Origin: Candidatus Electrothrix communis
GTDB taxonomy: Bacteria > Desulfobacterota > Desulfobulbia > Desulfobulbales > Desulfobulbaceae
NCBI GenBank assembly: GCA_030644725.1
Contig: CP130629.1
Location: forward strand, 248,001 to 312,000
Direction: 5' to 3'
Length of the DNA stretch: 64,000 nt
The notes under the pieces were generated by a model. That model saw nothing but the letters and a program-made list of their open reading frames with translations. It had not been told where the DNA came from and made no database searches. Within the stretch, counting starts at the first letter, position 1; the number at the start of each line of letters is the position of its first letter. Positions 1-64,000 of the stretch are shown here, one piece after another. Both the position numbers and the translations under genes were made by a program.

Positions 1-1114
1 AAAATGTTTGGACCAGGCCGATCGCTTATACGATTTTTCGCAGACCAAGAGGAGAATCAAAAACTTTAATGCAAAGAACAGCAGGGTTAAAAAAGGCATG
101 GCCTTGATGCCTGTCTGTTTTGGCATTTCCTTTACCACAACCTTTTTGAACCAGGCCGGTGCCTTGGTCCATGTCTATACTGACGGCAGCGTCAGCATCA
201 GCACCGGAGCTATTGAGATGGGGCAGGGGGTCAATGAAAAGATAGCCTTGATAGCGGCACGTATCTTTTCTCTTCCAAGGTCAAAAATCAAGGTAGAGAG
301 CACAAACACATCGCGAGTGGTTAATGCCTCACCGACGGCCGCCAGTAGCGGCGCTGATCTTAACGGCAATGCAACACGGCTTGCCTGTTTATCCCTTGTC
401 GAGCGGCTTAAAAAAGTAGCCTCTGAAAAACTGGGGGCAGGGGACGATGCGATCATTGCATTTTCTCAAGGAATGATCTCGATCCAGGGTAGCCAGGAGA
501 AAAAGAGCTGGGAGGAACTGGTTACCACGGCCTACCTCAAGCGGGTCAATTTATCAGCCCAAGCCTATTATGCAACACCGGATATCTGGTTTGATAAAGC
601 CACGGGCAAGGGAAAACCTTTTGCCTATCATGTGTTCGGGCTCGCTCTTGTCGAAGTGACCGTTGACGGCTTGCGGGGCACCTACTCGGTGGATTCTCTG
701 CGGCTGGTCCATGATTCCGGAGAAAGTTTACATCCCCTGATTGATCGTGGACAGATAGAAGGTGCTGTTGTCCAGGGCCTTGGCTGGACAACCCTTGAGA
801 CCCTGCGTTACGCAGAGGATGGACACCTGCTGACCAACAGCATGAGTACCTATAAAATACCTGACATCTATTTTGCCCCGGATATAATCGAGATATCTTT
901 TCTTGAAGACGCCCAAAATGCCTTTGGCCCCTTTCATTCAAAGGCCATTGGCGAACCACCCTTTATGTACGGCATAGGGGCATATTTCGCGATTGCCAAT
1001 GCCCTTTGTGCCTTTGATCCTGAGGCAGAAATAGCATATGACGCCCCGTGGACACCTGAAAAGGTCTTTATGACGCTTAATCGCAAAAAAAGCATAAGCA
1101 CTGAGCCATCATGA
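1..1114 (+). CDS. Xanthine dehydrogenase family, molybdopterin-binding subunit (C-terminal part)
   Basis: The reading frame is open at the left edge, so only the C-terminal ~370 residues are present. It matches the large Moco-binding subunit of xanthine dehydrogenase/aldehyde oxidoreductases, which hydroxylates purines such as hypoxanthine and xanthine. Visible family marks are GAIEMGQGVNEK (the conserved MGQG segment near the cofactor), TAASSGADLNG, and near the end KAIGEPPFMYG, where the Glu of GEPP is the catalytic base in this family. The stop overlaps the xdhC start (ATGA), so the two are translationally coupled. The FAD and Fe-S subunits are not in the window. Confident on family, less so on the exact substrate. 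Confidence 0.85.
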   Translation, partial: KCLDQADRLYDFSQTKRRIKNFNAKNSRVKKGMALMPVCFGISFTTTFLNQAGALVHVYTDGSVSISTGAIEMGQGVNEKIALIAARIFSLPRSKIKVESTNTSRVVNASPTAASSGADLNGNATRLACLSLVERLKKVASEKLGAGDDAIIAFSQGMISIQGSQEKKSWEELVTTAYLKRVNLSAQAYYATPDIWFDKATGKGKPFAYHVFGLALVEVTVDGLRGTYSVDSLRLVHDSGESLHPLIDRGQIEGAVVQGLGWTTLETLRYAEDGHLLTNSMSTYKIPDIYFAPDIIEISFLEDAQNAFGPFHSKAIGEPPFMYGIGAYFAIANALCAFDPEAEIAYDAPWTPEKVFMTLNRKKSISTEPS

Positions 1115-2157
1115 ACCGAAATTTTTCTTGGCAGCCAATCCTGCAAAGCCTTGGTGCGGGGGAACCGGTCATCCTGCTTGTTGTTGTTGCCTCGGTGGGG
1201 TCTGCTCCGGGAAAACCCGGCTTTGTCATGGCCGTATCCAAAGACAAGACCTTGCAGGGCTCTATCGGTGGCGGTGCCGTAGAATATGAGCTGGTTGATT
1301 ATGCCTATGATCTGCTGCATTCAGCGACTGGCAGGGCTGATAAGGTACGTCCTGAGTTTCTTCACCGTACCCATAGAGATTCCGGTTCCAAGGATGATTC
1401 AGGAATGGTGTGCGGCGGTAGCCAGCAGGTTTTGCTTTATCCATTGCAAGAGGAACAGATTAGATGCATTCAAGAGGTTATCGAATGCCTGGAAAAAGGA
1501 CAATGTAAACATCTTTGCCTTTCTTCTGTCGGGATGACTCTTGAGCCGTGGGAGCCAGTAAGAAAAGAGGCAGCAGGGGGATTTCGCTTCACAAGCTCCT
1601 CTGACTGGTCTTTTGTCTTGGAGATCGGCGCACCCGATACTGCCTACCTCATAGGTGGAGGCCATGTGAGCCTTGCTCTTGCAAACCTCCTTGCGTCCTT
1701 AGGCTTTAGGATTGTCGTTTTTGACGAACGAGACCATATTGGGACCCTCCAGGCCAATGTCTGGGCGGATGAAAAAATCATCTGTCCGTTTTCTGAGGTT
1801 GGCCAACACATCCCACAGGGCGAGCAGAGCTGGGTTGTCATAATGACCCCTTCTCATCTCTATGACGAGCAGGTCCTCAGGCAATTGATCGCCTATGAAT
1901 TGCATTACCTGGGGATGCTGGCCAGTAAAACAAAGGTTGCTCAAATTTTTAACAGGCTGCGTTCCGACGGCATCAAGGAAGCGGTTCTCAGCCGGGTTCA
2001 TGCACCGGTTGGTCTTCCGATGAACAGCCAGACACCTGAGGAGATCGCCGTGAGTATTGCAGCTGAGTTTATTCAAATCAGGAACAGTTCGTTGTGTACA
2101 GTAAAGTATCAAGCCCCGGAAGAAAATAAAGGAATAAGAATAAGACACCATGATTGA
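1111..2157 (+). CDS. xdhC: XdhC/CoxI family molybdenum cofactor insertion protein
   Basis: 348 residues. XdhC proteins bind and sulfurate the molybdenum cofactor and deliver it to xanthine dehydrogenase. The N-terminal half has the XdhC_CoxI pattern (GSAPGKPGFVMAV, SIGGGAVE, then GMVCGG with the conserved Cys). The C-terminal half is a Rossmann fold starting at AYLIGGGHVSLALA. It overlaps the upstream dehydrogenase subunit by 4 bp and the downstream phosphorylase by 8 bp, so it sits inside a tight purine operon. Position next to the enzyme subunit supports the role. Confidence 0.88.
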   Translation: MNRNFSWQPILQSLGAGEPVILLVVVASVGSAPGKPGFVMAVSKDKTLQGSIGGGAVEYELVDYAYDLLHSATGRADKVRPEFLHRTHRDSGSKDDSGMVCGGSQQVLLYPLQEEQIRCIQEVIECLEKGQCKHLCLSSVGMTLEPWEPVRKEAAGGFRFTSSSDWSFVLEIGAPDTAYLIGGGHVSLALANLLASLGFRIVVFDERDHIGTLQANVWADEKIICPFSEVGQHIPQGEQSWVVIMTPSHLYDEQVLRQLIAYELHYLGMLASKTKVAQIFNRLRSDGIKEAVLSRVHAPVGLPMNSQTPEEIAVSIAAEFIQIRNSSLCTVKYQAPEENKGIRIRHHD

Positions 2158-2983
2158 TAGCAACGCACATAAAGAGCAGGTCGAAGAGGCAGTTGCCTTT
2201 CTCCAATCCCGTCTCCCGATCATACCGGAAATTTTGATCCAGTTAGGCACCGGCCTGGGCAACCTGGTCGAGGCGATGGAAAGCAGCATCTCTATTCCTT
2301 ACGAGGATATCCCCGGATTTCCCCATTCCACCGTGATCAGCCATGCCGGTAATCTGGTATGTGGTACCTTGGCCGGAAAGCCCTGCGCGATTCTCCAGGG
2401 GCGATTTCATTATTACGAGGGCTATTCTGCCCGTGAGGTCGGATTTCCGATCCGGGTACTGTCCCTGCTTGGTGTGCAGACCGCCATTATCACCAATGCC
2501 TCGGGCGGCCTGAACACGTCCTGGCCGGCCGGCACCATTATGACCTTCAAAGATCATATCAACCAGCTGCCGGATAATCCTTTGCGCGGCCCTAATATAG
2601 ATGCATGGGGACCACGTTTCCCGGATCTGTCTGAACCCTATGACCCGGCCCTGCGCGAGCTGGCTCGGCAAGCAGCCAGTAAGCTCGAATTTACAGAAGT
2701 CACTGAGGGCACCTATGTCTGCATTCCCGGTCCCAGTCTGGAAACTCCGGCAGAGACCCGGATGCTCAAACAATGCGGAGCTGATGCTGTGGGCATGTCC
2801 TCGGTGCCGGAGATTATCACGGCCCTGCACGGCGGGCTGCGGGTGTTGGGCCTGTCCGTGGTGGCTAATGTCAATGATCCGGATAATTTTATCCCCATTC
2901 TGCTGGATGATATTGTTGAGGCGGCCAATCAGGCAGAACCGATACTGCAAAAAATGATCCTTGAAATCGTACAGGAGCTGTAA
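2150..2983 (+). CDS. punA: Purine nucleoside phosphorylase (trimeric PNP/MTAP family)
   Basis: 277 residues, the usual length of trimeric PNPs. It cleaves purine nucleosides with phosphate to free base and ribose 1-phosphate. Motifs: GRFHYYEGY (phosphate site), ITNASGGLN, CIPGPSLETPAE and VGMSSVPE. In GLSVVANVND the base-binding position is Asn, as in guanosine/inosine phosphorylases, rather than the Asp typical of MTA phosphorylase, so a 6-oxopurine nucleoside is the likelier substrate. The start overlaps xdhC by 8 bp; mtaD follows after 2 bases. With the neighbours it would convert (deoxy)inosine or guanosine to bases that feed xanthine dehydrogenase. Confidence 0.88.
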   Translation: MIDSNAHKEQVEEAVAFLQSRLPIIPEILIQLGTGLGNLVEAMESSISIPYEDIPGFPHSTVISHAGNLVCGTLAGKPCAILQGRFHYYEGYSAREVGFPIRVLSLLGVQTAIITNASGGLNTSWPAGTIMTFKDHINQLPDNPLRGPNIDAWGPRFPDLSEPYDPALRELARQAASKLEFTEVTEGTYVCIPGPSLETPAETRMLKQCGADAVGMSSVPEIITALHGGLRVLGLSVVANVNDPDNFIPILLDDIVEAANQAEPILQKMILEIVQEL

Positions 2984-2985
2984 CT

Positions 2986-4323
2986 ATGCATCAGGATATG
3001 AGTCAGGACAAGACAAGGGAGATTAACCTCATCCTTTCCGGTCGCTATTTGGTTGCGAACAGTCGGGAGGTACAGGAGCAGGAAGATATTTCGGTTGCTG
3101 TTGCCAAAGACCGTATCGTTGAGATCGGGCCGAAGCTGGCAAAGAAATATCCCCAGGCAGAATGTATTGCTCATCCCCATGGCCTGATTATGCCCGGCCT
3201 TATCAATACCCATACCCATGCAGCTATGTCCTGCTTTCGGGGACTGGCTGATGATCTACCCCTGATGGAATGGTTGCAGGAGCATATCTTTCCCAGAGAG
3301 GCCCAGCTGAACTCGGAGATCGTTTATCAGGCCACGTTGCTTTCCATCTGCGAGATGATTAAATCCGGCACCACGTCCTTTAATGATATGTATCTCTTTG
3401 CCAAGGACGTGGCCCGTGCTGCGGATCAATCCGGCATGCGTGCCTGGTTGGGCGAGGTCCTGTATGATTTTCCTTCACCCAACTACGGTGCGCTGGAGAG
3501 CGGTTTTACCTATACAGAGGAGTTGTTTGAACTGTACGCGGAAAATGAACTGATCACGGTCACGGTCAATCCCCATTCGGTGTACACCTGCTCCCCGGCC
3601 CTGCTGGAACGACTGGAGGCTCAGGCAGAAGAAAAGGATGCCCTCTATCATATTCATCTGGCGGAAAATCAGGATGAGGTCAACACCTGCATGGAACGAT
3701 ACGGATGCTCACCGGTCCGGCATCTGGAAAATTTGGGACTGCTCAATGAACGGGTTGTAGCAGCCCACGGGGTTATGGTTACTGAGGAGGAGATGGATTT
3801 GCTGGCAGAACGCAAGGTCAAGCTGGCCCATTGCCCGGAATCGAATATGAAGCTGGCATCAGGGATCGCACCTGTGCCTGCCATGTTAGAGAAAGGGCTC
3901 ATTATTGGCCTGGGCACGGACGGCAGTGCTTCCAATAATAATGTGGATCTCTTCGGCGAGATGAATTCGGCAGCCAAAATGCATAAGGTAGCTCGAATGG
4001 ATCCCACTGTGATGAATGCAGCCGCTACCCTCCATGCCGCGACCCAGGGTGGAGCTGCTTTGTTGGGAGCAGAAACCGAAATCGGCAGCATTGCCGTGGG
4101 GAAAAAAGCCGATCTGATTATGTTGGATATGGATCAACCGCATCTCACCCCGGTCTATAACCCCATTTCTCATCTGGTCTATGCAGCCGGAGGCGGAGAT
4201 GTTATTCACTCAATTATCAATGGGCAGGTGGTTATGCGGGACCGGAAGCTGATGACGCTGGACGAGACAGCAATTATAAGGGAGATGCAGCGGATCGGAG
4301 AAGTGGTTCGGAAGATGGCGTAG
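2986..4323 (+). CDS. mtaD: 5'-methylthioadenosine/S-adenosylhomocysteine deaminase
   Basis: 445 residues, amidohydrolase superfamily (TIM barrel, one metal ion). It deaminates MTA, SAH or adenosine to the inosyl compounds. Metal-site motifs are in order: NTHTHAAM, HIHLAENQDE, AAHGVMV and GLGTDGSASNNN; AHCPESNMKLASG is typical of the MtaD/TrzA/ATZ group. The ATG has a good ribosome binding site (AGGAG, 9 bases upstream) inside the end of the PNP gene. Context suggests a pathway in which deamination (MtaD), phosphorolysis (PNP) and oxidation (Xdh) act one after another. Exact substrate preference cannot be read from sequence. Confidence 0.85.
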   Translation: MHQDMSQDKTREINLILSGRYLVANSREVQEQEDISVAVAKDRIVEIGPKLAKKYPQAECIAHPHGLIMPGLINTHTHAAMSCFRGLADDLPLMEWLQEHIFPREAQLNSEIVYQATLLSICEMIKSGTTSFNDMYLFAKDVARAADQSGMRAWLGEVLYDFPSPNYGALESGFTYTEELFELYAENELITVTVNPHSVYTCSPALLERLEAQAEEKDALYHIHLAENQDEVNTCMERYGCSPVRHLENLGLLNERVVAAHGVMVTEEEMDLLAERKVKLAHCPESNMKLASGIAPVPAMLEKGLIIGLGTDGSASNNNVDLFGEMNSAAKMHKVARMDPTVMNAAATLHAATQGGAALLGAETEIGSIAVGKKADLIMLDMDQPHLTPVYNPISHLVYAAGGGDVIHSIINGQVVMRDRKLMTLDETAIIREMQRIGEVVRKMA

Positions 4324-4350
4324 GAGGTCAGTTTGTAGCAAAACAAAAAA

Positions 4351-4382
4351 AGCGGTCCGAGAGAGTATTCTCCCGGACCGCT
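4351..4382 (-). terminator. Rho-independent terminator
   Basis: A 13-bp stem (AGCGGTCCG and GAGA arms, one A/C mismatch) closes a GTAT loop. Read on the minus strand it is followed by TTTTTTTGTTTTG, so it terminates the minus-strand carbonic anhydrase gene. It also lies 28 bases after the mtaD stop and may help to end that operon, although no T-run follows on the plus strand. Confidence 0.85.
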
Positions 4383-4406
4383 TCCAACCTGCATGTTGCT
4401 CAGGTC

Positions 4407-5249
4407 TTATTTGATTTCAGACAGGAGTTTCGGGTCAGTAACGAGCTGCCGTACGCCGTGAGCATGATCTTCCTCGAAGACATTATCCTTGCACCATGCA
4501 TTCAGGCTGCTGATGTCGATTTTAGCACATTGCGGACGAACGCTCCAAGTAACCTGGAGAGGTGAACATGTTTCTTGGGTGTATTTCGGTCCAGTTGTGG
4601 AACCTGGAAACTCAATCGGAGTTCCGGTATCGCCAGGCAGTGATTTTGCCTGATGCAGTCCATCGACAATATTACCGCCATACGTCATTGCGCCGAAGTC
4701 CATGGCTTCAGGATCATTGACGACCAGGAAAACCTGTGTTTCCACTCGCAGATCTGGATTTGAACAGCTTTCGGAAAGGCAGGAACCCAGTCCCTTGCCC
4801 GGTGTTACATCGCAGGAGCTGTGGACCCAATGTACCTCAATGGTGTCACCAGGTTTTACGCCTGCGCATCCTTCCTTGGCATCAACCGGAGTCAGCTCTT
4901 TCTTGGTGAGGTTCTTGGTGTCGTTACACTGGTATCCGCCACCGTGACCATGCTCACCTTCACCGGCATAAATAGAAAAGTCTTTTGCTTTATGCTCGGC
5001 ATTGACATGAAAATGAATATTACAGAGATTCATGTCCTTATAGCCGGGGGCAAGTGAAAAGGCTCGCTTGTTCTCTCCGACTTTGCTGTCAATATCCCTT
5101 GGTGTCTGTGGTCCGAAGCCCTCGCATACCTTTCCTTTTCCTTCGGTATGTCCTGAATGCGCTGTGTCTTTTGCGCACCCTGCGGTAGCAAGTAATCCAA
5201 AAGCAGAAGATACTATAACAAAGGCCTGTGCCGTTTTCTTAAGATCCAT
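4407..5249 (-). CDS. Delta-class-like carbonic anhydrase, probable lipoprotein
   Basis: 280 residues. The N-terminus is a signal peptide ending LLATAGCAKD, which resembles a lipobox, so the protein is probably exported and lipid-anchored. The mature part carries CEGFGPQTPRDI and MNLCNIHFHVNAEHK; this His-rich segment matches the zinc-binding region of bacterial proteins classed as delta carbonic anhydrases (CO2/bicarbonate interconversion). About ten further Cys residues suggest disulfides, consistent with export. It is monocistronic, with its own terminator just downstream. The family call rests on the HFHxNAEHK motif recalled from that group; enzyme activity is inferred. Confidence 0.7.
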   Translation of the reverse strand: MDLKKTAQAFVIVSSAFGLLATAGCAKDTAHSGHTEGKGKVCEGFGPQTPRDIDSKVGENKRAFSLAPGYKDMNLCNIHFHVNAEHKAKDFSIYAGEGEHGHGGGYQCNDTKNLTKKELTPVDAKEGCAGVKPGDTIEVHWVHSSCDVTPGKGLGSCLSESCSNPDLRVETQVFLVVNDPEAMDFGAMTYGGNIVDGLHQAKSLPGDTGTPIEFPGSTTGPKYTQETCSPLQVTWSVRPQCAKIDISSLNAWCKDNVFEEDHAHGVRQLVTDPKLLSEIK

Positions 5250-5568
5250 GGGTCTTCCTCCTTTTTCCTTAATGTCTGTGTCTGTTGAATTTTCAAGTCA
5301 TTCAGAATTTATAATATTCTGGTTGATCTTTAGATGTTATTTTATGCATGGAGGACTTCAAAAGTCAAAGGATATTTTTTGGGAAAAATAATCGGTATTA
5401 ATATGTGGGAGGTAAAAAGGGAGGTCTTATTCGATTGGTGGGGCAGAGTAGCCTTTTGCTCAAGAAATAGCCGTATCTTTTATCGTAAAAAAGAGTGTTA
5501 AGTAAATTTAGGAAAATAGTTGTGAACGGAAATTTTTTTTTGCTGAAGACAGAAAAAGCAAAAAGGAG

Positions 5569-5598
5569 CATGCAGGGAGCGTGTTGTCTCCCTGCATG
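5569..5598 (-). terminator. Terminator of the small-lipoprotein cluster
   Basis: Perfect 11-bp stem (CATGCAGGGAG with its complement) and 8-base loop. On the minus strand it is followed by CTCCTTTTTGCTTTTTC, which is T-rich. It lies about 70 bases downstream of the last of four minus-strand lipoprotein genes. A second, imperfect hairpin (GCACTACC arms) lies at 5623-5660 without a T-run. Confidence 0.7.
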
Positions 5599-5666
5599 GG
5601 GTTTGCTTGCGCACGATCTGAGGCACTACCCACCGCCTTAGAGAAACAGGTAGGTAGTGCTTCTTT

Positions 5667-5858
5667 TCATCGATAGTAGTACACCGGTGGCGGAAGAGGA
5701 ACAATGACCCTCGGTGCTGGTACCATAACAGGATGACGATATGCTCTTGCAGCACCCGGCCGTACCACCGCAGGGCGGTGAGGCGGAGGAGGAAAATAAC
5801 ATCCTCCGAGCAGGATCGCCGTTGCTGTCAGCGTGAGAAATATTGCGATCTTTTTCAT
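5667..5858 (-). CDS. Small Pro/Tyr-rich lipoprotein
   Basis: 63 residues from ATG 5858 (an upstream in-frame start is possible but lacks the signal). It begins MKKIAIFLTLTATAILLGGC, a textbook lipoprotein signal with lipobox LLGGC. The mature part is short, rich in Pro, Arg, Val and Tyr (YFPPPPHRP, VPLPPPVYYYR) and has no recognisable domain. It is the last of four small minus-strand lipoprotein genes. Function unknown; low complexity suggests an envelope-associated structural or adhesive role at most. Confidence 0.65.
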   Translation of the reverse strand: MKKIAIFLTLTATAILLGGCYFPPPPHRPAVVRPGAARAYRHPVMVPAPRVIVPLPPPVYYYR

Positions 5859-5942
5859 AACTTCATGTCCAATTTTGAGTAGGCAAGAAGGCCTTTTTGC
5901 CGAGACAGCTGAGCTCAAAGGACTTCTTGTCACTGGGCCAGA

Positions 5943-6182
5943 TTAATGAAAGGGGCATACAGGTTTGCAAGTAGGCTCACAGGTGGGCTTACAGACAGGT
6001 TTGCAATCAGGCTTTTTCTTTTCCTCTTTCTTTTTCTTAATCTCTACGTCTACCTTGATCGGTGGCGGACATTGAGAGCCGTAGCCACCACGGTAATGAT
6101 TGTAAGCATACGGAGAAACATAGCAGCCGCTGAGGATGGTTGCCGCGATTACCAAGGAAAGGAACGTGCTGAATTTTTTCAT
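5943..6182 (-). CDS. Small Cys/Lys-rich lipoprotein
   Basis: 79 residues. Signal and lipobox: MKKFSTFLSLVIAATILSGC. The mature part has a Tyr/Gly segment (YAYNHYRGGYGSQCPPP), a Lys/Glu stretch (VEIKKKKEEKKKP) and a tail of repeats of the type CKPxC (DCKPVCKPTCEPTCKPVC), with seven Cys in total. The regular Cys-Lys-Pro repeat suggests metal binding or disulfide cross-linking in the envelope, but no family is recognised. It has its own short upstream gap and lies between two other lipoprotein genes. Confidence 0.7.
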   Translation of the reverse strand: MKKFSTFLSLVIAATILSGCYVSPYAYNHYRGGYGSQCPPPIKVDVEIKKKKEEKKKPDCKPVCKPTCEPTCKPVCPFH

Positions 6183-6379
6183 GATTTCTTTTACCTCTTT
6201 TTTGGGATGGCAGAAAATAAATCGATCCTGTCGCTTACAGAATCGATTTTAGTTATTTGCTTTACTCATTTTTTACGAATTTTTTTTATTCGCCCTCTAT
6301 CTTTCTGAGACAGAGATGCGCATCTTTTCTCTGCGCTGATGTGCAAAGGAGAGAAGATTTTGCTTGTCTCGCTTTTCCA

Positions 6380-7075
6380 TTACGGGCAACAAGGCTCAGG
6401 AGGACAGTAATCCGGTTCCGGTGGTGGACACGGTTCTGGTTTCGGCAACGGTGGAGGACAGTAACTGCTGTTATATCTAGGCATAGAGCGAGTTGTCGAT
6501 GTGTAAGACCTTGTTGCCGGTGTGGTTATTGTTGATGGCACAATAAACCGCGATGTTGGAGTACTGACCACAGATGGAATCGTAATTCTTGTCGCCGGAG
6601 TGCTGGTGACTGTAGATGGGTAACTGTACCGGGTGCTGACGTAGCGTGAAGGTGACACGTATCTCGGTGTGTAGCTCTTCCGTTTTGTATATGTCCGTAC
6701 GGTCGGTGAGTATGTCCTTGACTTGTAGGTCCGTACAGTCGGGGATGAATAAGAGCGTATCACTGGAGAATAGGTCCGTACTGTCGATGGGTAGGAGCGC
6801 ACCACCGGGGAGTATTTCCGTACAGTCGATGGGTAGGAGCGCACCACCGGGGAGTATCTACGTACAGTCGGTGAGGAAGAGCGAACAATCGGCCTATAGG
6901 TGCGTCGTACCGTACGACCTGCTCCGCTACCGGTATGGGTTGATGTGGAAACACTTTGGGTTGTTGAGGTATAGGTATGGACTGACCGTGAGGTCGGGCC
7001 AGTGGGGTTTCCACAACCAGTTAATAATAAACCAGCTGCAAGCATCGGAGCTAGGCATAATGTTGTAATCTTCAT
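6380..7075 (-). CDS. Ser/Thr/Tyr/Arg-rich repetitive lipoprotein
   Basis: 231 residues. Signal with lipobox LLLTGC at residues ~17-22. The mature region is almost wholly built of short degenerate repeats of the type SPVVRSYPSTVR and SPTVRTYxxR (residues ~60-145), then TPATRxxIPS repeats, and a Pro/Cys tail (CPPPLPKPEPCPPPEP...CC). High Thr/Ser/Tyr/Arg and no acidic patches give a very basic protein. The first mature residues (PTSRSVHTYTSTTQSVSTST) resemble those of the 55-residue lipoprotein encoded just upstream (7119-7286), so the two probably share ancestry. Function unknown. Confidence 0.7.
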   Translation of the reverse strand: MKITTLCLAPMLAAGLLLTGCGNPTGPTSRSVHTYTSTTQSVSTSTHTGSGAGRTVRRTYRPIVRSSSPTVRRYSPVVRSYPSTVRKYSPVVRSYPSTVRTYSPVIRSYSSPTVRTYKSRTYSPTVRTYTKRKSYTPRYVSPSRYVSTRYSYPSTVTSTPATRITIPSVVSTPTSRFIVPSTITTPATRSYTSTTRSMPRYNSSYCPPPLPKPEPCPPPEPDYCPPEPCCP

Positions 7076-7118
7076 GAGTTCTTCATCTCCTGAAATTATA
7101 TAACGTTTTCATACGGTG

Positions 7119-7286
7119 TTAATAGTAGGGATATCCTCCTCCGCCGTAATAGGTGGAGGTTTGGACGGTGTGTGTCGAGGTCGAGAAGGTGTCGACAGTC
7201 CGTGATGTCGGTGCTGCGTGGTAGCACCCGCTCAGTATAAGAGCGGCAAGAGATAATACTATAAATAAGAGTCCTTTTTTCTTCAT
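7119..7286 (-). CDS. 55-residue lipoprotein
   Basis: A short gene read from ATG 7286 to TAA 7119. The product starts MKKKGLLFIVLSLAALILSG followed by Cys21, a clear lipoprotein signal with lipobox LSGC. The mature part, PTSRTVDTFSTSTHTVQTST then YYGGGGYPYY, is like the beginning of the mature part of the 231-residue lipoprotein downstream. It is the first of four minus-strand lipoprotein genes. The lipobox and the similarity to the neighbour are the evidence that this tiny frame is real. Function unknown. Confidence 0.7.
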   Translation of the reverse strand: MKKKGLLFIVLSLAALILSGCYHAAPTSRTVDTFSTSTHTVQTSTYYGGGGYPYY

Positions 7287-7401
7287 AACACCCCCGCTTT
7301 CTGAAGATTATCTGTGCAATATAATTCTATTCCATTTTTTTTTCTTTTTCTTCTTGGGATAGTATAGGAATTCTTTTAAATACTCAAGTTTTTTCTTGGC
7401 A

Positions 7402-8274
7402 TCATTTGGCAGAAGGACCTGTTTTCTCCTGTTTTCTCAGATGCTTTACTCCGAGTCCGAGACTGAGTAGATAGCAGGCTGTAGCAATGAGGATAATGAC
7501 TGAGCCACTGGGCAGGTCAAAAGTAAAGCTGACTCCAAGACCGCTGACGATGAATAGAGCCGAGAAAACTGTGGCAAGAACCATCATCTGGCGGATGCCT
7601 GATGCTAGATTTCCGGCAATGGCTGCGGGCAAGGTGAGCAAGGCAATAACCATAATAATTCCGACAATACGAACAAGGAGGACGATTGTCAAGGCGGTTA
7701 AGCAGAGAAGCAGTAAATAAAGCCAGCGGGTATGTACTCCTCTAAGGTGGGTATATTCCTCATCAAAGCAGAGAGCAACCAGTTTATTATAAAAAATACC
7801 GACCACGGAGAGGATAACGAGATCAAGCGCGATAACAAAGTAGACATCTTCTTTACTTATGAGCAGGATATTACCGAAGAGATAGGACATTGGGTCAAAA
7901 TAGCCTGGGGTTATGGCTATGAAAAGAAAACCGATGGACATACCGCCTGCCCAGAGTGCCCCGATAACGGAATCTTCCCGTTGACCAGTATTTTTGCTTA
8001 CCTGTGCCAGGATCACGGCGGCCAGCAGGGAAACGATAAGAGCCCCTCGGGCAGGGGTTATCCAGGGAATGCCGACCACGTTTTGGAGGTATAAGCCTCC
8101 TCCGATGCCTGCCAGGACACAATGGGAAATGGCTCCGGCAATATAGGAGATCCGCCGGACAACGACAAAGGTACCGATAATACCGAAGGAAACAGAGGCC
8201 AGTAGACCGGTAATCAGGGCGTAACGGAGAAAGGGCAGGTCAGGATCAAAGAGTGCGGCCCACAGTTCAGTCAT
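7402..8274 (-). CDS. znuB: Zinc ABC transporter permease
   Basis: 290 residues, ABC-3 family membrane permease with about eight or nine hydrophobic segments. It forms the transmembrane channel for zinc (or manganese) brought by ZnuA. GTFVVVRRISYIAGAISHCV and the late VRIVGIIMVIALLTLPAA segment are typical. ATG 8274 is chosen: GGAGG lies 8 bases upstream and the start overlaps the znuC stop by 8 bp, which fits coupled translation. A longer frame to 8307 would run further into znuC with no better start site. Metal specificity is inferred from the partner protein. Confidence 0.88.
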   Translation of the reverse strand: MTELWAALFDPDLPFLRYALITGLLASVSFGIIGTFVVVRRISYIAGAISHCVLAGIGGGLYLQNVVGIPWITPARGALIVSLLAAVILAQVSKNTGQREDSVIGALWAGGMSIGFLFIAITPGYFDPMSYLFGNILLISKEDVYFVIALDLVILSVVGIFYNKLVALCFDEEYTHLRGVHTRWLYLLLLCLTALTIVLLVRIVGIIMVIALLTLPAAIAGNLASGIRQMMVLATVFSALFIVSGLGVSFTFDLPSGSVIILIATACYLLSLGLGVKHLRKQEKTGPSAK

Positions 8275-9022
8275 GCTCGTGTCCTCCGGTACCGCAACGA
8301 TGGTCATGGCGAATCATACGTAAATCACCGCCGTACATGTCGCGGAGCAGCTCACCGGTCAGCTCGCTGGTCGGGTGGACATAGACCTGGTTATTAACGC
8401 AGATCACTCGTTGAAAAAAACTGGGGGATACGCCTATTTCATGGGTCACCATGAGGATGATCATATTTTTATTGAGTTCAGCCAGCAGCGTAAAGAGCTG
8501 TTCTTCTGAGCGGTTATCCAGGCTGGCGGTTGGCTCGTCAAGGATGAGGATATCGCCTTCCGCAGCCAAGGCGCGGGCAATGAGCACTCGCTGTCGTTGC
8601 CCTCCAGAGAGAGCGGAAAAAGAGCGTTGGGTCAGGTGAGCCAGATTGACGGCATGCAGGGCCTCCAGGGCAACTTCCTTGTCATGACGGGTATAACGAC
8701 CGCTAAGGGAGTTGCCGATTCGTCCCATGCAAACCACCTCCAGGACAGAGATGGGGAAATTGGGATCATAGCGGGCATGCTGAGGGACATAACTTATCCG
8801 GGTGCGCTCCTGCTCCGGCTGGTTGCCATAGACGAGGACAGTGCCCTGGTTCGGACTCACCAGGCCGAGGATTACTTTAATCAGCGTGGTCTTGCCGCCG
8901 CCGTTGGGTCCGACAATAGAAGCGGAATCCCCAGGGAAAATATCCAGATGAACATCGGTGAGTACCGGAATGTCATCATACGAATAACTGAGGTCTCTGA
9001 TCTGGACAGCAGCATTTTTCAT
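8267..9022 (-). CDS. znuC: Zinc ABC transporter ATP-binding protein
   Basis: 251 residues. Walker A GPNGGGKTT, Q-loop YVPQHARYD, signature LSGGQRQR, Walker B ILILDEPTASLD and switch His VTHEIG are all present. It powers metal import by ZnuB. The C-terminus is His-rich (RHDHRCGTGGHEHD), common in zinc systems. It lies 20 bases after znuA and overlaps znuB by 8 bp, giving the order znuA-znuC-znuB on the minus strand. Confidence 0.9.
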   Translation of the reverse strand: MKNAAVQIRDLSYSYDDIPVLTDVHLDIFPGDSASIVGPNGGGKTTLIKVILGLVSPNQGTVLVYGNQPEQERTRISYVPQHARYDPNFPISVLEVVCMGRIGNSLSGRYTRHDKEVALEALHAVNLAHLTQRSFSALSGGQRQRVLIARALAAEGDILILDEPTASLDNRSEEQLFTLLAELNKNMIILMVTHEIGVSPSFFQRVICVNNQVYVHPTSELTGELLRDMYGGDLRMIRHDHRCGTGGHEHD

Positions 9023-9042
9023 GGGGAATATCTCTTCGGCCC

Positions 9043-9981
9043 CTATCGGGGCACGAGCGCAGTTTGTATGGCCTTGGCCATTTGCCTGAGGTTCTGTTCG
9101 ATATCTTCCGCCAAAGGATCCAGTCCTGCAAGCGTACCCTTGATAGCTTGGGCCACGGTCTGGGCATTTCTCCGGTCAAATTGGGGTTGGACAAAGAGAA
9201 TTTTGACCTTGTCCGCCTTTGCCTTTTTAACCAGGGCATAGAGCTGCTTGGGCGAAGGGGCCTTTCCTTCGATTTCCACCGCCTCTTGATGCAGGCCGTA
9301 GGCATGGGCAAAATAACCGAATGCAGGATGAAAAACGAAAAAGGTTGCGCCTTGGAACGGGGCGAGCTGTTGCCCCAGTTCTTGATGGAGCAGGGTTAAC
9401 CGTTCTTTGAGGGCTTGAAGATTCTGTTGATAGGCAGCAGCATGTTTTGGATCTGCTGTTGTCAGAGCCTCTGTCATGGCCGAGGCCATTTTTTCTACAT
9501 TACGTGGATCGAGCCAGAGATGCGGGTCTGCATGTTCCTGGGGCTGCTCTGTTTCCTCATGTCCGTGTCGGTCATGTTTTTCATGATCTGCTTCATGGTG
9601 ATGGGCTACCATAGGAATTTTTTTGATGCCCGTTGTCACGTCAATGAGCCGGAGGACGGTGTCTTTATTTTTATGACTGTTTATTTTTCGCGCGATTTCC
9701 TGTTCAAAGGGCATTCCCACTGTAAAATAGAGGCGGGAGCGAAATAAGGCGGTCATTTTTTCTGGGCTTGGCTGGTAGGTATGCGGCTCCTGTCCCTTAT
9801 CCAACAGAACCTGGGTACTGACGAAATCACCACCCAGTTGCTCAACTATCCATTTTTGCGGGCCAATGGAGACAAAGACGGGCAAGGGTACGGTCTTTGC
9901 CGGAAGATTTGCCGGAAGCATTGCGGTTGAGAGCAGGAAGAAACAACTCAGAAAAAAAAATGTACGTGCTTTTGCTTGCAT
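9043..9981 (-). CDS. znuA: Zinc ABC transporter periplasmic substrate-binding protein
   Basis: 312 residues, cluster A-I (ZnuA/TroA) binding protein. Residues 1-28 form a signal peptide (cleavage near LPAKT). EPHTYQPSPEKM holds the first metal-binding His; the loop HHHEADHEKHDRHGHEE is the His-rich loop typical of zinc- rather than manganese-binding members; HADPHLWLDP and FHPAFGYFAHAYGL hold the further ligands. It captures periplasmic zinc and passes it to ZnuB. First gene of the znuACB operon; a dyad upstream (10026-10040) may be regulatory. Confidence 0.9.
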   Translation of the reverse strand: MQAKARTFFFLSCFFLLSTAMLPANLPAKTVPLPVFVSIGPQKWIVEQLGGDFVSTQVLLDKGQEPHTYQPSPEKMTALFRSRLYFTVGMPFEQEIARKINSHKNKDTVLRLIDVTTGIKKIPMVAHHHEADHEKHDRHGHEETEQPQEHADPHLWLDPRNVEKMASAMTEALTTADPKHAAAYQQNLQALKERLTLLHQELGQQLAPFQGATFFVFHPAFGYFAHAYGLHQEAVEIEGKAPSPKQLYALVKKAKADKVKILFVQPQFDRRNAQTVAQAIKGTLAGLDPLAEDIEQNLRQMAKAIQTALVPR

Positions 9982-10025
9982 TCTATCGGAGGGGAAACGA
10001 GTTCAGCCTGTATGTAAAAGGCAAT

Positions 10026-10040
10026 AATAATATGATTATT
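10026..10040. promoter_or_regulatory. Possible metal-regulator (Zur-like) dyad upstream of znuA
   Basis: AATAAT-ATG-ATTATT is a perfect 6-bp inverted repeat with a 3-base centre, 45-59 bases before the znuA start codon. Zinc transporter operons are normally repressed by Zur through AT-rich dyads at this place. The match to any specific Zur consensus is not strong, so the regulator is inferred from location alone. Confidence 0.3.
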
Positions 10041-10107
10041 CAGGGGATAGACAAATTTTGACAGGTAGTAAAGAAAATTATACCTTAAAAAAGAGGGTAT
10101 GTCACGG

Positions 10108-10398
10108 TTATGTCAATTTTTGTGAATCGTGCTCAGCTTGCAAGGCCTGCGCAACAAACTTTCTGATAGCCGCCGGGCCGAGAAAGAATTTACTCAGCCT
10201 CTGCTCTCCGGCCTGCAAGGTCGGGATCATTATAATCCTTTGTTGCAAGGCCTTTCCCGGATTGGTCAGGATATCCACCGACGGAACCTTGAGCTCGGGA
10301 AATTCCCGTTGGAGTTCGGTCAGCAGCTGGCGGACCAGTAGGCAGCGCGGTCAGAGGGCTGAGGTGTAAAAGATAATGCCGGTATCAGGTTTCTTCAT
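10108..10398 (-). CDS. Thioredoxin-fold protein with in-frame UGA (probable selenocysteine, UPRC motif)
   Basis: Read from ATG 10398 with the TGA at 10351-10353 translated as Sec, the frame gives a 96-residue protein: MKKPDTGIIFYTSAL-U-PRCLLVRQLL and so on to TAA at 10108. The UGA falls exactly at the first position of the CxxC active site (Sec16-Pro-Arg-Cys19). The sequence after the UGA stays thioredoxin-like: helix LLVRQLLTELQREF, then VPSVDILTNPGKALQ, and IIMIPTLQAGEQ with the conserved cis-Pro, ending in helix AAIRKFVAQALQ. Such proteins are thiol/selenol oxidoreductases. The start overlaps the mscS stop by 14 bp, suggesting coupled translation. By eye only a weak hairpin (CUGG/CCAG arms, loop UCCG) follows 12 bases after the UGA. 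Alternative: a pseudogene or a base error (TGC to TGA). Confidence 0.7.
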
Positions 10399-11557
10399 CA
10401 GGTGGAGGCTCGGGTTCAGGAGAACGGGTAAGGTCAGCGACCGGGTTCGGACCGGGGTCTGGATCTGTTTCGTCCGTTTCAAAATCCCTGTCAAAATGCA
10501 AGGTACGCTGGGGAAAGGGTATCTCAATTCCCTTCTCTTTAAAAGCGATATGGATCATCTTGAGCAGATGATGGGTTTGCAGCCCCCGCTGAGCAGGTTC
10601 TTCCACCCAAACCAGAAGCTGGAGAAAAATGGATGATTCACCGAAGCTGCGCACTCTTACCCTTGGTTCCGGCTTTTTTTCCAGGGCATGATGCTCCTCT
10701 GCAACCTGAAGCAGGGTTTTTTCCACCGTTCGTAGGTTGCTGTCGTAACTTACGTTGATATCAATACGGATTCGAAAGCTGACTTCCGGGGCGGATTGAT
10801 TGATGATCTTGGTGGTGGACATGATGGAATTGGGTACCGTGATCATCACGTCATCCCTGGTTTTGAGTTTGGTAGAACGAATGCCTAGCTCCGTCACTTC
10901 GCCCCGTTCTCCGGTTCCGAGGATAATATAATCTCCTACTTTATAGGCGGCATCGGTGAACAGAGCAATGCCGCCGAAGAAATTGGCCAGGGTGTCCTTG
11001 GCAGCCAAGGCAATGGCGATACCGACAATACCGGCTGAAGCGAACAGGGGGGTCAGATTGACTTCCCAGATAATCAGCGCCCAGATGATCCCGATAAAGA
11101 GGAGGATGATCCGCGAGATGTTCTTCAGCATGTAGAACCTGGTCTTGTCGAACTTCCGCAGAGCCCATTGGGTATTATTCTCATTCATGACCGTAATCTC
11201 CCGAATCAGGGAGACCCACCAGACCGCTAGAATCAGGGTTTTGATCACGTTGGGAAGAACGGTGTCCCAGGGCGACGGAAATGTCGGTTCCAGGAGAGCG
11301 GCGTGAAGGAGGCCGAGGAGAAGAACAGACAGGACCGACGGACGACGGATGAAGCGAGCAAAATGTTCATCCACATCAAAGCTGGTTCGGGTGGCAACCG
11401 GAAGTAGAATTCTGCTGATAATAATATCAGCCGCCTTGCTCAGAATGATATAAAAGCAGATAACAGTGAAGCGTTGCCCGAACTGATATTGGCCGAGGTC
11501 AGGCAGGGTGGTGCTGAACCAGTGCGTGAAGGCTTGGGGCAGGATACTGACGTCCAT
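10385..11557 (-). CDS. MscS family mechanosensitive channel
   Basis: 390 residues. Three to five membrane segments in the first ~180 residues lead to the MscS pore helix and beta domain: FASAGIVGIAIALAAKDTL followed by ANFFGGIALFTD, then GDYIILGTGERGEVTELGIR and TVPNSIM, all typical of the MscS/YnaI group. It releases solutes on hypo-osmotic shock. The C-terminus is a Pro/Glu/Asp-rich tail (PEPEPPPDEET). The 3' end overlaps the start of the UGA-containing thioredoxin-like gene. Confidence 0.88.
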   Translation of the reverse strand: MDVSILPQAFTHWFSTTLPDLGQYQFGQRFTVICFYIILSKAADIIISRILLPVATRTSFDVDEHFARFIRRPSVLSVLLLGLLHAALLEPTFPSPWDTVLPNVIKTLILAVWWVSLIREITVMNENNTQWALRKFDKTRFYMLKNISRIILLFIGIIWALIIWEVNLTPLFASAGIVGIAIALAAKDTLANFFGGIALFTDAAYKVGDYIILGTGERGEVTELGIRSTKLKTRDDVMITVPNSIMSTTKIINQSAPEVSFRIRIDINVSYDSNLRTVEKTLLQVAEEHHALEKKPEPRVRVRSFGESSIFLQLLVWVEEPAQRGLQTHHLLKMIHIAFKEKGIEIPFPQRTLHFDRDFETDETDPDPGPNPVADLTRSPEPEPPPDEET

Positions 11558-11575
11558 AGTTTTTTTTGTAAAAGA

Positions 11576-11755
11576 TCAGGCGGATTGTTTCGAGGATAAG
11601 GGCTCGGCTTCTTCAATGATCATGATGGGGATACCATTACGAACTGCATAAGAGAGTTGGCAAGTATGGCAGAGCAGGGCTTTTTTGTCTTTGCTGAGCT
11701 CTATTTTGCCTTTGCATTGAGGGCAGGCGAGGATTTCAAGGAGTTCTTTTTTCAT
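11576..11755 (-). CDS. Trm112/UPF0434 family small zinc-binding protein
   Basis: 59 residues from ATG 11755. MKKELLEILACPQCKGKI has the first CPxC pair and LLCHTCQLSYAVRNGIPIM the second CxxC pair and the conserved RNGIPIM tail of the Trm112 family. These proteins bind zinc and act as partners or activators of methyltransferases. A longer upstream frame exists but lacks conservation. It lies 18 bases before mscS, so the three genes 11755-10108 are probably co-transcribed. Confidence 0.85.
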   Translation of the reverse strand: MKKELLEILACPQCKGKIELSKDKKALLCHTCQLSYAVRNGIPIMIIEEAEPLSSKQSA

Positions 11756-11966
11756 ATTTTTTTTGGATGGTTCTCTTGATCGGTAGAGCAGGATCAGCCG
11801 GGTCACCGGATGTTGTTTTGCCGGAGTTACTGAAGCCGCGTAACGTAGTATAATATGGATTTCATGATGCGTTCTCGTATCAGCAGTGTTAAGATTACGA
11901 GAATGCGATATTGTACCAGAAAAAAGAGTTACTGACAGCAAAACAACAAGAGGAACCGGAGAAAAG

Positions 11967-13010
11967 ATGAAAAAACGTATACCGGTAGATCAGGCCGTCG
12001 GTATGGTGCTGCCCCATGATATCACGGAGATTGTCCAGGGGGAATTTAAAGGATGTGCCTTTAAGAAAGGCCATATTCTCCGTCTTGAGGATGTGGAACA
12101 TCTGCGCCGACTGGGCAAGGAACATATTTACGCCCTGGAGCTTTCAGAAGGGGATATCCATGAAAACGAGGCAGCCCGTTTGCTGGCTGCTGCTCTTGCC
12201 GGAGAGGGCGTGGAGTATTCAGATAAGGTGAATGAAGGTAAGGCTTCGCTTCGGGCCTCCTATGACGGCCTGCTCAAGATTGAGAAAGAGGCTCTGTATC
12301 GTTTCAACCTGCTGGGCGAGATCATGTGCTCCACCTTGCATACCGATACCCCGGTGAAAAAAGGGGAGCAGGTCGCTGCCACCCGCCTGATTCCTCTGGT
12401 GGGGGAACGCTCCTTGATTGAAGAGGCTGTGGCCATTGCTACGTCTGTCGAGCCTACCAAAGCTGGAAAGAAGGTCGTCCGGGTTTTGCCGCTGAAAAAG
12501 GTCAAGGCCGGACTGGTAGTCACTGGCAGTGAGGTCTATTACGGCAGGATTGAGGATAAATTCGAAGCAGTGCTGCGGGAGAAGATGACAGAGCTGGGCT
12601 CGGAAGTGGTGCGGGTGGGCTTTGCCCCGGATGATGCAAGCCGCATTGCCGAAGAAATCCGTCTTTGCCTGGAAGCCGGGGCTGATCTGATTATCACCTC
12701 CGGGGGAATGTCTGTGGATCCAGACGATGTGACCCGAACCGGTATCCGCGAGGCTGGGGCTGTTGATACGGTGTACGGTACACCGGTCCTGCCCGGTGCC
12801 ATGTTTCTTGTGGGTCGGATAGGAGATGTGCCGATTTTTGGCCTGCCTGCCTGCGGTATGTTTCATAAAATAACCGTGTTTGATCTGATCCTTCCTCGTA
12901 TTCTCACCGGTGAATCCATCGGTCGGGAGCAGTTTGCCGCCATGGGCCACGGAGGCCTTTGCCGTAATTGTAAACATTGCCAGTACCCGGTCTGTAATTT
13001 CGGTAAATAA
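11967..13010 (+). CDS. Molybdopterin-binding (MoCF_biosynth domain) protein with Cys-rich tail
   Basis: 347 residues from ATG 11967 with AGGA/GGAG upstream. Residues ~1-165 are a MoeA/AIR-like N-terminal region (IPVDQAVGMVLPHDITEI). Residues ~175-320 form the MoCF_biosynth fold: LVVTGSEVYYGRIEDKF, ADLIITSGGMSVDPDDVTR and PGAMFLVG. The extreme C-terminus is GGLCRNCKHCQYPVCNFGK, four closely spaced Cys that could bind a metal or Fe-S cluster. Such proteins are common in anaerobes beside Moco- or W-dependent enzymes; the true reaction is not known. It is the only clear gene here on the plus strand and faces the delta-60 gene downstream. Confidence 0.75.
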   Translation: MKKRIPVDQAVGMVLPHDITEIVQGEFKGCAFKKGHILRLEDVEHLRRLGKEHIYALELSEGDIHENEAARLLAAALAGEGVEYSDKVNEGKASLRASYDGLLKIEKEALYRFNLLGEIMCSTLHTDTPVKKGEQVAATRLIPLVGERSLIEEAVAIATSVEPTKAGKKVVRVLPLKKVKAGLVVTGSEVYYGRIEDKFEAVLREKMTELGSEVVRVGFAPDDASRIAEEIRLCLEAGADLIITSGGMSVDPDDVTRTGIREAGAVDTVYGTPVLPGAMFLVGRIGDVPIFGLPACGMFHKITVFDLILPRILTGESIGREQFAAMGHGGLCRNCKHCQYPVCNFGK

Positions 13011-13067
13011 CCCCTGGTATATTACTGCGGTCTTGTGTAATATCGTATTGTTGGTATATTGTATGTA

Positions 13068-13090
13068 GTAGGGACACGGCGTGCCCCTAC
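13068..13090. repeat. Short GTAGGG palindrome (repeat family 1, short form)
   Basis: GTAGGG-A-CACG-G-CGTG-C-CCCTAC forms a near-perfect hairpin 58 bases after the molybdopterin-binding gene. It has the same GTAGGGG/CCCCTAC ends as the longer elements at 50856, 59113 and 63846. No T-run follows, so a terminator role is uncertain. Confidence 0.6.
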
Positions 13091-13144
13091 CTTCCTGACA
13101 ACAAGACACCATTCCCGTTTATCTTTCTTCTGTAAGAGACTGCC

Positions 13145-16100
13145 ATGAGCCTTTGCCCTATCAAATGCCCGATGAAACTTGTCGCCCTTTGTCTGCTGTT
13201 ATTTTCTGTTTTTACTGCTGAAACCTTTGCTGCCTCCCTTGATACCGGCTTCGGAGATAACGGGAAGGTTGCTGTGGATCTCGGATCATACGGTGACCAG
13301 GCCAATGCAGTGCTTGTTCAGCCTGACGGTAAAATCTTGGTGGGTGGGTCCACCTCCAATACTATTGATTTGGATTTTATGGTTTTTCGGCTCCGTGCTG
13401 ATGGGTCCTTTGATACAGAATTTAATATTGACGGTACCGTCTCCACAGCAGTTGGGTCCCATGATGATGAGGTCTTTGCCCTGGCCCTTCAGGAGAACGG
13501 CAAGATCCTCGCGGCAGGGTACAGCAGCAATAACGGAAGTCGGGATTTTGCAGTGGCTCGTTATAATATTGACGGTTCGCTTGACCGGAAATTCGGTCTG
13601 GAAGGGATGGTGGTGACTGCGGTCAGCGATTCTGATGACGAGATCACCGGTATTGCCGTGCAACCGGACGGTAAGATCCTGATGACCGGGACCGCCTTGG
13701 GCGACGAAGGACGGGTGGTGGTTCTGTCCCGCTACCAGAGCAACGGAACACCGGATCATACCTTTGCCGATGAGGGCTTCACTCTCAGTGCTGTGGGCAC
13801 GGATGCCCGAGCTGAAAGCCTGTTGTTGACCGAAGAGGGACGTATTCTTGTTGCCGGTACCTATAGTGAGGAGAAGAAAAACGAGAAGCAAGAGACCGCA
13901 CTCATGGTGCTTGGTTATGATGAAAACGGCGATTTAGACACCTCCTTTGGTTATGAGGGCGTGACCGTGCCCCTTGATGGCGCTGTGGCCAGTGCCGGCT
14001 ACGGTATGGCGCTCCGGGATGACGGCAGTATTCTGGTTGCTGGCTCTGTCGGAGAAGACGGGACACGGGATGGGGCGTTGTTCCTCTTTGGTGAGGGCGG
14101 GTTGCCGGACAGGACTTTTGGAGATAAGGGGGTTCTGGTTACAAGTGACGAGGGTGATACGGTCTTCTATGATGTCTTAGTGACTGAGGAGATGATTGCG
14201 GCGACCGGGGTGACGGTTGGCGAAGACGGGATGCGCGAGGCTCTACTGGTCACCTATGCAAAAGGGGAAGGCGTGAACAGCGAGCAGCTCTTTCAGCAGC
14301 AGGTAGCGGGTGTCTCAGCAGATGCAGCGGAGGCAGCTGAAGAAGGTTTGCAAGAGACCGAGCCGGTTGCTCAGATCGTGACCACAGAAGTGGATAATGA
14401 AGAAGATTATGCCTTTTCCCTTGCTGCGGCTGATGCAGGCAGTGTGGTTGTGGTCGGTTCCAGCGGTTCCCAGGAGGTCGCCAGTGCTGCGGTCCGTAAG
14501 TATACTATCTTTCAGTCAAGTGTTTCTGGAACATCCTGGAAAACAGCCACTGGTAATGCCTCTGTCCTGACCGGTGAGGCCCAGGACGTGACCCGGACAA
14601 CAGCTCTCATTCCGGGCGAGGTTCTTGCCGGGCTGGGCACGGTGACGGAGCGGGGGGTGGTGTTCAGTATTGATCCTCTTCCTGTTTTGAAAGACGGTGA
14701 GAGTACTACCGATGATACGGCGGACGACACGACGGATGATACCACCGACGATACAACAACCGATGATACTACCTCTGCGAGCGATGAAATCGGGCCGAGC
14801 ATAACCAGCAGCACAGAGAGTTCTTTTTCAACAACAGAGCCGGTTATTTTGGTCGTTTCTACGGATGAGAATGCAACCTGTCGGTACAATGCTCGGTATG
14901 ACGAGGATTATGGGGAAATGGGGGGCATTCTTTCCTCTTCCTTTGGTACAGGGCATCATCTTGTTTTAGGAACGCTTGCGGAAGGGGAGTATACCTTCTA
15001 TGTACGTTGTAAGGATGAAGAAGGGAATTTAAGTACCTCAGGAACCCCGGTAATCTTTGAAGTCTCAGCGGATGACACTGGAGCGCCGGTACGTAGTGAT
15101 CTGTCTCCCAGCGGTACGGTTTCAAGTACTTCTGTCACTCTCAGTTTAAGTACAGATGTTGCTGCAACCTGTAAGTATACAGAGTCTGATTCGAGGATGG
15201 ATTACAATGATATGAAGAAAGAGTTCGATGCTACGGGTGGAACAATCCATTCAGAGACAGTGTCGAGTCATATTGCCGGGGAATCTTATATATACTATGT
15301 ACGGTGCAAAAGCATTTCAACAGGAGCTGTAAATACCACCAGTAGTGAAATTTCTTTTACTGTTGATACCACGCCTCCAGATATTACAGATACTACGGAT
15401 GGTTCGTTTGCCTCAAGTGACTCTGTTGTGCTATCTGTAACGACAGATGAAGAAGCGACATGTAAGTATGACGTTACAGATGATACCTATGACTCTATGA
15501 CAAACGAGTTTTCCTCAAGTTTAGATGGAATGACACATACTGTGGACTTAGGAATAGGAACTCTGTCAGAAGATACACATACTTATTATGTCCGCTGCCA
15601 AGACACAGCAGCAACGCCGAATCAAAACCTAGAGAGTACGGTAATCTCTTTTGAAGTTACTGCTCAACTTAATACTGAAAATTCCACAGACTTCTATGCA
15701 GCTCAAGATTTTCCTGCTGCTGATATGCGGAACATTTTCAGTATGAGTCTGGAAACCGTGGGCAACCTGTTCATCAGCACCGCTATCGCCCAAGATGACA
15801 CGAGCACGACGACGACTACTACCGATAGCAGCACCGACACCACTGACGCAGACACCGAGGATAGCGATTTCTTAGAAGAGGGCAATGTTGAGGAAGGCTC
15901 AGGTACCGGCAAGTTCACCGCCAGACTGGAAGACCTCAAGCCCGGCACCTTTTTCTATGCCCGAGCCTATGCCGTGGTTGGTGGCACCACCTATTACGGT
16001 AATCAAATCGGTTTCCAGGCCGCAGATTCCTGCTTTGTGGCCACAGCAGCCTATGGTTCTCTCTTTCATCCCGCAGTCCAACTCCTTCGGGATTTCCGGG

Positions 16101-16360
16101 ATCGCTTTATGCTCGACAACCCGGTGAGTCGTTCTTTGGTGCATTTGTATTATCGCTATTCTCCGCCCATTGCCGACGTCATCAGCAGCAACACGATCTT
16201 GCGCCCCGTCACCAGGGCTCTGCTGATGCCCATTGTCGGTTCAGCGTGGCTGACCATGCGCTTTGGTTGGTTGTGGTTAATCCTGCCTGCGGCGGCTATG
16301 GCTCTGTTGAGCTGGCTCGGAATGCGGAGGATGCAGGTAGTGCGAAAGGAAGAGTTGTAA
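13145..16360 (+). CDS. Large secreted delta-60-repeat protein with CFI-box C-terminus
   Basis: 1071 residues. A signal peptide (LVALCLLLFSVFTAETFA) is followed by about six delta-60 repeats (residues ~32-400) of the type LDTGFGDNGKV...AVLVQPDGKILVGG, expected to fold as beta-propeller-like blades. Then come a Thr/Asp linker (DDTTDDTTDDTTTDD) and three ~85-residue Ig-like repeats, each with ATCKY or ATCRY near the start and YYVRCK or YVRCK near the end, so one disulfide per repeat. After a second Thr/Asp linker the tail has CFVATAAYGS (CFI box), then hydrophobic helices and a basic end (MRRMQVVRKEEL), a sorting-type C-terminus. A surface or secreted structural/adhesive protein is likely. Confidence 0.75.
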   Translation: MSLCPIKCPMKLVALCLLLFSVFTAETFAASLDTGFGDNGKVAVDLGSYGDQANAVLVQPDGKILVGGSTSNTIDLDFMVFRLRADGSFDTEFNIDGTVSTAVGSHDDEVFALALQENGKILAAGYSSNNGSRDFAVARYNIDGSLDRKFGLEGMVVTAVSDSDDEITGIAVQPDGKILMTGTALGDEGRVVVLSRYQSNGTPDHTFADEGFTLSAVGTDARAESLLLTEEGRILVAGTYSEEKKNEKQETALMVLGYDENGDLDTSFGYEGVTVPLDGAVASAGYGMALRDDGSILVAGSVGEDGTRDGALFLFGEGGLPDRTFGDKGVLVTSDEGDTVFYDVLVTEEMIAATGVTVGEDGMREALLVTYAKGEGVNSEQLFQQQVAGVSADAAEAAEEGLQETEPVAQIVTTEVDNEEDYAFSLAAADAGSVVVVGSSGSQEVASAAVRKYTIFQSSVSGTSWKTATGNASVLTGEAQDVTRTTALIPGEVLAGLGTVTERGVVFSIDPLPVLKDGESTTDDTADDTTDDTTDDTTTDDTTSASDEIGPSITSSTESSFSTTEPVILVVSTDENATCRYNARYDEDYGEMGGILSSSFGTGHHLVLGTLAEGEYTFYVRCKDEEGNLSTSGTPVIFEVSADDTGAPVRSDLSPSGTVSSTSVTLSLSTDVAATCKYTESDSRMDYNDMKKEFDATGGTIHSETVSSHIAGESYIYYVRCKSISTGAVNTTSSEISFTVDTTPPDITDTTDGSFASSDSVVLSVTTDEEATCKYDVTDDTYDSMTNEFSSSLDGMTHTVDLGIGTLSEDTHTYYVRCQDTAATPNQNLESTVISFEVTAQLNTENSTDFYAAQDFPAADMRNIFSMSLETVGNLFISTAIAQDDTSTTTTTTDSSTDTTDADTEDSDFLEEGNVEEGSGTGKFTARLEDLKPGTFFYARAYAVVGGTTYYGNQIGFQAADSCFVATAAYGSLFHPAVQLLRDFRDRFMLDNPVSRSLVHLYYRYSPPIADVISSNTILRPVTRALLMPIVGSAWLTMRFGWLWLILPAAAMALLSWLGMRRMQVVRKEEL

Positions 16361-16386
16361 GGGAGGCTGAGGAAATAAGATCCGTT

Positions 16387-16421
16387 GTAGGGGGGTGGGG
16401 TAATTCATGAATTACCCCTAC
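16387..16421. repeat. Palindrome between convergent genes (repeat family 1)
   Basis: The core (16397-16418) is a perfect 22-bp palindrome, GGGGTAATTC/ATGAATTACCCC apart from the shared centre, framed by GTAGGGG and CCCCTAC. It lies between the convergent delta-60 gene and the ABC ATPase gene, 4 bases from the latter's stop, and could act as a bidirectional terminator. A related core (GGCAATTCATGAATTGCC) lies at 33091. Confidence 0.6.
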
Positions 16422-16424
16422 GAT

Positions 16425-18077
16425 TTACTGCTCTACATAAAAAGCAGCCCGCAATAACTCCTTGGTGTAGGGCTGTTGAGGTTTGCTGAAAATACGGTCG
16501 GCCATGCCCTGCTCAACGATTTTTCCGTTTCGCATAACAACCAGCTCATCGGCTAACGAGCGAAGCACCCGCAGGTCATGGGTGATAAAGATATAGGTCA
16601 TGCCGTAGCGCTTCTGTAATCGTTTGAGCAGATCAATAACCTGGGCCTGGATTGTGGTATCCAGGGCAGAGGTGGGTTCATCAAGGATCAGCAGCTCCGG
16701 CTTGAGAATAATTGCCCGGGCAATGGCGATACGCTGGCGTTGACCACCGGAAAATTCATGGGGAAAACGATTCGCCATCTCCGGATCAAGTTCCACTTCC
16801 TCAAGGGCCTGCCGGACAAGCAGGCTGCGTTCCGCCTTGCTATGCCCTGAATCATGGACCCTCAGCCCTTCGGCAATAATCTGCTCAACTGTCATCCGGG
16901 GTGAGAGCGAAGAAAACGGATCCTGGAAAACAATCTGCATTCGTTTGCGTAGCGGTCGCATCTGGCGATTGCTCAGTTCAGAGAGCCGCACCCCCTCCTC
17001 TTTTCCTTTCTCTGTAAAATACTGGACTGACCCCTTAAAGGCTTGAAGCTTGAGCAGGCAAAAGGCCAAGGTGCTCTTGCCAGATCCTGATTCTCCGATA
17101 ATCCCTAAGGTTGTTCCCTGCCGGACTGTCAGGTCAATATTATCCACCGCCCTGACCACGGTCTTTTTTCGTTTGAATTTCCTTTCCTTGAAAAAGCCTT
17201 CCCATGACCTGCTGACCACGAACTCGCATTTGATATCTTTGAGGGTGACAAGTGGTCTCCCCGGAGGAGCGGGTTGATGATGGAAGCGGGGAATGGCGTT
17301 GAGAAGTTTGCGGGTGTAGTCCTGCTGGGGATCTTTGAACAAGGCCTCTGTGCTGTTCTGTTCCACGATCCGTCCTTCATGCATGATGGACACGGTATCT
17401 GCTGTTTTACGTACCAGCGGGAGATCGTGGGTGATCAGCAGGACAGCCATGTTGAATTCTTTTTGCAGATCCTTGATCAGCTCAAGGATCTGGGCCTGAA
17501 TGGTCACGTCCAAGGCTGTCGTCGGCTCGTCAGCGATGAGCAGGGCAGGGCGACAGGCCAGGGCCATAGCGATCATCACTCGCTGACGTTGTCCCCCGGA
17601 TAACTGATGGGAATAGGATTGCAGCCGCTGCTCCGGATCAGGGATTCCGGTTCGTTTGAGCAGATTTATGGCTTCCTGCTCCGCCTCTTCTTTTGTCAGC
17701 TGACGGTGGCGTATCAGGGGCTCGGTGAGCTGCTTGCCAATGGTGTAGACCGGGTTGAGCGAGGTCATCGGCTCCTGAAAAATCATGGCGATATTATTGC
17801 CCCGTACAGCTTGAATATCTTTCCTGCTCAGTTGGAGCAAATCCTGTCCGTTGAACAGGATTCGGCCTTCCGTATGCACTGTGCTCACATCCTCAAGCAA
17901 GCGCAAAACAGACATGGCGGTCACGGATTTCCCGGAACCGGATTCCCCGACCAGGGCATGGGTTTTTCCTTGCTCAATATGCAGGTTTATATCGTGCAGG
18001 ATCCGGCTGTCGCCGCCGATCTCCTGGTCAGAACAGAAGGTCAGCGAGAAATTATCAAGGGTAAGTAAGGTATCCAT
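16425..18077 (-). CDS. Double ABC ATPase of peptide/nickel transporter type (YejF/DppD-DppF-like fusion)
   Basis: 550 residues with two complete ABC domains. First: Walker A GESGSGKSVTAM, LSGGQRQRVMIAMAL, Walker B LLIADEPTTALD. Second: GESGSGKSTLAF, FSGGQRQRIAIARAI, LLILDEPTSALD. This is the layout of YejF and of fused oligopeptide/dipeptide import ATPases. It would energise import of peptides or similar solutes at the inner membrane. No permease or binding protein is next to it, so the partner genes are elsewhere. ATG 18077 (MDTLLTLDNFSL) is preferred over an upstream in-frame start because ABC homology begins there. Confidence 0.88.
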   Translation of the reverse strand: MDTLLTLDNFSLTFCSDQEIGGDSRILHDINLHIEQGKTHALVGESGSGKSVTAMSVLRLLEDVSTVHTEGRILFNGQDLLQLSRKDIQAVRGNNIAMIFQEPMTSLNPVYTIGKQLTEPLIRHRQLTKEEAEQEAINLLKRTGIPDPEQRLQSYSHQLSGGQRQRVMIAMALACRPALLIADEPTTALDVTIQAQILELIKDLQKEFNMAVLLITHDLPLVRKTADTVSIMHEGRIVEQNSTEALFKDPQQDYTRKLLNAIPRFHHQPAPPGRPLVTLKDIKCEFVVSRSWEGFFKERKFKRKKTVVRAVDNIDLTVRQGTTLGIIGESGSGKSTLAFCLLKLQAFKGSVQYFTEKGKEEGVRLSELSNRQMRPLRKRMQIVFQDPFSSLSPRMTVEQIIAEGLRVHDSGHSKAERSLLVRQALEEVELDPEMANRFPHEFSGGQRQRIAIARAIILKPELLILDEPTSALDTTIQAQVIDLLKRLQKRYGMTYIFITHDLRVLRSLADELVVMRNGKIVEQGMADRIFSKPQQPYTKELLRAAFYVEQ

Positions 18078-18483
18078 GACAGAAATGTACCGTATGAAAA
18101 CGGGCAGAGCAAGGCTAATCAAGGCCAATAGCCGAGTAGGGCTTGATTTTTTTTGCCGGAGAGGAGGAAAGGGAACTGTCTTTCTAGCGAGTAAAAAATA
18201 TTCGAAGTATCTCTTCTGGAGGATAGAAAGGGTGCAACTGTGACATGCTCAGGTGAATCGCTCTTTGTTGGTAAAAAGTATTATTTTCGTTGTGCTACGG
18301 CGAGGTATACCCGGTAATCGTACCAACCGTGAAAATGGCATGAATTAAGCATGGCAAAAGTCACATATTCAGGTATGATTATTTTTTTCTCTTCCGAAAA
18401 AAAGGAAGAAGAAAAAGAGCATGAGGTTCGGGGAAAATTTCAGCAGATCGCGCCGGTTCTACACGGGAACAGGAGGGAGAATT
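18078..18483. other. Non-coding gap
   Basis: About 400 bases between the divergent ABC ATPase and the two-CW gene. No frame, hairpin terminator or tRNA is evident. A stretch at 18336-18351 (TGGCATGAATTAAGCA) has GG and GC at sigma-54 spacing but lacks the TT before GC, so it is not called as a promoter. Confidence 0.4.
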
Positions 18484-18723
18484 ATGAATTGTTGGGAATA
18501 TAAGCAATGCGGGCGAGAGAAAGATGGGGTGCATGCAGGGGAAAAAGGTGTTTGTCCGGTATATCCTGATCATGGCAAGGGATGTGCTCGGGTTGCAGGT
18601 ACCTTATGCGGGGGTAAGGTACAGGGGGAGTTTGTTCTGAAGCTTCTTTCCTGTATAAAATGTGATTTTTATCAAAGCGAGAATTACGACAAGTCCTACG
18701 GAGCGGTCAGAGATATCGCTTGA
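18484..18723 (+). CDS. Two-CW domain-containing small Cys protein
   Basis: 79 residues from ATG 18484, with GGAGGGAGAATT upstream. It starts MNCWEYKQCGREKDG and has CPVYPDHGKGCARVAGTLCGG and LLSCIKCDFYQSE, giving eight Cys in the pattern of the two-CW family found in many Desulfobacterota. The Cys pairs probably bind iron or zinc. Its stop overlaps the region before tilS, so the two may be co-transcribed. The biochemical role is unknown. Confidence 0.75.
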   Translation: MNCWEYKQCGREKDGVHAGEKGVCPVYPDHGKGCARVAGTLCGGKVQGEFVLKLLSCIKCDFYQSENYDKSYGAVRDIA

Positions 18724-18737
18724 TTCGACGGATCTTC

Positions 18738-19811
18738 ATGGGAAAAACAAAGCCATTGGCCCGTCTTTTTTTTCGGGAACTTACTGAATCCTGTCAGGTT
18801 GGGCAGGGGAGTAGCATTATTATTGCGGTTTCCGGTGGCTCGGATTCTATGGCCCTGCTCTATCTCTTGGCAGATGCTCGGAAGCGGCTGGAGCTTGATC
18901 TGACAGCGGTCTGGATGGATCACTGCCTGCGTCCAGAAGAAACCCCGATAGAGGAAAGGACAGTGCTTGCTGCGGCGAAGCGACTGGAGGTCGTTTGCGT
19001 CAGGCACCGGGTGGATGCGGCTTCCTCTGCGAGTGAGCAAGGGATTTCCCTTGAGCATGCTGCCCGTGATCTGCGCTATGCTGCCCTTCGGGCTACCGCT
19101 CGCGAGGTCGGGGCCGAATACATTGCTGTGGCCCATACGGCTGATGATCAGGCGGAAGAAATCCTGTTGCGCCTCTTGCGGGGGAGCGGTCGGGAAGGGG
19201 TGTCCGGGATGCGGATGCAGAGCAGAGACCTGATCCGGCCCTTGCTTAATATCGATAAAAAGGATTTGCTGGCTTGGCTGACAGAGCAAGAAATCGTCTC
19301 CTGCTTTGACTCCTCCAATGATGATATGCGCTTTCTTCGCAACCGGGTTCGCCATCAGCTGCTGCCCTTTCTGGAAGAGCATTTTGAGCAGGGGATCAAG
19401 AAGTCCCTGCGCAAGACCGCAGATAGTTTGGCGGTAGATGAAGACTTGCTGGCCGCATTAACCGCAGAGGCCGAGCAGAAAACAATCAACGTATTATCTC
19501 CCCCAGAGGAGGCGAGTGAGCCTCAGGAGTCCCCGAAAATACAGCTTCTCCGGGCTCCGTTTTGTGCCCTCCATCCTGCCTTGCAGCGCCGGGTGGTGGA
19601 GCGCCTGCTCTGGAGGATAGGAGGGCGAGCTGGCTATGATCATATTCTCCTGGTGATTAAGGCGGCGGAGGGCGGCAGGACAAACAGCGAGCTGCACCTT
19701 GGGCGGGGTTTGCGGGTTGGTGTTTTTCGTGATCGCTTGGAATTTTCTTATCCGATGGGGCAGAAGGCTTGGCGGGGGCGGTTGTTTGGGCTGGCGGGTG
19801 AAGCTGGGTGA
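18738..19811 (+). CDS. tilS: tRNA(Ile)-lysidine synthase
   Basis: 357 residues. TilS attaches lysine to C34 of tRNA-Ile2 so that the CAU anticodon reads AUA. The PP-loop ATP site is IIIAVSGGSDSMALL; AVWMDHCLRPEE, AVAHTADDQAEEILLRLLRG and DSSNDDMRFLRNRVRHQLLP are diagnostic. The C-terminal region (~250-357) is the shorter TilS_C-type half. ATG 18738 is chosen; a TTG at 18720 overlapping the two-CW stop is also possible. Confidence 0.88.
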   Translation: MGKTKPLARLFFRELTESCQVGQGSSIIIAVSGGSDSMALLYLLADARKRLELDLTAVWMDHCLRPEETPIEERTVLAAAKRLEVVCVRHRVDAASSASEQGISLEHAARDLRYAALRATAREVGAEYIAVAHTADDQAEEILLRLLRGSGREGVSGMRMQSRDLIRPLLNIDKKDLLAWLTEQEIVSCFDSSNDDMRFLRNRVRHQLLPFLEEHFEQGIKKSLRKTADSLAVDEDLLAALTAEAEQKTINVLSPPEEASEPQESPKIQLLRAPFCALHPALQRRVVERLLWRIGGRAGYDHILLVIKAAEGGRTNSELHLGRGLRVGVFRDRLEFSYPMGQKAWRGRLFGLAGEAG

Positions 19812-19830
19812 GCTACCGTTTTGATGTCGT

Positions 19831-20018
19831 TCATTCAAACCCCAAACAATCTTCCTGATACAGCCGACCGATCAGGCCCAAGGCCTCGTCTCCAAAACGC
19901 TCTTGGATCTCTGCCAAGGTGTTCTTTCCCGGCATCTACGGCTTGGCGGATATTGGGGCAGGTCTCCGCAAAGGTCTCTTCGTGTTGCATGTGCGCAACA
20001 GCTTTTTTTGTTTGAATT
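19831..20018 (-). pseudogene. Frameshifted remnant of a PqqD-like/radical SAM C-terminus
   Basis: Directly downstream of the radical SAM gene, minus-strand frames give AVAHMQHEETFAETCPNIRQ then, after a one-base shift near 19930 (GGGAAAG), NTLAEIQERFGDEALGLIGR-LYQEDCLGFE and TGA at 19831. The second part matches the last 30 residues of the neighbouring radical SAM protein (TLQQIYDEFGQDALDFVGK-LYHQGFLELS). So a second copy of this PqqD-like tail exists here in broken form. It may be a decayed duplicate gene, or a real short gene with a base error; a start codon with a ribosome binding site is not evident. Confidence 0.5.
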
Positions 20019-21230
20019 TCAAGAAAGTTCCAAAAAGCCCTGATGGTATAATTTGCCTACAAAATCTAGAGCATCTTGTCCAAATTCGTCGTAAATCTGC
20101 TGCAATGTTGTAGAGCCATCGAGTTCGTGTAAAATTGATTTGGCCTGAATAGTTACAGGTATAATATTATGGCCTCGAATCAGAGCATATCCAAAAGACT
20201 CCTGTTGAACTTTACAAACAAGATATGGTGAGTCTTTATTGTATAATTTTAATTTTATAGGTAATTGTGAGCGTTTTTCTTGAATTGGCAACTGAACAAG
20301 AGGGTCTCTATCCCGAATTTCAATCAACGCTCGACAACCTCCACGACACGTATCAACCTCATCACAGTTGTTACATTGCTCCGCTATCAATGCTCGCCAG
20401 TTACTCATAACCTCACCGGACCACAACTCCTCAATTGGAATTTCAAGGACATTGCCTGCAATTGTGGGAGAATGATTACATGGCCGCATATTCCCCCAAG
20501 GATCAATTGTGCAGTAAGCCACGCCCGCCCAGCAGCCAGTCGAAGAGGATGGCAAAAAACATTGTGGGATACAAGAGCCATATCTAACATTGCTAGCGGC
20601 CTGCATCATTGATTCGATATCAAAGACTGCTTTGCGTAGTTGTTTTTCATCCGGTTCTATATCGGGCATAACCGGACCGAGGTACCGATTAAATACCGCC
20701 CGTCTTGCACCCAATTCTTGGGAAAGGTTGGCGACTTCATTTAATCGGTCCCAATTATAACGAGTTATAACTGTGCTGGTATGAACCGCAAGTCCTGCAC
20801 TTGTTGCCCGCTGAATATTCTTACATGTCTCTGTAAAGGAATGGGAGGTACGGGTAAAACCTTCGTGCGTCTTGGCATTGTGACCATGCAATGAGATTAG
20901 TAATCCCTGGCATTGAGAAACTGATCTGAGCAGATCGATTACGGCTTGCGGTTTGTACCAACGAGCATTAGTGAAGAGAGTAAACGGAATACCTCGCTCT
21001 TCAATGGCAGAAATGATTTCTTTGAACTCAGGGTGCAGGGTTGGTTCGCCCCCGGTCAGCTTGAGTACTTCGGCGTGCGGTGCGATGGTTTCTATGATTT
21101 TTTGCCAGTCCGATGCAGGAAGTGGGGTAGGAGCGCGTTCAAAAACATTACTGCAAACCGGACATTGGTTGTTGCAGGCGGAGGTAAGTTCTAGGGAAAA
21201 ATAAATAGGTGCAGAAAGAGGTAGTAGCAT
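20019..21230 (-). CDS. Radical SAM/SPASM protein with C-terminal PqqD-like domain
   Basis: 403 residues. The radical SAM cluster motif CNNQCPVC has Cys19, Cys23 and Cys26; LKLTGGEPTLHPEF follows. The SPASM region (residues ~218-300) has many Cys, including CNNCDEVDTCRGGC, for auxiliary Fe-S clusters. Residues ~335-403 look like a PqqD/RRE-type peptide-recognition domain (IIPVTIQAKSILHELDGSTT). This architecture is typical of RiPP-modifying enzymes (PqqE-like) that cross-link or epimerise short precursor peptides, and of some protein-modifying maturases. It is the last gene of a long minus-strand operon with two NTPases. A possible short peptide gene lies just upstream (21247-21372). Confidence 0.85.
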   Translation of the reverse strand: MLLPLSAPIYFSLELTSACNNQCPVCSNVFERAPTPLPASDWQKIIETIAPHAEVLKLTGGEPTLHPEFKEIISAIEERGIPFTLFTNARWYKPQAVIDLLRSVSQCQGLLISLHGHNAKTHEGFTRTSHSFTETCKNIQRATSAGLAVHTSTVITRYNWDRLNEVANLSQELGARRAVFNRYLGPVMPDIEPDEKQLRKAVFDIESMMQAASNVRYGSCIPQCFLPSSSTGCWAGVAYCTIDPWGNMRPCNHSPTIAGNVLEIPIEELWSGEVMSNWRALIAEQCNNCDEVDTCRGGCRALIEIRDRDPLVQLPIQEKRSQLPIKLKLYNKDSPYLVCKVQQESFGYALIRGHNIIPVTIQAKSILHELDGSTTLQQIYDEFGQDALDFVGKLYHQGFLELS

Positions 21231-21246
21231 AATGTGCTGTCAGCAA

Positions 21247-21372
21247 CTATTGATGATCTCGCAAAAAGGCATAAATCGCCAACGGAAACTCAGCAGTTTC
21301 GAGGCATTTTTTAAAAATTTGACTTGTTACGAAACCACCAATATTATAATTATTCGAGTTCTGGCAGTTCAA
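21247..21372 (-). CDS. Possible short peptide (candidate radical SAM substrate)
   Basis: A 41-codon frame from TTG 21372 to TAG 21247 between the second NTPase gene and the radical SAM gene. It ends 16 bases before the radical SAM start and reads NYNIGGFVTSQIFKKCLETA then EFPLAIYAFLRDHQ. Its first residues overlap the end of the NTPase gene in another frame. The spacing and composition (two Cys, aromatic residues) would fit a precursor peptide, but there is no ATG and no obvious ribosome binding site, so this is a weak call. Confidence 0.25.
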   Translation of the reverse strand: MNCQNSNNYNIGGFVTSQIFKKCLETAEFPLAIYAFLRDHQ

Positions 21373-23326
21373 CAGTCTGTCCTGTAATTTCCTCAAGCTT
21401 TTGTTTCAGAGACTGGCTCAGCTCCTTGATCTCTATTTCTTCATCCTCTCTTCCCTGTTTCGCCTCGATTCTTACTCTGGCTGAAGCATTTGGTTTGGCT
21501 TCCTCTTCACGGTAATCATTCCAAGTGCGTTTGCGTTGACTCAATACGTTAACAATAGTATTGATGTCATCGATCTTTGTTTTTTGAGCCAGCAAATCCA
21601 TTTGCTGCAAGATGCTTTTTAGCTCATCTGGTTGTTCAATTGGTAATACTGTAGATTGCTGCGATTCAGTCGTATCTGCTTCTTTCTTTGTTCGGTGTTG
21701 CGCCCGATAGTTAAATACGTCACGAGTAATTTCAACAAGTAAAGCAGCAGCTCCTGTAATTGCTGTGATAAGACTTGGGTCTACTGACATCTCTAGGTCT
21801 CCTTTTGGTAGTGTAATTGTTTTATATGAACTAAAGGCAAGATCAAGTAATATTTTTATTGGTACATCGTGGTCTTTCAGACTTGTACGTATTTCTTCAT
21901 CTGAACTCATTTCTTTCTCAAACCATTTCCTATAGTTTGGATCATTTTCGTCTTCGCCTAAAACTTGAATAAGCGTATCGCTATACCTTTTCAGATGTCC
22001 GGCAAATTGTATGGTTGTCATAGTAGGAAGTTGTTGGCCACAGTGGTAAATACCCTCCAGTACAAGGATTTGCAACAATTCAGATATATCAATCGAGCTA
22101 AAAGAGTGCCGTGAAACCAATCCACTCGTTATCCACTCATCATATATTTCCTGAGCCATTCTGTTTAGGCCGCGATAATTTTCAGAATCAGTTATTCTCA
22201 TCTGTGCAACTAAGAGAAGCCTTACAATTTTATCTGAGTAAAACAGGTGATTTTTCGGTTTTGAAACAAACCCCATATTAAGCACATCGCTCAGAATCAT
22301 ACGTGCATCTCTATTTGCTGGAAGCTTCTCTTTTTTCTGTAAAATTTTTATTGTACTACCTGAAAAAAATCTAAAAACACTGAGAACTTCAAGAGAATTT
22401 TTTGTTACTTCATCAAGAGAGGTCATTATTTCTTCAAGTTCCGGGGCAACATATTTTTTGAACAGCTCTTGTTCTCTTGCTGGGGAAAATACCACCCCCC
22501 AGTCTTTAGCAACTAATGCGGTGAGGAGATTCAATATACTTTTCGGGTGCCCCCCACTTAAACGCATTATGTATTTGGTCCAGAAGAGAAAAGCATCTTC
22601 TGAAATCTTTCGGTTCTGTTTCTTTGGTGGGTATTTTTTTATAGTATCTTCTATTGCCTGCCGGATAACATCCAAACTGAAAGGGGGCAATGTGATACAA
22701 TGACGGCTTAGTAAATTTGGAAACTTATCCCCATTGTCATTTTTATGTGTATATCGTCCAGTAAAAATTGCTCTAATTTCTGCCCCTGCTAAGCCTGCAC
22801 CCCATACTGAAAGTGACTCAAGAAGCCAATCTAAGGCATCAGATTCTGACCCTTCTACCGCATCAAGCAAAAGAAGTATCTTTCCCGCACTGGCAAGCAT
22901 ACTCTCCAGCTCAGCATCAGCTTCTTTAAATTTAGCTTTTATCTGCGCAGCACCAACTTGTTCAGCAATTAGGTTTCTTACATCTGCCGCATTTTCGCAT
23001 GCGGCTAAATCAACATAAGCACATTTCCATCCATCCCCTTCAAATTTTTCTCTAATTATTTTTAATAAAGCTGTTTTTCCGTACCCAGCTGGTGCAACTA
23101 TCACCTGCATATCAGGTCTAGGATTATTAATTTGCTCAAGCTCTCTTTTGCGGTTGATAAAATTTAAATTAATCAATGGTCCTTCATCGGGAGGAAGAGA
23201 AGGGGCACTGCAAGCGCAATCACCTAAGTCATCAATCAAGTTCACCCTCTTTTGGGAAGCTTTTTTCTGGCGAGACAACTGTACTGATATATTGTTTCGT
23301 TGCGTAGAATGGATATATTTGTTCAT
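21350..23326 (-). CDS. P-loop NTPase of STAND/AAA type with charged C-terminal tail
   Basis: 658 residues. A ~60-residue N-terminal tail (DDLGDCACSAPSLPPDEG) precedes the NTPase domain: FINRKRELEQI entry, Walker A VAPAGYGKTALL, Walker B KILLLLDAVEG, sensor-like AIFTGRYTHK. The middle is helical. Near residue 530 the segment DPSLITAITGAAALLVEITR is hydrophobic, followed by a highly charged coiled-coil-like C-terminus (REDEEIEIKELSQSLKQKLE). The start overlaps the stop of the TPR gene by 4 bp (ATGA), so the two NTPases are translationally coupled and probably work together. Such proteins often act in signalling or defence; no effector domain is recognised. Confidence 0.7.
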   Translation of the reverse strand: MNKYIHSTQRNNISVQLSRQKKASQKRVNLIDDLGDCACSAPSLPPDEGPLINLNFINRKRELEQINNPRPDMQVIVAPAGYGKTALLKIIREKFEGDGWKCAYVDLAACENAADVRNLIAEQVGAAQIKAKFKEADAELESMLASAGKILLLLDAVEGSESDALDWLLESLSVWGAGLAGAEIRAIFTGRYTHKNDNGDKFPNLLSRHCITLPPFSLDVIRQAIEDTIKKYPPKKQNRKISEDAFLFWTKYIMRLSGGHPKSILNLLTALVAKDWGVVFSPAREQELFKKYVAPELEEIMTSLDEVTKNSLEVLSVFRFFSGSTIKILQKKEKLPANRDARMILSDVLNMGFVSKPKNHLFYSDKIVRLLLVAQMRITDSENYRGLNRMAQEIYDEWITSGLVSRHSFSSIDISELLQILVLEGIYHCGQQLPTMTTIQFAGHLKRYSDTLIQVLGEDENDPNYRKWFEKEMSSDEEIRTSLKDHDVPIKILLDLAFSSYKTITLPKGDLEMSVDPSLITAITGAAALLVEITRDVFNYRAQHRTKKEADTTESQQSTVLPIEQPDELKSILQQMDLLAQKTKIDDINTIVNVLSQRKRTWNDYREEEAKPNASARVRIEAKQGREDEEIEIKELSQSLKQKLEEITGQTVELPELE

Positions 23327-25352
23327 TGTACTTTCTCATCTTGATGTTCGGTCAAGAAAGGGTAGTCTTGGCCTAAATCTCGTATACGCGTTATGAACCC
23401 AGGGTACAAATTTGCCAATCGTTTATCTCCAACTTGTTCTTTATCCCATTGTCGAACGAGGTATTCTGATTTCTCCAAAGCTAATTTGTGGGATGGCAAG
23501 CTCAATAACATGTCGCTAACCCAATCTATCATTTCACGATAGATGAGATCCCTTTTAGCTGGGCTTTCAGCAAGTTGACCAGGGTCATGTCGTAAAATGA
23601 AGATGCAGGCATTCCTTGCCGCCTTAAATGCTCGGCCATAGTCACCGCGTTGAAACATTACATCAGCTACAGTACGTTGCGCACGGGCAAAACGACTATA
23701 CGCCTCTATTTTCAAGGCCAACTCACTAGCTTTTTCGGCATATTTTAACGCTTGATCCCATTCTTCAGAAAGACTATGGCTAATTCCAATATCTTGATAA
23801 TTATCTACCTGGCCATATTGGTTACCAATCTGTTGCGCTAATTCTACGCTTTCATTAAAATACTCTATCGCGTCATCCAATAGTTGTTGTTGGCGAAATA
23901 ATGTCCCTCTCTCATTTAACGCACCTGAAAGACTTGCTTGATCACCAATTTGCCGAAAGGTGATAATCGCTTTATCCAGCATCTCTTGCGCCTGACGATA
24001 TTCGTTTTGCACCACATTGTCGAATGGTTCCCCAGCATGCGTTACCTTATACCAACCCCATTGACGCATTAACCGGCCATAGGAAACCAATGCTAGCGCC
24101 TGCCCCCGTTCATTTTCAGCATTTTCAAAGGCCCTTAATGCTTTTTCAAAGTAATTAACAGCTTCATCCACTCTGAGTTGTTCAAGAAATATCATCCCTA
24201 ATACGTTATAGCTCAGTCCCAACTCGTAGGGAATATCCAAATTCTCTCTAATCTTAAGTGCTGTTGTACATGCTGAAAGGGCTTCGTCATCTCTCCCGAG
24301 ACGATGATATACAAACCCTAGGTTATTCTTAGTACGGGCTATTTGAGGGTATGCGTTACCTGCGTGAGTAAAGTGTTTGAGTGCTTTGTTGTAATAGTTA
24401 ATTGTCGGGTGAAATTTATATTGACTACGATATGCATAGCCCAAATTATTGCATAATTCGCCAAAATTTTTCTCTAGTAATTTTCGCTTCGGGTTATCAA
24501 AGGATATTTTTTCAAGTTGTTCGTTGAACCATTGTTCACCCTGCCTCCCAACCTCAATAGCTTTATCTAGTTGCCCACTGTTTGTGTATAACACTATTAA
24601 ATGAAGCTGCACCAAGGCGAGCAAATCAGGGTCAATGGTTGAATCGTTTAACAACGCTGTTAATTTCAGAATAGCATCTTGATAATGTTCCCGTTGATGG
24701 AGCACTTCAGCTTGACGAAATTCAAATTCATGCCGCATTTCAGGGTGAAGCCGCTCCTCGACTCGACGGATTTCTGTGTTGATTGCCTCCATAAAATCCG
24801 TATCTCGCGCATCTGTTGCCTGCCCAAAAAGCTCACGGGAATACTTAAAGGCATTTATTAAGTCAATATCCAGCCAGTAAAAAAGACGTTCCTGACCTAA
24901 ATATTGTTTTTCGATAGAGTCATGTTCACCATCAATTTTCTCAGCGTAATAATTGACTATTTTTTTATTCCAACTAAAGCGATACATACCTTGTGGATCA
25001 AAGGAAGACCATACGTATCTATTAACCAAATCACGCATCTCGTCATGTAGTAAGCAGCTTCCAACTTCACCATTAAGAGGAGGGCGATATTTCACAAAAG
25101 AAAAACGAGAAAGCTTTTTCGTTAGATCACCTGCTTCCTGTGTCGAGATTTCATCCAGAATATAAGCTAAGATTTGCTCATCAAATCGACGATAAAGATG
25201 TGCCATAGCTAAGATAGCATGGTCTTCTGGAAGACATAGTTGCAGGATGCGCTCTACCATAGCCTGTTTAAACTGATCAGCTTCATAGGAAATTAACTCA
25301 TGAGGCATATTTCCATATTTGATCCAATCTGCTGCTAACGCAACTAAAATAG
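23323..25352 (-). pseudogene. C-terminal part (TPR region) of an NTPase-TPR gene interrupted by an IS element
   Basis: About 675 codons that continue the gene starting at 27407. After removal of the inserted element and one ATAG target copy, the frame reads AELSQGCPILVALAADWIKY and the whole gene is 912 codons. This part holds a winged-helix-like region (LCLPEDHAILAMAHLYRRFD, SCLLHDEMRDLVNRYVW) and then 9-10 TPR-like helical pairs (LCNNLGYAYRSQYKFHPTIN, ARTKNNLGFVYHRLGRDDEA, SYNVLGMIFLEQLRVDEAVN). This is the STAND layout: NTPase, winged helix and TPR sensor. In its present state the gene cannot give one polypeptide. Confidence 0.8.
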
Positions 25353-25475
25353 TATAATGGACCCATCTTTTAGGACAGCTATTTAAGGTAGATTTTTTTC
25401 TAAAAAGGGTGAATGTATTTTGATCGCTCGGCAACGAGTTTAAAATCCATACAGCCACTACCGGAGAGCATAAGC

Positions 25476-25754
25476 ATGTCACAAAAAAGAAGAGTCCACT
25501 CAGCTGCCTTCAAAGGAAAAGTTGCACTCGAAGCATTGAAAGAGTTGAAGCCAATTAATGCGTTGGCGTCCCAGTATGAGATTCAACCAAACCAGATAAG
25601 CCTCTGGAAAAAGCAGCTAAAAGAAGGGGTTCCCGAAATATTCAGTAGAAAACGTAGTAAGGCAAAAGAGGACTCCCGTAAGGTTGAAAATCGTTTATAT
25701 GAAGAGGTCGGGCGCCTGAAAATGGAGTTGGACTGGCTTAAAAAAAAAGTCTGA
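25476..25754 (+). CDS. IS3-family transposase OrfA
   Basis: 92 residues from ATG 25476 (GGAGA upstream). Helix-turn-helix region KPINALASQYEIQPNQISLW binds the element ends; a leucine-zipper-like helix (ENRLYEEVGRLKMELDWLKK) follows, as in IS3-family OrfA. It ends at a run of nine A (LKKKV-stop), the usual site of frame change to OrfB. Confidence 0.9.
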   Translation: MSQKRRVHSAAFKGKVALEALKELKPINALASQYEIQPNQISLWKKQLKEGVPEIFSRKRSKAKEDSRKVENRLYEEVGRLKMELDWLKKKV

Positions 25755-26580
25755 GTCATGTTCGGATCCACTTGATTTAATTGATCCTAAGCACAAGTCG
25801 ATCAGCATCCAGAGGCAATGTGACCTGCTCGGCATCAGTCGATCCCGCTATTACTATAAGCCTGCGGTCGAGAGTGAATTGAACCTCAAATTGATGCGAA
25901 TTATTGATGAGATCTACACCAACTTCCCTTTTTACGGAAGCAGACGGATGGTCATCGAACTGGAGCGGCGTTCTTTTCATGTAAACAGAAAACGGGTTCA
26001 AAGGTTGATGCGCCTTATGGGGATTGAGGCGATTTATCCGAAACCGAAGCTAAGCCAAAGGAATAGCGAACATAAGGTTTATCCGTACCTTTTGAGGAAC
26101 ATCTTGATTGATCGTCCCAATCAGGTTTGGAGTACTGATATCACATATATTCCGATGCAGGACGGTTTCATGTACCTGACGGCAGTTATTGATTGGTACA
26201 GCCGATACATTCTCAGCTGGCGCATATCCAATACGCTCGATAACGATTTTTGTATTGAGGCCCTTGATGAGGCATTAAGTCAGGGATTACCCGATATTTT
26301 TAATACCGATCAGGGGGTACAGTTCACAAGCAAAAAATTCACAAAACGTCTGACAGATGTTGATGTAAAAATCAGCATGGACGGCAAGGGTCGGGCACTG
26401 GATAATATTTTTGTCGAGCGTTTTTGGCGTACAGTAAAATATGAAAGCATCTACCTGAAGGACTATCGAAACGGCAAGGAGTTATACCACGGTCTGGAGG
26501 AATATTTTTCATTTTACAATACCCAACGCCCCCATCAGTCTTTGGGGTACAGAGTCCCTGAATATATTCATTATTGCTAA
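25753..26580 (+). CDS. IS3-family transposase OrfB (DDE integrase domain)
   Basis: 275 codons from the end of orfA to TAA 26580. The start region ESCSDPLDLIDPKHKSISI leads to RQCDLLGISRSRYYYKP, then the rve integrase domain with catalytic Asp in WSTDITYIP, Asp in FNTDQGVQFTS and Glu in NIFVERFWR. It lacks an early ATG and is most likely made as an OrfAB fusion through the A9 run at 25740-25748. The frame relation is +1 with respect to orfA, whereas IS3-family elements normally use -1, so the mechanism (slippage or an A-run length change) is open. Confidence 0.85.
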   Translation, partial: ESCSDPLDLIDPKHKSISIQRQCDLLGISRSRYYYKPAVESELNLKLMRIIDEIYTNFPFYGSRRMVIELERRSFHVNRKRVQRLMRLMGIEAIYPKPKLSQRNSEHKVYPYLLRNILIDRPNQVWSTDITYIPMQDGFMYLTAVIDWYSRYILSWRISNTLDNDFCIEALDEALSQGLPDIFNTDQGVQFTSKKFTKRLTDVDVKISMDGKGRALDNIFVERFWRTVKYESIYLKDYRNGKELYHGLEEYFSFYNTQRPHQSLGYRVPEYIHYC

Positions 26581-26694
26581 TGCGACACACTCAAGCAGAT
26601 ACAGGGGGGAAATCATCAGATAAGAGAGGTCATTGTCAGTTCGAAATCTATCTTAAATTATGCCAATTTTTGTGTTGACTGTGGGGTCCACTTT

Positions 26695-27407
26695 ATAGGG
26701 CATCCTTGAGAAAGCTCCGCGATACGGTCGGTGACGTCAGATGACAGGTCAATTTTCAGTTGCCCAAAGTAATTTTTCACTTGCTGTGAGGAAAAACCGG
26801 TAACGAGCAGGGGCTCTACAACATCGCTGGGTAGATTTTCTTTAAGTGATTGACGTCCAGCAACGACAACCAGTGTATTTTCTTGTGCTTCTTTAAATAA
26901 GGGAAGGATTTGTTTCCAAAAGTACTCTATTGATTCTCCGGCAACTTCAGCTGTGTCAAATAAGAGTATAATTTGATCAGCACGTAGATTCTTATAGTCA
27001 TCAAAAAACAAATTACGGGCTTTGCTCGCCTGCTCATGCAATAAGCTAGGATTAGCTTTTTCGGTCAGCAAGTTTTCATATCTGACCATAGCTTCATTGA
27101 AAGAGACAAACTGCTCAGCATCCAATTGTCTCGCAATGCTCTTTAAAATTCCCAGCTCGCGTTGATGGGCCGTCCAGTACAAGTCTATTAACTCATCAGT
27201 AACAAGAATCTTTCTGCCGTTTTTACGCCGTTCTTTCAATGCGTTAATAAAACGAAACAGTAATTGTGTTTTCCCCATGCCTCCAGGGCCATAAACATTT
27301 AGAATCCACTTGGATTTTTCTTTTTCGTCAAGCAGTTGCTCAAACGAATTGATTTCTTTTTCTCGCTCAATGAAATTTTTTAAGGTGTAGGTGCTATGTT
27401 CTGGCAT
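26695..27407 (-). pseudogene. N-terminal NTPase part of the IS-interrupted NTPase-TPR gene
   Basis: From ATG 27407 (AGGA 7 bases upstream; a GTG 12 bases earlier is possible). It begins MPEHSTYTLKNFIEREKEIN, then Walker A VYGPGGMGKTQLL, Walker B QIILLFDTAEVAGES, and a sensor region LVVVAGRQSLKENL with VEPLLVTGFSSQQVKNYF, the order found in STAND/NB-ARC-like ATPases. It ends at AELSQGCPI where the IS begins; read-through adds KWTPQSTQKLA-stop, so a truncated 245-residue ATPase could still be made. The rest is at 23323-25352. Confidence 0.82.
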
Positions 27408-27441
27408 ACTATTCCTCACGCTCAGAAGAAATTAGATTAAA

Positions 27442-28005
27442 TTACTTCTTGTAATGGTTAATAAATCGTCCAAGCAATACATCGTCTACATAACGTCCAG
27501 CAACATTAATTTGTTGAACAAGTCGCCCTTCCTGAATAAATCCTAAGTTAGAAAACAACGTTAACGCCCGGTGGTTTGTACTGATTACAGAGGCAATTAC
27601 TTTTTGAAATTGAGCAAGGGATGCCCAACTAAGTGCGTAGTCCATCATAGCTATGCCTATTCCACGTTCTCGCCACGGCTTTACAATGGCCATCCCTACC
27701 TCGCCTACATGTCGTCCTTTAGGGCCATACCATGGAGGAAACAATCGCAAGTGACCGACAATTCGCTTTTCTACCTGAGCTACAATTAATAATTGACCTT
27801 TATTTTCATTCACAGAATTGAGCAACATTTGCCGCCATTTTTCAGTCACAACAAATGTATCCGTATGTAAATATATTTGTTCGGCACATACCTCGCGAAT
27901 ATTTAAGGCAATGATGTCAGCATCGGACACACAGGCTGGTCTCAGTTGAAAAGCTATTCCATCTTTGGTAACTCGATTTTGAGTATAAGCAAAGTCGTTG
28001 GTCAA
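27442..28005 (-). CDS. GNAT family N-acetyltransferase
   Basis: 187 residues. GNAT fold: FQLRPACVSDADIIALNIRE (strand 1 and helix), LLIVAQVEKRIVGHLRLFPP, then GEVGMAIVKPWRERGIGIAM (acetyl-CoA pyrophosphate loop, RxxGIG) and NHRALTLFSNLGFIQEGRLV. It transfers an acetyl group from acetyl-CoA to an amine; target unknown (RimL/RimJ-like features). TTG 28005 starts 3 bases after the upstream stop and has AAGGGAA upstream, so translation is coupled. It lies between the prenyltransferase-like gene and the NTPase-TPR gene in the accessory operon. Confidence 0.82.
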   Translation of the reverse strand: MTNDFAYTQNRVTKDGIAFQLRPACVSDADIIALNIREVCAEQIYLHTDTFVVTEKWRQMLLNSVNENKGQLLIVAQVEKRIVGHLRLFPPWYGPKGRHVGEVGMAIVKPWRERGIGIAMMDYALSWASLAQFQKVIASVISTNHRALTLFSNLGFIQEGRLVQQINVAGRYVDDVLLGRFINHYKK

Positions 28006-28008
28006 ATT

Positions 28009-28953
28009 TTAATTCCCTTCAGTGCTGTTTGGCACCCAAACTGAACCAATCTTCTTCCCAAGTCCAATAACATCCGTTGCGTGGTTAGCGTACCATGCGA
28101 TTAGCCTTTCATGCTCATCCTGGGCAACTCTTTGTTCGTTTGCACTGTCTTTACTCTCTCGCATATATATTAAATCATAAAGGATTTTCCTGTATGATTG
28201 TTCGGTTAATGCATACACTCCGGGAGCAGGCAAGTAGTATACCTGAGTATCACCATCACAAAGGAATGCTGGTAAGGCTCCTAATCCTGCTAGCTTGCTG
28301 CTTATTATAAAAAAATCGGCTGGCGGGATGAGCTGTCCGTAAAGAATCTCGATAAGTTCGTTTAAAGAAGGCTCTCGTTGGTGTTGTTTGTAGAAATTTA
28401 TAGTCCCTTGGGCCGCATCATACCCAGTCAGTGATTCTCCTCCAACTCCCAAAAAAAGCATATGAGTGGATTTTTTTTTAGTGGTTTTCTCAATATTTTT
28501 GATCCAATGAAGCGCTCGTTCACATCCTACTTGCTGCAAAACAGATAAATTGCCATATATTTTAACGCGTATATCAAAAATGTTATAAAAATTAATCCAT
28601 TCTTCGTTTGCTAGCAGGATCTCCAGGGTCTTCAATACAGTTATATTGCGATATTGCGCACCACGCATCAAAACCGAATGACTAAAGAGAGGGACAAATA
28701 GAGTAGTCAGGCCGTGACTGAAAAACACTTTTAAAGTATTTAGGAAAAGGCTTGCTTGGGTGATCGCGAGTTGAGTAAAAAAGTCGTCTGACATTTCATC
28801 CAACCCCGTCATAGCAGATACCAAACGTCGGTTACCATCAGGTAAAAAAATGCCCACCTGTGGATAGTTATTATTTTGTACTAACTTGGCAATATTTTTT
28901 ACAGGCAGTGCAAAAAAAATCTTTTCATCTACAAACGTTACGTTCTCAATCAT
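28009..28953 (-). CDS. Divergent cis-prenyltransferase (UppS)-like protein
   Basis: 314 residues from ATG 28953. YPQVGIFLPDGNRRLV resembles the catalytic HxxxMDGNRRWA motif of undecaprenyl diphosphate synthases, with Asp-Gly-Asn-Arg-Arg kept. FSHGLTTLFVPLFSHSVL matches the following helix-strand, and IPPADFFIISSKLAGLGALP stands where UppS has PDLLIRTGGE; the RTGGE part is not conserved. So the fold is likely that of cis-prenyltransferases, perhaps with altered chemistry as in Rv3378c-like enzymes. It is the first gene of the operon with the GNAT, the NTPases and the radical SAM protein. A TTG start at 29004 would add 17 residues without support. Confidence 0.55.
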   Translation of the reverse strand: MIENVTFVDEKIFFALPVKNIAKLVQNNNYPQVGIFLPDGNRRLVSAMTGLDEMSDDFFTQLAITQASLFLNTLKVFFSHGLTTLFVPLFSHSVLMRGAQYRNITVLKTLEILLANEEWINFYNIFDIRVKIYGNLSVLQQVGCERALHWIKNIEKTTKKKSTHMLFLGVGGESLTGYDAAQGTINFYKQHQREPSLNELIEILYGQLIPPADFFIISSKLAGLGALPAFLCDGDTQVYYLPAPGVYALTEQSYRKILYDLIYMRESKDSANEQRVAQDEHERLIAWYANHATDVIGLGKKIGSVWVPNSTEGN

Positions 28954-29375
28954 GATATTTATGATGCAGTTTCCAACATAGACACTGGGCTCGCACGGTT
29001 CCAATATACATCATACTGACGAATATTAATTTGAAACACCACAACATACTGTGCTATTGAGTGGCTTTGAATGGTAGGAGCCCAGTGCCAACTACACATA
29101 CAAAAAAATCCCATGCAATCAAGAGACTCTGCTCAAAAAACAGGAAACCGCCGAGTATACATCATCGCCCTGCTCCTCATTCCCCTTACGTCTCCTCCTC
29201 CGACTACCCCCCTTCCTCACAGGATGCCTCCGTCCGCTTGTTCGCGTGGCACCGATCATATCGCATTCCGAGCTTAGTATTTATACAGAACATGGCCTTG
29301 CAAAGGAGTCAAACAAAATAAGTATCATACCAATGTATTAAGAATGGTTCATATTCCAAAAACATCTAAATTCCC
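28954..29375. other. Non-coding gap, promoter region of the accessory operon
   Basis: About 420 bases between the start of the minus-strand operon and the plus-strand DUF4143 remnant. Frames here are short and of random composition. AT-rich stretches just above 28953 are likely to hold the operon promoter, but no clear -35/-10 pair was fixed. Confidence 0.35.
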
Positions 29376-29951
29376 TTGCAGCACAAGAGAAAAACTCGTT
29401 CTTTGCTCAAAAAAATAACTTTTGGTGAAAACTTGAGAAGGGACGCTGTCATGGGGGAGAACGGAGGAGCGTGTATTCCGTATAATTTTCAGGTTAACCA
29501 GAAAATTAATCGAGATATAATTCGATTAACCCGAAAATTCTTCGTGCCAAAGATCAAGCCACTGAAAAAATACAAAAAACTGCACCGCTGGGACTGGTCT
29601 CTTTGTCCTGATCCCGGAGCACGGTTTGAGAACTTGGTTGCCTCCAATCTGCTGAAGTATTGCCATCTTCAGGAGGACACCCTTGGCGACAGCATGGAGT
29701 TATGCTTCCTGCGAGATAATCTGAAGCGAGAGGTCGATTTTGTGGTTTTACGGGACAATGTCCCGGTTTTTGCCGTTGAATGCAAGACCGGGACGAAATC
29801 CTTGAGTAAGCATCTTGCCTATTTTGCTGAACGGACAGATATCCCCTGCTTTTATCAGGTGCATACCGGGCAGGATGACTATGAAGTCGCAGATCTGCGT
29901 GTACGGGTGCTCCCGTTTACCCGATTTGTTGAAGAGGTGTTGCAGGTGTAA
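29376..29951 (+). pseudogene. C-terminal remnant of a DUF4143 ATPase
   Basis: The recognisable part (from about 29550) reads KKYKKLHRWDWSLCPDPGAR then FENLVASNLLKYC, REVDFVVLRDNVPVFAVECK and TDIPCFYQVHTGQ: the C-terminal nuclease-like DUF4143 domain of AAA_14-type ATPases. The ~350-residue ATPase part that should precede it is absent, and the first 50 codons look unrelated with only a TTG start, so this is a truncated leftover. It sits at the edge of two Rpn-like genes, a sign of an accessory hot spot. Confidence 0.75.
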
Positions 29952-30100
29952 TCGAGAGGCGGACGTAATTCGGGGACGAACTACAATAAATCTACATTGA
30001 ATAATACCTGTGTGCCCCCTGGTTACGGAGACACCTTGACGATGTGCATAAAATTGAATACCTTTATCTCTACAGCTTTTCGTCAAAAAAGGAAAAAATA

Positions 30101-30973
30101 ATGGCAACCAAAGAACGCTACATCAATCTGTTCACCGATTACGGGTTTAAAAAAATCTTCGGCGAAGAACCCAATAAGAACCTGCTGCTTGATTTTCTCA
30201 ACGAGCTGCTCAAAGAGGAGCAAGGCAAGATCCGGGATCTGACCTATTTGAAGACAGAACAGCTCGGCGATACTGATATTGACCGAAAAGCCATTTTTGA
30301 CCTCTACTGCGAAAACGAACGCGGCGAAAAATTCATTGTTGAGCTCCAGAAAAGTAAACAGAATTTTTTTAAAGATCGCGCCCTCTACTACTCCACCTTT
30401 CCCATCCGCGAGCAGGCAGAACGAGGTGACTGGAATTTCAAACTCAAGGCCGTCTATACTGTGGCTATTCTAGATTTTGTCTTTGATGAGGATAAGGATC
30501 AGCCGAAAAAATACCGCTATGATGTCAAACTCTCAGACGTTGAAACCAACAGGGTATTTTATGATAAGCTGACCTTCATCTACCTAGAAATGCCCAAGTT
30601 CACCAAAAAATTAGAAGAACTGACCACCCGTTTTGACAAGTGGCTCTACGTCATCAGAAACCTGAACCGGCTGGAACGAATACCGGACACGCTAAGGGAA
30701 CAGGTGTTTGATCAGCTCTTTGATAGTGCGGAGATTGCACGCTTTACCCCGGATCAGGTTCGCTCCTACGAGAAAAGCCTGAAATATTATCGCGATATGA
30801 AAAACTCCCTTGATACCGCCTTTGACGAGGGTAAAGAAGAAGGTATGAAGGAAAGAGATAGAGAGATCGTTATCCATGCCTTTCAGCAAGGATTTGACAT
30901 AAAAATGATAGCTGACCTGACGGGATTATCGGTTGAAGAGGTTGAAGCCTGGAATCCCAATATCAAGAAGTAG
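30101..30973 (+). CDS. Rpn/PD-(D/E)XK nuclease family transposase-like protein
   Basis: 290 residues from ATG 30101 (AGGA upstream). It begins YINLFTDYGFKKIFGEEPNK-NLLLDFLNELL, typical of the Rpn/PDDEXK_2 family. Putative catalytic residues are the Asp of RKAIFDLYCENERGE and Glu/Gln of FIVELQKSKQ. These proteins are recombination-promoting nucleases, often multicopy and mobile without being classical transposases. The C-terminus has the usual degenerate charged repeat (AFDEGKEEGMKERDREI) and a small helical LTGLSVEEVEAW motif. Confidence 0.85.
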   Translation: MATKERYINLFTDYGFKKIFGEEPNKNLLLDFLNELLKEEQGKIRDLTYLKTEQLGDTDIDRKAIFDLYCENERGEKFIVELQKSKQNFFKDRALYYSTFPIREQAERGDWNFKLKAVYTVAILDFVFDEDKDQPKKYRYDVKLSDVETNRVFYDKLTFIYLEMPKFTKKLEELTTRFDKWLYVIRNLNRLERIPDTLREQVFDQLFDSAEIARFTPDQVRSYEKSLKYYRDMKNSLDTAFDEGKEEGMKERDREIVIHAFQQGFDIKMIADLTGLSVEEVEAWNPNIKK

Positions 30974-31054
30974 CGACAACAAGACTGATAAAAAACAGTC
31001 AACACGGAGCAGATTTTTGCTTTATTGTAATGATACAAAACAGATAAGGACATT

Positions 31055-31948
31055 ATGAAAACAAGACAATACGTATCCTTTGATTGGGCAATCAAACGAC
31101 TCTTGCGATCAAAAGCCAATTTTGGCGTGCTGGCAGGTTTCTTATCTGAACTCCTCAAGGAAAACATCACGATCCTTGAAGTTCTGGAGTCCGAATCCAA
31201 TAAAGACTTCAAAAAACATAAACAAAATGTGCTCGACCTGAAGGTGAAAAACTCCAGGGATGAAATTATCATCGTTGAAGTGCAGTATGATCGCGACTAC
31301 TCCTTTTTACATCGCATCCTCTGGGGGACATCAAGGGTGGTAACCGAGCATCTTCATGAGGGAGATGATTATCTCCGCGTTCACAAGGTGATCTCTGTCA
31401 ACCTCATCTATTTCGATTTAGGGGAAGGTGAAGATTATATCTATTATGGCTCAACATCGTTTCGAGGTATCCATAAAAACGACCTGTTGCAGCTCAGAGC
31501 GACTGAAAAAAATGAGTTGGACAAAAACTCTGTTCAACAGATCTTCCCGGAATATTATCTGGTAAAGATCAATCGTTTTGATGATCTGGCAAAAGACACC
31601 CTTGACGAATGGATATACTTTTTAAAAAATGAAGAAATAAAACCTGAATTTACCGCCCAAGGCCTACAAGAGGCCGGAAGGATTCTCGCTTATACCAAAT
31701 TAAAAAAAGAAGACCAGATCGACTATAATAATTATATTGATAATCGGCGCAGAAGAGACAGTGAGCTTCGAACGAAATTCAGTGAAGGGCTTGAGGAAGG
31801 TTTGGAAAAAGGTTTAGAAAAAGGTTTGGAAGAAGGTTTGGAAAAAGGAAAACGGGAAACGGCACGATCAATGAAAAAGGAAGGTATTCCTGCCGAACTC
31901 ATCCAAAAATGTACCAAGCTTTCTCTCGACGAAATCAACAAGCTATAA
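31055..31948 (+). CDS. Rpn family nuclease/transposase-like protein with EGLEKG repeats
   Basis: 297 residues. YVSFDWAIKRLLRSKANFGV-LAGFLSELL marks the N-terminus; VLDLKVKNSRDEIIIVEVQY carries the D...E-x-Q nuclease pattern. Residues ~245-265 form tandem 4-residue units EGLE/KGLE, encoded by near-identical 12-base repeats (31785-31850), followed by ARSMKKEGIPAELIQKCTKL, the typical helical tail. It differs from the neighbouring Rpn gene in sequence, so it belongs to another subgroup. A strong bidirectional terminator follows. Confidence 0.85.
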   Translation: MKTRQYVSFDWAIKRLLRSKANFGVLAGFLSELLKENITILEVLESESNKDFKKHKQNVLDLKVKNSRDEIIIVEVQYDRDYSFLHRILWGTSRVVTEHLHEGDDYLRVHKVISVNLIYFDLGEGEDYIYYGSTSFRGIHKNDLLQLRATEKNELDKNSVQQIFPEYYLVKINRFDDLAKDTLDEWIYFLKNEEIKPEFTAQGLQEAGRILAYTKLKKEDQIDYNNYIDNRRRRDSELRTKFSEGLEEGLEKGLEKGLEEGLEKGKRETARSMKKEGIPAELIQKCTKLSLDEINKL

Positions 31949-32030
31949 AAATAATGGTCACTCAAGAATAACTTCCATACTCTTTCCAAACGGTTAACGT
32001 TTATCGCCTTCAACCCCAGGAAACAAAAAA

Positions 32031-32050
32031 ACCCGTCATAAATGACGGGT
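32031..32050. terminator. Bidirectional rho-independent terminator
   Basis: Perfect 9-bp stem ACCCGTCAT/ATGACGGGT with a 2-base loop (effectively larger), preceded by seven A and followed by TTTTC. It can serve both the plus-strand Rpn gene and the minus-strand hflC that converge here. Confidence 0.85.
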
Positions 32051-32090
32051 TTTTCTTCCTACAATGTACGGTATACACACAACCTCTCCC

Positions 32091-33029
32091 TTACCGCACC
32101 CCAGTCGATTCCAGATACTGCAACAACTCAGATTTAGGTGAAAGGATCAGCGAGGTATTGGCCCCGATGATATTGCGGTAACTCTCCAGGCTTTTCTGGA
32201 AAAAATAAAATTCCACATTCTTATTGTACGACTCACCGTACAGCTTGGTTGCCTCAGCATCTGCTGCACCACGAATCTCAGTGGCCTCTCGTTTGGCCTC
32301 CGAGGTGATCTCCTTGAGTTCACGATCCACCTTACCGAGAATCTCGGCCTTGCGTCCCTCACCCAGCGATCGTTTTTCCGCCGCAATTCTCTTGCGCTCC
32401 GAGATCATCCGGCTGTACACTTTTTCTCGAACGCTCTGGATATAATTGACCCGTTTAAACATGACATCAATTAGCTCAATGCCATACTTCTGGGTGTCCT
32501 TGGAGGCCTGTTGCAGGACCATCTCACTGATCTTGTCACGCCCTTTTTGGGGAGCCCTGTTCATTTCCTCCTCCCTGGAACGGGCAAAGCTGTAGTCTTT
32601 ATTCCAATCCGAAGAACGAATAATTTCAATCAGGTCATTCTGGTTAACCAAGTCTCGGACCGCACCGTTGATAATATCGTCAAGCAGGGTCTGGGCACGC
32701 ATTTCAGTTCCTACAGCCTGAAGGAAAAGGAGAGAATCAGTAATCCGCCAGCGCGCCGTATTATCCATAAAGATAAAGGTCTTGTCATTGGTGGCAATCT
32801 GATTAGGATCTCCGTCCCAAATCAGAATACGTTTTTCAAAATAACGCACATGCTGGATAAACGGAACCTTGAATTTCAAACCGGCAGTGGTTTCTGATTT
32901 GCCCACCGGAGCACCAAATTGGGTAATAACCGCCTGTTTACCTTCCCGAAGGATATAAAACCCATCCCAGACCGTAGCGATAACAGCGGCTATGAGCACG
33001 AGAGTGAGTATTTGTATTGCCTGTTTCAT
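32091..33029 (-). CDS. hflC: Membrane protease regulator HflC
   Basis: 312 residues. One N-terminal membrane anchor (IQILTLVLIAAVIATVW) and an SPFH/Band 7 domain: GFYILREGKQAVITQFGAPV, ARWRITDSLLFLQAVG, LIEIIRSSDW. The long charged helix IAAEKRSLGEGRKAEILGKV is typical of HflC. With HflK it forms a cage around FtsH and modulates its protease activity. It lies 90 bases downstream of hflK. Confidence 0.9.
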   Translation of the reverse strand: MKQAIQILTLVLIAAVIATVWDGFYILREGKQAVITQFGAPVGKSETTAGLKFKVPFIQHVRYFEKRILIWDGDPNQIATNDKTFIFMDNTARWRITDSLLFLQAVGTEMRAQTLLDDIINGAVRDLVNQNDLIEIIRSSDWNKDYSFARSREEEMNRAPQKGRDKISEMVLQQASKDTQKYGIELIDVMFKRVNYIQSVREKVYSRMISERKRIAAEKRSLGEGRKAEILGKVDRELKEITSEAKREATEIRGAADAEATKLYGESYNKNVEFYFFQKSLESYRNIIGANTSLILSPKSELLQYLESTGVR

Positions 33030-33090
33030 AATCTATTGCATCCTGCTGTTTATTGAGAGGAGATCAACATGTTTTTTTGTTTCAACATAA

Positions 33091-33108
33091 GGCAATTCAT
33101 GAATTGCC
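33091..33108. repeat. Perfect 18-bp palindrome between hflK and hflC
   Basis: GGCAATTCATGAATTGCC, related to the core of the element at 16397-16418 (GTAATTCATGAATTAC). It may form a weak hairpin between the two genes. No T-run follows. Confidence 0.5.
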
Positions 33109-33119
33109 CCTGCTCCCAG

Positions 33120-34202
33120 CTAGTTGCCGGTTAAATTCAGCAAAGGAAGCACTGTCTGCTCCTTGCCGTCCATCACATAGATCTGCTTAACCTTAGGCAG
33201 AATATCCTGCATGGTTTCAAGATACATACGCCTTCGGGTTACTTCTTTCGCCTTCATGTACTCTGTAACAATGGCGTTAAAACGAGCCGTTTCACCCCGT
33301 GCGTTATTAATACGCTGGACAGCATAGCCATGCGATTCTTCAATAATCTGCTTTGCAGAACCTCGGGCCTTGGGAATCACCTTGTTATAGGTTTCTTCCG
33401 CCTCGTTCACCAGCCGTTTCATATCCTGATCCGCCTCATTCACCTCGTTAAATGCTGGTTTAACTGTATCGGTGGGGGTGATATCCAGGAGCTGGAGGGT
33501 ACCTATATAGACCCCACTTTCCAGTTTATCCAAATCCTTCTGCAATTCCTGTTTGGCCATTTCCGCCAGCACAGAACGATTTCCCAACACGTAATCAAAA
33601 TCCATATTGCCGACAATGCGACGAATGACGGTCTCTGAATTATCACGAATCGCCTGCCGAACATTGAGCACCTTAAAAAGAAACCGAACCGGATCGTTAA
33701 CCGTGAACTGGACTATCCAGGCCACATCAATAACGTTTTTATCGCCGGTGAGCATCAATGATTCCCTATCAAAGCCCTCCTTACTGAAGGTGGTATTCTG
33801 GCCTGGAGTTCTGGTCCGAAAACCGAACTCCTCCTTACGCACTGTCTTAACATCTACCTTTTCCATATCTTCTATATAAGGCATCTTAAAACGAAGTCCG
33901 GGCTCGGTGGTCCGATTATACTTACCGAATCGCATGACGATTCCCTGCTCACCAGGTTCTATGGTGTAAAAAGAGGAGTAAATAACCTGAAAGCATATAA
34001 TCGCCAGCACAACCAGAGCCATTTTGCCGATCCCGGCAAGAAGGCTGGCCGGATCTTGCTCTTCTCCTTTCTGTGAGGGCGGACCTTCATTGCTCTCGTC
34101 ATTAAATGAATCTCTTATCTTCTGGATTAAGGCCGCCAGAAAATCTTCCGGGGTTCCCGGCTTCTTCTTTTTCCCCCACGGGGATTGGTCGTTCATGGGC
34201 AT
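33120..34202 (-). CDS. hflK: Membrane protease regulator HflK
   Basis: 360 residues. A Gly/Pro/Lys-rich cytoplasmic start (NDQSPWGKKKKPGTPEDFLA), one membrane segment (KMALVVLAIICFQVIYS), then the SPFH domain: YTIEPGEQGIVMRFGKYNRT, GLRFKMPYIEDMEKVDVKTV, GTLQLLDITPTDTVKPAFNE. Partner of HflC in the FtsH-regulating complex. ATG 34202 (AAAGGT upstream) is used; ATG 34196 is equally possible. Confidence 0.9.
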   Translation of the reverse strand: MPMNDQSPWGKKKKPGTPEDFLAALIQKIRDSFNDESNEGPPSQKGEEQDPASLLAGIGKMALVVLAIICFQVIYSSFYTIEPGEQGIVMRFGKYNRTTEPGLRFKMPYIEDMEKVDVKTVRKEEFGFRTRTPGQNTTFSKEGFDRESLMLTGDKNVIDVAWIVQFTVNDPVRFLFKVLNVRQAIRDNSETVIRRIVGNMDFDYVLGNRSVLAEMAKQELQKDLDKLESGVYIGTLQLLDITPTDTVKPAFNEVNEADQDMKRLVNEAEETYNKVIPKARGSAKQIIEESHGYAVQRINNARGETARFNAIVTEYMKAKEVTRRRMYLETMQDILPKVKQIYVMDGKEQTVLPLLNLTGN

Positions 34203-34442
34203 AGATCTACCTTTGCGAATGGAGATAACGATGTATGAATAGTCGATGAAATTGCAAGTTTAACACAACGACGTAACATAATTAAGCGCATAAAGCGCCA
34301 ACAGAATACCTTCTGATATTTCATCGCCGTTTGCGTAATATTTCGGCATTTAAAACCGTAATGGATTGTCTTACAAGTATTTTTTCTTTTCTTTTCCTTA
34401 TAAGGTATCAGAGCTGAAAGATGCCTCCTCAAAGCGGGGAGC

Positions 34443-35384
34443 TCAGCGCGAAATCCTGGACAGTGCATCAACCGGAAAAACCGGATATTCTCCACCAGTT
34501 GCCAGGAGCCAGCAGAGGATAATCAAAAAAAGAGCAACAAGAAATAAAACCAGCTGGAGCCCGCGTCTGCTGCCCAACAGGTCAAGATCTGTCAACTGAA
34601 GAAGCAGTCCGTAAATCAGACCACAGGCCAGTCCGAACAAATGGGCACCAAAATCTGTCCGTCCTCCTTCGCTGCCCAGCATAGCCAGCAGGCCCACTCC
34701 GGCTCCAAGGGGAAGAACCACCTGCCTGACAATGTTGGAGGCTGTATTATTAAATTGACGCCCGCAGAGGATGCCGACGGCAGCAAACACGGCTGTTGAA
34801 AAACCCACCGAATAATGGGGGGTATCGCGAAGAATGATATTCAGGAAATTCCCGGTCATGGCCGCCAGCAACAGGGTCAGCCAGCCCATGCCGTAGCCTG
34901 TGGACTTACAAAGCAGATGAACGATCACGCCGCCGATGATAGAATTGCCGACAAGATGCATCTGATCCGCATGCAGGGTTAGGGCTGTGATCAGACGCCA
35001 CCACTCTCCCTGCTCTAATATCGCTGGGCTATCCACTGCACCGGCCTTGAACCAGGGATTAGCAGCCACCCAGGGACCGGTCAGCCAATGAAAAATCATC
35101 AGACCGCCAAACATGAGCAGGGTCGGCGGATTATCCGTACGAACAGCCGGGCGAACCGCAGAGGGAGGAGGGGGCCAGTAGCGATTTTCTTCCCGAAAGG
35201 CGTGGAGCTCTTGCATGGCCTGATCCGCATCCCTTTTCCGGGTCAGGATCACGCCGTTATGACGATCAATCTGCTGGTCAATGCCGACGGCACTGAGCAC
35301 CAGGGACAAGTCCGCTAAGTCAGCTCTATCCCTTGATCCGGCCTTAGCCACAAGGACCCAGCCATCTTCCGTTCCTTCCGTCAT
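34443..35384 (-). CDS. Rhomboid family intramembrane serine protease
   Basis: 313 residues. The N-terminal ~90 residues form a small soluble domain (SLVLSAVGIDQQIDRHNGVI), as in several rhomboid proteins that carry a DUF2007-like module. Then six or seven membrane segments: WWRLITALTLHADQMHLVGN (the HxxxN segment), HYSVGFSTAVFAAVG with the catalytic Ser in GFSTA, and RTDFGAHLFGLACG with the catalytic His. The residue after STA is Ala instead of the usual Gly of GxSG. It starts 3 bases after sucD, so it probably belongs to the sucCD operon. Confidence 0.82.
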   Translation of the reverse strand: MTEGTEDGWVLVAKAGSRDRADLADLSLVLSAVGIDQQIDRHNGVILTRKRDADQAMQELHAFREENRYWPPPPSAVRPAVRTDNPPTLLMFGGLMIFHWLTGPWVAANPWFKAGAVDSPAILEQGEWWRLITALTLHADQMHLVGNSIIGGVIVHLLCKSTGYGMGWLTLLLAAMTGNFLNIILRDTPHYSVGFSTAVFAAVGILCGRQFNNTASNIVRQVVLPLGAGVGLLAMLGSEGGRTDFGAHLFGLACGLIYGLLLQLTDLDLLGSRRGLQLVLFLVALFLIILCWLLATGGEYPVFPVDALSRISR

Positions 35385-35387
35385 TGC

Positions 35388-36260
35388 TCAGCTGGAAAAA
35401 ATATCTGAGCAGAATCGCCCCAGTCGCCCCAGGTCCTGACAGACATGAACACCGCCCTTTTTCAAGGCCTTGATCTTTGCTGTCGCGCTGCCCCGAGAGC
35501 CGGAAACAATAGCACCGGCATGCCCCATATGTCGTCCAGGAGGAGCTGTCAGTCCGGCAATAAAGCCCACCACCGGTTTATCAACTTTTTCCAGGATGAA
35601 TGCAGCAGCCTCTTCTTCGGCAGTACCACCAATCTCTCCCAGCATAACAATCCCGGTTGTCTGTTCATCCTCGACAAAGGCAGTAAGGCAGTCAATAAAA
35701 CCGGTGCCGTTCACAGGATCGCCGCCAATCCCGATGCAGGTGGACTGGCCTAGCCCGACCTTGGTCAGCTGGTCAACCAGTTCATAGGTCAGGGTACCGG
35801 AGCGAGAAATAACGCCGATGGAACCAGGGGCGTGGATAGAACCAGGCATAATACCAATCTTACAAGCTCCCGGTGTGATGATGCCCGGACAGTTAGGACC
35901 GATCAATCTGCTAGAGCTTCCCTGAAGAGCAGTGCGCACCCGCAACATATCATGAATCGGAATCCCTTCGGTGATACAGACGATCAGGGAAATACCGGCA
36001 TCCGCAGCCTCCATGATCGCATCCGGGGCAAATGCAGGCGGGACAAAAATCATCGAGGCATCAGCCCCGGTTGCCTGCACTGCATCATGCACGGTGTTGA
36101 AGACCGGAATACCTACAACATCCTGGCCTGCCTTTCCCGGCGTAACACCTGCCACAACCTTGGTGCCGTATTCCAGGCATTGCAGGGCATGGAACTGTCC
36201 TTCTTTACCGGTGATTCCCTGAACAAGGAGTCGGGTGTCCTGGTTAACAAAAATACTCAT
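35388..36260 (-). CDS. sucD: Succinyl-CoA ligase, alpha subunit
   Basis: 290 residues. CoA-binding domain [20 protein letters not shown], then [20 protein letters not shown] and the phosphorylated His in [10 protein letters not shown]. With SucC it interconverts succinyl-CoA and succinate with nucleotide phosphorylation in the citric acid cycle. Start overlaps the sucC stop by 4 bp. Confidence 0.92.
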
Positions 36261-37438
36261 CTGGTTGCCCCTTCACCAATCGTCCCGGTCAGCTCTCGTA
36301 ATTTTTCGACAGCATCATCAAGATCCTTCGCTGTTATCAAGTCAAGCCCGGATTCAGCCAATATTTCTCTCCCTTGCTCAGCATGGGTTCCTTCCATGCG
36401 AACAACCACAGGAATCCGGAGACCGACTTTTCTGGCCGCCTCCACAACACCAACAGCCAGGATATCGCAACGCAGGATTCCCCCGAAGATGTTGATCAAA
36501 ATTGCCTTAACCTGTGAGTCTGAGAGCAGGATGCGAAAGCCGGTCTCAATCATGGCTTGGTTGGCCCCGCCACCCACATCAAGAAAGTTGGCTGGTTCAG
36601 CCCCGGCCTGCTCAATAATATCCATGCTTGCCATGGCCAAGCCAGCGCCGTTGACAATAGTTCCAATATTGCCGTGCAACCTGATGTAGTGCAGCCCATG
36701 TTTACGGGCCTCCACTTCCAAAGGATCATCCTCGGAATTATCATAAATAGCAAGCAACTCTTTCTGGCGAAACAAGGCATTGGAATCCACCTCTGCCTTG
36801 GCATCAATCAAAAAAAACTCACCGTCTGCTGTCAAAGCCAGGGGATTAATCTCAGCCAACAAAAGATCATTTTCCACCACTGCCTGATACAGCCCTGCAA
36901 GCAGAGAGGAAAAAGGTGCGCAATGTTCACCCGTCAAACCAAGAGCATAAGCGATTCGGCGCTGCTGATATGCCTGGAGTCCGAGCAGAGGATCAACCCG
37001 TACCTTAATAATTTTTTCAGGATACGTTGCCGCCACCTCCTCAATGTCCATCCCCCCTTCTGCTGAGGCAATAATGAGGAAGGAGGCTGTTGACGGGTCG
37101 GGCAAGATGGAAAGATAAAATTCGCGGGCGATATCGATACTCTTTTCCACAAGGAGCTTGGTCACTTTCGTCCCGTTTCCTTGCGTTTGCGGGGTGTCCA
37201 GGGTCATACCGTGAATCGCGTAAACTGCCTCACGGGCATCATCCATGTTCATTGCAATAAGAATACCGCCGGATTTCCCCCGGCCACCAGCATGCACCTG
37301 TGCCTTGATGGCTATAGGGAAGCCGCGCCGCCCCACATGTTCCATAGCCTTTTCTGGCGTGTGTACCAACCGGCCTTCAGGGATAGGAAGATCATAGCGG
37401 CTAAACAATTTTTTCGCCTGATATTCGTGCAGCTTCAT
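36257..37438 (-). CDS. sucC: Succinyl-CoA ligase (ADP/GDP-forming), beta subunit
   Basis: 393 residues, the usual length. ATP-grasp domain: [53 protein letters not shown], and the C-terminal [20 protein letters not shown] and [15 protein letters not shown]. First gene of the operon sucC-sucD-rhomboid. Nothing recognisable lies between it and the broken reductase gene at 37568. Confidence 0.92.
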
Positions 37439-37567
37439 AACTTATCGGTTCTTAATGAGGGAAAAGGAGTGTTTGCAAACTCTTTATTATTTATAACAAA
37501 GAGCATGGCAGTGAAGCAAAAGTCTAAAGCTCATGTAGCACCGCTCAGATTCTTAAATTTTCCTGGT

Positions 37568-38130
37568 CTACCTAAGAGGACGGTGAACCTCTGCAACAAG
37601 GCCGGTATTAAGAAAATGCCGGGTGAATAAGTTATAGACTTCCGCCTCTTTTTTCGGTTCTTCGCCCCTGGTTACGAGAAGCATTCGAGCGGCATGGAAC
37701 AGGGTACTGCGGAGCAAGGTATCCAAAGAAGTATCACTCACTTCTTTCTCTGCTACCAGCTGGAAAAGATTTTTCCTGACAACCTTGTCATCAACATCAA
37801 TGATGTCATAGATCCCGGCAGAACATTCCGCTGCTTCGGGGTAATTATATTTCCGCTACAGCGAATACGACACATGTAGGTTGAACGATTTCTTTCAAGG
37901 TAAACCCCCATCTTCACTCGCTTGGCCATGAATGCAGTTTCATGAAGTTGGCCTGCCCTAAACTCTACAAACTCCTGTTCAAAACGAATGATATCGTTCT
38001 CCAAGGACGGCGGCAACGCATAATATATCATGATCCCCTCGTTCTGATGTATTCTCATGCATTCAAGATCATTACAGTGGTTTATTTCCGAAAAAATTGT
38101 TTTCTTTCGCTGTGTAAGCGATAATTTCAA
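37568..38130 (-). pseudogene. Remnant of a sulfite/nitrite reductase-like gene with internal deletion and frameshift
   Basis: The first ~100 codons from 38130 carry FRAGQLHETAFMAKRVKMGVY then RNRSTYMCRIRCSGNIITPK, the ferredoxin-like half domain that opens nitrite/sulfite reductases. At about 37826 the coding sense jumps to the next frame: EAAECSAGIYDIIDVDDKVV then LFHAARMLLVTRGEEPKKEA and VYNLFTRHFLNTGLVAEVHR, a helical HEPN-like tail found on some of these reductases, ending at TAG 37568. The siroheme/4Fe-4S core is missing between them. So this looks like a reductase gene that lost its core by deletion. It overlaps the JAMM gene by 4 bp and belonged to its operon. Confidence 0.68.
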
Positions 38131-38525
38131 GCGATAATTATTGTCTCCTCTTGAAGAATCCCCTGGACAATCCGAAAAGAACGGACCGGTCGCTTACAAG
38201 CCAAAAGAGAAATAATAAGATAACTGATCTGAGGATCAACGGCATGACGAATGTCTTCCGCTGAAGGACGGGCCGGAGTCGCAGGGTGTGAATGATAGAC
38301 AGCCCGCAACTTCAGGCCTTGCCCCCTCATTTCCCTGATAGCGCTGAACTGCTCCGCCGGAGCCATACTGAAGTGGTCAGGAGCCTGATCCACATTGGTC
38401 AGGCGAAACATTTGCTCCACCTGACCATTCCGCTCTGCCAAATAACCACAGGCCTCATAGGGGGCCGCCTCTCTACTATGGGCCACCATTTCGGCGAGAA
38501 CCTGCCGGGTTATTTTCAATTCCAT
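38127..38525 (-). CDS. JAMM/MPN+ metalloprotease (Mec/HcyD-like)
   Basis: 132 residues. JAMM zinc site: Glu in APYEACGYLAERNG, then AVYHSHPATPARPSAEDIRH (HxHPxxPxxPSxxD). Bacterial members next to a ThiS-like carrier and a ThiF-like enzyme cleave the amino acid adduct (cysteine or homocysteine) from the carrier C-terminus, or trim it to expose Gly-Gly, as in the CysO/Mec and HcyS/HcyD systems. Gene order with 38566-39381 and 39603-39812 supports this. Confidence 0.82.
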   Translation of the reverse strand: MELKITRQVLAEMVAHSREAAPYEACGYLAERNGQVEQMFRLTNVDQAPDHFSMAPAEQFSAIREMRGQGLKLRAVYHSHPATPARPSAEDIRHAVDPQISYLIISLLACKRPVRSFRIVQGILQEETIIIA

Positions 38526-38565
38526 AAGAAAGGCTGCTGGCGCAGCTTAAAAATACTTGGACTGC

Positions 38566-39381
38566 TTAGACTGAGGGAGCGCAGGTTGCCAGCGTATGCT
38601 CCTCAAGGCTTTGGATCGTAGGATTTTCTCCACAGACGGGGCAATCCGAACGTTTCTTCAGGGCCACCCGCCTAAAATTCATCGTTGCGGCATCAAAGGT
38701 CAGCAGGGCATCGGTGAGCAGCGTTCCGGCACCGGTTATAAATTTAAGGGCTTCAGCAGCCTGAATTGTACCCAGCATGCCAGCAACCGCACCCAGTACA
38801 CCGGCCCGTGAGCACCCGACCGGATTCGGCGGTGGCTCTCTAAAGGAACAGCGATAACAAGCGGTCTGACCGGGTAGTACAGTCATGGTCTGGCCATTAA
38901 AGCGAAGAATACCGCCATGGGAAAAGGGGATACCGGCCAGGACACAGGCATCGTTCACAAGAAATTTGGTTGCGAAATTATCACTGCCGTCTATAACAAA
39001 ATCATATTCTCGGATGATCTCGTCAATATTCGAGGCATCCAAATAGAGTTTATACGGCTTCACCTCGACATCAGGATTGAGCGCACGCATTTTTTCAGCC
39101 GCAGATTCAACCTTGGCACGATCCAAGTCCTTGGTTGAATGGGCTATCTGTCGTTGTAAGTTGGAAACATCAACCACATCAGCATCAACAATACCGACAG
39201 TGCCAACTCCGGCAGCAGTCAGATACAGCGAATTGGGAGAACCCAGTCCGCCTGTGCCGACGACCAGCACCTTGGCATTCAGTAATTTTTCCTGTCCTTC
39301 CGACCCTACTTCCTGAAGAAGGATATGACGACTGTACCGTTCCTGCTGTTTGTCGGTTAATTGCACCATCTGTACCATCAA
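38566..39381 (-). CDS. ThiF/MoeB/HesA family sulfur-carrier adenylyltransferase
   Basis: 271 residues. ATP-binding motif VLVVGTGGLGSPNSLYLTAA, DADVVDVSNLQRQI, FVIDGSDNFATKFLVND, and two zinc CxxC pairs (CYRCSF and CPVCGE). It adenylates the C-terminal Gly of a ThiS/MoaD-like carrier, a step toward the thiocarboxylate. Cys in VGCSRAGVLGAV is at the place of the conserved Cys. The neighbouring ThiS-like protein is the likely partner. Confidence 0.88.
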   Translation of the reverse strand: MMVQMVQLTDKQQERYSRHILLQEVGSEGQEKLLNAKVLVVGTGGLGSPNSLYLTAAGVGTVGIVDADVVDVSNLQRQIAHSTKDLDRAKVESAAEKMRALNPDVEVKPYKLYLDASNIDEIIREYDFVIDGSDNFATKFLVNDACVLAGIPFSHGGILRFNGQTMTVLPGQTACYRCSFREPPPNPVGCSRAGVLGAVAGMLGTIQAAEALKFITGAGTLLTDALLTFDAATMNFRRVALKKRSDCPVCGENPTIQSLEEHTLATCAPSV

Positions 39382-39410
39382 TATGTAGAGAAAATGAGTT
39401 AATTATGAGT

Positions 39411-39593
39411 TCATAATGAGTGCATTATGAGTTCATTATACACGGGATGCAAAATATTATACATATTATACATTCCGCATCCCGTGCAGGATTTTCTGTC
39501 AACGGCGAGTCCAGGAGGACGCTCAACGCGTTCAACAACAAGACATTCTGCTTCACCGTCTTCAGCTGCCCTGTTCAGTGCTGCCAAGGGCAC
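39411..39593 (-). CDS. Doubtful 60-codon frame between thiS-like and thiF-like genes
   Basis: GTG 39593 to TGA 39411, reading ALNRAAEDGEAECLVVERVE, then DRKSCTGCGMYNMYNILHP. It lies 9 bases after the ThiS-like stop, the usual operon distance, and has a C-x2-C motif. The second half is encoded by AT-rich repeated DNA including one arm of an inverted repeat. Could be a real small protein of the sulfur cluster or chance. Confidence 0.25.
   Translation of the reverse strand: MPLAALNRAAEDGEAECLVVERVERPPGLAVDRKSCTGCGMYNMYNILHPVYNELIMHSL
39441..39486. repeat. 10-bp inverted repeat with AT-rich loop and nearby short direct repeats
   Basis: CACGGGATGC at 39441 pairs with GCATCCCGTG at 39477; the loop holds two copies of ATTATACAT. 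To its left (39395-39440) the units ATGAGTTCATAATGAG, ATTATGAGTTCATTAT repeat. The structure lies between the carrier gene and the thiF-like gene. Confidence 0.55.
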
Positions 39594-39602
39594 TGGCCCT
39601 TA

Positions 39603-39812
39603 TCAACCTCCTGCCATAAAATATAGGAAATCAACCTCATTCCTGTCCACAATCATGGTATTGTGATAAGTGCCCCGATCAACGATTTCACCGTTCAGCT
39701 GCACTGCTACCATTTCAGGGGATGCCACCTGCTCCATTTCCAGCAGACCGGCAACGCTCATTTTCGTTATCTGATCGATAAAACGAGACTCTCCGTTTAA
39801 TCTGATCTCCAT
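39603..39812 (-). CDS. ThiS-like sulfur carrier protein
   Basis: 69 residues, beta-grasp fold: MEIRLNGESRFIDQITKMSV, VAVQLNGEIVDRGTYHNTMI, and the C-terminus FLYFMAGG with the terminal Gly-Gly that is adenylated and converted to a thiocarboxylate. It donates sulfur in thiamine synthesis (ThiS) or in carrier-dependent cysteine/homocysteine synthesis (CysO/HcyS). Since a JAMM protease and a reductase remnant, not thiG/thiH, follow, the second role is favoured. Confidence 0.85.
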   Translation of the reverse strand: MEIRLNGESRFIDQITKMSVAGLLEMEQVASPEMVAVQLNGEIVDRGTYHNTMIVDRNEVDFLYFMAGG

Positions 39813-40025
39813 AATTTCTCCTCCAAAAAACTTATGGTTTTATCTCAAAATCCAACCCATTTTTCTGTATAATTACAAAGCGGTGAACTTCACACTTATA
39901 CAGAGCCACTTTATACTTACTACAATGTGTCAGGTATAAATGTCAAGCAGAAAAACGCATCCTGCTCCGTGTCAGTTCAATTTTTTTTACTTAAAAGACG
40001 ATATCTCTAAGCAAACCTGCCAAAG

Positions 40026-41465
40026 TTATTTCCCAAGGCAAAAACGACTAAAAAGGACATCAAGAACATCATCCGGCGTGGTCAAGCCGACAATATCAGC
40101 AAGATGGTCCAAGGCTGCTCGAAGATCAACCGCCAATAGATCAGCAGGAGCTCCGGTCAGCAACGTTTCCTTGACTTGGGAACAGGCAACCAGCGTCTTT
40201 TCCAGAATTATTTTATGGCGAAGATTCGGCGCACAGGAAATCCGCTCGCTCATCTCTTTTTCCTCGCCGATAATTGTCTGGTATATGGTTTCCCGTAACT
40301 CAGGAATACCGACACCCTTTTTCGCTGCTGTCTGGACCTGCGGGACTGCACCGAAAAAGCTGCTCAATTCCTGCAACGGGCTCTCATCCGCACTGTTATC
40401 CGTCTTTTTTTCATCCGCGATATCTATCTTATTCAGCACCACGATCCTCTTGCGGTCATCCAATGAGGCGTATAAACTTCGATCTATTGCATTCAGCCCC
40501 TGGCTCGCATCAACAACAAAGAGGACCAAGTCCGCTTCCCGCATTTTCTGACGGGCCCGCTCAATCCCCAGCTCCTCGACCGCATCCTCGTGATCCCGAA
40601 TACCGGCGGTATCAACAAGATGGACAGGAATCCCATGCACAGAAATAAGTTCTTCAATGGTATCCCGTGTTGTGCCGGGAATCTCGGTAACCAGAGCGCG
40701 TTCTTCCTGGAGCAGCTGATTCAGCAGGCTTGATTTGCCCACATTGGGGCGTCCCGCAATAACCGCCTTTACTCCCTCGCGAATTATCCTGCCTTGATCC
40801 GCCAAGGCGAGCAGGATCCGAAGGGGGTGTTCGACCTGCTCCTGTACTTGTCCGAGGAGATGATCAGTAACAAGGATATCCGTTTCATCATCAGGAAAAT
40901 CAAGGGCCAGCTCAACGATGGCCAGCAGCTCGACAAGCGCATCCCGAATGACGGCAATGCGTTCGTACAGTTCACCCCGCAGCTGGCCCACAGCCAATTC
41001 AACCCCGCCCATACTTTGGGCCTGAAGAAGGTCAATAACAGCCTCGGCCTGCGTCAAATCAATACGACCGGCAAGAAAGGCCCGTTTGGTGAATTCACCG
41101 GGCTCGGCAGCCCGAGCTCCGGCAGCGAGAATCTCCGCTAAAATTGTCTGTAGCACCAAGTAACTGCCGTGACACTGTATTTCAGTCACGTCTTCTCGGG
41201 TATAGGTATGCGGAGCCCGCATAAAGACGGCCATGACCTCGTCAAGAACCGCCCCGTGACGATCTCTTATTGTGCCGTAACAAAGTCTGTGACTTGGCAA
41301 GGAACCGTCGGAATGCAGACTTTCCGGTCTATGTGGTGTAAAAAGCCTGCGCAAAACAGCAGCAGCACCAGAACCGCTGATACGGATAACACCGATGCCG
41401 CCGATACCAGGAGCTGTGGCAATGGCGGCTATGGTATTATCAGGGCTATCATTAGCAGGTATCAT
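40026..41465 (-). CDS. mnmE: tRNA modification GTPase MnmE
   Basis: 479 residues. N-terminal folate-binding domain (TIAAIATAPGIGGIGVIRIS), helical domain, and the inserted G domain: GRPNVGKSSLLN (G1), IPGTTRDTIEE (G2), VDTAGIRD (G3), LNKIDIAD (G4). It ends in FCLGK with the conserved catalytic-type Cys. With MnmG it makes the 5-substituted uridine at tRNA position 34. Overlaps the jag stop by one base. Confidence 0.93.
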   Translation of the reverse strand: MIPANDSPDNTIAAIATAPGIGGIGVIRISGSGAAAVLRRLFTPHRPESLHSDGSLPSHRLCYGTIRDRHGAVLDEVMAVFMRAPHTYTREDVTEIQCHGSYLVLQTILAEILAAGARAAEPGEFTKRAFLAGRIDLTQAEAVIDLLQAQSMGGVELAVGQLRGELYERIAVIRDALVELLAIVELALDFPDDETDILVTDHLLGQVQEQVEHPLRILLALADQGRIIREGVKAVIAGRPNVGKSSLLNQLLQEERALVTEIPGTTRDTIEELISVHGIPVHLVDTAGIRDHEDAVEELGIERARQKMREADLVLFVVDASQGLNAIDRSLYASLDDRKRIVVLNKIDIADEKKTDNSADESPLQELSSFFGAVPQVQTAAKKGVGIPELRETIYQTIIGEEKEMSERISCAPNLRHKIILEKTLVACSQVKETLLTGAPADLLAVDLRAALDHLADIVGLTTPDDVLDVLFSRFCLGK

Positions 41466-42472
41466 TAGCTCTTATCGGGAGCACTGTCAGTCTGCGGTCC
41501 TTTCCCCCCCTTTCCCTTACGTGAAGAGGGCTTCCTTCTGCCCGGCTTATAAATCAGGACCTTCTTAAACAAACCTGCTCCCACTGAACGGCTGCGTATG
41601 GTGTTGTCATCCTGCAAGACCATATGAACGACCCGTCGCTCCGAGGGATTCAAAGCTGGAATCGCCTGGGTTTTTCCTTCTTCCCTGACCTGGGCGGCAA
41701 GCTCCAAAGCCAGCTCTTTCAGCTCCTCTGCTCGCCGTTCCCGGTACGAGCCTACGTCAAGGGAGAGCATGATCCGGTCCGGCAGACGCCTTGATGTGAT
41801 TTTACGCAGCAGGTATTGCAGGCTGTCCAAGGTCCTGCCCTCTCTGCCGACAAGCTCTTCCTCGTATTCATCGCTGATATGACAGGCAACAGTATGGTTC
41901 TTCAACGTAACCGTCACTGTTGACGGAAAACCCATAATATTGAGCATCGCCTTGATGTCGCCCTGTATTTCAGCCATCACCTCATCAGAGGGGGGTTCCG
42001 GCGGGGGAAGCTCCGCCTCTGTACGTCGATCTGGTCGTCGTTCAGTTCGTTGTGCAGTTTTCTGAGCTGCTTTTTTCCCGCTTTTCCGTTCGCTGTTCTT
42101 CCGGGCAGGTTCGCTGGATGTTTCAGCGTTTTCCGTTGCCTTTTCTACGGCCTCTTCTCCTACTGTTTTCGCTCCTTTTCCCGCTGTATCGGTCTTATCG
42201 TTTTCAGGGACTGCCGCTTTTTTCTCAACCTCAGTTTTTTTGTCGCGTTGAGCGGTTTCTTCCGTTTCGCCCCGCCCCTGGGCAGAACAGCCTTCCCCAT
42301 CTTTTTTTGTTACTCGGATATGCGCTTTCTTTCGGCATAATCCGAAAATACCCGACGACCCGGTCTCCAGGATTTCAATATCCAGACCTTGCTGTGAAGT
42401 CGAGAGTTTTTGACAAGCTTCGGCAATGGCATCGGTGACGGTGCCGCCGTAAAAATCTTTTCCTTTTACCAT
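41465..42472 (-). CDS. jag: KhpB/Jag RNA-binding protein (Jag-N, KH, R3H)
   Basis: 335 residues. Jag_N domain at the start (DFYGGTVTDAIAEACQKL), a long charged, Ala/Glu/Lys-rich linker (~65-155), a KH domain (VACHISDEYEEELVGREGRT) and an R3H domain (MNPSERR-type: LNPSERRVVHMVLQD). It binds RNA and is linked to cell-division and envelope control in other bacteria. Basic tail with GRRKPSSRKGKGGKG. Lies between yidC and mnmE as in most bacteria. Confidence 0.9.
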   Translation of the reverse strand: MVKGKDFYGGTVTDAIAEACQKLSTSQQGLDIEILETGSSGIFGLCRKKAHIRVTKKDGEGCSAQGRGETEETAQRDKKTEVEKKAAVPENDKTDTAGKGAKTVGEEAVEKATENAETSSEPARKNSERKSGKKAAQKTAQRTERRPDRRTEAELPPPEPPSDEVMAEIQGDIKAMLNIMGFPSTVTVTLKNHTVACHISDEYEEELVGREGRTLDSLQYLLRKITSRRLPDRIMLSLDVGSYRERRAEELKELALELAAQVREEGKTQAIPALNPSERRVVHMVLQDDNTIRSRSVGAGLFKKVLIYKPGRRKPSSRKGKGGKGPQTDSAPDKS

Positions 42473-42500
42473 CTACTCGGTTCCTTTGGATAATATTCTC

Positions 42501-44240
42501 TCAGGCAGTTGCAGCTCCTCTGCCTGTCTGCCGATTGATAAGCTGCTGCTGAAGAATAGAAAGCAGGTTGTTAACAAACCAATACAGAACCAACCCGGAT
42601 GCAAAATTAACAAACATCACTGTAAAAATAATTGGCAGGAACTGCATGACCTTGGCCTGTGTCGGATCTGCCGTTGTCGGTGTCATCTTCTGCTGAAAAT
42701 ACATAGACGCGCCCATCAGGACGGTCAGCACTGGAATCCCGTGCAGCACCGGAATATCAAAGCCGATCATTAAACGATCTGGCGCAGACAAATCATTGAT
42801 CCAGAGCATGAACGGGGCATGACGGAGCTCAATGGCCGCCATAAGAACCCTATACAAGGCAAAGAAGAAAGGAACCTGGATCAGCATAGGAAGACAACCG
42901 CCCACAGGATTGACCTTGTAGGTCTTATACAAGGCCATCATCTCCTGATTCATCTTTACCGGATCTTCTTTATATTTCTCCCGAAGCTTTGTGACCTTAG
43001 GTTGCAGCTTCTGCATATTCTTCATGGACTTCATGCCTTTCTGGGTAATCGGCCAGAACGAACCCTTGATTAAGCAGGTCAGAAGAATGATGGCGATACC
43101 GTAGTTCCCCAGAACAGAATAAAAAAAGTTGAGCAGGTACAACATAGGCTTGGCCAGAATATCAAACCAGCCGAAGTTGATCGCCTCAGCAAGATCATAG
43201 CCGGTTTCCTTTAAATAGGCCAATTTTTTGGGTCCGAAAAACCCCTCATAGCGAAACTCCTTGGTTTCTCCAGGAGCCAGCTTCAGAAGACCGCCGGTCA
43301 AAACCGTACGAACCTTGTTCTCCCCGACTGCGCTGAAAGTACCGGTACTTCCTTCGCCAGGAATCAGGGCGCACATAAAATAGTTATCCACATGGGCGGC
43401 CCACCGGACAGCACCTTGCAGCATAAAAGGACCGTCTGCCAGTTTTTTTACTTTAATTTCTTCCAGCTTACCGCTTACATAGGCAGCAGGCCCGCTGAAC
43501 GACCCGGCAGCCCCGCCTGACAGGTAGCCCCCGCCCGCCGCCCCAAAGGCAAAAGGACCATTGGTCATCACCATAGCCGGGCTTATCTGTAAGGGAACAG
43601 CACCGGTATTGCTCACCATATATCTGCTGTCTACGAGATAGGTATTCGAGGTAAAGGTGAGATAGCGTTCAATCCGTATCCCGTCCGGCTGCACTGCGGT
43701 CATGGTCAGCCCACCCGTTCCTCCCTCTTTAACGTGCACCGAAGTCGCCTCTGCCTTGAAAAGCGGTAGCTCTGCCCCGGCACCGTTATCAAGGGAAAAA
43801 AGCATGGGCAGTTCTGCCGGATTCGTGCTGGTGACCATCTCCATAGCTGGCGCATCGTCCTCTTTTGCCGTCCGATATTTTTTCAAGGCAAAGCTTTTTA
43901 GACCACCACCCTGTTCAAAAAAAATCGCGGTGTAGAGAGGGGTGTCAACCGTAATCTCACGGGCATTCGGATCCACAGCCACAGGCTGTATCGCTTGAGT
44001 TTGCATTACCGCAGATTGTCCAACTTGCCCTGTTTGGCCAACCTGGGCGGAGTCCTTAGACAAAGCTTGTGGTGCAGCTGCGCCTCCGTTTTGTTGTGCC
44101 GAGGTACCGGTTGTTGCACCCCCCATCTGCTCAACCTGTCCCGGAGCCACCGGGAGAACAGGGGGTACAAAATATTTTTGATACCCAATGAGTATGGCAA
44201 ATGAAATAATTATAGCCAGAAAGGCCCGTTGCATGTCCAT
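42501..44240 (-). CDS. yidC: Membrane protein insertase YidC
   Basis: 579 residues, Gram-negative type with a large periplasmic domain after the first membrane segment (RAFLAIIISFAILIGYQKYF). The insertase core includes GNYGIAIILLTCLIKGSFWP, the hydrophilic-groove Arg region, and NPVGGCLPMLIQVPFFFALY. It inserts and folds inner-membrane proteins alone or with SecYEG. The Ala/Gln/Gly linker at residues 35-85 is low-complexity. Confidence 0.93.
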   Translation of the reverse strand: MDMQRAFLAIIISFAILIGYQKYFVPPVLPVAPGQVEQMGGATTGTSAQQNGGAAAPQALSKDSAQVGQTGQVGQSAVMQTQAIQPVAVDPNAREITVDTPLYTAIFFEQGGGLKSFALKKYRTAKEDDAPAMEMVTSTNPAELPMLFSLDNGAGAELPLFKAEATSVHVKEGGTGGLTMTAVQPDGIRIERYLTFTSNTYLVDSRYMVSNTGAVPLQISPAMVMTNGPFAFGAAGGGYLSGGAAGSFSGPAAYVSGKLEEIKVKKLADGPFMLQGAVRWAAHVDNYFMCALIPGEGSTGTFSAVGENKVRTVLTGGLLKLAPGETKEFRYEGFFGPKKLAYLKETGYDLAEAINFGWFDILAKPMLYLLNFFYSVLGNYGIAIILLTCLIKGSFWPITQKGMKSMKNMQKLQPKVTKLREKYKEDPVKMNQEMMALYKTYKVNPVGGCLPMLIQVPFFFALYRVLMAAIELRHAPFMLWINDLSAPDRLMIGFDIPVLHGIPVLTVLMGASMYFQQKMTPTTADPTQAKVMQFLPIIFTVMFVNFASGLVLYWFVNNLLSILQQQLINRQTGRGAATA

Positions 44241-44309
44241 GAAAATCTTTTCCTTGAATTGGTGGGGTCTCCGGGAGGGGAAACTTTTGAGAACGGTGCG
44301 TACAAGAAA

Positions 44310-44627
44310 CTATTTAACCGGATCATAGCCGCCAGCGGCAAAGGGATGACAACGCAGAAGACGACACAGGGAAAGCCAGCCCCCGCGCAGAGCACCGTAT
44401 CGGGCAATAGCCTCAATAGCATATTCCGAGCAGGTCGGTACATATCGGCAGCTGGGGGGGAAGAGCGGCGAGATACCATAGCGATATCCTTTAATCAGCA
44501 GAAGGAGAACCATCGCCGCAAGACCTTTCTTTTTTTTCGGTCGGATCTTGTCTGATTCTTCCAGAGAATCTTCCGGAGAATCCGATTGCCCGGAATGCTC
44601 AGAACAGTCGCTCGCTCGGTCGCACAT
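44310..44627 (-). CDS. yidD: Membrane protein insertion efficiency factor YidD
   Basis: 105 residues. [20 protein letters not shown] with the invariant Cys/Pro pattern, [20 protein letters not shown] and [13 protein letters not shown]. The first ~30 residues are a charged extension with a Lys stretch ([10 protein letters not shown]) not needed for the family. Start overlaps the rnpA stop by one base; yidC follows 69 bases later. Confidence 0.9.
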
Positions 44628-44989
44628 TACTTCACGCCTCCAGATCCGGCCAGTACAGCAACCGCATCCCGGACAGCCTGCATCCCGGTTAAAGGGAAGC
44701 CCGGACGAACAGCGATAACAATATCACTGCATCGCGGGAAGACTTCCCTGTGCAGGCGAAAAGCTTCACGAATAATCCGTTTAATCCTGTTACGCTGCAC
44801 GGCATTACCGACCTTACGCGGCACAGAGATACCTAATCGGCTCTCGGAGAAATGCTTGTCGGCTTGCTCATCGCGCAGGTACACAAGAGTAAAACCTTTT
44901 CCGTACAACCGCGCACCGTTTCGGTAAACCCTGTTGAACTCACCGGTTTTCCTGAGGCGTTCAGGGTTTCGCTGCCCGGACCGTTGCAT
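44627..44989 (-). CDS. rnpA: Ribonuclease P protein component
   Basis: 120 residues. [20 protein letters not shown] and the RNR signature [20 protein letters not shown]. It binds RNase P RNA for tRNA 5'-end maturation. Lies 14 bases after rpmH. Confidence 0.92.
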
Positions 44990-45003
44990 ACGAATCAGGC
45001 AAC

Positions 45004-45141
45004 TTACGCTGAAAGGCGCTTCCGTCCTTTTGCCCGGCGGCGCTTAATGATAGCCTGCCCTGAAGCTGTTTTCATCCGTACTCGAAATCCGTGGGATCGT
45101 TTACGCTTCAGATTACTGGGCTGAAAAGTTCTCTTGCTCAT
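45004..45141 (-). CDS. rpmH: 50S ribosomal protein L34
   Basis: 45 residues: [20 protein letters not shown], then [20 protein letters not shown] and KRLSA. This is an almost canonical L34, identified by reading the strand directly. It starts the block rpmH-rnpA-yidD-yidC-jag-mnmE, as near the origin in many bacteria. Confidence 0.95.
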
Positions 45142-45490
45142 GGTATAATTCCTTTATCGATGGTGTTGTAAACTAGTTAAACTGGATTTTTATCAATGTT
45201 TTCTCTTTTCTTATACTCATCTGTCTGGTATTCAAGACATTACAATAAAAAAATCATAATACAGCAGAACAGATTCCGACAGTACCAACGGACAAAACAG
45301 AGATAGGTGAAAGCCAGCCATTTATTTCCAAAAAGAAGGTATTTTAATCACAGGCCCCTCTGCTGTCAAATCATTTCCCGCCGGAAGAGCAGAAGCATGC
45401 AAATTATCCGGCAAAAGCCTCCCGAAACCGGGTGCTATGCACAGCGGCTCTGACAACTGAGCTCTTAATCTCGACCCATCTCTCTTTACT
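45142..45490. other. Divergent promoter region between rpmH and trkA
   Basis: About 350 bases without a gene. In many bacteria dnaA lies here, but no dnaA and no cluster of TTATNCACA boxes is visible, so no origin is claimed. AT-rich parts at 45180-45270 are likely promoters of the rpmH block. Confidence 0.5.
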
Positions 45491-46915
45491 ATGCTGAACG
45501 CACTGAAAAAGCTAAAAAAGAACCAAAAAAAAACTAAAAATTTCCTCATTCTCGGCCTCGGGGGAATTGGTTACCATCTGGCAAAACGGCTGCTGGATGA
45601 AGATTACTCGGTCACTGCCATTGAAGCGGACCCGGATCTGGTTCGTCATGCCGATGATAATCTGGATGCCCGAATTATCAACGGAAGCGCAATGAGTATC
45701 GCCTGCTGGCAGGAAGCCGCTGCTGATCAGATGGACTACATGATCGCGGTAACCGACAACGATGCAGTCAATATGATGACGTCCATGATCGCAGATAAAT
45801 TCGGCATTGTCTGCAAAATAGCCAGAGTCCGTTCGTTAGACTTCGGCCATAAGGAGGCTGTTCTTCAGGGCGAGGATTTAAAAATTGACCTGTTTATCCA
45901 TCCCGAGGAGCTGGCGGCACAGGAACTTGCCCGCCTGATCAAACGGACCTCGGGTGATGAAATCATTGATATTGCCCTGGGCCAGATGCAAGTGCTGGCG
46001 GCCCGCATCCGTGACGACTCGCCGCTTGCCAATAAAACCCTGGTTGACATAGCAAAGGCCTATAATGAATTTCCCTTTCGAGTTGTTGCCATATCACGGG
46101 GGATCACCACCATCATCCCCGGAGGGATGCACGAGATTTTGCCCCATGACCAGGTCCTGATCATGGCAAACAAAGACGATCTTCCTCGTCTTATTGAGCT
46201 GACAGGTATTCAACAGCAGCGGAGAAACAAGATCATGATTCTCGGCGGAGGGCTGGTCGGCTGTCGACTTGCCGAATTACTTGGCAAAGATATTCATGTC
46301 CGCCTCATTGAACAGGATGAACAACGGGCCACAGAACTTTCTTCCGCGCTCCCCTATACCGAGGTCCTCCATGGAGATGGGTCGGACAAACATGCCTTGG
46401 AAGAGGCGGGTCTACCGGATATGGACACCTTTATCGCCACCACCGGCCAGAACGAGACCAATATTATGAGCTGCCTCTTGGCAAAACAGCTCATGGATAT
46501 GGAAACTGAAACCTCCCTCCGTAACCTGAAAAAGACCATCTGTATGGTTAATAATACAGACTATATGGTCCTGGCCTCCACCAGTGGTTCCGATATTGTC
46601 CTTAATAAAAAAATCCTGGCTGGCAATGAGATCCTCACCTATATCAGCCGCAGTGAACTGCTTTCCGTAATGCATATGCACGGATTTGACGCAGAGGTTG
46701 TTGATCTGATCGCAGCTTCTGGCTCTCCGATCACCCGTAAGCCTTTGGCTGCCCTGGACTCCTCCTTTACCGGCCATATCATCATCGGCTCTGTGTTTCG
46801 CGACGGTTCCTGGCATACAGCGGTGGGTTCAACCCATATTCAAGAAGGCAACCGAGCTATCGTGATCTGCAATTCTGATTATCTCAAAGAGGTTCGGAAG
46901 ATGTTTGCGGCGTAG
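45491..46915 (+). CDS. trkA: Potassium uptake regulatory protein TrkA
   Basis: 474 residues with two RCK units. First TrkA_N: FLILGLGGIGYHLAKRLLDE; second: KIMILGGGLVGCRLAELLGK; each is followed by a TrkA_C part (e.g. LVDIAKAYNEFPFRVVAISR). It binds NAD(H) and ATP and gates the Trk K+ channel. The start region is Lys-rich (KKLKKNQKKTK). A degraded copy of its 3' end appears at 48403 (see that entry). Confidence 0.9.
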   Translation: MLNALKKLKKNQKKTKNFLILGLGGIGYHLAKRLLDEDYSVTAIEADPDLVRHADDNLDARIINGSAMSIACWQEAAADQMDYMIAVTDNDAVNMMTSMIADKFGIVCKIARVRSLDFGHKEAVLQGEDLKIDLFIHPEELAAQELARLIKRTSGDEIIDIALGQMQVLAARIRDDSPLANKTLVDIAKAYNEFPFRVVAISRGITTIIPGGMHEILPHDQVLIMANKDDLPRLIELTGIQQQRRNKIMILGGGLVGCRLAELLGKDIHVRLIEQDEQRATELSSALPYTEVLHGDGSDKHALEEAGLPDMDTFIATTGQNETNIMSCLLAKQLMDMETETSLRNLKKTICMVNNTDYMVLASTSGSDIVLNKKILAGNEILTYISRSELLSVMHMHGFDAEVVDLIAASGSPITRKPLAALDSSFTGHIIIGSVFRDGSWHTAVGSTHIQEGNRAIVICNSDYLKEVRKMFAA

Positions 46916-47120
46916 TGTTTCTCCTTCACAGCGCACGCCGTTTCCGTCCTGCAACACCTGCATATGCACTTTTTCCACCCTAAAACATTACATTTTTGTT
47001 TACTTTTCAATTTCATTATGTTTATTATTGGTGGATTAAAATCGGTGTTAAGTTAGATATCTCCCGATCTTTCCTTTCAGATGCTCCTGCACCGCTCCTG
47101 CTGTTAAACCAGAGAAAAAA

Positions 47121-48404
47121 ATGGGTCAGATAAAAATGAATAACTGTAAAAAAATGTTATGCGTTGCCGGCATGCTGATTTTCGGAATAATCGGGCTTGG
47201 ACATGCCGAATCTATCAAAATAGGTCTTAATTATCCACAAACCGGACCCTATTCGGTTCAGGGGAAAGCCCAGTTTGATGCAGCTCACATGGCTCTTGAA
47301 GAAATCAATGAGCAAGGGGGGATTCTTGGTCGTACTGTTGAACTCGTCACCAGGGATACACAATCCAAGCCTGATGTATCCACCAAAAATGTGCTGGAGC
47401 TCATCGATAAAGAAAATTGCGAGATGATTTTTGGCGGTTCTTCAAGCGCGGTGGCCATAGCCGGTGGCAAGGCAGCCAAATCAAGAGGCAAATTGTATTT
47501 CGGCACGTTGACCTATTCCAACAGCACCACCGGTACGGAAGGTCATAAGTACATGTTCAGGGAATGTTATAATGCCTATATGGGCGCCAAAGCGCTTGGC
47601 AATTATTTAATAGAAATGAAACTGCAGGGAATAAAATATTTTTATATTACAGCGGATTACACCTGGGGCAAAACAACCGAGGAATCCATTCGAACCTTTA
47701 GCCTGACAACCGATACAAGAAGGCATCGACGTCATTATGTACCTTTTCCCGGAGCCACCTATAAAGATATTTCCACTGCTCTGACATGGGCGAAAGCTGT
47801 GAAACCGGCCGTCCTTGTCCTTGTCTTATTCGGTAACGACATGTCACGTGCGCTGACCATGCTGCAGGAACTCGACATGAAAGATCAATTTCAACTCATC
47901 GTTGTTCCCAATCTTACACTGGGCATGGCCAAGGAAGCTGGTGCAGAAGCAATGGAGGGAGTTCTCGGTGCCCTCCCGTGGGCCTGGAATGTGCCTTATA
48001 AATACGACTATCCGCAAGGTAAAAAATTTGTTGAAAAGTTTTCCTCAATATACAATTCTTATCCGTCCACATCTGCCGCCTCCGCATACACTATATTATA
48101 TCAGTATAAAGAGGCCGTTGAGCGGGCAGGAACCTTTGACAGCAAAAAAATCATAGCGGCCCTTGAAGGGCATACTTTTGTCTCATTGAAAGATGAGCAG
48201 CAGTGGCGGGCATTTGACCATCAGGCCTTGCAAACAGTCTACACTGTCCGTGGAAAACCGGCTGATGAGGTAGGCCAAGATAAATTCAAACAGGATTATT
48301 TTGAAATTCTCTATAAGATGGATGGAAAAGAAGCAGCACGGACGCATGAGCAATGGTTGAAAATCCGAAAAGATGCGGATCTCCCCCCGGAGCTTGAATT
48401 TTAA
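47121..48404 (+). CDS. ABC transporter periplasmic binding protein, branched-chain amino acid/urea type
   Basis: 427 residues (or 422 from ATG 47136). Signal peptide CCKKMLCVAG-like start, MLIFGIIGLGHAES, then IKIGLNYPQTGPYSVQGKAQ, ALEEINEQGGILGRTVELVT and NVLELIDKENCEMIFGGSSS: the Peripla_BP_6 type-I fold. It would bind amino acids, amides or related solutes. No permease or ATPase gene is adjacent, so it is an orphan receptor or pairs with a distant transporter. Confidence 0.82.
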   Translation: MGQIKMNNCKKMLCVAGMLIFGIIGLGHAESIKIGLNYPQTGPYSVQGKAQFDAAHMALEEINEQGGILGRTVELVTRDTQSKPDVSTKNVLELIDKENCEMIFGGSSSAVAIAGGKAAKSRGKLYFGTLTYSNSTTGTEGHKYMFRECYNAYMGAKALGNYLIEMKLQGIKYFYITADYTWGKTTEESIRTFSLTTDTRRHRRHYVPFPGATYKDISTALTWAKAVKPAVLVLVLFGNDMSRALTMLQELDMKDQFQLIVVPNLTLGMAKEAGAEAMEGVLGALPWAWNVPYKYDYPQGKKFVEKFSSIYNSYPSTSAASAYTILYQYKEAVERAGTFDSKKIIAALEGHTFVSLKDEQQWRAFDHQALQTVYTVRGKPADEVGQDKFKQDYFEILYKMDGKEAARTHEQWLKIRKDADLPPELEF

Positions 48405-48437
48405 TTCCGATTATCTCAAGAAGTACGCAAGAGGTTT
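48403..48437 (+). pseudogene. Remnant copy of the trkA 3' end
   Basis: The 35 bases beginning AATTCCGATTATCTCA match the trkA end at 46871-46906 (AATTCTGATTATCTCA) at about 30 positions with one gap. In one frame they give QEVRKRF like trkA KEVRKMF. It starts in the stop codon of the binding-protein gene. So the binding-protein gene lies between the real trkA end and a copy of it. Confidence 0.55.
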
Positions 48438-48480
48438 AGGGAGGAGCTGGTCGTAACAGGGAGACAGCCAAAACTATCTG

Positions 48481-50562
48481 CTACTCCTTATACCCTTGAG
48501 CAACCCGGAATCCCACCCGAATAATCCGTAGGCCCGGTGAAAGGCGAAACCGGAAGGAAGAGCAGATAAATCGTTCGCCACTGTCCCAGGAACCGCCTCG
48601 CAAAACCCTGCCCACCCCCCCCTGTTCGGCACCGGAAGGGTTATTCATCGGCAATTCCGTGTAATAATCTTTTTTATAGCTGTCAGCGCACCATTCCCAA
48701 ACATTGCCGTACAGGTCATATAAGCCCCAGGAATTGGCCTTTCTCTGCCCAACCGGATGGGTTGTGTTGCCAGCATTCTCAGTATACCAGGCATATTCAT
48801 GGAGAAAACGGACATCATTCCCGAAAAAAAAGACGGTGTCAGTACTCGCCCGACAACCATATTCCCACTCGGCCTCTGTGGGAAGGCGGTAGGGTCGACC
48901 GGTGACCATGCTCAACCAATCACAGTAATTATTGGCATCCTGCCAGCTGACATCCACCACTGGTCGTCGCCTTCTGCCCCACCCGTTATCTGATGGTTTA
49001 CGCGTGCCTGTGGCTACACAGTAGAGATCGTATTCCTCAAAGGTGATTGGATAGCGGCTCAAGGCGAAATTATCCAGCTCCACCTCATGCACGGGTCGGG
49101 CATCAGCGGAACCGCCCCCCTGAATATCGCCCATCTTGAAACGCCCGCCAGGCAACATGATCATTTCTGGACCTCTCACAACCCTGTTCCGTACCCGCCC
49201 CAGCCGATCCTGCCAGGAAAACATGGTTCTATAGGTCTCAGCGTAGCGAAAGGGATTGAATTCAGCAAGATTCAGACGGCTCACATAATCCGTGATTCCG
49301 TGGACCAAATCAAGAAAACGGACCATCTGATCCGTGGCACGCAACGGGGCTGAAAAAGGCCTGTTGTCATAGACCAAGGCATGGACAAGGAGAAATTCCC
49401 GATAGGTGATATGGGTGAAACGATAAGTATGTTCTGTGGTTACGCGCAAAAGGGCCGGATCATGACAACAATGAGCAAACCGACAAATCTCGGCTTTTTC
49501 GCAGAACAGTTCCTGCAATGCCCTCTCCCCGATCTCCCTTACCCCCTGCTCCTCCATCCAACGGGCAAGCCGAACATAGGCATTAAAGAGCCCTAACCGC
49601 TTAGGCGGGCATCGACACCCGTTTTCTTCCAAAACGTCTGCCTGCTGCTCCAACCAATGCTGTATCAGGGCTTCATAGATCCTATAAGCGTCCCGGATTC
49701 GATGCCCCTCAATTTCAATCAGGCTATTAATATGATGGAGAATAAGAGGACGCCCTCCCAGTTCTCCTAATCTGGCCAGGAGCTGGGCAGCCTTCTTTCT
49801 TTGTCGATCCACCCCGAAACGCTGGAACCCTATATAATTCTCCGTATTGAGGGCAAGTCGCTTGTGCAGGACCTCCCGTACTTGATGAGCAGCAAAAGGA
49901 GCCATATAGAGAATCGGGCAATTATAACCGGACAGGGCTCTGATTCGCAGCCGTCCTGTGCTGTCAGGTATCAATGCAGGGAAGAAATGACTGCGACAGG
50001 ATATAACCATCCGGCAAAACGGCTCCCCGGCCCGCAGCAGCGGAAAAAGCCGTTCAAGGGGACGATTCCGAGCCTGTTTATCCTCGTTCAGGGCATCAAT
50101 AAGCAAGATTGTTTTTGCCTTATTATCCACTGCCGCTATCTGATCCAAGGTATGCTCATCCAGCTTGAGCAGCAGGCAATGGTAGCCCTTGGGCCAGAAT
50201 TCGGCCAGACTCATCAGTTTGAGTATAAGGAGAAGCGAACTTTTGCCTGAGCCCGGCTCTCCGAGGAGGATTAACTGATGGCTGCCGTCCCGATTGTTGG
50301 GGACCCCGCCGGTGAAAAACTTGTTCAACAAGGAAAAGGCAGGTTGACAGGGGTCCAAAGAGAGCACGCCGTTGCGGCGAGAGAGCGGTCGATAGGCCTG
50401 AAGACTGGGCTCAACATAGAATCGGGTCAGTTCCAAAGGATCGACGAAATCATCCCCTAGTCGGTCCAGCTCCTGTGCCCTTTCATCCGTGAACTGTTTG
50501 AGCTGCCTGTACAGCTGTTTCATCCACTCGATATTGACAAAGGATAATGACTCCAGCCCCAT
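48481..50562 (-). CDS. NACHT-type NTPase with C-terminal FGE (SUMF1) domain, paralog 1
   Basis: 693 residues. N-terminal helical part, then NACHT: Walker A LLGEPGSGKSSLL, Walker B TILLIDALNEDKQ and MVISCRSHFFPAL. A helical region leads to the FGE-sulfatase domain (residues ~465-690): [73 protein letters not shown] and VGFRVAQ. The FGE fold here is probably a ligand-binding C-lectin-like module rather than an enzyme. Such proteins are proposed signalling or defence sensors. The 31-residue stretch GGSW...GFR (48505-48597) differs strongly from paralog 2 at exactly the surface positions. Confidence 0.85.
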   Translation of the reverse strand: MGLESLSFVNIEWMKQLYRQLKQFTDERAQELDRLGDDFVDPLELTRFYVEPSLQAYRPLSRRNGVLSLDPCQPAFSLLNKFFTGGVPNNRDGSHQLILLGEPGSGKSSLLLILKLMSLAEFWPKGYHCLLLKLDEHTLDQIAAVDNKAKTILLIDALNEDKQARNRPLERLFPLLRAGEPFCRMVISCRSHFFPALIPDSTGRLRIRALSGYNCPILYMAPFAAHQVREVLHKRLALNTENYIGFQRFGVDRQRKKAAQLLARLGELGGRPLILHHINSLIEIEGHRIRDAYRIYEALIQHWLEQQADVLEENGCRCPPKRLGLFNAYVRLARWMEEQGVREIGERALQELFCEKAEICRFAHCCHDPALLRVTTEHTYRFTHITYREFLLVHALVYDNRPFSAPLRATDQMVRFLDLVHGITDYVSRLNLAEFNPFRYAETYRTMFSWQDRLGRVRNRVVRGPEMIMLPGGRFKMGDIQGGGSADARPVHEVELDNFALSRYPITFEEYDLYCVATGTRKPSDNGWGRRRRPVVDVSWQDANNYCDWLSMVTGRPYRLPTEAEWEYGCRASTDTVFFFGNDVRFLHEYAWYTENAGNTTHPVGQRKANSWGLYDLYGNVWEWCADSYKKDYYTELPMNNPSGAEQGGVGRVLRGGSWDSGERFICSSFRFRLSPGLRIIRVGFRVAQGYKE

Positions 50563-50792
50563 AATTCTTTTAGCTATAGCAGATTAAACTGATTCAGAGG
50601 TAGCTGTATGCACAGACGAAATGAGCGTTGCTATTTCTGTCCAACATACGGTAAACGGCATTCTCCTCTCTTCGAAAAAATATCTTTTATTGTACTCTGA
50701 ATGGGCATTCGACTCCACAGGTTATTTCGATTTTGCTGGATGGGGGGCGGGTGACGGCGCGGGGCCGCGCCTTACGGTCTTGAGTATTTCTT

Positions 50793-51080
50793 GGGGTGTT
50801 ACCCCGAGCTGATAAATACAGCCCCATCGGGGCATGGTGGTATCGTCGTCATTTCGTAGGGGCAGACCTGCCTGTCTTCCCGGTTCGATATCCCCGGAAA
50901 TTCAGGGCGAACACAGGGGCTTGTGCCCTACGAGTTGGCCACATATCAGCAGGATACCGATGCCCTGAAGGGGCAATATATAGCAGCGAAGGGTAACACC
51001 CTGGATAAAACACCCGGCACACTCGGGGTGTTACCCCGAGCTGGTTATGTATATCCCCGTTGGGCCATGGGTGGTGGCAT
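50793..51080. repeat. Repeat-rich gap: two family-2 elements and one family-1 element
   Basis: Family 2 copies at 50793-50840 and 51023-51080 read GGTGTTACCCCGAGCTG followed by a TA-rich spacer and CCCC-GTTGGG-type hairpin. The family 1 copy at 50856-50931 begins GTAGGGGCAGACCTG and ends GGCTTGTGCCCTAC. Between them AGGGGCAATATATAGCAGCG recurs in similar form before paralog 2 (53165). No gene is seen in 50563-51134. Confidence 0.7.
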
Positions 51081-51134
51081 AACGCAACGTCGAGCTTGCT
51101 GCGGTGCTCTCAGCCTCCGGCTATTTGACCTGGC

Positions 51135-53132
51135 TCACACCTGAACCCGGACACAGCGGAAGCCAAGACCGCCGAAGCGGCTGCCAGGCCCGCGCCCGTC
51201 CCGGTAAGCGGAACGGCAGACCCGCGCCCCGCCGTACCACGAGCCGCCACGAAAGACACGATGCCCGCCGGGATCAACCTCATCCTGGCACCATTCCCAG
51301 ACATTACCGTGCATATCGTGAATCCCCCAGCCATTGGCCTTTTTTTCTCCAACGGGATGGGCCGTTCCTCCAGAATTCTTCTTGTACCAAGCATATTCTC
51401 CCAGCAACTTCTCATCGTCTCCGAAACAGTATGCTGATCCAAAACCTGCCCGACAGGCATACTCCCATTCCGCCTCCGTAGGCAGACGATAGGGCTGGCC
51501 GGTTTCCTGACTCAACCACTCGCAATACTCCTGAGCGTCATACCAAGTCACATTAATCACGGGACGGTGCCCTCTGCCCCAGCCTTCGTCATCCGGTTTT
51601 TTCCGACCTGTCGCCTCACAAGAAACATCGTACTCGGCAAAAGTGACCGGATACAAGCCAATAGCAAAACTGCTCTGCGTCACCCTCTGAACTGAGATTT
51701 CATTCTTATCTCCCATCCAAAATTGTCCACTAGGTAGTACAATCATTTTTGGAGCACTCTCTCCCGTTCGCAATTCGTCACGGATCACCCAATATTTTTC
51801 CACGTAACGACTGAAGTCAAAACCTGTCATATCAAAATCAATCCTACATGATCTCAAATCAACAGCAAGATCAACAAAACGAAATAATTGATCCGTAGCC
51901 CGCAACGGCTCCTCACCAACAAGCTGTTCATGCACCACACCCCAAGCCAGTAAAAACTCCCGGATCGTATAATGACTGAACCGAAAGGCCCGTTCAGAGT
52001 TACGGTTGAGCAAGGATCGTCCACCCAGCTCAAATTTTTCCAGCCAAGCTATGTTCCCATCCTCACGGACGAGTTGATCAAGTTCTTCCTCAAGAATAAA
52101 TGGCGTTCCAAGTCGATGCATCGTCTCAGCAATTCGCAAGCAGGCATGAAACAGCTCTTTCTGTTCCGGCACCCGGTGACGGATATCATGCTGGCTCCTG
52201 ATTTTACGTACCTCCCGATCCAGCCATTCATCCACCAAGGCCTCATACACAGTATAGGCATTCCAATCTCGCTCACACTCCGCAACAAGAAGTTTGTCTA
52301 TATGCTGCAAGAGCATAGGCCGCATGCGCAGATCCTGCATATGCTCCAGCAGACAGGTAGCCTTTTTCCGCTCTTTTTTAATCCGCCCTATCTGAAAACA
52401 AGGCCAATGATACCAGCGCAGGGGCAATTTTCGCTGAATAAACTCCTGCACCTGCTCGTCCGTAAACGGCGAAAGATAGAGCACCGGGCAATGATAACCG
52501 GACAGCACCTTGATCTCCGGTCGCCCTATCTTCTCCGGCTCCATTTCCGGGAAAAACTGGGTCCGACTGGAGATAATCACCCGCCTAAAATCCTCACTGG
52601 CCTGCAACAGCTCCAGCAAACGCTCCCGAATCCGCTTCCAGGCCTTGGGATCTTCATCCAGGGCATCAAGCAGGAGCACGGTTTCGCCCTTGTTCGGCAG
52701 AGCCTGCACTCGATCCAGGGTATCTGTACCCAGCTTGAATAGCGCACAGTTCATCCTTGTCGGCCAAAAACCAGTCAGGTGCGTAAGCTTGAGCATCAGC
52801 AGCAGAGAGGTCTTGCCCATCCCAGCATCGGAGAGAATGAACATCTGGTGGCGTCCATCCTTTTCCAGAGGAAGACTGCCGCGAAAAAATCCATTGATCC
52901 GCTCAAAGGCAGGCTGCTGAGCCGCTGAAATCAGGTCATCCTGATGGGCATCCGCCGGATTACGATCCTGGAAATACGGTTCAATATACAGGCCCCGGAG
53001 CTGTTCCGGGTCGACAAACTCGTCCCGCAGGCGGTCAAGCTCCTTTTTCCGCTCCCCGGTTATCCGCCCAAGCTGCTTCCACAGGGGCTTTATCCAGGAT
53101 GCTTTGACAAAGGTGAGTACTTCCAGCGCCAT
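51135..53132 (-). CDS. NACHT-type NTPase with C-terminal FGE (SUMF1) domain, paralog 2
   Basis: 665 residues from ATG 53132 (AGGAGG 6-7 bases upstream). Same plan as paralog 1: [20 protein letters not shown], Walker [13 protein letters not shown], Walker [27 protein letters not shown], and FGE part [40 protein letters not shown], then [20 protein letters not shown]. In the last 31 residues (51156-51248) many variable positions are NNC codons (TAC, GGC, GAC, CGC, AGC, TTC), as arise when AAC codons of a template are mutated at A. Walker A has D/A instead of the usual P/G before GKT. Confidence 0.85.
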
Positions 53133-53375
53133 TCTTTTCCTCCTGCAATTATTTTCAATGCCCTGAAAGGACAATATATATCAGCAAAGGGTAACACCCC
53201 GACTAACCCGGCAAAATATTTCTTGTAGGGTAAATGGAACAACGGTATCATATTCTTACGTGAGTGGCGATAATCATCATATAATACTGACGTGTTCTCG
53301 TCTCCCGTTTTTCAACGGAAAACCATACTGTTTTTCAGCCCACCAAGCAGTGGACAATCCACAGAGAGGCACATC

Positions 53376-53579
53376 ATGAAAACACTTTACCTAGAAATAG
53401 ATAACAGTTTGTATAAAATAATACTCTCAATGCTCAGGGGGTTACCAAGAAATAAAATAAAAATCATAGAAGAGAAGAGCCAAACTCAGCCTGCTGATAT
53501 CATGCAGTATGCCGGTCAGATCGAATGGCCTATGGACGGTGTTGAATATCAAAGAAAAATCCGAGACGAGGAATGGTGA
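53376..53579 (+). CDS. Antitoxin of a VapBC-like pair
   Basis: 67 residues from ATG 53376 (AGAGAGG upstream). MKTLYLEIDNSLYKIILSML, then KIKIIEEKSQTQPADIMQYA and GQIEWPMDGVEYQRKIRDEE. It lies one base before the PIN-domain toxin gene, and the IEWPxDGxxYQRxIRDEEW tail is typical of small antitoxins paired with PIN proteins. It would bind and neutralise the toxin and repress the operon. Confidence 0.7.
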   Translation: MKTLYLEIDNSLYKIILSMLRGLPRNKIKIIEEKSQTQPADIMQYAGQIEWPMDGVEYQRKIRDEEW

Positions 53580-53580
53580 G

Positions 53581-53940
53581 ATGGTTATCCTTGACACTAA
53601 TGCTGTTATCTACCTGCTCAACAATCAACTGGCAACACCGCTTGCTGAAGATGAGTACGGTATATCTGTCATTACCGAAATCGAATTACTTTCTTTCTCT
53701 GGGCTTTCCAACAAGCATGAAAACTTGCTCAGAAATCTTTTCCGTGACATCCTTATCCACCCGCTGGACGAAAACGTTAAAAATGAAACTATTGGCCTAA
53801 AAAGAACTCGTAAACTAAAAACCCCTGATGCTATCATCTGCGCAACAGCTCTTGTTAACAAGGCAACCTTGCTAACCAATGACAAACAACTTCTTCATGT
53901 AGCCGGGCTGGATGCAAGGCCTCTTCAGTTGTTGCCATAA
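53581..53940 (+). CDS. vapC: VapC-like PIN-domain toxin
   Basis: 119 residues. PIN acidic residues: Asp in MVILDTNAVIYLL, Glu in SVITEIELLSF, Asp in KLKTPDAIICATA and Asp in LLTNDKQLLHV. PIN toxins are Mg-dependent ribonucleases, typically cleaving tRNA or rRNA. Starts one base after the antitoxin stop. A longer frame upstream overlaps the antitoxin and is not used. Confidence 0.85.
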   Translation: MVILDTNAVIYLLNNQLATPLAEDEYGISVITEIELLSFSGLSNKHENLLRNLFRDILIHPLDENVKNETIGLKRTRKLKTPDAIICATALVNKATLLTNDKQLLHVAGLDARPLQLLP

Positions 53941-53984
53941 CCAAGTTTTCGCCCACCTTCTCTCTCCCGTAACAACAGACTTTC

Positions 53985-55046
53985 ATGGACAAAAATTTCA
54001 CAAAACAAGCCTGCCAACTCCTTAACGCTTCAGGCGATGATTGGTCGCAGGACAAAATACGCGCCACTCCTCTAACCCCGGACGGCTCCCTCCGCCGTTT
54101 CTGTCGGATTGAACATGAAGACGGCAGAACCGCTGTGGCTGTGGCCCCGCCCACCGATGACGCTGCCGGTCTGCACGAGGCGCGATCCGGTTGGCATATC
54201 GGGAGACATCTCTTTGCCGCTGGCGCACCGGTCCCGGAACTGTACGGCTTCGAGGAACAAAACGGCCTGCTGGTCTGCGAGGATCTGGGGGACCAACGGC
54301 TGCATGATCTGGTGCAGAAAAAGGAGATTGACTCGGAACAGGTCATCCAACTGTATCGGCAAACCGTGACCGAACTCGCCAGGATGCAGGTACGAGGCTG
54401 CCAAGGCTTCAAGTCGGACTGGTGCTGGGACACACCGAAATACGACCGCGCTCTGATGTTAGAGCGGGAATCTGGCTATTTCCTCCAAGCCCTGTGCCAC
54501 GATTTTTTCCAACTGGAGCTTGACGAAGAAAAAATAGCGCAGGATTTTCACGCACTGGCAAACAGGGCCTCCCAAGCAGACGCCTCCTTCTTTCTCCACC
54601 GGGATTTCCAAAGCCGCAACATCATGATCCAGCAGGACCAGGTTCGCTTCATCGACTATCAGGCAGGACGCCTTGGCCCCTTGGCCTACGACCTCGCCTC
54701 CCTGCTCATCGACCCCTATGCTGTCCTGCCCACCCCGATTCAGGAGGAGCTACTGGAACAGTATCTCGATGCTCTGACAGCTCTACATCCCTACGACCGC
54801 GCCCAATTCCGGCAAGAATATATCCTCCTGGCCCTGCAACGCAATCTCCAGATTCTGGGAGCTTTTGCCTTTCTCAGTCAGCAACGCGGCAAACCCTTTT
54901 TTCGGCAATACCTCATCCCTGCCCTGCACAGCCTGCAAGCCCTGCTTGCCAAAACCGCCACAGCGGAGTACCTTTATCTCAAATCGCTCAGCCACCGATG
55001 CCTGGAAAAGCTTCCGAGACTGAAAAAAGGCAGGCTCGCCCCGTAG
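53985..55046 (+). CDS. APH-family (aminoglycoside phosphotransferase-like) kinase
   Basis: 353 residues. Kinase-like fold: SLRRFCRIEHEDGRTAVAVA (N-lobe), NGLLVCEDLGDQRL (hinge), FFLHRDFQSRNIMIQ (catalytic loop HxDxxxxN) and VRFIDYQAGRLGPLAYDLAS (metal-binding Asp). It is the AmgK/YihE-like group that phosphorylates cell-wall sugars such as N-acetylmuramate, not a resistance enzyme. No murU partner is next to it, so the substrate is uncertain. Confidence 0.8.
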   Translation: MDKNFTKQACQLLNASGDDWSQDKIRATPLTPDGSLRRFCRIEHEDGRTAVAVAPPTDDAAGLHEARSGWHIGRHLFAAGAPVPELYGFEEQNGLLVCEDLGDQRLHDLVQKKEIDSEQVIQLYRQTVTELARMQVRGCQGFKSDWCWDTPKYDRALMLERESGYFLQALCHDFFQLELDEEKIAQDFHALANRASQADASFFLHRDFQSRNIMIQQDQVRFIDYQAGRLGPLAYDLASLLIDPYAVLPTPIQEELLEQYLDALTALHPYDRAQFRQEYILLALQRNLQILGAFAFLSQQRGKPFFRQYLIPALHSLQALLAKTATAEYLYLKSLSHRCLEKLPRLKKGRLAP

Positions 55047-55097
55047 GCATAAAAAATACAACCATCAACCAGAATCAACCTCATCTAACACCTCGCC

Positions 55098-55823
55098 ATG
55101 AAAAAACATTTTTATCGCATTATTGCCTGCTCTGTTTTTCTTTTCTCGCCCCTTGCTCAGGTCCATGCCCAAGATATCCTGCCACCTGCGAAACAGCAGC
55201 GACAGGAGATGATGAAAAACACTATGCTCAGGAAGACGGCGGACAATCTCCGTCAGAATACCGCGTTGAGCGAAGAGGAAAAAGGATATATGTTCCGCTT
55301 TAAGATGCGGAAGATGATGCAGGAAAGAATGCGTCAATCCGGCGAATCAATCTGGGGATGGGAACCCACAGCATGGCAAAAAACCTTACCAGCTATCGTT
55401 GTACAGGATGGCGGCACAACCCAGGAATACAGCTTTGTCGATCTGATCCAGGCCGACGGTTATCTCTGCCCCGGTTCTGCACGGGCCTACAAGGCGCTGG
55501 AGGTAGCCCTGCCTCTTCTCTACAAGGGGACTCCACCGGTAAAGGGCGATTTTAAAATCACCCACGGTGCCGCGCTCTGCACCTCCCTGGTCTACGATTA
55601 CTTTATGCATGGCTACACAGGTAAAGAATTTCTTGAACTGGACACAACCATTAAAGAAAAACTCATCACCATTGAGCGCCTCTCCACAGGAAAAAAGGTG
55701 ACGGTGACCTTTGCCCCTTCCGGTGGAATCCGAGGCCATGATCAAGTAGCAGCCGAAGCCGGTGATGTCATCCTGCATGCCGAGGAAGGGAAGGGGGTGA
55801 CAATTTATGTTGAAAAGGGATAA
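55098..55823 (+). CDS. Secreted protein with FmdE-like segment
   Basis: 241 residues. Signal peptide to about residue 24 (FLFSPLAQVHAQ). A charged helical region (~25-75, MFRFKMRKMMQERMRQ) precedes LIQADGYLCPGSARAYKALE, which resembles the FHGHxCPG segment of FmdE-type proteins but lacks its His. ITHGAALCTSLVYDYF gives another Cys. It may bind a metal or a cofactor in the periplasm. Its last 19 bases overlap the convergent gene on the other strand. Confidence 0.5.
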   Translation: MKKHFYRIIACSVFLFSPLAQVHAQDILPPAKQQRQEMMKNTMLRKTADNLRQNTALSEEEKGYMFRFKMRKMMQERMRQSGESIWGWEPTAWQKTLPAIVVQDGGTTQEYSFVDLIQADGYLCPGSARAYKALEVALPLLYKGTPPVKGDFKITHGAALCTSLVYDYFMHGYTGKEFLELDTTIKEKLITIERLSTGKKVTVTFAPSGGIRGHDQVAAEAGDVILHAEEGKGVTIYVEKG

Positions 55824-58800
55824 GGAAGGATCGGTCCGGTGCCCTTCTTGAGCGGACCTCCTCTCCAGCCTCCTTCTTTCCACTCCCGCTCCTTCCAGAG
55901 CGGACAGCGGTTGCGTATACACTCGTTGTTCTGCTCGTACTGGTCACAGTGAAGGACGGCCTCTGTTGGCAGAGCGATACCAAAAAACTCCTCAGAGAGC
56001 CGGGAAACATGGGTCAGGGCCAGCCAAGAATCACGCTGACAGCACCGCCCCCCGTTCATTCGGGCAATCTCCGTCAGGATCTGAGCGGTAAAATCCAAGG
56101 AGTTCTGACGCTCATCCGCTTTCAATGGGGTTGCCTCTAAAATCAGAGAAGCGGCAATACCCACACCGACAGCCGCACCGCAGCAGCCCCAAAACCCGCA
56201 TACCCCTCCGGGCACCTTACTGCCCCGATCAATCCCGGTGGCAATAATATCCCGGTTAATTGCCCCGCCGTTATTGCGATAGGCAGCCAGAATCACACCG
56301 GGAACCATCGCATGGTGTTCCGGCCCGTGCATGGGAACTGAGGGATGACTGCGGATACGGCTCATCAGGGCAATCATATCTTTTTCTGAGCTATTCAGAC
56401 ACACCGAACGGATGACCTCCAGACCTTCCTGCTGGTGGCAGCTATCGCAGACATAATGCCCGGCTGTGCAGGCACAAGGGGTGACGGACTTGCAACCGCA
56501 GAAAGAGCAGCTTGCCTCTGTACCGCCGTTGGTCTGATAGATCAGCTCCTCTCCGCAGACTATGCAACCGCTGAGATGACGGACAAGGGGACTTCTTCCG
56601 GGTCCGGTTGAATTATTTTGTCCAGCCCCTTCCGGAGGCACACCGCAACAGCAAGCCTCCTGCTCAATATTGGCAACAGCTCCTTTCTCATCAAGAAGGA
56701 ACACCTGATGGCCAAGCTGCTCTGCTTCCCAACGGGGGAGTTCGGTGATGCGCCCGCGCTCCAGACGCTGACCCGTTGATGTTTCTAACGTAGGCTCAGG
56801 TCCTCGAAAAAGACAACGAACCTTGTCTTCTTCCTCGTCAATAACTTCAGCCAACTCCGCCAAGCCCACCAACTCTGCTTTACCCGCCTCATAGGTCAAG
56901 GAATAAAAACGATGCCCTTCAACTTCCCGATACGGATAGCGTTTATGGAGATAGACCGAGGCAAACCCGCAATCCTCCAGCATGGCCACAAGATCATCCT
57001 GCTGCATGGCCCCGCCTAGGCACTCGCCCCGGTACTTGGTGCTGTTCTTGATGGCCGCGCTGACCGGTTCATCACTGACCACATCAGCAACCACCAGCCG
57101 CCCACCCGGCTTAAGGACCCGTATGATCTCCAGATAGGTTCTGCGCTTATCCGGGCTAAGATTGATCACGCAGTTGGAAATAACCACGTCCGCTGTTGCA
57201 TCGGCCAGTGGGATTTTTTCCAGATAGCCTTTGCGAAACTCGATATTATCATAGCCCAGGTCCGTCACCACATGCTGTTTCGAGTTTCGGGCGAGCTCCA
57301 GCATGGCATCGGTCATATCAATGCCGTACACCTGCCCGGCTGCCCCGACCTCAGCTGCCGCAAGAAAGCATTCCACCCCGCTGCCCGAGCCCAGGTCCGC
57401 CACAGTTTCGCCCTTTTGAGGTGCGGCATCTTTGACCGGACTTCCGCAACCGTAAGATTTTTCTTTCGCCTCTTCAGGAATATAATTACCCAGACCCGCA
57501 GCCGGATTAAAGGGGTTAACAATTTCTGTATTAGCCTGCTGGGCAGCAGCACTGTAAAATTCCCGCACAGAGGAATGACCATCATGTTCAGCCAGGGAAA
57601 TCAGACAATTACAATGGGTGAGACTGACAGAGCCATCAGAGCCGTTTTCTGTGTCTGGACAGTCATGGCGTACATCGCCCATACGCAGCCGAAACAGGCC
57701 CTGATCAGGATATTGTGCTGCCTGATCCGTAATGAGCTGCAAGGCCAGCTGTTCGTACAGGTCAATATAAGGATCATGGCCGACCAAATCATGAGCGGCC
57801 ACCCAGGAATGATCGGGGTCTCCGCCGCCGGTAATGAGCGACAAGGGACGTTGCTGTCCTTTCTCGGCATCTATCAGGCTGGTCGAACGAATCGTCTTCA
57901 GCACGAGGTTATTTTTCCAAACATCAGCCAGTCCTTGGTCCAGATAACCACAGGCAAGCTCCTCCACCCGTATCAGGGCCGGAGAAGGGTAGATAGTCCC
58001 ATCTGGGGCCACAGCAAGGGATTCCCAGCCCATATTGGTCAAATCGAAACGGGAACCGGGCACGGCAAAGACCTGGGCCTTCATAGCCTCCAGGTTGTCA
58101 ATCTTCATCCCCAATTCCCGACAGACCGCAGCTGTCTTGACAATCTGAGAGAACAGGCGAACCACCGGGACAAACTGACCGCTTGTTCCCTTGCCCCGGA
58201 CAAAATGATACATCAGATGGAGGCCGCCTGCCCCCAAGGCATGGGCCTGACGAGCGATTTGATCAAGCCGCCCTACATTATCGTTGTTCACAGCCACTGA
58301 AATGGTGAAGGCCAATCCCGTCTTTACAGCGGCCTCAAGATTTTCGCAAAGCCTGCTATAGGTGTTACGTCCCCGGAGAAAATCGTGTTCTTCCTGTAAA
58401 CCGTCCAGGCTGACCTGGAGATGAATCCGTTCATGATCCATTTCCATCAATTCGGCAAGATGCTTTTGGAGGAGCAGGCCATTGGTCAGAACCGCCACAT
58501 GATGAGTGGGATCCTGTTGCAGGACATATTGGATCATCCGGCAAAAATCAGGATAGACAAAGGGCTCACCGCCGGTAAAATAAAACAGATGACTGCCCAG
58601 CGCGGTGGCCTGATCAATGGCATCATGAAGGCGTTCCTGCTCCATGCTTTCCTTTTTGCTCGGAGAGGCGGAAAAAAGGCAATGGACACAGGAAAGATTG
58701 CAGGTATCTGTGATATGAAACCAGATTTCTTTTAAAGGACCGAGGCGCAGATGGTGACTACGCCCCTGGTAGGGCGACGGTGTGCCTTGATCTAAGAGAT

Positions 58801-59083
58801 GCTCTAATCGACGAAGATCGCGCCCAGCCTGATCCGGTTCTTCGTGCCGGTTGTTACAGAACTCAACCAGAGTCGCAACTCGATTGCCATGCTTTTGACA
58901 GGCCCTGAGCAGCTCATCGGTGCGGGTGGAGGGGACAAACCAGTCTGGTTTTTCCTGATCAATGTATACCGGCATACCGGCATGTTCGATTCGGTGCAGT
59001 CGTGTAACCCATTGCATAGGCATGTGTAAGATATGTTGAGGGTGCCCAGGCAGAGCTTGAGCACCGGAGAAAAAGAAAGCCAT
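55805..59083 (-). CDS. Radical SAM - methyltransferase - DUF5714 fusion protein
   Basis: 1092 residues. Residues ~115-400: radical SAM domain with CNLSCVHC (Cys128, 132, 135), [14 protein letters not shown] and [18 protein letters not shown]. Residues ~540-740: class I SAM methyltransferase of the ArsM/UbiE group: [45 protein letters not shown] and [18 protein letters not shown] motif follows (~811). Residues ~838-1080: DUF5714, with [51 protein letters not shown] and [19 protein letters not shown]. Both domains use SAM, so it probably makes or modifies a methylated (perhaps metalloid or tetrapyrrole-like) product. Reaction unknown. Monocistronic. Confidence 0.82.
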
Positions 59084-59430
59084 GAACTCAGGGTATTACC
59101 CTAAGCTGGTTTGTAGGAGCGCACCTGTGTGTGCGCCCGAACTTTTATCGTGGAGAATCAAACAGGGCAGACACAGAGGTCTGCGCCCTACAACAGGTCC
59201 GGGGATTTCATAGCCTGAAAGGGTTATATTTATCAGCTCGGGGTAACACCCCGAGTCAACGGCTTGAATAGGTTTTATGCCCAGGGTGTTACCTGAGCCG
59301 GTTAGATATTGCCCTGTTGGGCCATTTTTTACTGAAGGACGGTTCCTGTTCAGCAGGCAGACATACAGGGCGAAGGATTCCAGATCAAGGATTTTGAACC
59401 TGCATGTTATCCCGGCTTAAGTTGGTCACT
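59084..59430. repeat. Repeat-rich gap with family 1 and family 2 elements
   Basis: Holds AGGGTATTACCCTAAGCTGG (59085), a family 1 copy at 59113-59191 (GTAGGAGCGCACCTG ... CTGCGCCCTAC), and family 2 copies at 59230-59260 (CTCGGGGTAACACCCCGAG) and 59283-59325 (GGGTGTTACCTGAGCCGG then TTGCCCTGTTGGGCCAT). No gene is seen. Confidence 0.7.
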
Positions 59431-60264
59431 TTAAAATTCAATGCCTGCTTGTTTCAATAATTTTTCAAGCCTGTCTTTTTCCGCTTCTGCTTTCCTTCTT
59501 TCCGCCCTTTCGTAAGCTATGAGTCGTTCCTGAGTCGCTAATTCTTCTAAAATCTCATCTTCCATTTCCATATCTTCACAAAGTTCTTTGCTGGCAGAAG
59601 CCTTGTGCAGTCGTCTGATGATGACCTTGAATTCATCTGGAAACGAGGATTCCAATACATCAAGAAAATGTTTACTTTCTTTACTGGTATTGCTCTGATC
59701 AAAGATACTCAACAGTGTTTCCAATTTATTACGATGTTTTTTACGCAACCTCCTGACCTGAATGATATAACTGTCGTGGGTGAGACTTTCTATAAACTCC
59801 TCTTTTCGGGTCAGTTTCTCCTTGGTGGCATGGTCGTAATAATCTCTTTTCACATGGATTACGGGGCTGTCATTATGCTGGAGGTTATGCCCGAGAATAT
59901 AAATGCTTATAATGGGAAGAGCCTTCTTCTTCTGCGTCTTCTCATCCAGATAGATGTTGGAGTCTTCCTGATACTGTTTGCCGAGATATTTACGAAACCG
60001 GGTTATATCAGTGGGAAATTTAGCCTTTTGCAACTCAATAATAACCAGCCTGCTGCTGCCGTCCGGCTCCCGTATTTTTGCTGCGAAATCAATCCGCAAT
60101 ACTGTCAGGCCGCCATCAGGAAGTTTTCTGTTCAACTCGGTAAAGGCGAAATCAAGGGATTCTATCTCCTGTTCAATGATGTTTGATATGACCAGTTTGG
60201 CAACCCGCATATCCTGCATCAGATATTTGAACACGACATCGTAGAGGGGGTTTGCGACTTTCAT
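59431..60264 (-). CDS. Rpn/PD-(D/E)XK family protein, tandem copy A
   Basis: 277 residues from ATG 60264 (AGGA upstream). MKVANPLYDVVFKYLMQDMR start, LTVLRIDFAAKIREPDGSSR then LVIIELQKAKFPTDI carry the D...ExQ nuclease motif; YLGKQYQEDSNIYL, YILGHNLQHN follow. C-terminal AYERAERRKAEAEKDRLEKL is a short coiled coil. The protein is almost identical to copy B at 60419-61369 over the first ~245 residues. Confidence 0.85.
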   Translation of the reverse strand: MKVANPLYDVVFKYLMQDMRVAKLVISNIIEQEIESLDFAFTELNRKLPDGGLTVLRIDFAAKIREPDGSSRLVIIELQKAKFPTDITRFRKYLGKQYQEDSNIYLDEKTQKKKALPIISIYILGHNLQHNDSPVIHVKRDYYDHATKEKLTRKEEFIESLTHDSYIIQVRRLRKKHRNKLETLLSIFDQSNTSKESKHFLDVLESSFPDEFKVIIRRLHKASASKELCEDMEMEDEILEELATQERLIAYERAERRKAEAEKDRLEKLLKQAGIEF

Positions 60265-60313
60265 TGTTTTATTCCTCGGACTTGATGGAGACGGTAAATC
60301 AGGCGGCATGGTT

Positions 60314-60360
60314 TATGGTGTTTGTTACTCTGGGCTGATTAACGCGCCCCGTTTGGGGAA
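60314..60360. repeat. Family 2 repeat between the two Rpn copies
   Basis: TATGGTGTTTGTTACTCTGG then GCTGATTAACGCGCCCCGTT-TGGGG, a diverged copy of the element at 61419. It was probably duplicated together with the Rpn gene. Confidence 0.6.
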
Positions 60361-60418
60361 AAAAAGCTCCGTAGGATGCGCAGCTCCCGCATCAAAAAAC
60401 CGGCTTGCGTCGGTAACC

Positions 60419-61369
60419 TTAAAACGCAATACCTGCTTGTTTCAAGAGTTTTTCAAGCCTGACTTTTTCCGCTTCTGCCTTTTCTTTTCCCTCTTCTGCT
60501 TTCCTTTTTTCCGCTTCTGCTTTCTCTTTTTCCGCTTCCGCTTCCGCTTTCTCTTTTTCCGCTTCTGCTTTCTCTTTTTCCGCTTCCGCTTCCGCTTTCT
60601 CTTTTTCCGCCCTTTCGTAAGCTATGAGCCGCTCCTGAGTCGCTAATTCTTCTAAAATCTCATCTTCCATTTCCATATCTTCACAAAGTTCTTTGCTGGC
60701 GGACGCCTTGTGCAACCGTCTGATGATGACCTTAAATTCATCTGGAAAGGAGGATTCCAGTACATCAAGAAAATGTTTACTCTCTTTGCTGGTATTGCTC
60801 TGATCAAAGATACTCAACAGTGTTTCCAGCTTATTGCGATGTTTTTTACGTAATCTCCGCACCTGGATGATATAACTGTCGTGAGTGAGGCTTTCTATGA
60901 ACTCTTCTTTTCGGGTCAGTTTCTCTTTGGTGGCATGATCGTAATAATCTCTTTTCACATGGATAACTGGGCTGTCATTATGCTGGAGATTATGCCCGAG
61001 TATATAAATACTTATAATGGGCAACGCCTTCTTTTTCCGCGTTTTCTCATCCAGATGGATATTGGATTCTTCCTGGTACTGTTTACCGAGATATTTACGA
61101 AACCGAGTTATATCAGTGGGAAATTTAGCCTTTTGCAACTCAATGATAACCAGCCTGCTGCTGCCGTCCGGCTCCCGTATTTTTGCTGCGAAATCAATCC
61201 GCAATACTGTTAGGCCGCCATCAGGAAGTTTTCTGTTCAACTCGGTAAAGGCGAAATCAAGTGATTCTATCTCCTGTTCAATAATGTTTGATATGACCAG
61301 TTTGGCAACCCGCATATCCTGCATCAGGTATTTGAACACGACATCGTATAGGGGATTTGCGACTTTCAT
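60419..61369 (-). CDS. Rpn/PD-(D/E)XK family protein, tandem copy B with expanded AEKEKAEA coil
   Basis: 316 residues from ATG 61369. Same nuclease domain as copy A (LVIIELQKAKFPTDI with Glu/Gln). It differs mainly in the C-terminal ~70 residues, where heptad-like units EKAEAEAEKEKAEAEKEKAE are repeated (encoded by the CTTTTTCCGCTTC-type repeats at 60480-60615), so the coil is about 40 residues longer. The repeat probably expands and contracts by slippage. Confidence 0.85.
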   Translation of the reverse strand: MKVANPLYDVVFKYLMQDMRVAKLVISNIIEQEIESLDFAFTELNRKLPDGGLTVLRIDFAAKIREPDGSSRLVIIELQKAKFPTDITRFRKYLGKQYQEESNIHLDEKTRKKKALPIISIYILGHNLQHNDSPVIHVKRDYYDHATKEKLTRKEEFIESLTHDSYIIQVRRLRKKHRNKLETLLSIFDQSNTSKESKHFLDVLESSFPDEFKVIIRRLHKASASKELCEDMEMEDEILEELATQERLIAYERAEKEKAEAEAEKEKAEAEKEKAEAEAEKEKAEAEKRKAEEGKEKAEAEKVRLEKLLKQAGIAF

Positions 61370-61418
61370 TGTTTTATTCCTCGTACCTGATGGAGACGGC
61401 AAGTTAGGTGGCATGGTT

Positions 61419-61470
61419 TATGGTGTTACCCTGGGCTGGTTAGATATAGCCCCGTTGGGGGGCATCACGT
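61419..61470. repeat. Family 2 repeat upstream of Rpn copy B
   Basis: GGTGTTACCCTGGGCTGG, then TTAGATATAGCCCCGTTGGG and GGCATCA. This is the best-preserved copy of repeat family 2 in the window. 61471-61829 contains no gene apart from the promoter region of the MoxR operon. Confidence 0.65.
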
Positions 61471-61829
61471 CATCATCAATATCGTGGAAAAAGAGAAGAG
61501 AGCAAAAACAGCAGAAGAGTACAAAAAAGAGCAGGATTTCGCAAGGTCGATACTGAACCCCAAGTTGTTACTTCTTTCTCCCGTTTTGTCAGTTTTCACT
61601 TTGCCCAAGGCATCCCAGGCGATATTATACTGGACATGATCCCGGCTCAAGGATTATTCAATCAGAACAATCAATACCATCTTGACTTTTTGTACGCACT
61701 CATTACGTTATATTAATTTTAAAAATACCTTGCCCCCAGAATGGTGGCAAACAGAAATTCTGTGATCACCTCTGAGCCTTGCAAGAATTCCTGATCCCAA
61801 AAGTACCTGATCAAAAAAGGAGATAAGAT

Positions 61830-62891
61830 ATGAACCCATCCATTGAGACCTCACCTATTCCCCAGCCTCCGCTGGAACAACACAATACGCTGGATGTCGC
61901 CCCAGAACAATCTGTCCAGGAAATCAACAAGGCTGTCCAGAACAGTTCGGCCTGGGTCGGCCTGCTGAAACGGGAAATGGAAAAAAACATTATCGGCCAA
62001 GAGCGGCTGGTGGAACGCCTGCTCATCGGCTTACTTTCCGGTGGTCATATTCTGCTGGAAGGGTTGCCCGGTCTGGCCAAGACCCTGGCGGTGAAGACCT
62101 TGGCCGCTGCCGTGTCCACGGATTTCCGCCGCATCCAGTTCACCCCGGACATGCTGCCAGCAGACATCATGGGCACCGAGATCTATAATCCGCAAAACAC
62201 CTCTTTTGAGGTCAAACAGGGACCGATCTTCTCCTCCATCATCCTGGCCGATGAAATCAACCGGGCCCCGTCCAAGGTGCAGTCCGCTCTGCTGGAGGCC
62301 ATGCAAGAGAAACAGGTCACCATCGGAGAAACCACTTTTTCCCTACCCGAGCTGTTCCTGGTTCTGGCAACCCAAAACCCCATTGAGCAGGAAGGCACCT
62401 ATCCCCTGCCTGAAGCCCAGGTGGATCGTTTTATGCTTAAGGTGGTGGTGGATTATCCCACCCGCGAGCAGGAACGAAAAATCCTCGACCTGGTGGAGCA
62501 TACCGACTCCAAGATGCAGGTGCAGCCGCTTATTTCCCCAGAGGATATCCTGACGGCCCGTAAGGTGGTGGATACCATTTATCTGGATGACCGGATCAAG
62601 GAATACATTGTGGATCTGGTCTTTGCCACCCGTGATGCGGGCAGCATCAGCCCGGAACTGAAAGATTATATCGAAACAGGAGCCTCGCCCAGGGCCACCA
62701 TCAACCTGAAGGCGGCTGCTCGAGCCTTGGCTTACCTCAACGGTCGCGGCTATGTCATCCCGGATGATATCAAGAACTGCGCCCCGGATATAATGCGCCA
62801 TCGTCTGCGGATCAGCTATGAGGCTGAGGCTGAAGGGGTGACTAGCGAGGATATTATTCAGCGGTTGCTGGATACGGTGCCGGTGCCGTAA
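61830..62891 (+). CDS. MoxR-family AAA+ ATPase
   Basis: 353 residues; GGAG ribosome binding site 7 bases before ATG 61830. AAA_3 domain: Walker A LLEGLPGLAKTLAVKTLAA, Walker B IILADEINRAPSKVQSALLE and LATQNPIEQEGTYPLPEAQV (sensor 1 and MoxR motif). C-terminal AAA_lid: ASPRATINLKAAARALAYL. MoxR ATPases act as chaperones with DUF58 and VWA proteins in envelope stress or metal insertion. First gene of an operon. Confidence 0.9.
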   Translation: MNPSIETSPIPQPPLEQHNTLDVAPEQSVQEINKAVQNSSAWVGLLKREMEKNIIGQERLVERLLIGLLSGGHILLEGLPGLAKTLAVKTLAAAVSTDFRRIQFTPDMLPADIMGTEIYNPQNTSFEVKQGPIFSSIILADEINRAPSKVQSALLEAMQEKQVTIGETTFSLPELFLVLATQNPIEQEGTYPLPEAQVDRFMLKVVVDYPTREQERKILDLVEHTDSKMQVQPLISPEDILTARKVVDTIYLDDRIKEYIVDLVFATRDAGSISPELKDYIETGASPRATINLKAAARALAYLNGRGYVIPDDIKNCAPDIMRHRLRISYEAEAEGVTSEDIIQRLLDTVPVP

Positions 62892-62910
62892 AGGCGAGCA
62901 AGGCTATATC

Positions 62911-63825
62911 ATGGAAAAAGCAATAACCAAAGAAATCCTGAGGAAAGTCCGCCGCATTGAAGTGCGGACCCGGCGCATGGTGGATAACTCCCTGGCCGGG
63001 AGCTACCACTCGGTCTTCAAGGGCCAGGGCATGAACTTCGACGAGGTCCGGGAATATGTGCCCGGCGATGAGATCCGCAGCATTGACTGGAACGTCACGG
63101 CCCGCACCGGGGTGCCCCACGTCAAGAAATTCACCGAAGAGCGGGAACTGACCATCATGCTGATGATCGACATCAGCGGCTCAGGCGGATTCGGCTCAGG
63201 GGACCAGTCCAAGCGGGAGATGATGGCCGAACTGGGCTCAGTTCTGGCCTTTTCCGCTGTGCGCAATAACGACAAGGTGGGCCTGATCCTGTTTTCCGAT
63301 TTTGTTGAACTCTTCATCCCGCCGGATAAAGGGCGCAAGCATATCCTCCGGGTTATCCGGGAGATCCTCTTTTTTCAGCCCAAGAATAAAGGCACTGATA
63401 TCTCCGAGGCCCTGAATTTTGTCAACCGGGTCGCCAAGAGAAAATGCGTGACCTTTCTCCTCTCTGATTTCTGCCTGCCCGGCGATTTTGACGATTCGCT
63501 GGCAGCACTCCGCCCCAAGTTACTGGTCACCGGACGCCGTCATGACCTGATCACGGTCTCTGTCACCGACCCAAGAGAGCAGGAGCTGCCTGATGTCGGC
63601 CATATCACCCTGGAAGACGCGGAAACCGGGGAGCAGCTGGTGCTCAACACAGCTGATCCGCAGACCCGACAGGCCTATGCCCATCTGGCCCTTGATCGGG
63701 CCGAACGTTTTGCCCATACCGTGCGCAGTGCTGGCCTTGACCTGCTCCAGCTCTCTACAGATAAACCTTATATCATGCCGTTGATGGGATTTTTTAAGGC
63801 GCGGGAAAGGAGGATGGGCCGATGA
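62911..63825 (+). CDS. DUF58 domain protein (MoxR partner)
   Basis: 304 residues. NSLAGSYHSVFKGQGMNFDE-VREYVPGDEIRSIDWN is the DUF58 signature; LMIDISGSGGFGSG has a MIDAS-like DxSGS for metal binding, and a VWA-like fold follows (VTFLLSDFCLPGDFDD). It lies 19 bases after the MoxR gene and its stop overlaps the start of the next gene (ATGA). Probable cytoplasmic adaptor working with MoxR. Confidence 0.88.
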   Translation: MEKAITKEILRKVRRIEVRTRRMVDNSLAGSYHSVFKGQGMNFDEVREYVPGDEIRSIDWNVTARTGVPHVKKFTEERELTIMLMIDISGSGGFGSGDQSKREMMAELGSVLAFSAVRNNDKVGLILFSDFVELFIPPDKGRKHILRVIREILFFQPKNKGTDISEALNFVNRVAKRKCVTFLLSDFCLPGDFDDSLAALRPKLLVTGRRHDLITVSVTDPREQELPDVGHITLEDAETGEQLVLNTADPQTRQAYAHLALDRAERFAHTVRSAGLDLLQLSTDKPYIMPLMGFFKARERRMGR

Positions 63826-64000
63826 AATGGTTGTGTTTAAGAACGGTAGGGGCAGGCCCCTGTGCCTGCCCGTTTATGTCCTGCCCCGGACGTTCCGGGC
63901 GAACACAGGGATTCGCCCCTACAGCATTCCTGCTCCTTCTTCTCTTAATAATGATCCCTGCCGCTGTATCTGCCGATCAGGTGACAGTGCCTCTTGCTGA
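63822..64000 (+). CDS. Exported protein of the MoxR/DUF58 operon (partial)
   Basis: The start ATG 63822 overlaps the DUF58 stop. The visible 59 residues are MKWLCLRTVGAGPCACPF, then MSCPGRSGRTQGFAPT, a hydrophobic core LLLLLLIMIPAAVSADQ typical of a signal peptide, and VTVPLAE. The stretch between residues 8 and 33 is encoded wholly by a family 1 palindromic repeat inserted in frame. The gene continues past the window; BatA/BatD-like or DUF4381 genes are expected here. Confidence 0.65.
   Translation, partial: MKWLCLRTVGAGPCACPFMSCPGRSGRTQGFAPTAFLLLLLLIMIPAAVSADQVTVPLA
63846..63922 (+). repeat. Family 1 repeat element inside a coding region
   Basis: GTAGGGGCAGGCCCCTGTGC ... GGGCGAACACAGGGATTCGC-CCCTAC, 77 bp with complementary ends. 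It has the same ends and spacing as the copies at 50856-50931 and 59113-59191. It keeps the frame of the gene starting at 63822. Confidence 0.75.

Follow-up and report, generated by a model that had tools for sequence, protein, structure and literature searches.

A candidate thioredoxin-fold selenoprotein with a UPRC active site in Candidatus Electrothrix communis

The small thioredoxins of the MJ0307 type (TIGR00411; PDB 1fo5) have the motif CPxC, and the protein described here, which is encoded in a 64,000-nucleotide stretch of the genome of Candidatus Electrothrix communis (the window, meaning the whole stretch that was analysed), resembles them in having a small thioredoxin fold. The best match of its family profile among PDB sequences is 1fo5 (Thioredoxin; E 3.5e-12), which we take to be MJ0307 itself. 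The arginine of the UPRC motif stands where 1fo5 has histidine and 1nho has tyrosine, and the UPRC family, unlike the MJ0307-type proteins in this comparison, has a form with selenocysteine (Sec). TIGR00411 gives the window protein 25 bits (cut-off 92.75) and matches 87 of 93 family members at E<=0.01; for PF00085 the values are 19.1 bits (gathering threshold 23.5) and 60 of 93, and PF00462 gives the window protein 15.3 bits (gathering threshold 22.9). The window protein thus falls below every curated cut-off tested.

Sec-x-x-Cys chemistry in a thioredoxin fold is of a kind already known. The available part of an inventory of 119 selenoprotein families (PMC13188914) covers, in general terms, UxxC selenoproteins of the thioredoxin and glutaredoxin types, which share with the UPRC protein the Sec at the first position of UxxC and the thioredoxin fold, and it includes a thioredoxin selenoprotein, WP_010956703.1; a UPRC-type motif is not named in that part of its table of 119 families. 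The Uxx-star (NF041212) and UXX-star (NF047338) glutaredoxin-like (seleno)proteins show weak profile similarity to 15 and 9 of the 93 members, respectively (E<=0.01), and neither model matches the window protein at E<=1. The hypothetical selenoprotein GOS_C (NF045500) likewise joins UxxC to a thioredoxin-like fold, according to the available part of PMC2398784, but its model (Omp28_seleno) has 377 positions against the 96 residues of the UPRC protein, and its three weak matches in the window genome at E<=10 all lie elsewhere than the UPRC gene.

A literature check that is itself incomplete returned no match for UPRC together with selenocysteine, reviews included, and the matches for CPRC with thioredoxin and active site concern other subjects, to judge from their titles. 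As far as the available parts of these papers go, the 12 selenoproteins listed for Desulfotalea psychrophila include no thioredoxin (PMC1794560), the lone novel selenoprotein candidate of a further study is a cytochrome (PMC1914089), and Deep-Sep (PMC12013277) finds 22 known and no new selenoproteins in Desulfolithobacter dissulfuricans GF1, while the same paper counts at least 40 selenoproteins in Desulfosediminicola flagellatus and D. ganghwensis.

A thioredoxin-fold reading frame with one UGA

The features discussed below are the following.
10108..10398, minus strand: candidate thioredoxin-fold selenoprotein gene, 96 codons and a TAA stop, with one TGA read through (from the translation with TGA as U)
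10351..10353, minus strand: in-frame TGA, candidate selenocysteine at codon 16, the first residue of UPRC (66 TGA against 84 TGC/TGT among 150 homologues)
10317..10337, minus strand: putative SECIS hairpin in the type A register, stem of nt 17-24 with 30-37 (numbered from the U of the UGA), apical loop nt 25-29 (CAGCU)
10222..10224, minus strand: conserved cis-proline codon, Pro59 (column P59 of alignment A1), with Pro in 150 of 150 homologues and the cis form suggested by the fold
10385..11557, minus strand: upstream gene of an MscS-type mechanosensitive channel (ORF list and Pfam MS_channel domains)
9043..9981, minus strand: downstream znuA, the binding protein of zinc ABC transport (Pfam ZnuA), given as context
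10105-10077: promoter-like site between the UPRC gene and znuA (promoter scan, 5 sites in a region where chance would give 2.1)

The coordinates and sequence features given in the original prediction hold in their particulars. Translation with TGA as U from the ATG at 10398 gives 96 residues beginning MKKPDTGIIFYTSALUPRCLLV, the TGA at 10351-10353 is the only one in the frame, the predicted stretches SALUPRCLL and IMIPTL are both present, and the start overlaps the mscS ORF by the 14 bp that had been claimed, the MscS type of that ORF being borne out by Pfam. According to the ORF list, no ordinary minus-strand ORF of at least 60 amino acids lies over the UPRC gene apart from the overlap with the MscS ORF. 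Elsewhere in the window, a small protein with a Trm112p-like domain (Pfam) is encoded upstream of mscS at 11576-11941 on the minus strand, and an ORF of 1071 residues at 13145-16360 on the plus strand appears, by eye, to encode a large repeat-containing protein, secreted or of surface type, with the stretch FVATAAYGS in its C-terminal part.

The AlphaFold2 model has a thioredoxin fold (mean pLDDT 85.8, pTM 0.75), with U16 placed just before helix 17-32. With this model as the query, the best Foldseek match has an E value of 7.8e-6, and VIA-align superimposes 85 residues on the thioredoxins 4hu7_B and 1v98_A (Z 12.2, rmsd 2.1 and 1.9); it also gives a Z of 12.5 to fold-switched KaiB. Among the best 50 rows of both programs, most are thioredoxins, their fusions or their complexes, judged by title.

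We propose, with a probability of roughly 87%, that the UPRC protein is a small thioredoxin-fold thiol:disulfide (selenol) oxidoreductase with Sec inserted at the UGA of codon 16. SelB would bring Sec-tRNA to this codon, directed by the hairpin just downstream, and if Sec is inserted there, the active site would therefore be Sec-Pro-Arg-Cys. Judged by the fold, the attacking selenolate would be Sec16, where helix 1 begins, and the resolving thiol would be Cys19, facing the cis-Pro59. We infer both the insertion of Sec in this strain and the redox chemistry, and the protein is presumably cytosolic, no signal peptide being seen by eye.

The gene neighbourhood indicates no shared function, and the context in the window, with mscS and znuA, differs from that at other loci, where histone-deacetylase-like, CBS, adenylate cyclase and Na/Ca-exchanger-like genes are found. 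In the family coded f6, the next gene at 37 of the 150 loci (L100 and 36 others) encodes a Na/Ca-exchanger-like membrane protein at a median gap of -1; this assignment scored 24.6 bits in one member, just below the Pfam cut-off of 24.9. An adenylate cyclase gene lies upstream at 40 of the 150 loci, with a median gap of 35.5.

Selenocysteine and cysteine forms in the order

By protein search, 158 of the 257 genomes searched in the order contain a relative. The homologue set comprises 150 sequences from 149 genomes among the matches listed, 9 matched genomes being left out, and late stops (TGA in six rows, 69-73 codons further on, and TAA or TAG in six rows, 67-77 codons further on) were taken as natural ends, at which the protein was cut. 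It had been suggested that related genomes should be searched for Cys or Sec at the column of the window TGA, and among these 150 homologues the column holds 66 TGA, 52 TGC and 32 TGT codons and no codon for anything other than Sec or Cys. Because 66 TGA and 84 Cys codons, and no others, occur in 150 homologues, the interruption by TGA is more than chance. Pro-Arg of the active site is present in all 150 sequences and the second Cys in 149.

Sec and Cys forms are unevenly spread over the family codes, with U/C counts of 21/8 in f1, 32/39 in f6, 11/10 in f13, 2/2 in f8, 0/18 in f7 and 0/7 in the rest. At least 14 exchanges between Sec and Cys are needed on the tree of the 150 rows, a number that is a rough minimum because the tree has few columns (81) and 71 of its 147 forks are open. 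Some single loci may be noted in passing: G070 (L007) has the UPRC form, G083 carries two copies, one with Cys and one with Sec (L098 and L129), and the Sec form of G096 (L121) is UPRS, with Ser in place of the resolving Cys.

When the phylum was searched (395 genomes drawn from a larger group), matches outside the order were weak throughout, the best having an E value of 1.2e-7, and a query with the single protein for related loci in genome contigs found no relative. A search with alignment A1 yielded 51 loci; its pattern admits Cys only, and these loci are therefore uninformative about Sec forms. Two Cys relatives lie in gammaproteobacterial MAGs (L215 and L229), near a gene on the opposite strand. 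This gene is presumably DsbD-like, a name given by eye.

The genes for Sec decoding, whose presence was the second point proposed for checking, are all four found in the window genome, each above its cut-off (selA 552 bits, selB 374 bits, selD 343 bits and tRNA-Sec, the product of selC, 74.8 bits), and selD itself contains an in-frame TGA, read as CGUAAK. Across the order, a selA match is present in 215 of 257 genomes. It is present in 127 of the 149 genomes that bear a homologue and absent in 22, seven of which have the TGA form. In these seven, selB is above the cut-off in every case and tRNA-Sec in five, the other two genomes being 74% and 78% complete; SelA was found in none of the seven, neither by profile nor when the SelA of the window genome served as query, a query that did match three relatives with known selA at 62-64% identity. 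We reject the notion that a Cys form is the sign of a genome devoid of Sec machinery, a selA match being present in 68 of the 83 genomes with Cys forms only.

It should be noted that three near-complete genomes (G113, G126 and G127; L277-L279 and L282-L284) have selB and tRNA-Sec above the cut-off and no SelA by profile, and that a protein search for SelA gave matches only at E 0.2 or worse. Next to their selB and tRNA-Sec, only one weak match (24.8% identity) was found to the genes that neighbour SelA in three relatives. The missing SelA in these genomes could be due to masked sequence or to a divergent Sec synthase.

The sequence after the TGA was compared with the same region after the Cys codons by folding it against a null in which the protein is kept and synonymous codons are drawn. 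The mean z is -1.44 for the 66 Sec forms, and the 84 Cys forms average -0.05 (P=6.5e-12, a value that ignores the kinship of the sequences). From the Sec forms, two stems of fixed position were then derived, and their pairs were counted in Sec and Cys forms alike. In f6, a type B hairpin (nt 27-31 with 37-41) has all of its five pairs in each of the 32 Sec forms and in 2 of the 39 Cys forms. Outside f6, the type A stem (eight pairs, 17-24 with 30-37) has a mean of 6.38 pairs in 34 Sec forms against 3.53 in 45 Cys forms, although only 14 of these Sec forms have seven or eight pairs and the other 20 have five or six. Slid registers score lower, at best 5.71 (type A) and 2.75 (type B). Taken together, a type A stem of at least seven pairs or a full type B stem is present in 46 of 66 Sec forms against 4 of 84 Cys forms, and the kinds of pair vary, with CG, AT, TG and GC all occurring at 21-33. 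Tested one sequence at a time against the synonymous null, p<0.05 is reached by 14 of 32 (type B) and 8 of 34 (type A) Sec forms; the corresponding counts for Cys forms are 2 of 39 and 1 of 45. According to the available part of PMC13188914, bacterial SECIS elements have a G in the first two positions of the apical loop and, for most, a distance of 16-37 nt from UGA to loop; loop position 2 is a G in all 32 Sec forms of f6 and in 31 of the 34 others.

The downstream element that the original prediction had asked for is thus much commoner in Sec than in Cys forms, but the window copy taken by itself does not reach significance (p=0.12; folding z=-0.48), and the three Rfam matches near the site are at chance level. 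The window copy has seven of the eight type A pairs, as does the copy of its congener G080, with the loop 21 nt from the UGA, within the published range; in its loop, CAGCU, the G comes third and A stands where 31 of 34 forms have G. A column of Sec or Cys only, the decoding machinery, a hairpin across the family and the predicted fold, all read from sequence, strongly support the selenoprotein that had been claimed, with UGA at the first active-site Cys, and indicate that the UPRC family is a real selenoprotein family.

The window copy and the alternatives

The function of the window copy is less certain than the reading of the family, because the gene is decayed or lost in close relatives within the genus. 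At the mscS site, an intact gene is found in only one of seven congeners, G080, whose protein is 73% identical and whose gene also has the TGA. G081 keeps a remnant of residues 1-16 and 35-55 with the part between missing (E 1.9e-6), G076 keeps about the first ten codons at the expected place, at an E of only 0.40, the stretch beside mscS contains no trace of the gene in G077, G078 and G082, and G079 has no close mscS match. In the six congeners other than G080, no UPRC match was found genome-wide at E<=0.001. Decayed copies in close relatives had been named as evidence that would speak against a functional gene, and they are partly present: the congeners do show decay or loss, but G080 is intact. 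With an intact gene in G080 and remnants or absence in the others, the genus can therefore do without the gene, and the window copy, although its frame is unbroken, may be loosening.

The alternative that survives best accepts a true selenoprotein family but regards the window copy as an early pseudogene or a gene under relaxed selection, with the frame still open and Sec insertion or activity lost as in the congeners. Besides the remnants in G081 and G076 and the empty stretches in G077, G078 and G082, the unusual residues of the window copy and the missing loop G speak for it. At four conserved columns whose commonest residues are R/K, E, R and G, the window protein has Q, P, I and K, the commoner residue is in G080 at 14 and in the window copy at 8 of the 22 columns at which the two differ, and in profile score the window copy ranks 17th lowest among 150, compared with 88th for G080. 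The dN/dS between window copy and G080 is 0.29 overall (0.31 with a slightly different choice of codons) and 0.26 past the TGA, above that of the neighbours znuA (0.23) and mscS (0.12). On the other hand, this ratio is well below 1 at a dS of 0.63, all 96 codons are intact with neither a second stop nor a frameshift, the active site and Pro59 are kept, and the hairpin retains seven of eight pairs, just as in G080. We regard an early pseudogene as unlikely; the window copy is probably functional, perhaps under relaxed constraint.

A second alternative, to which we attach very little weight, is that the UGA is a real stop, leaving a 15-residue leader, or that one of the plus-strand ORFs at 10058-10369 or 10129-10341 is the true gene. 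Such ORFs do exist in a mechanical sense, but protein conservation runs through the minus frame before and after the TGA, and past the TGA dN is well below dS in the UPRC frame (0.195 and 0.704 between the window genome and G080), which is less clearly so in the two other minus frames (dN 0.278 and dS 0.372 in one, dN 0.312 and dS 0.111 in the other). A recent change of TGC to TGA, or a sequencing error, in a plain Cys gene is scarcely credible as the origin of the TGA in spite of the Cys in 84 of 150 homologues, given the TGA in the 73% identical copy of G080 and in 64 further genomes and the downstream hairpin, which is present in TGA forms and mostly missing from Cys forms.

The selenoprotein reading of the UPRC family has consequences beyond the window. 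Standard gene calling is expected to cut or miss such genes, and if the reading holds, at least 66 of the 257 searched genomes carry a UPRC selenoprotein. A more far-reaching proposal, for which we would give slightly less than even odds, is that UPRC is an uncatalogued selenoprotein family with at least 14 Sec/Cys exchanges within one order, in which two SECIS hairpins (loops at nt 25-29 and nt 32-36) have arisen separately in different families. If this is true, the family would provide a natural series for watching SECIS elements arise inside coding sequence. Sec and Cys forms side by side in one order, with a hairpin that is common in the former and rare in the latter, offer material to test the gain and loss of selenocysteine in bacteria.
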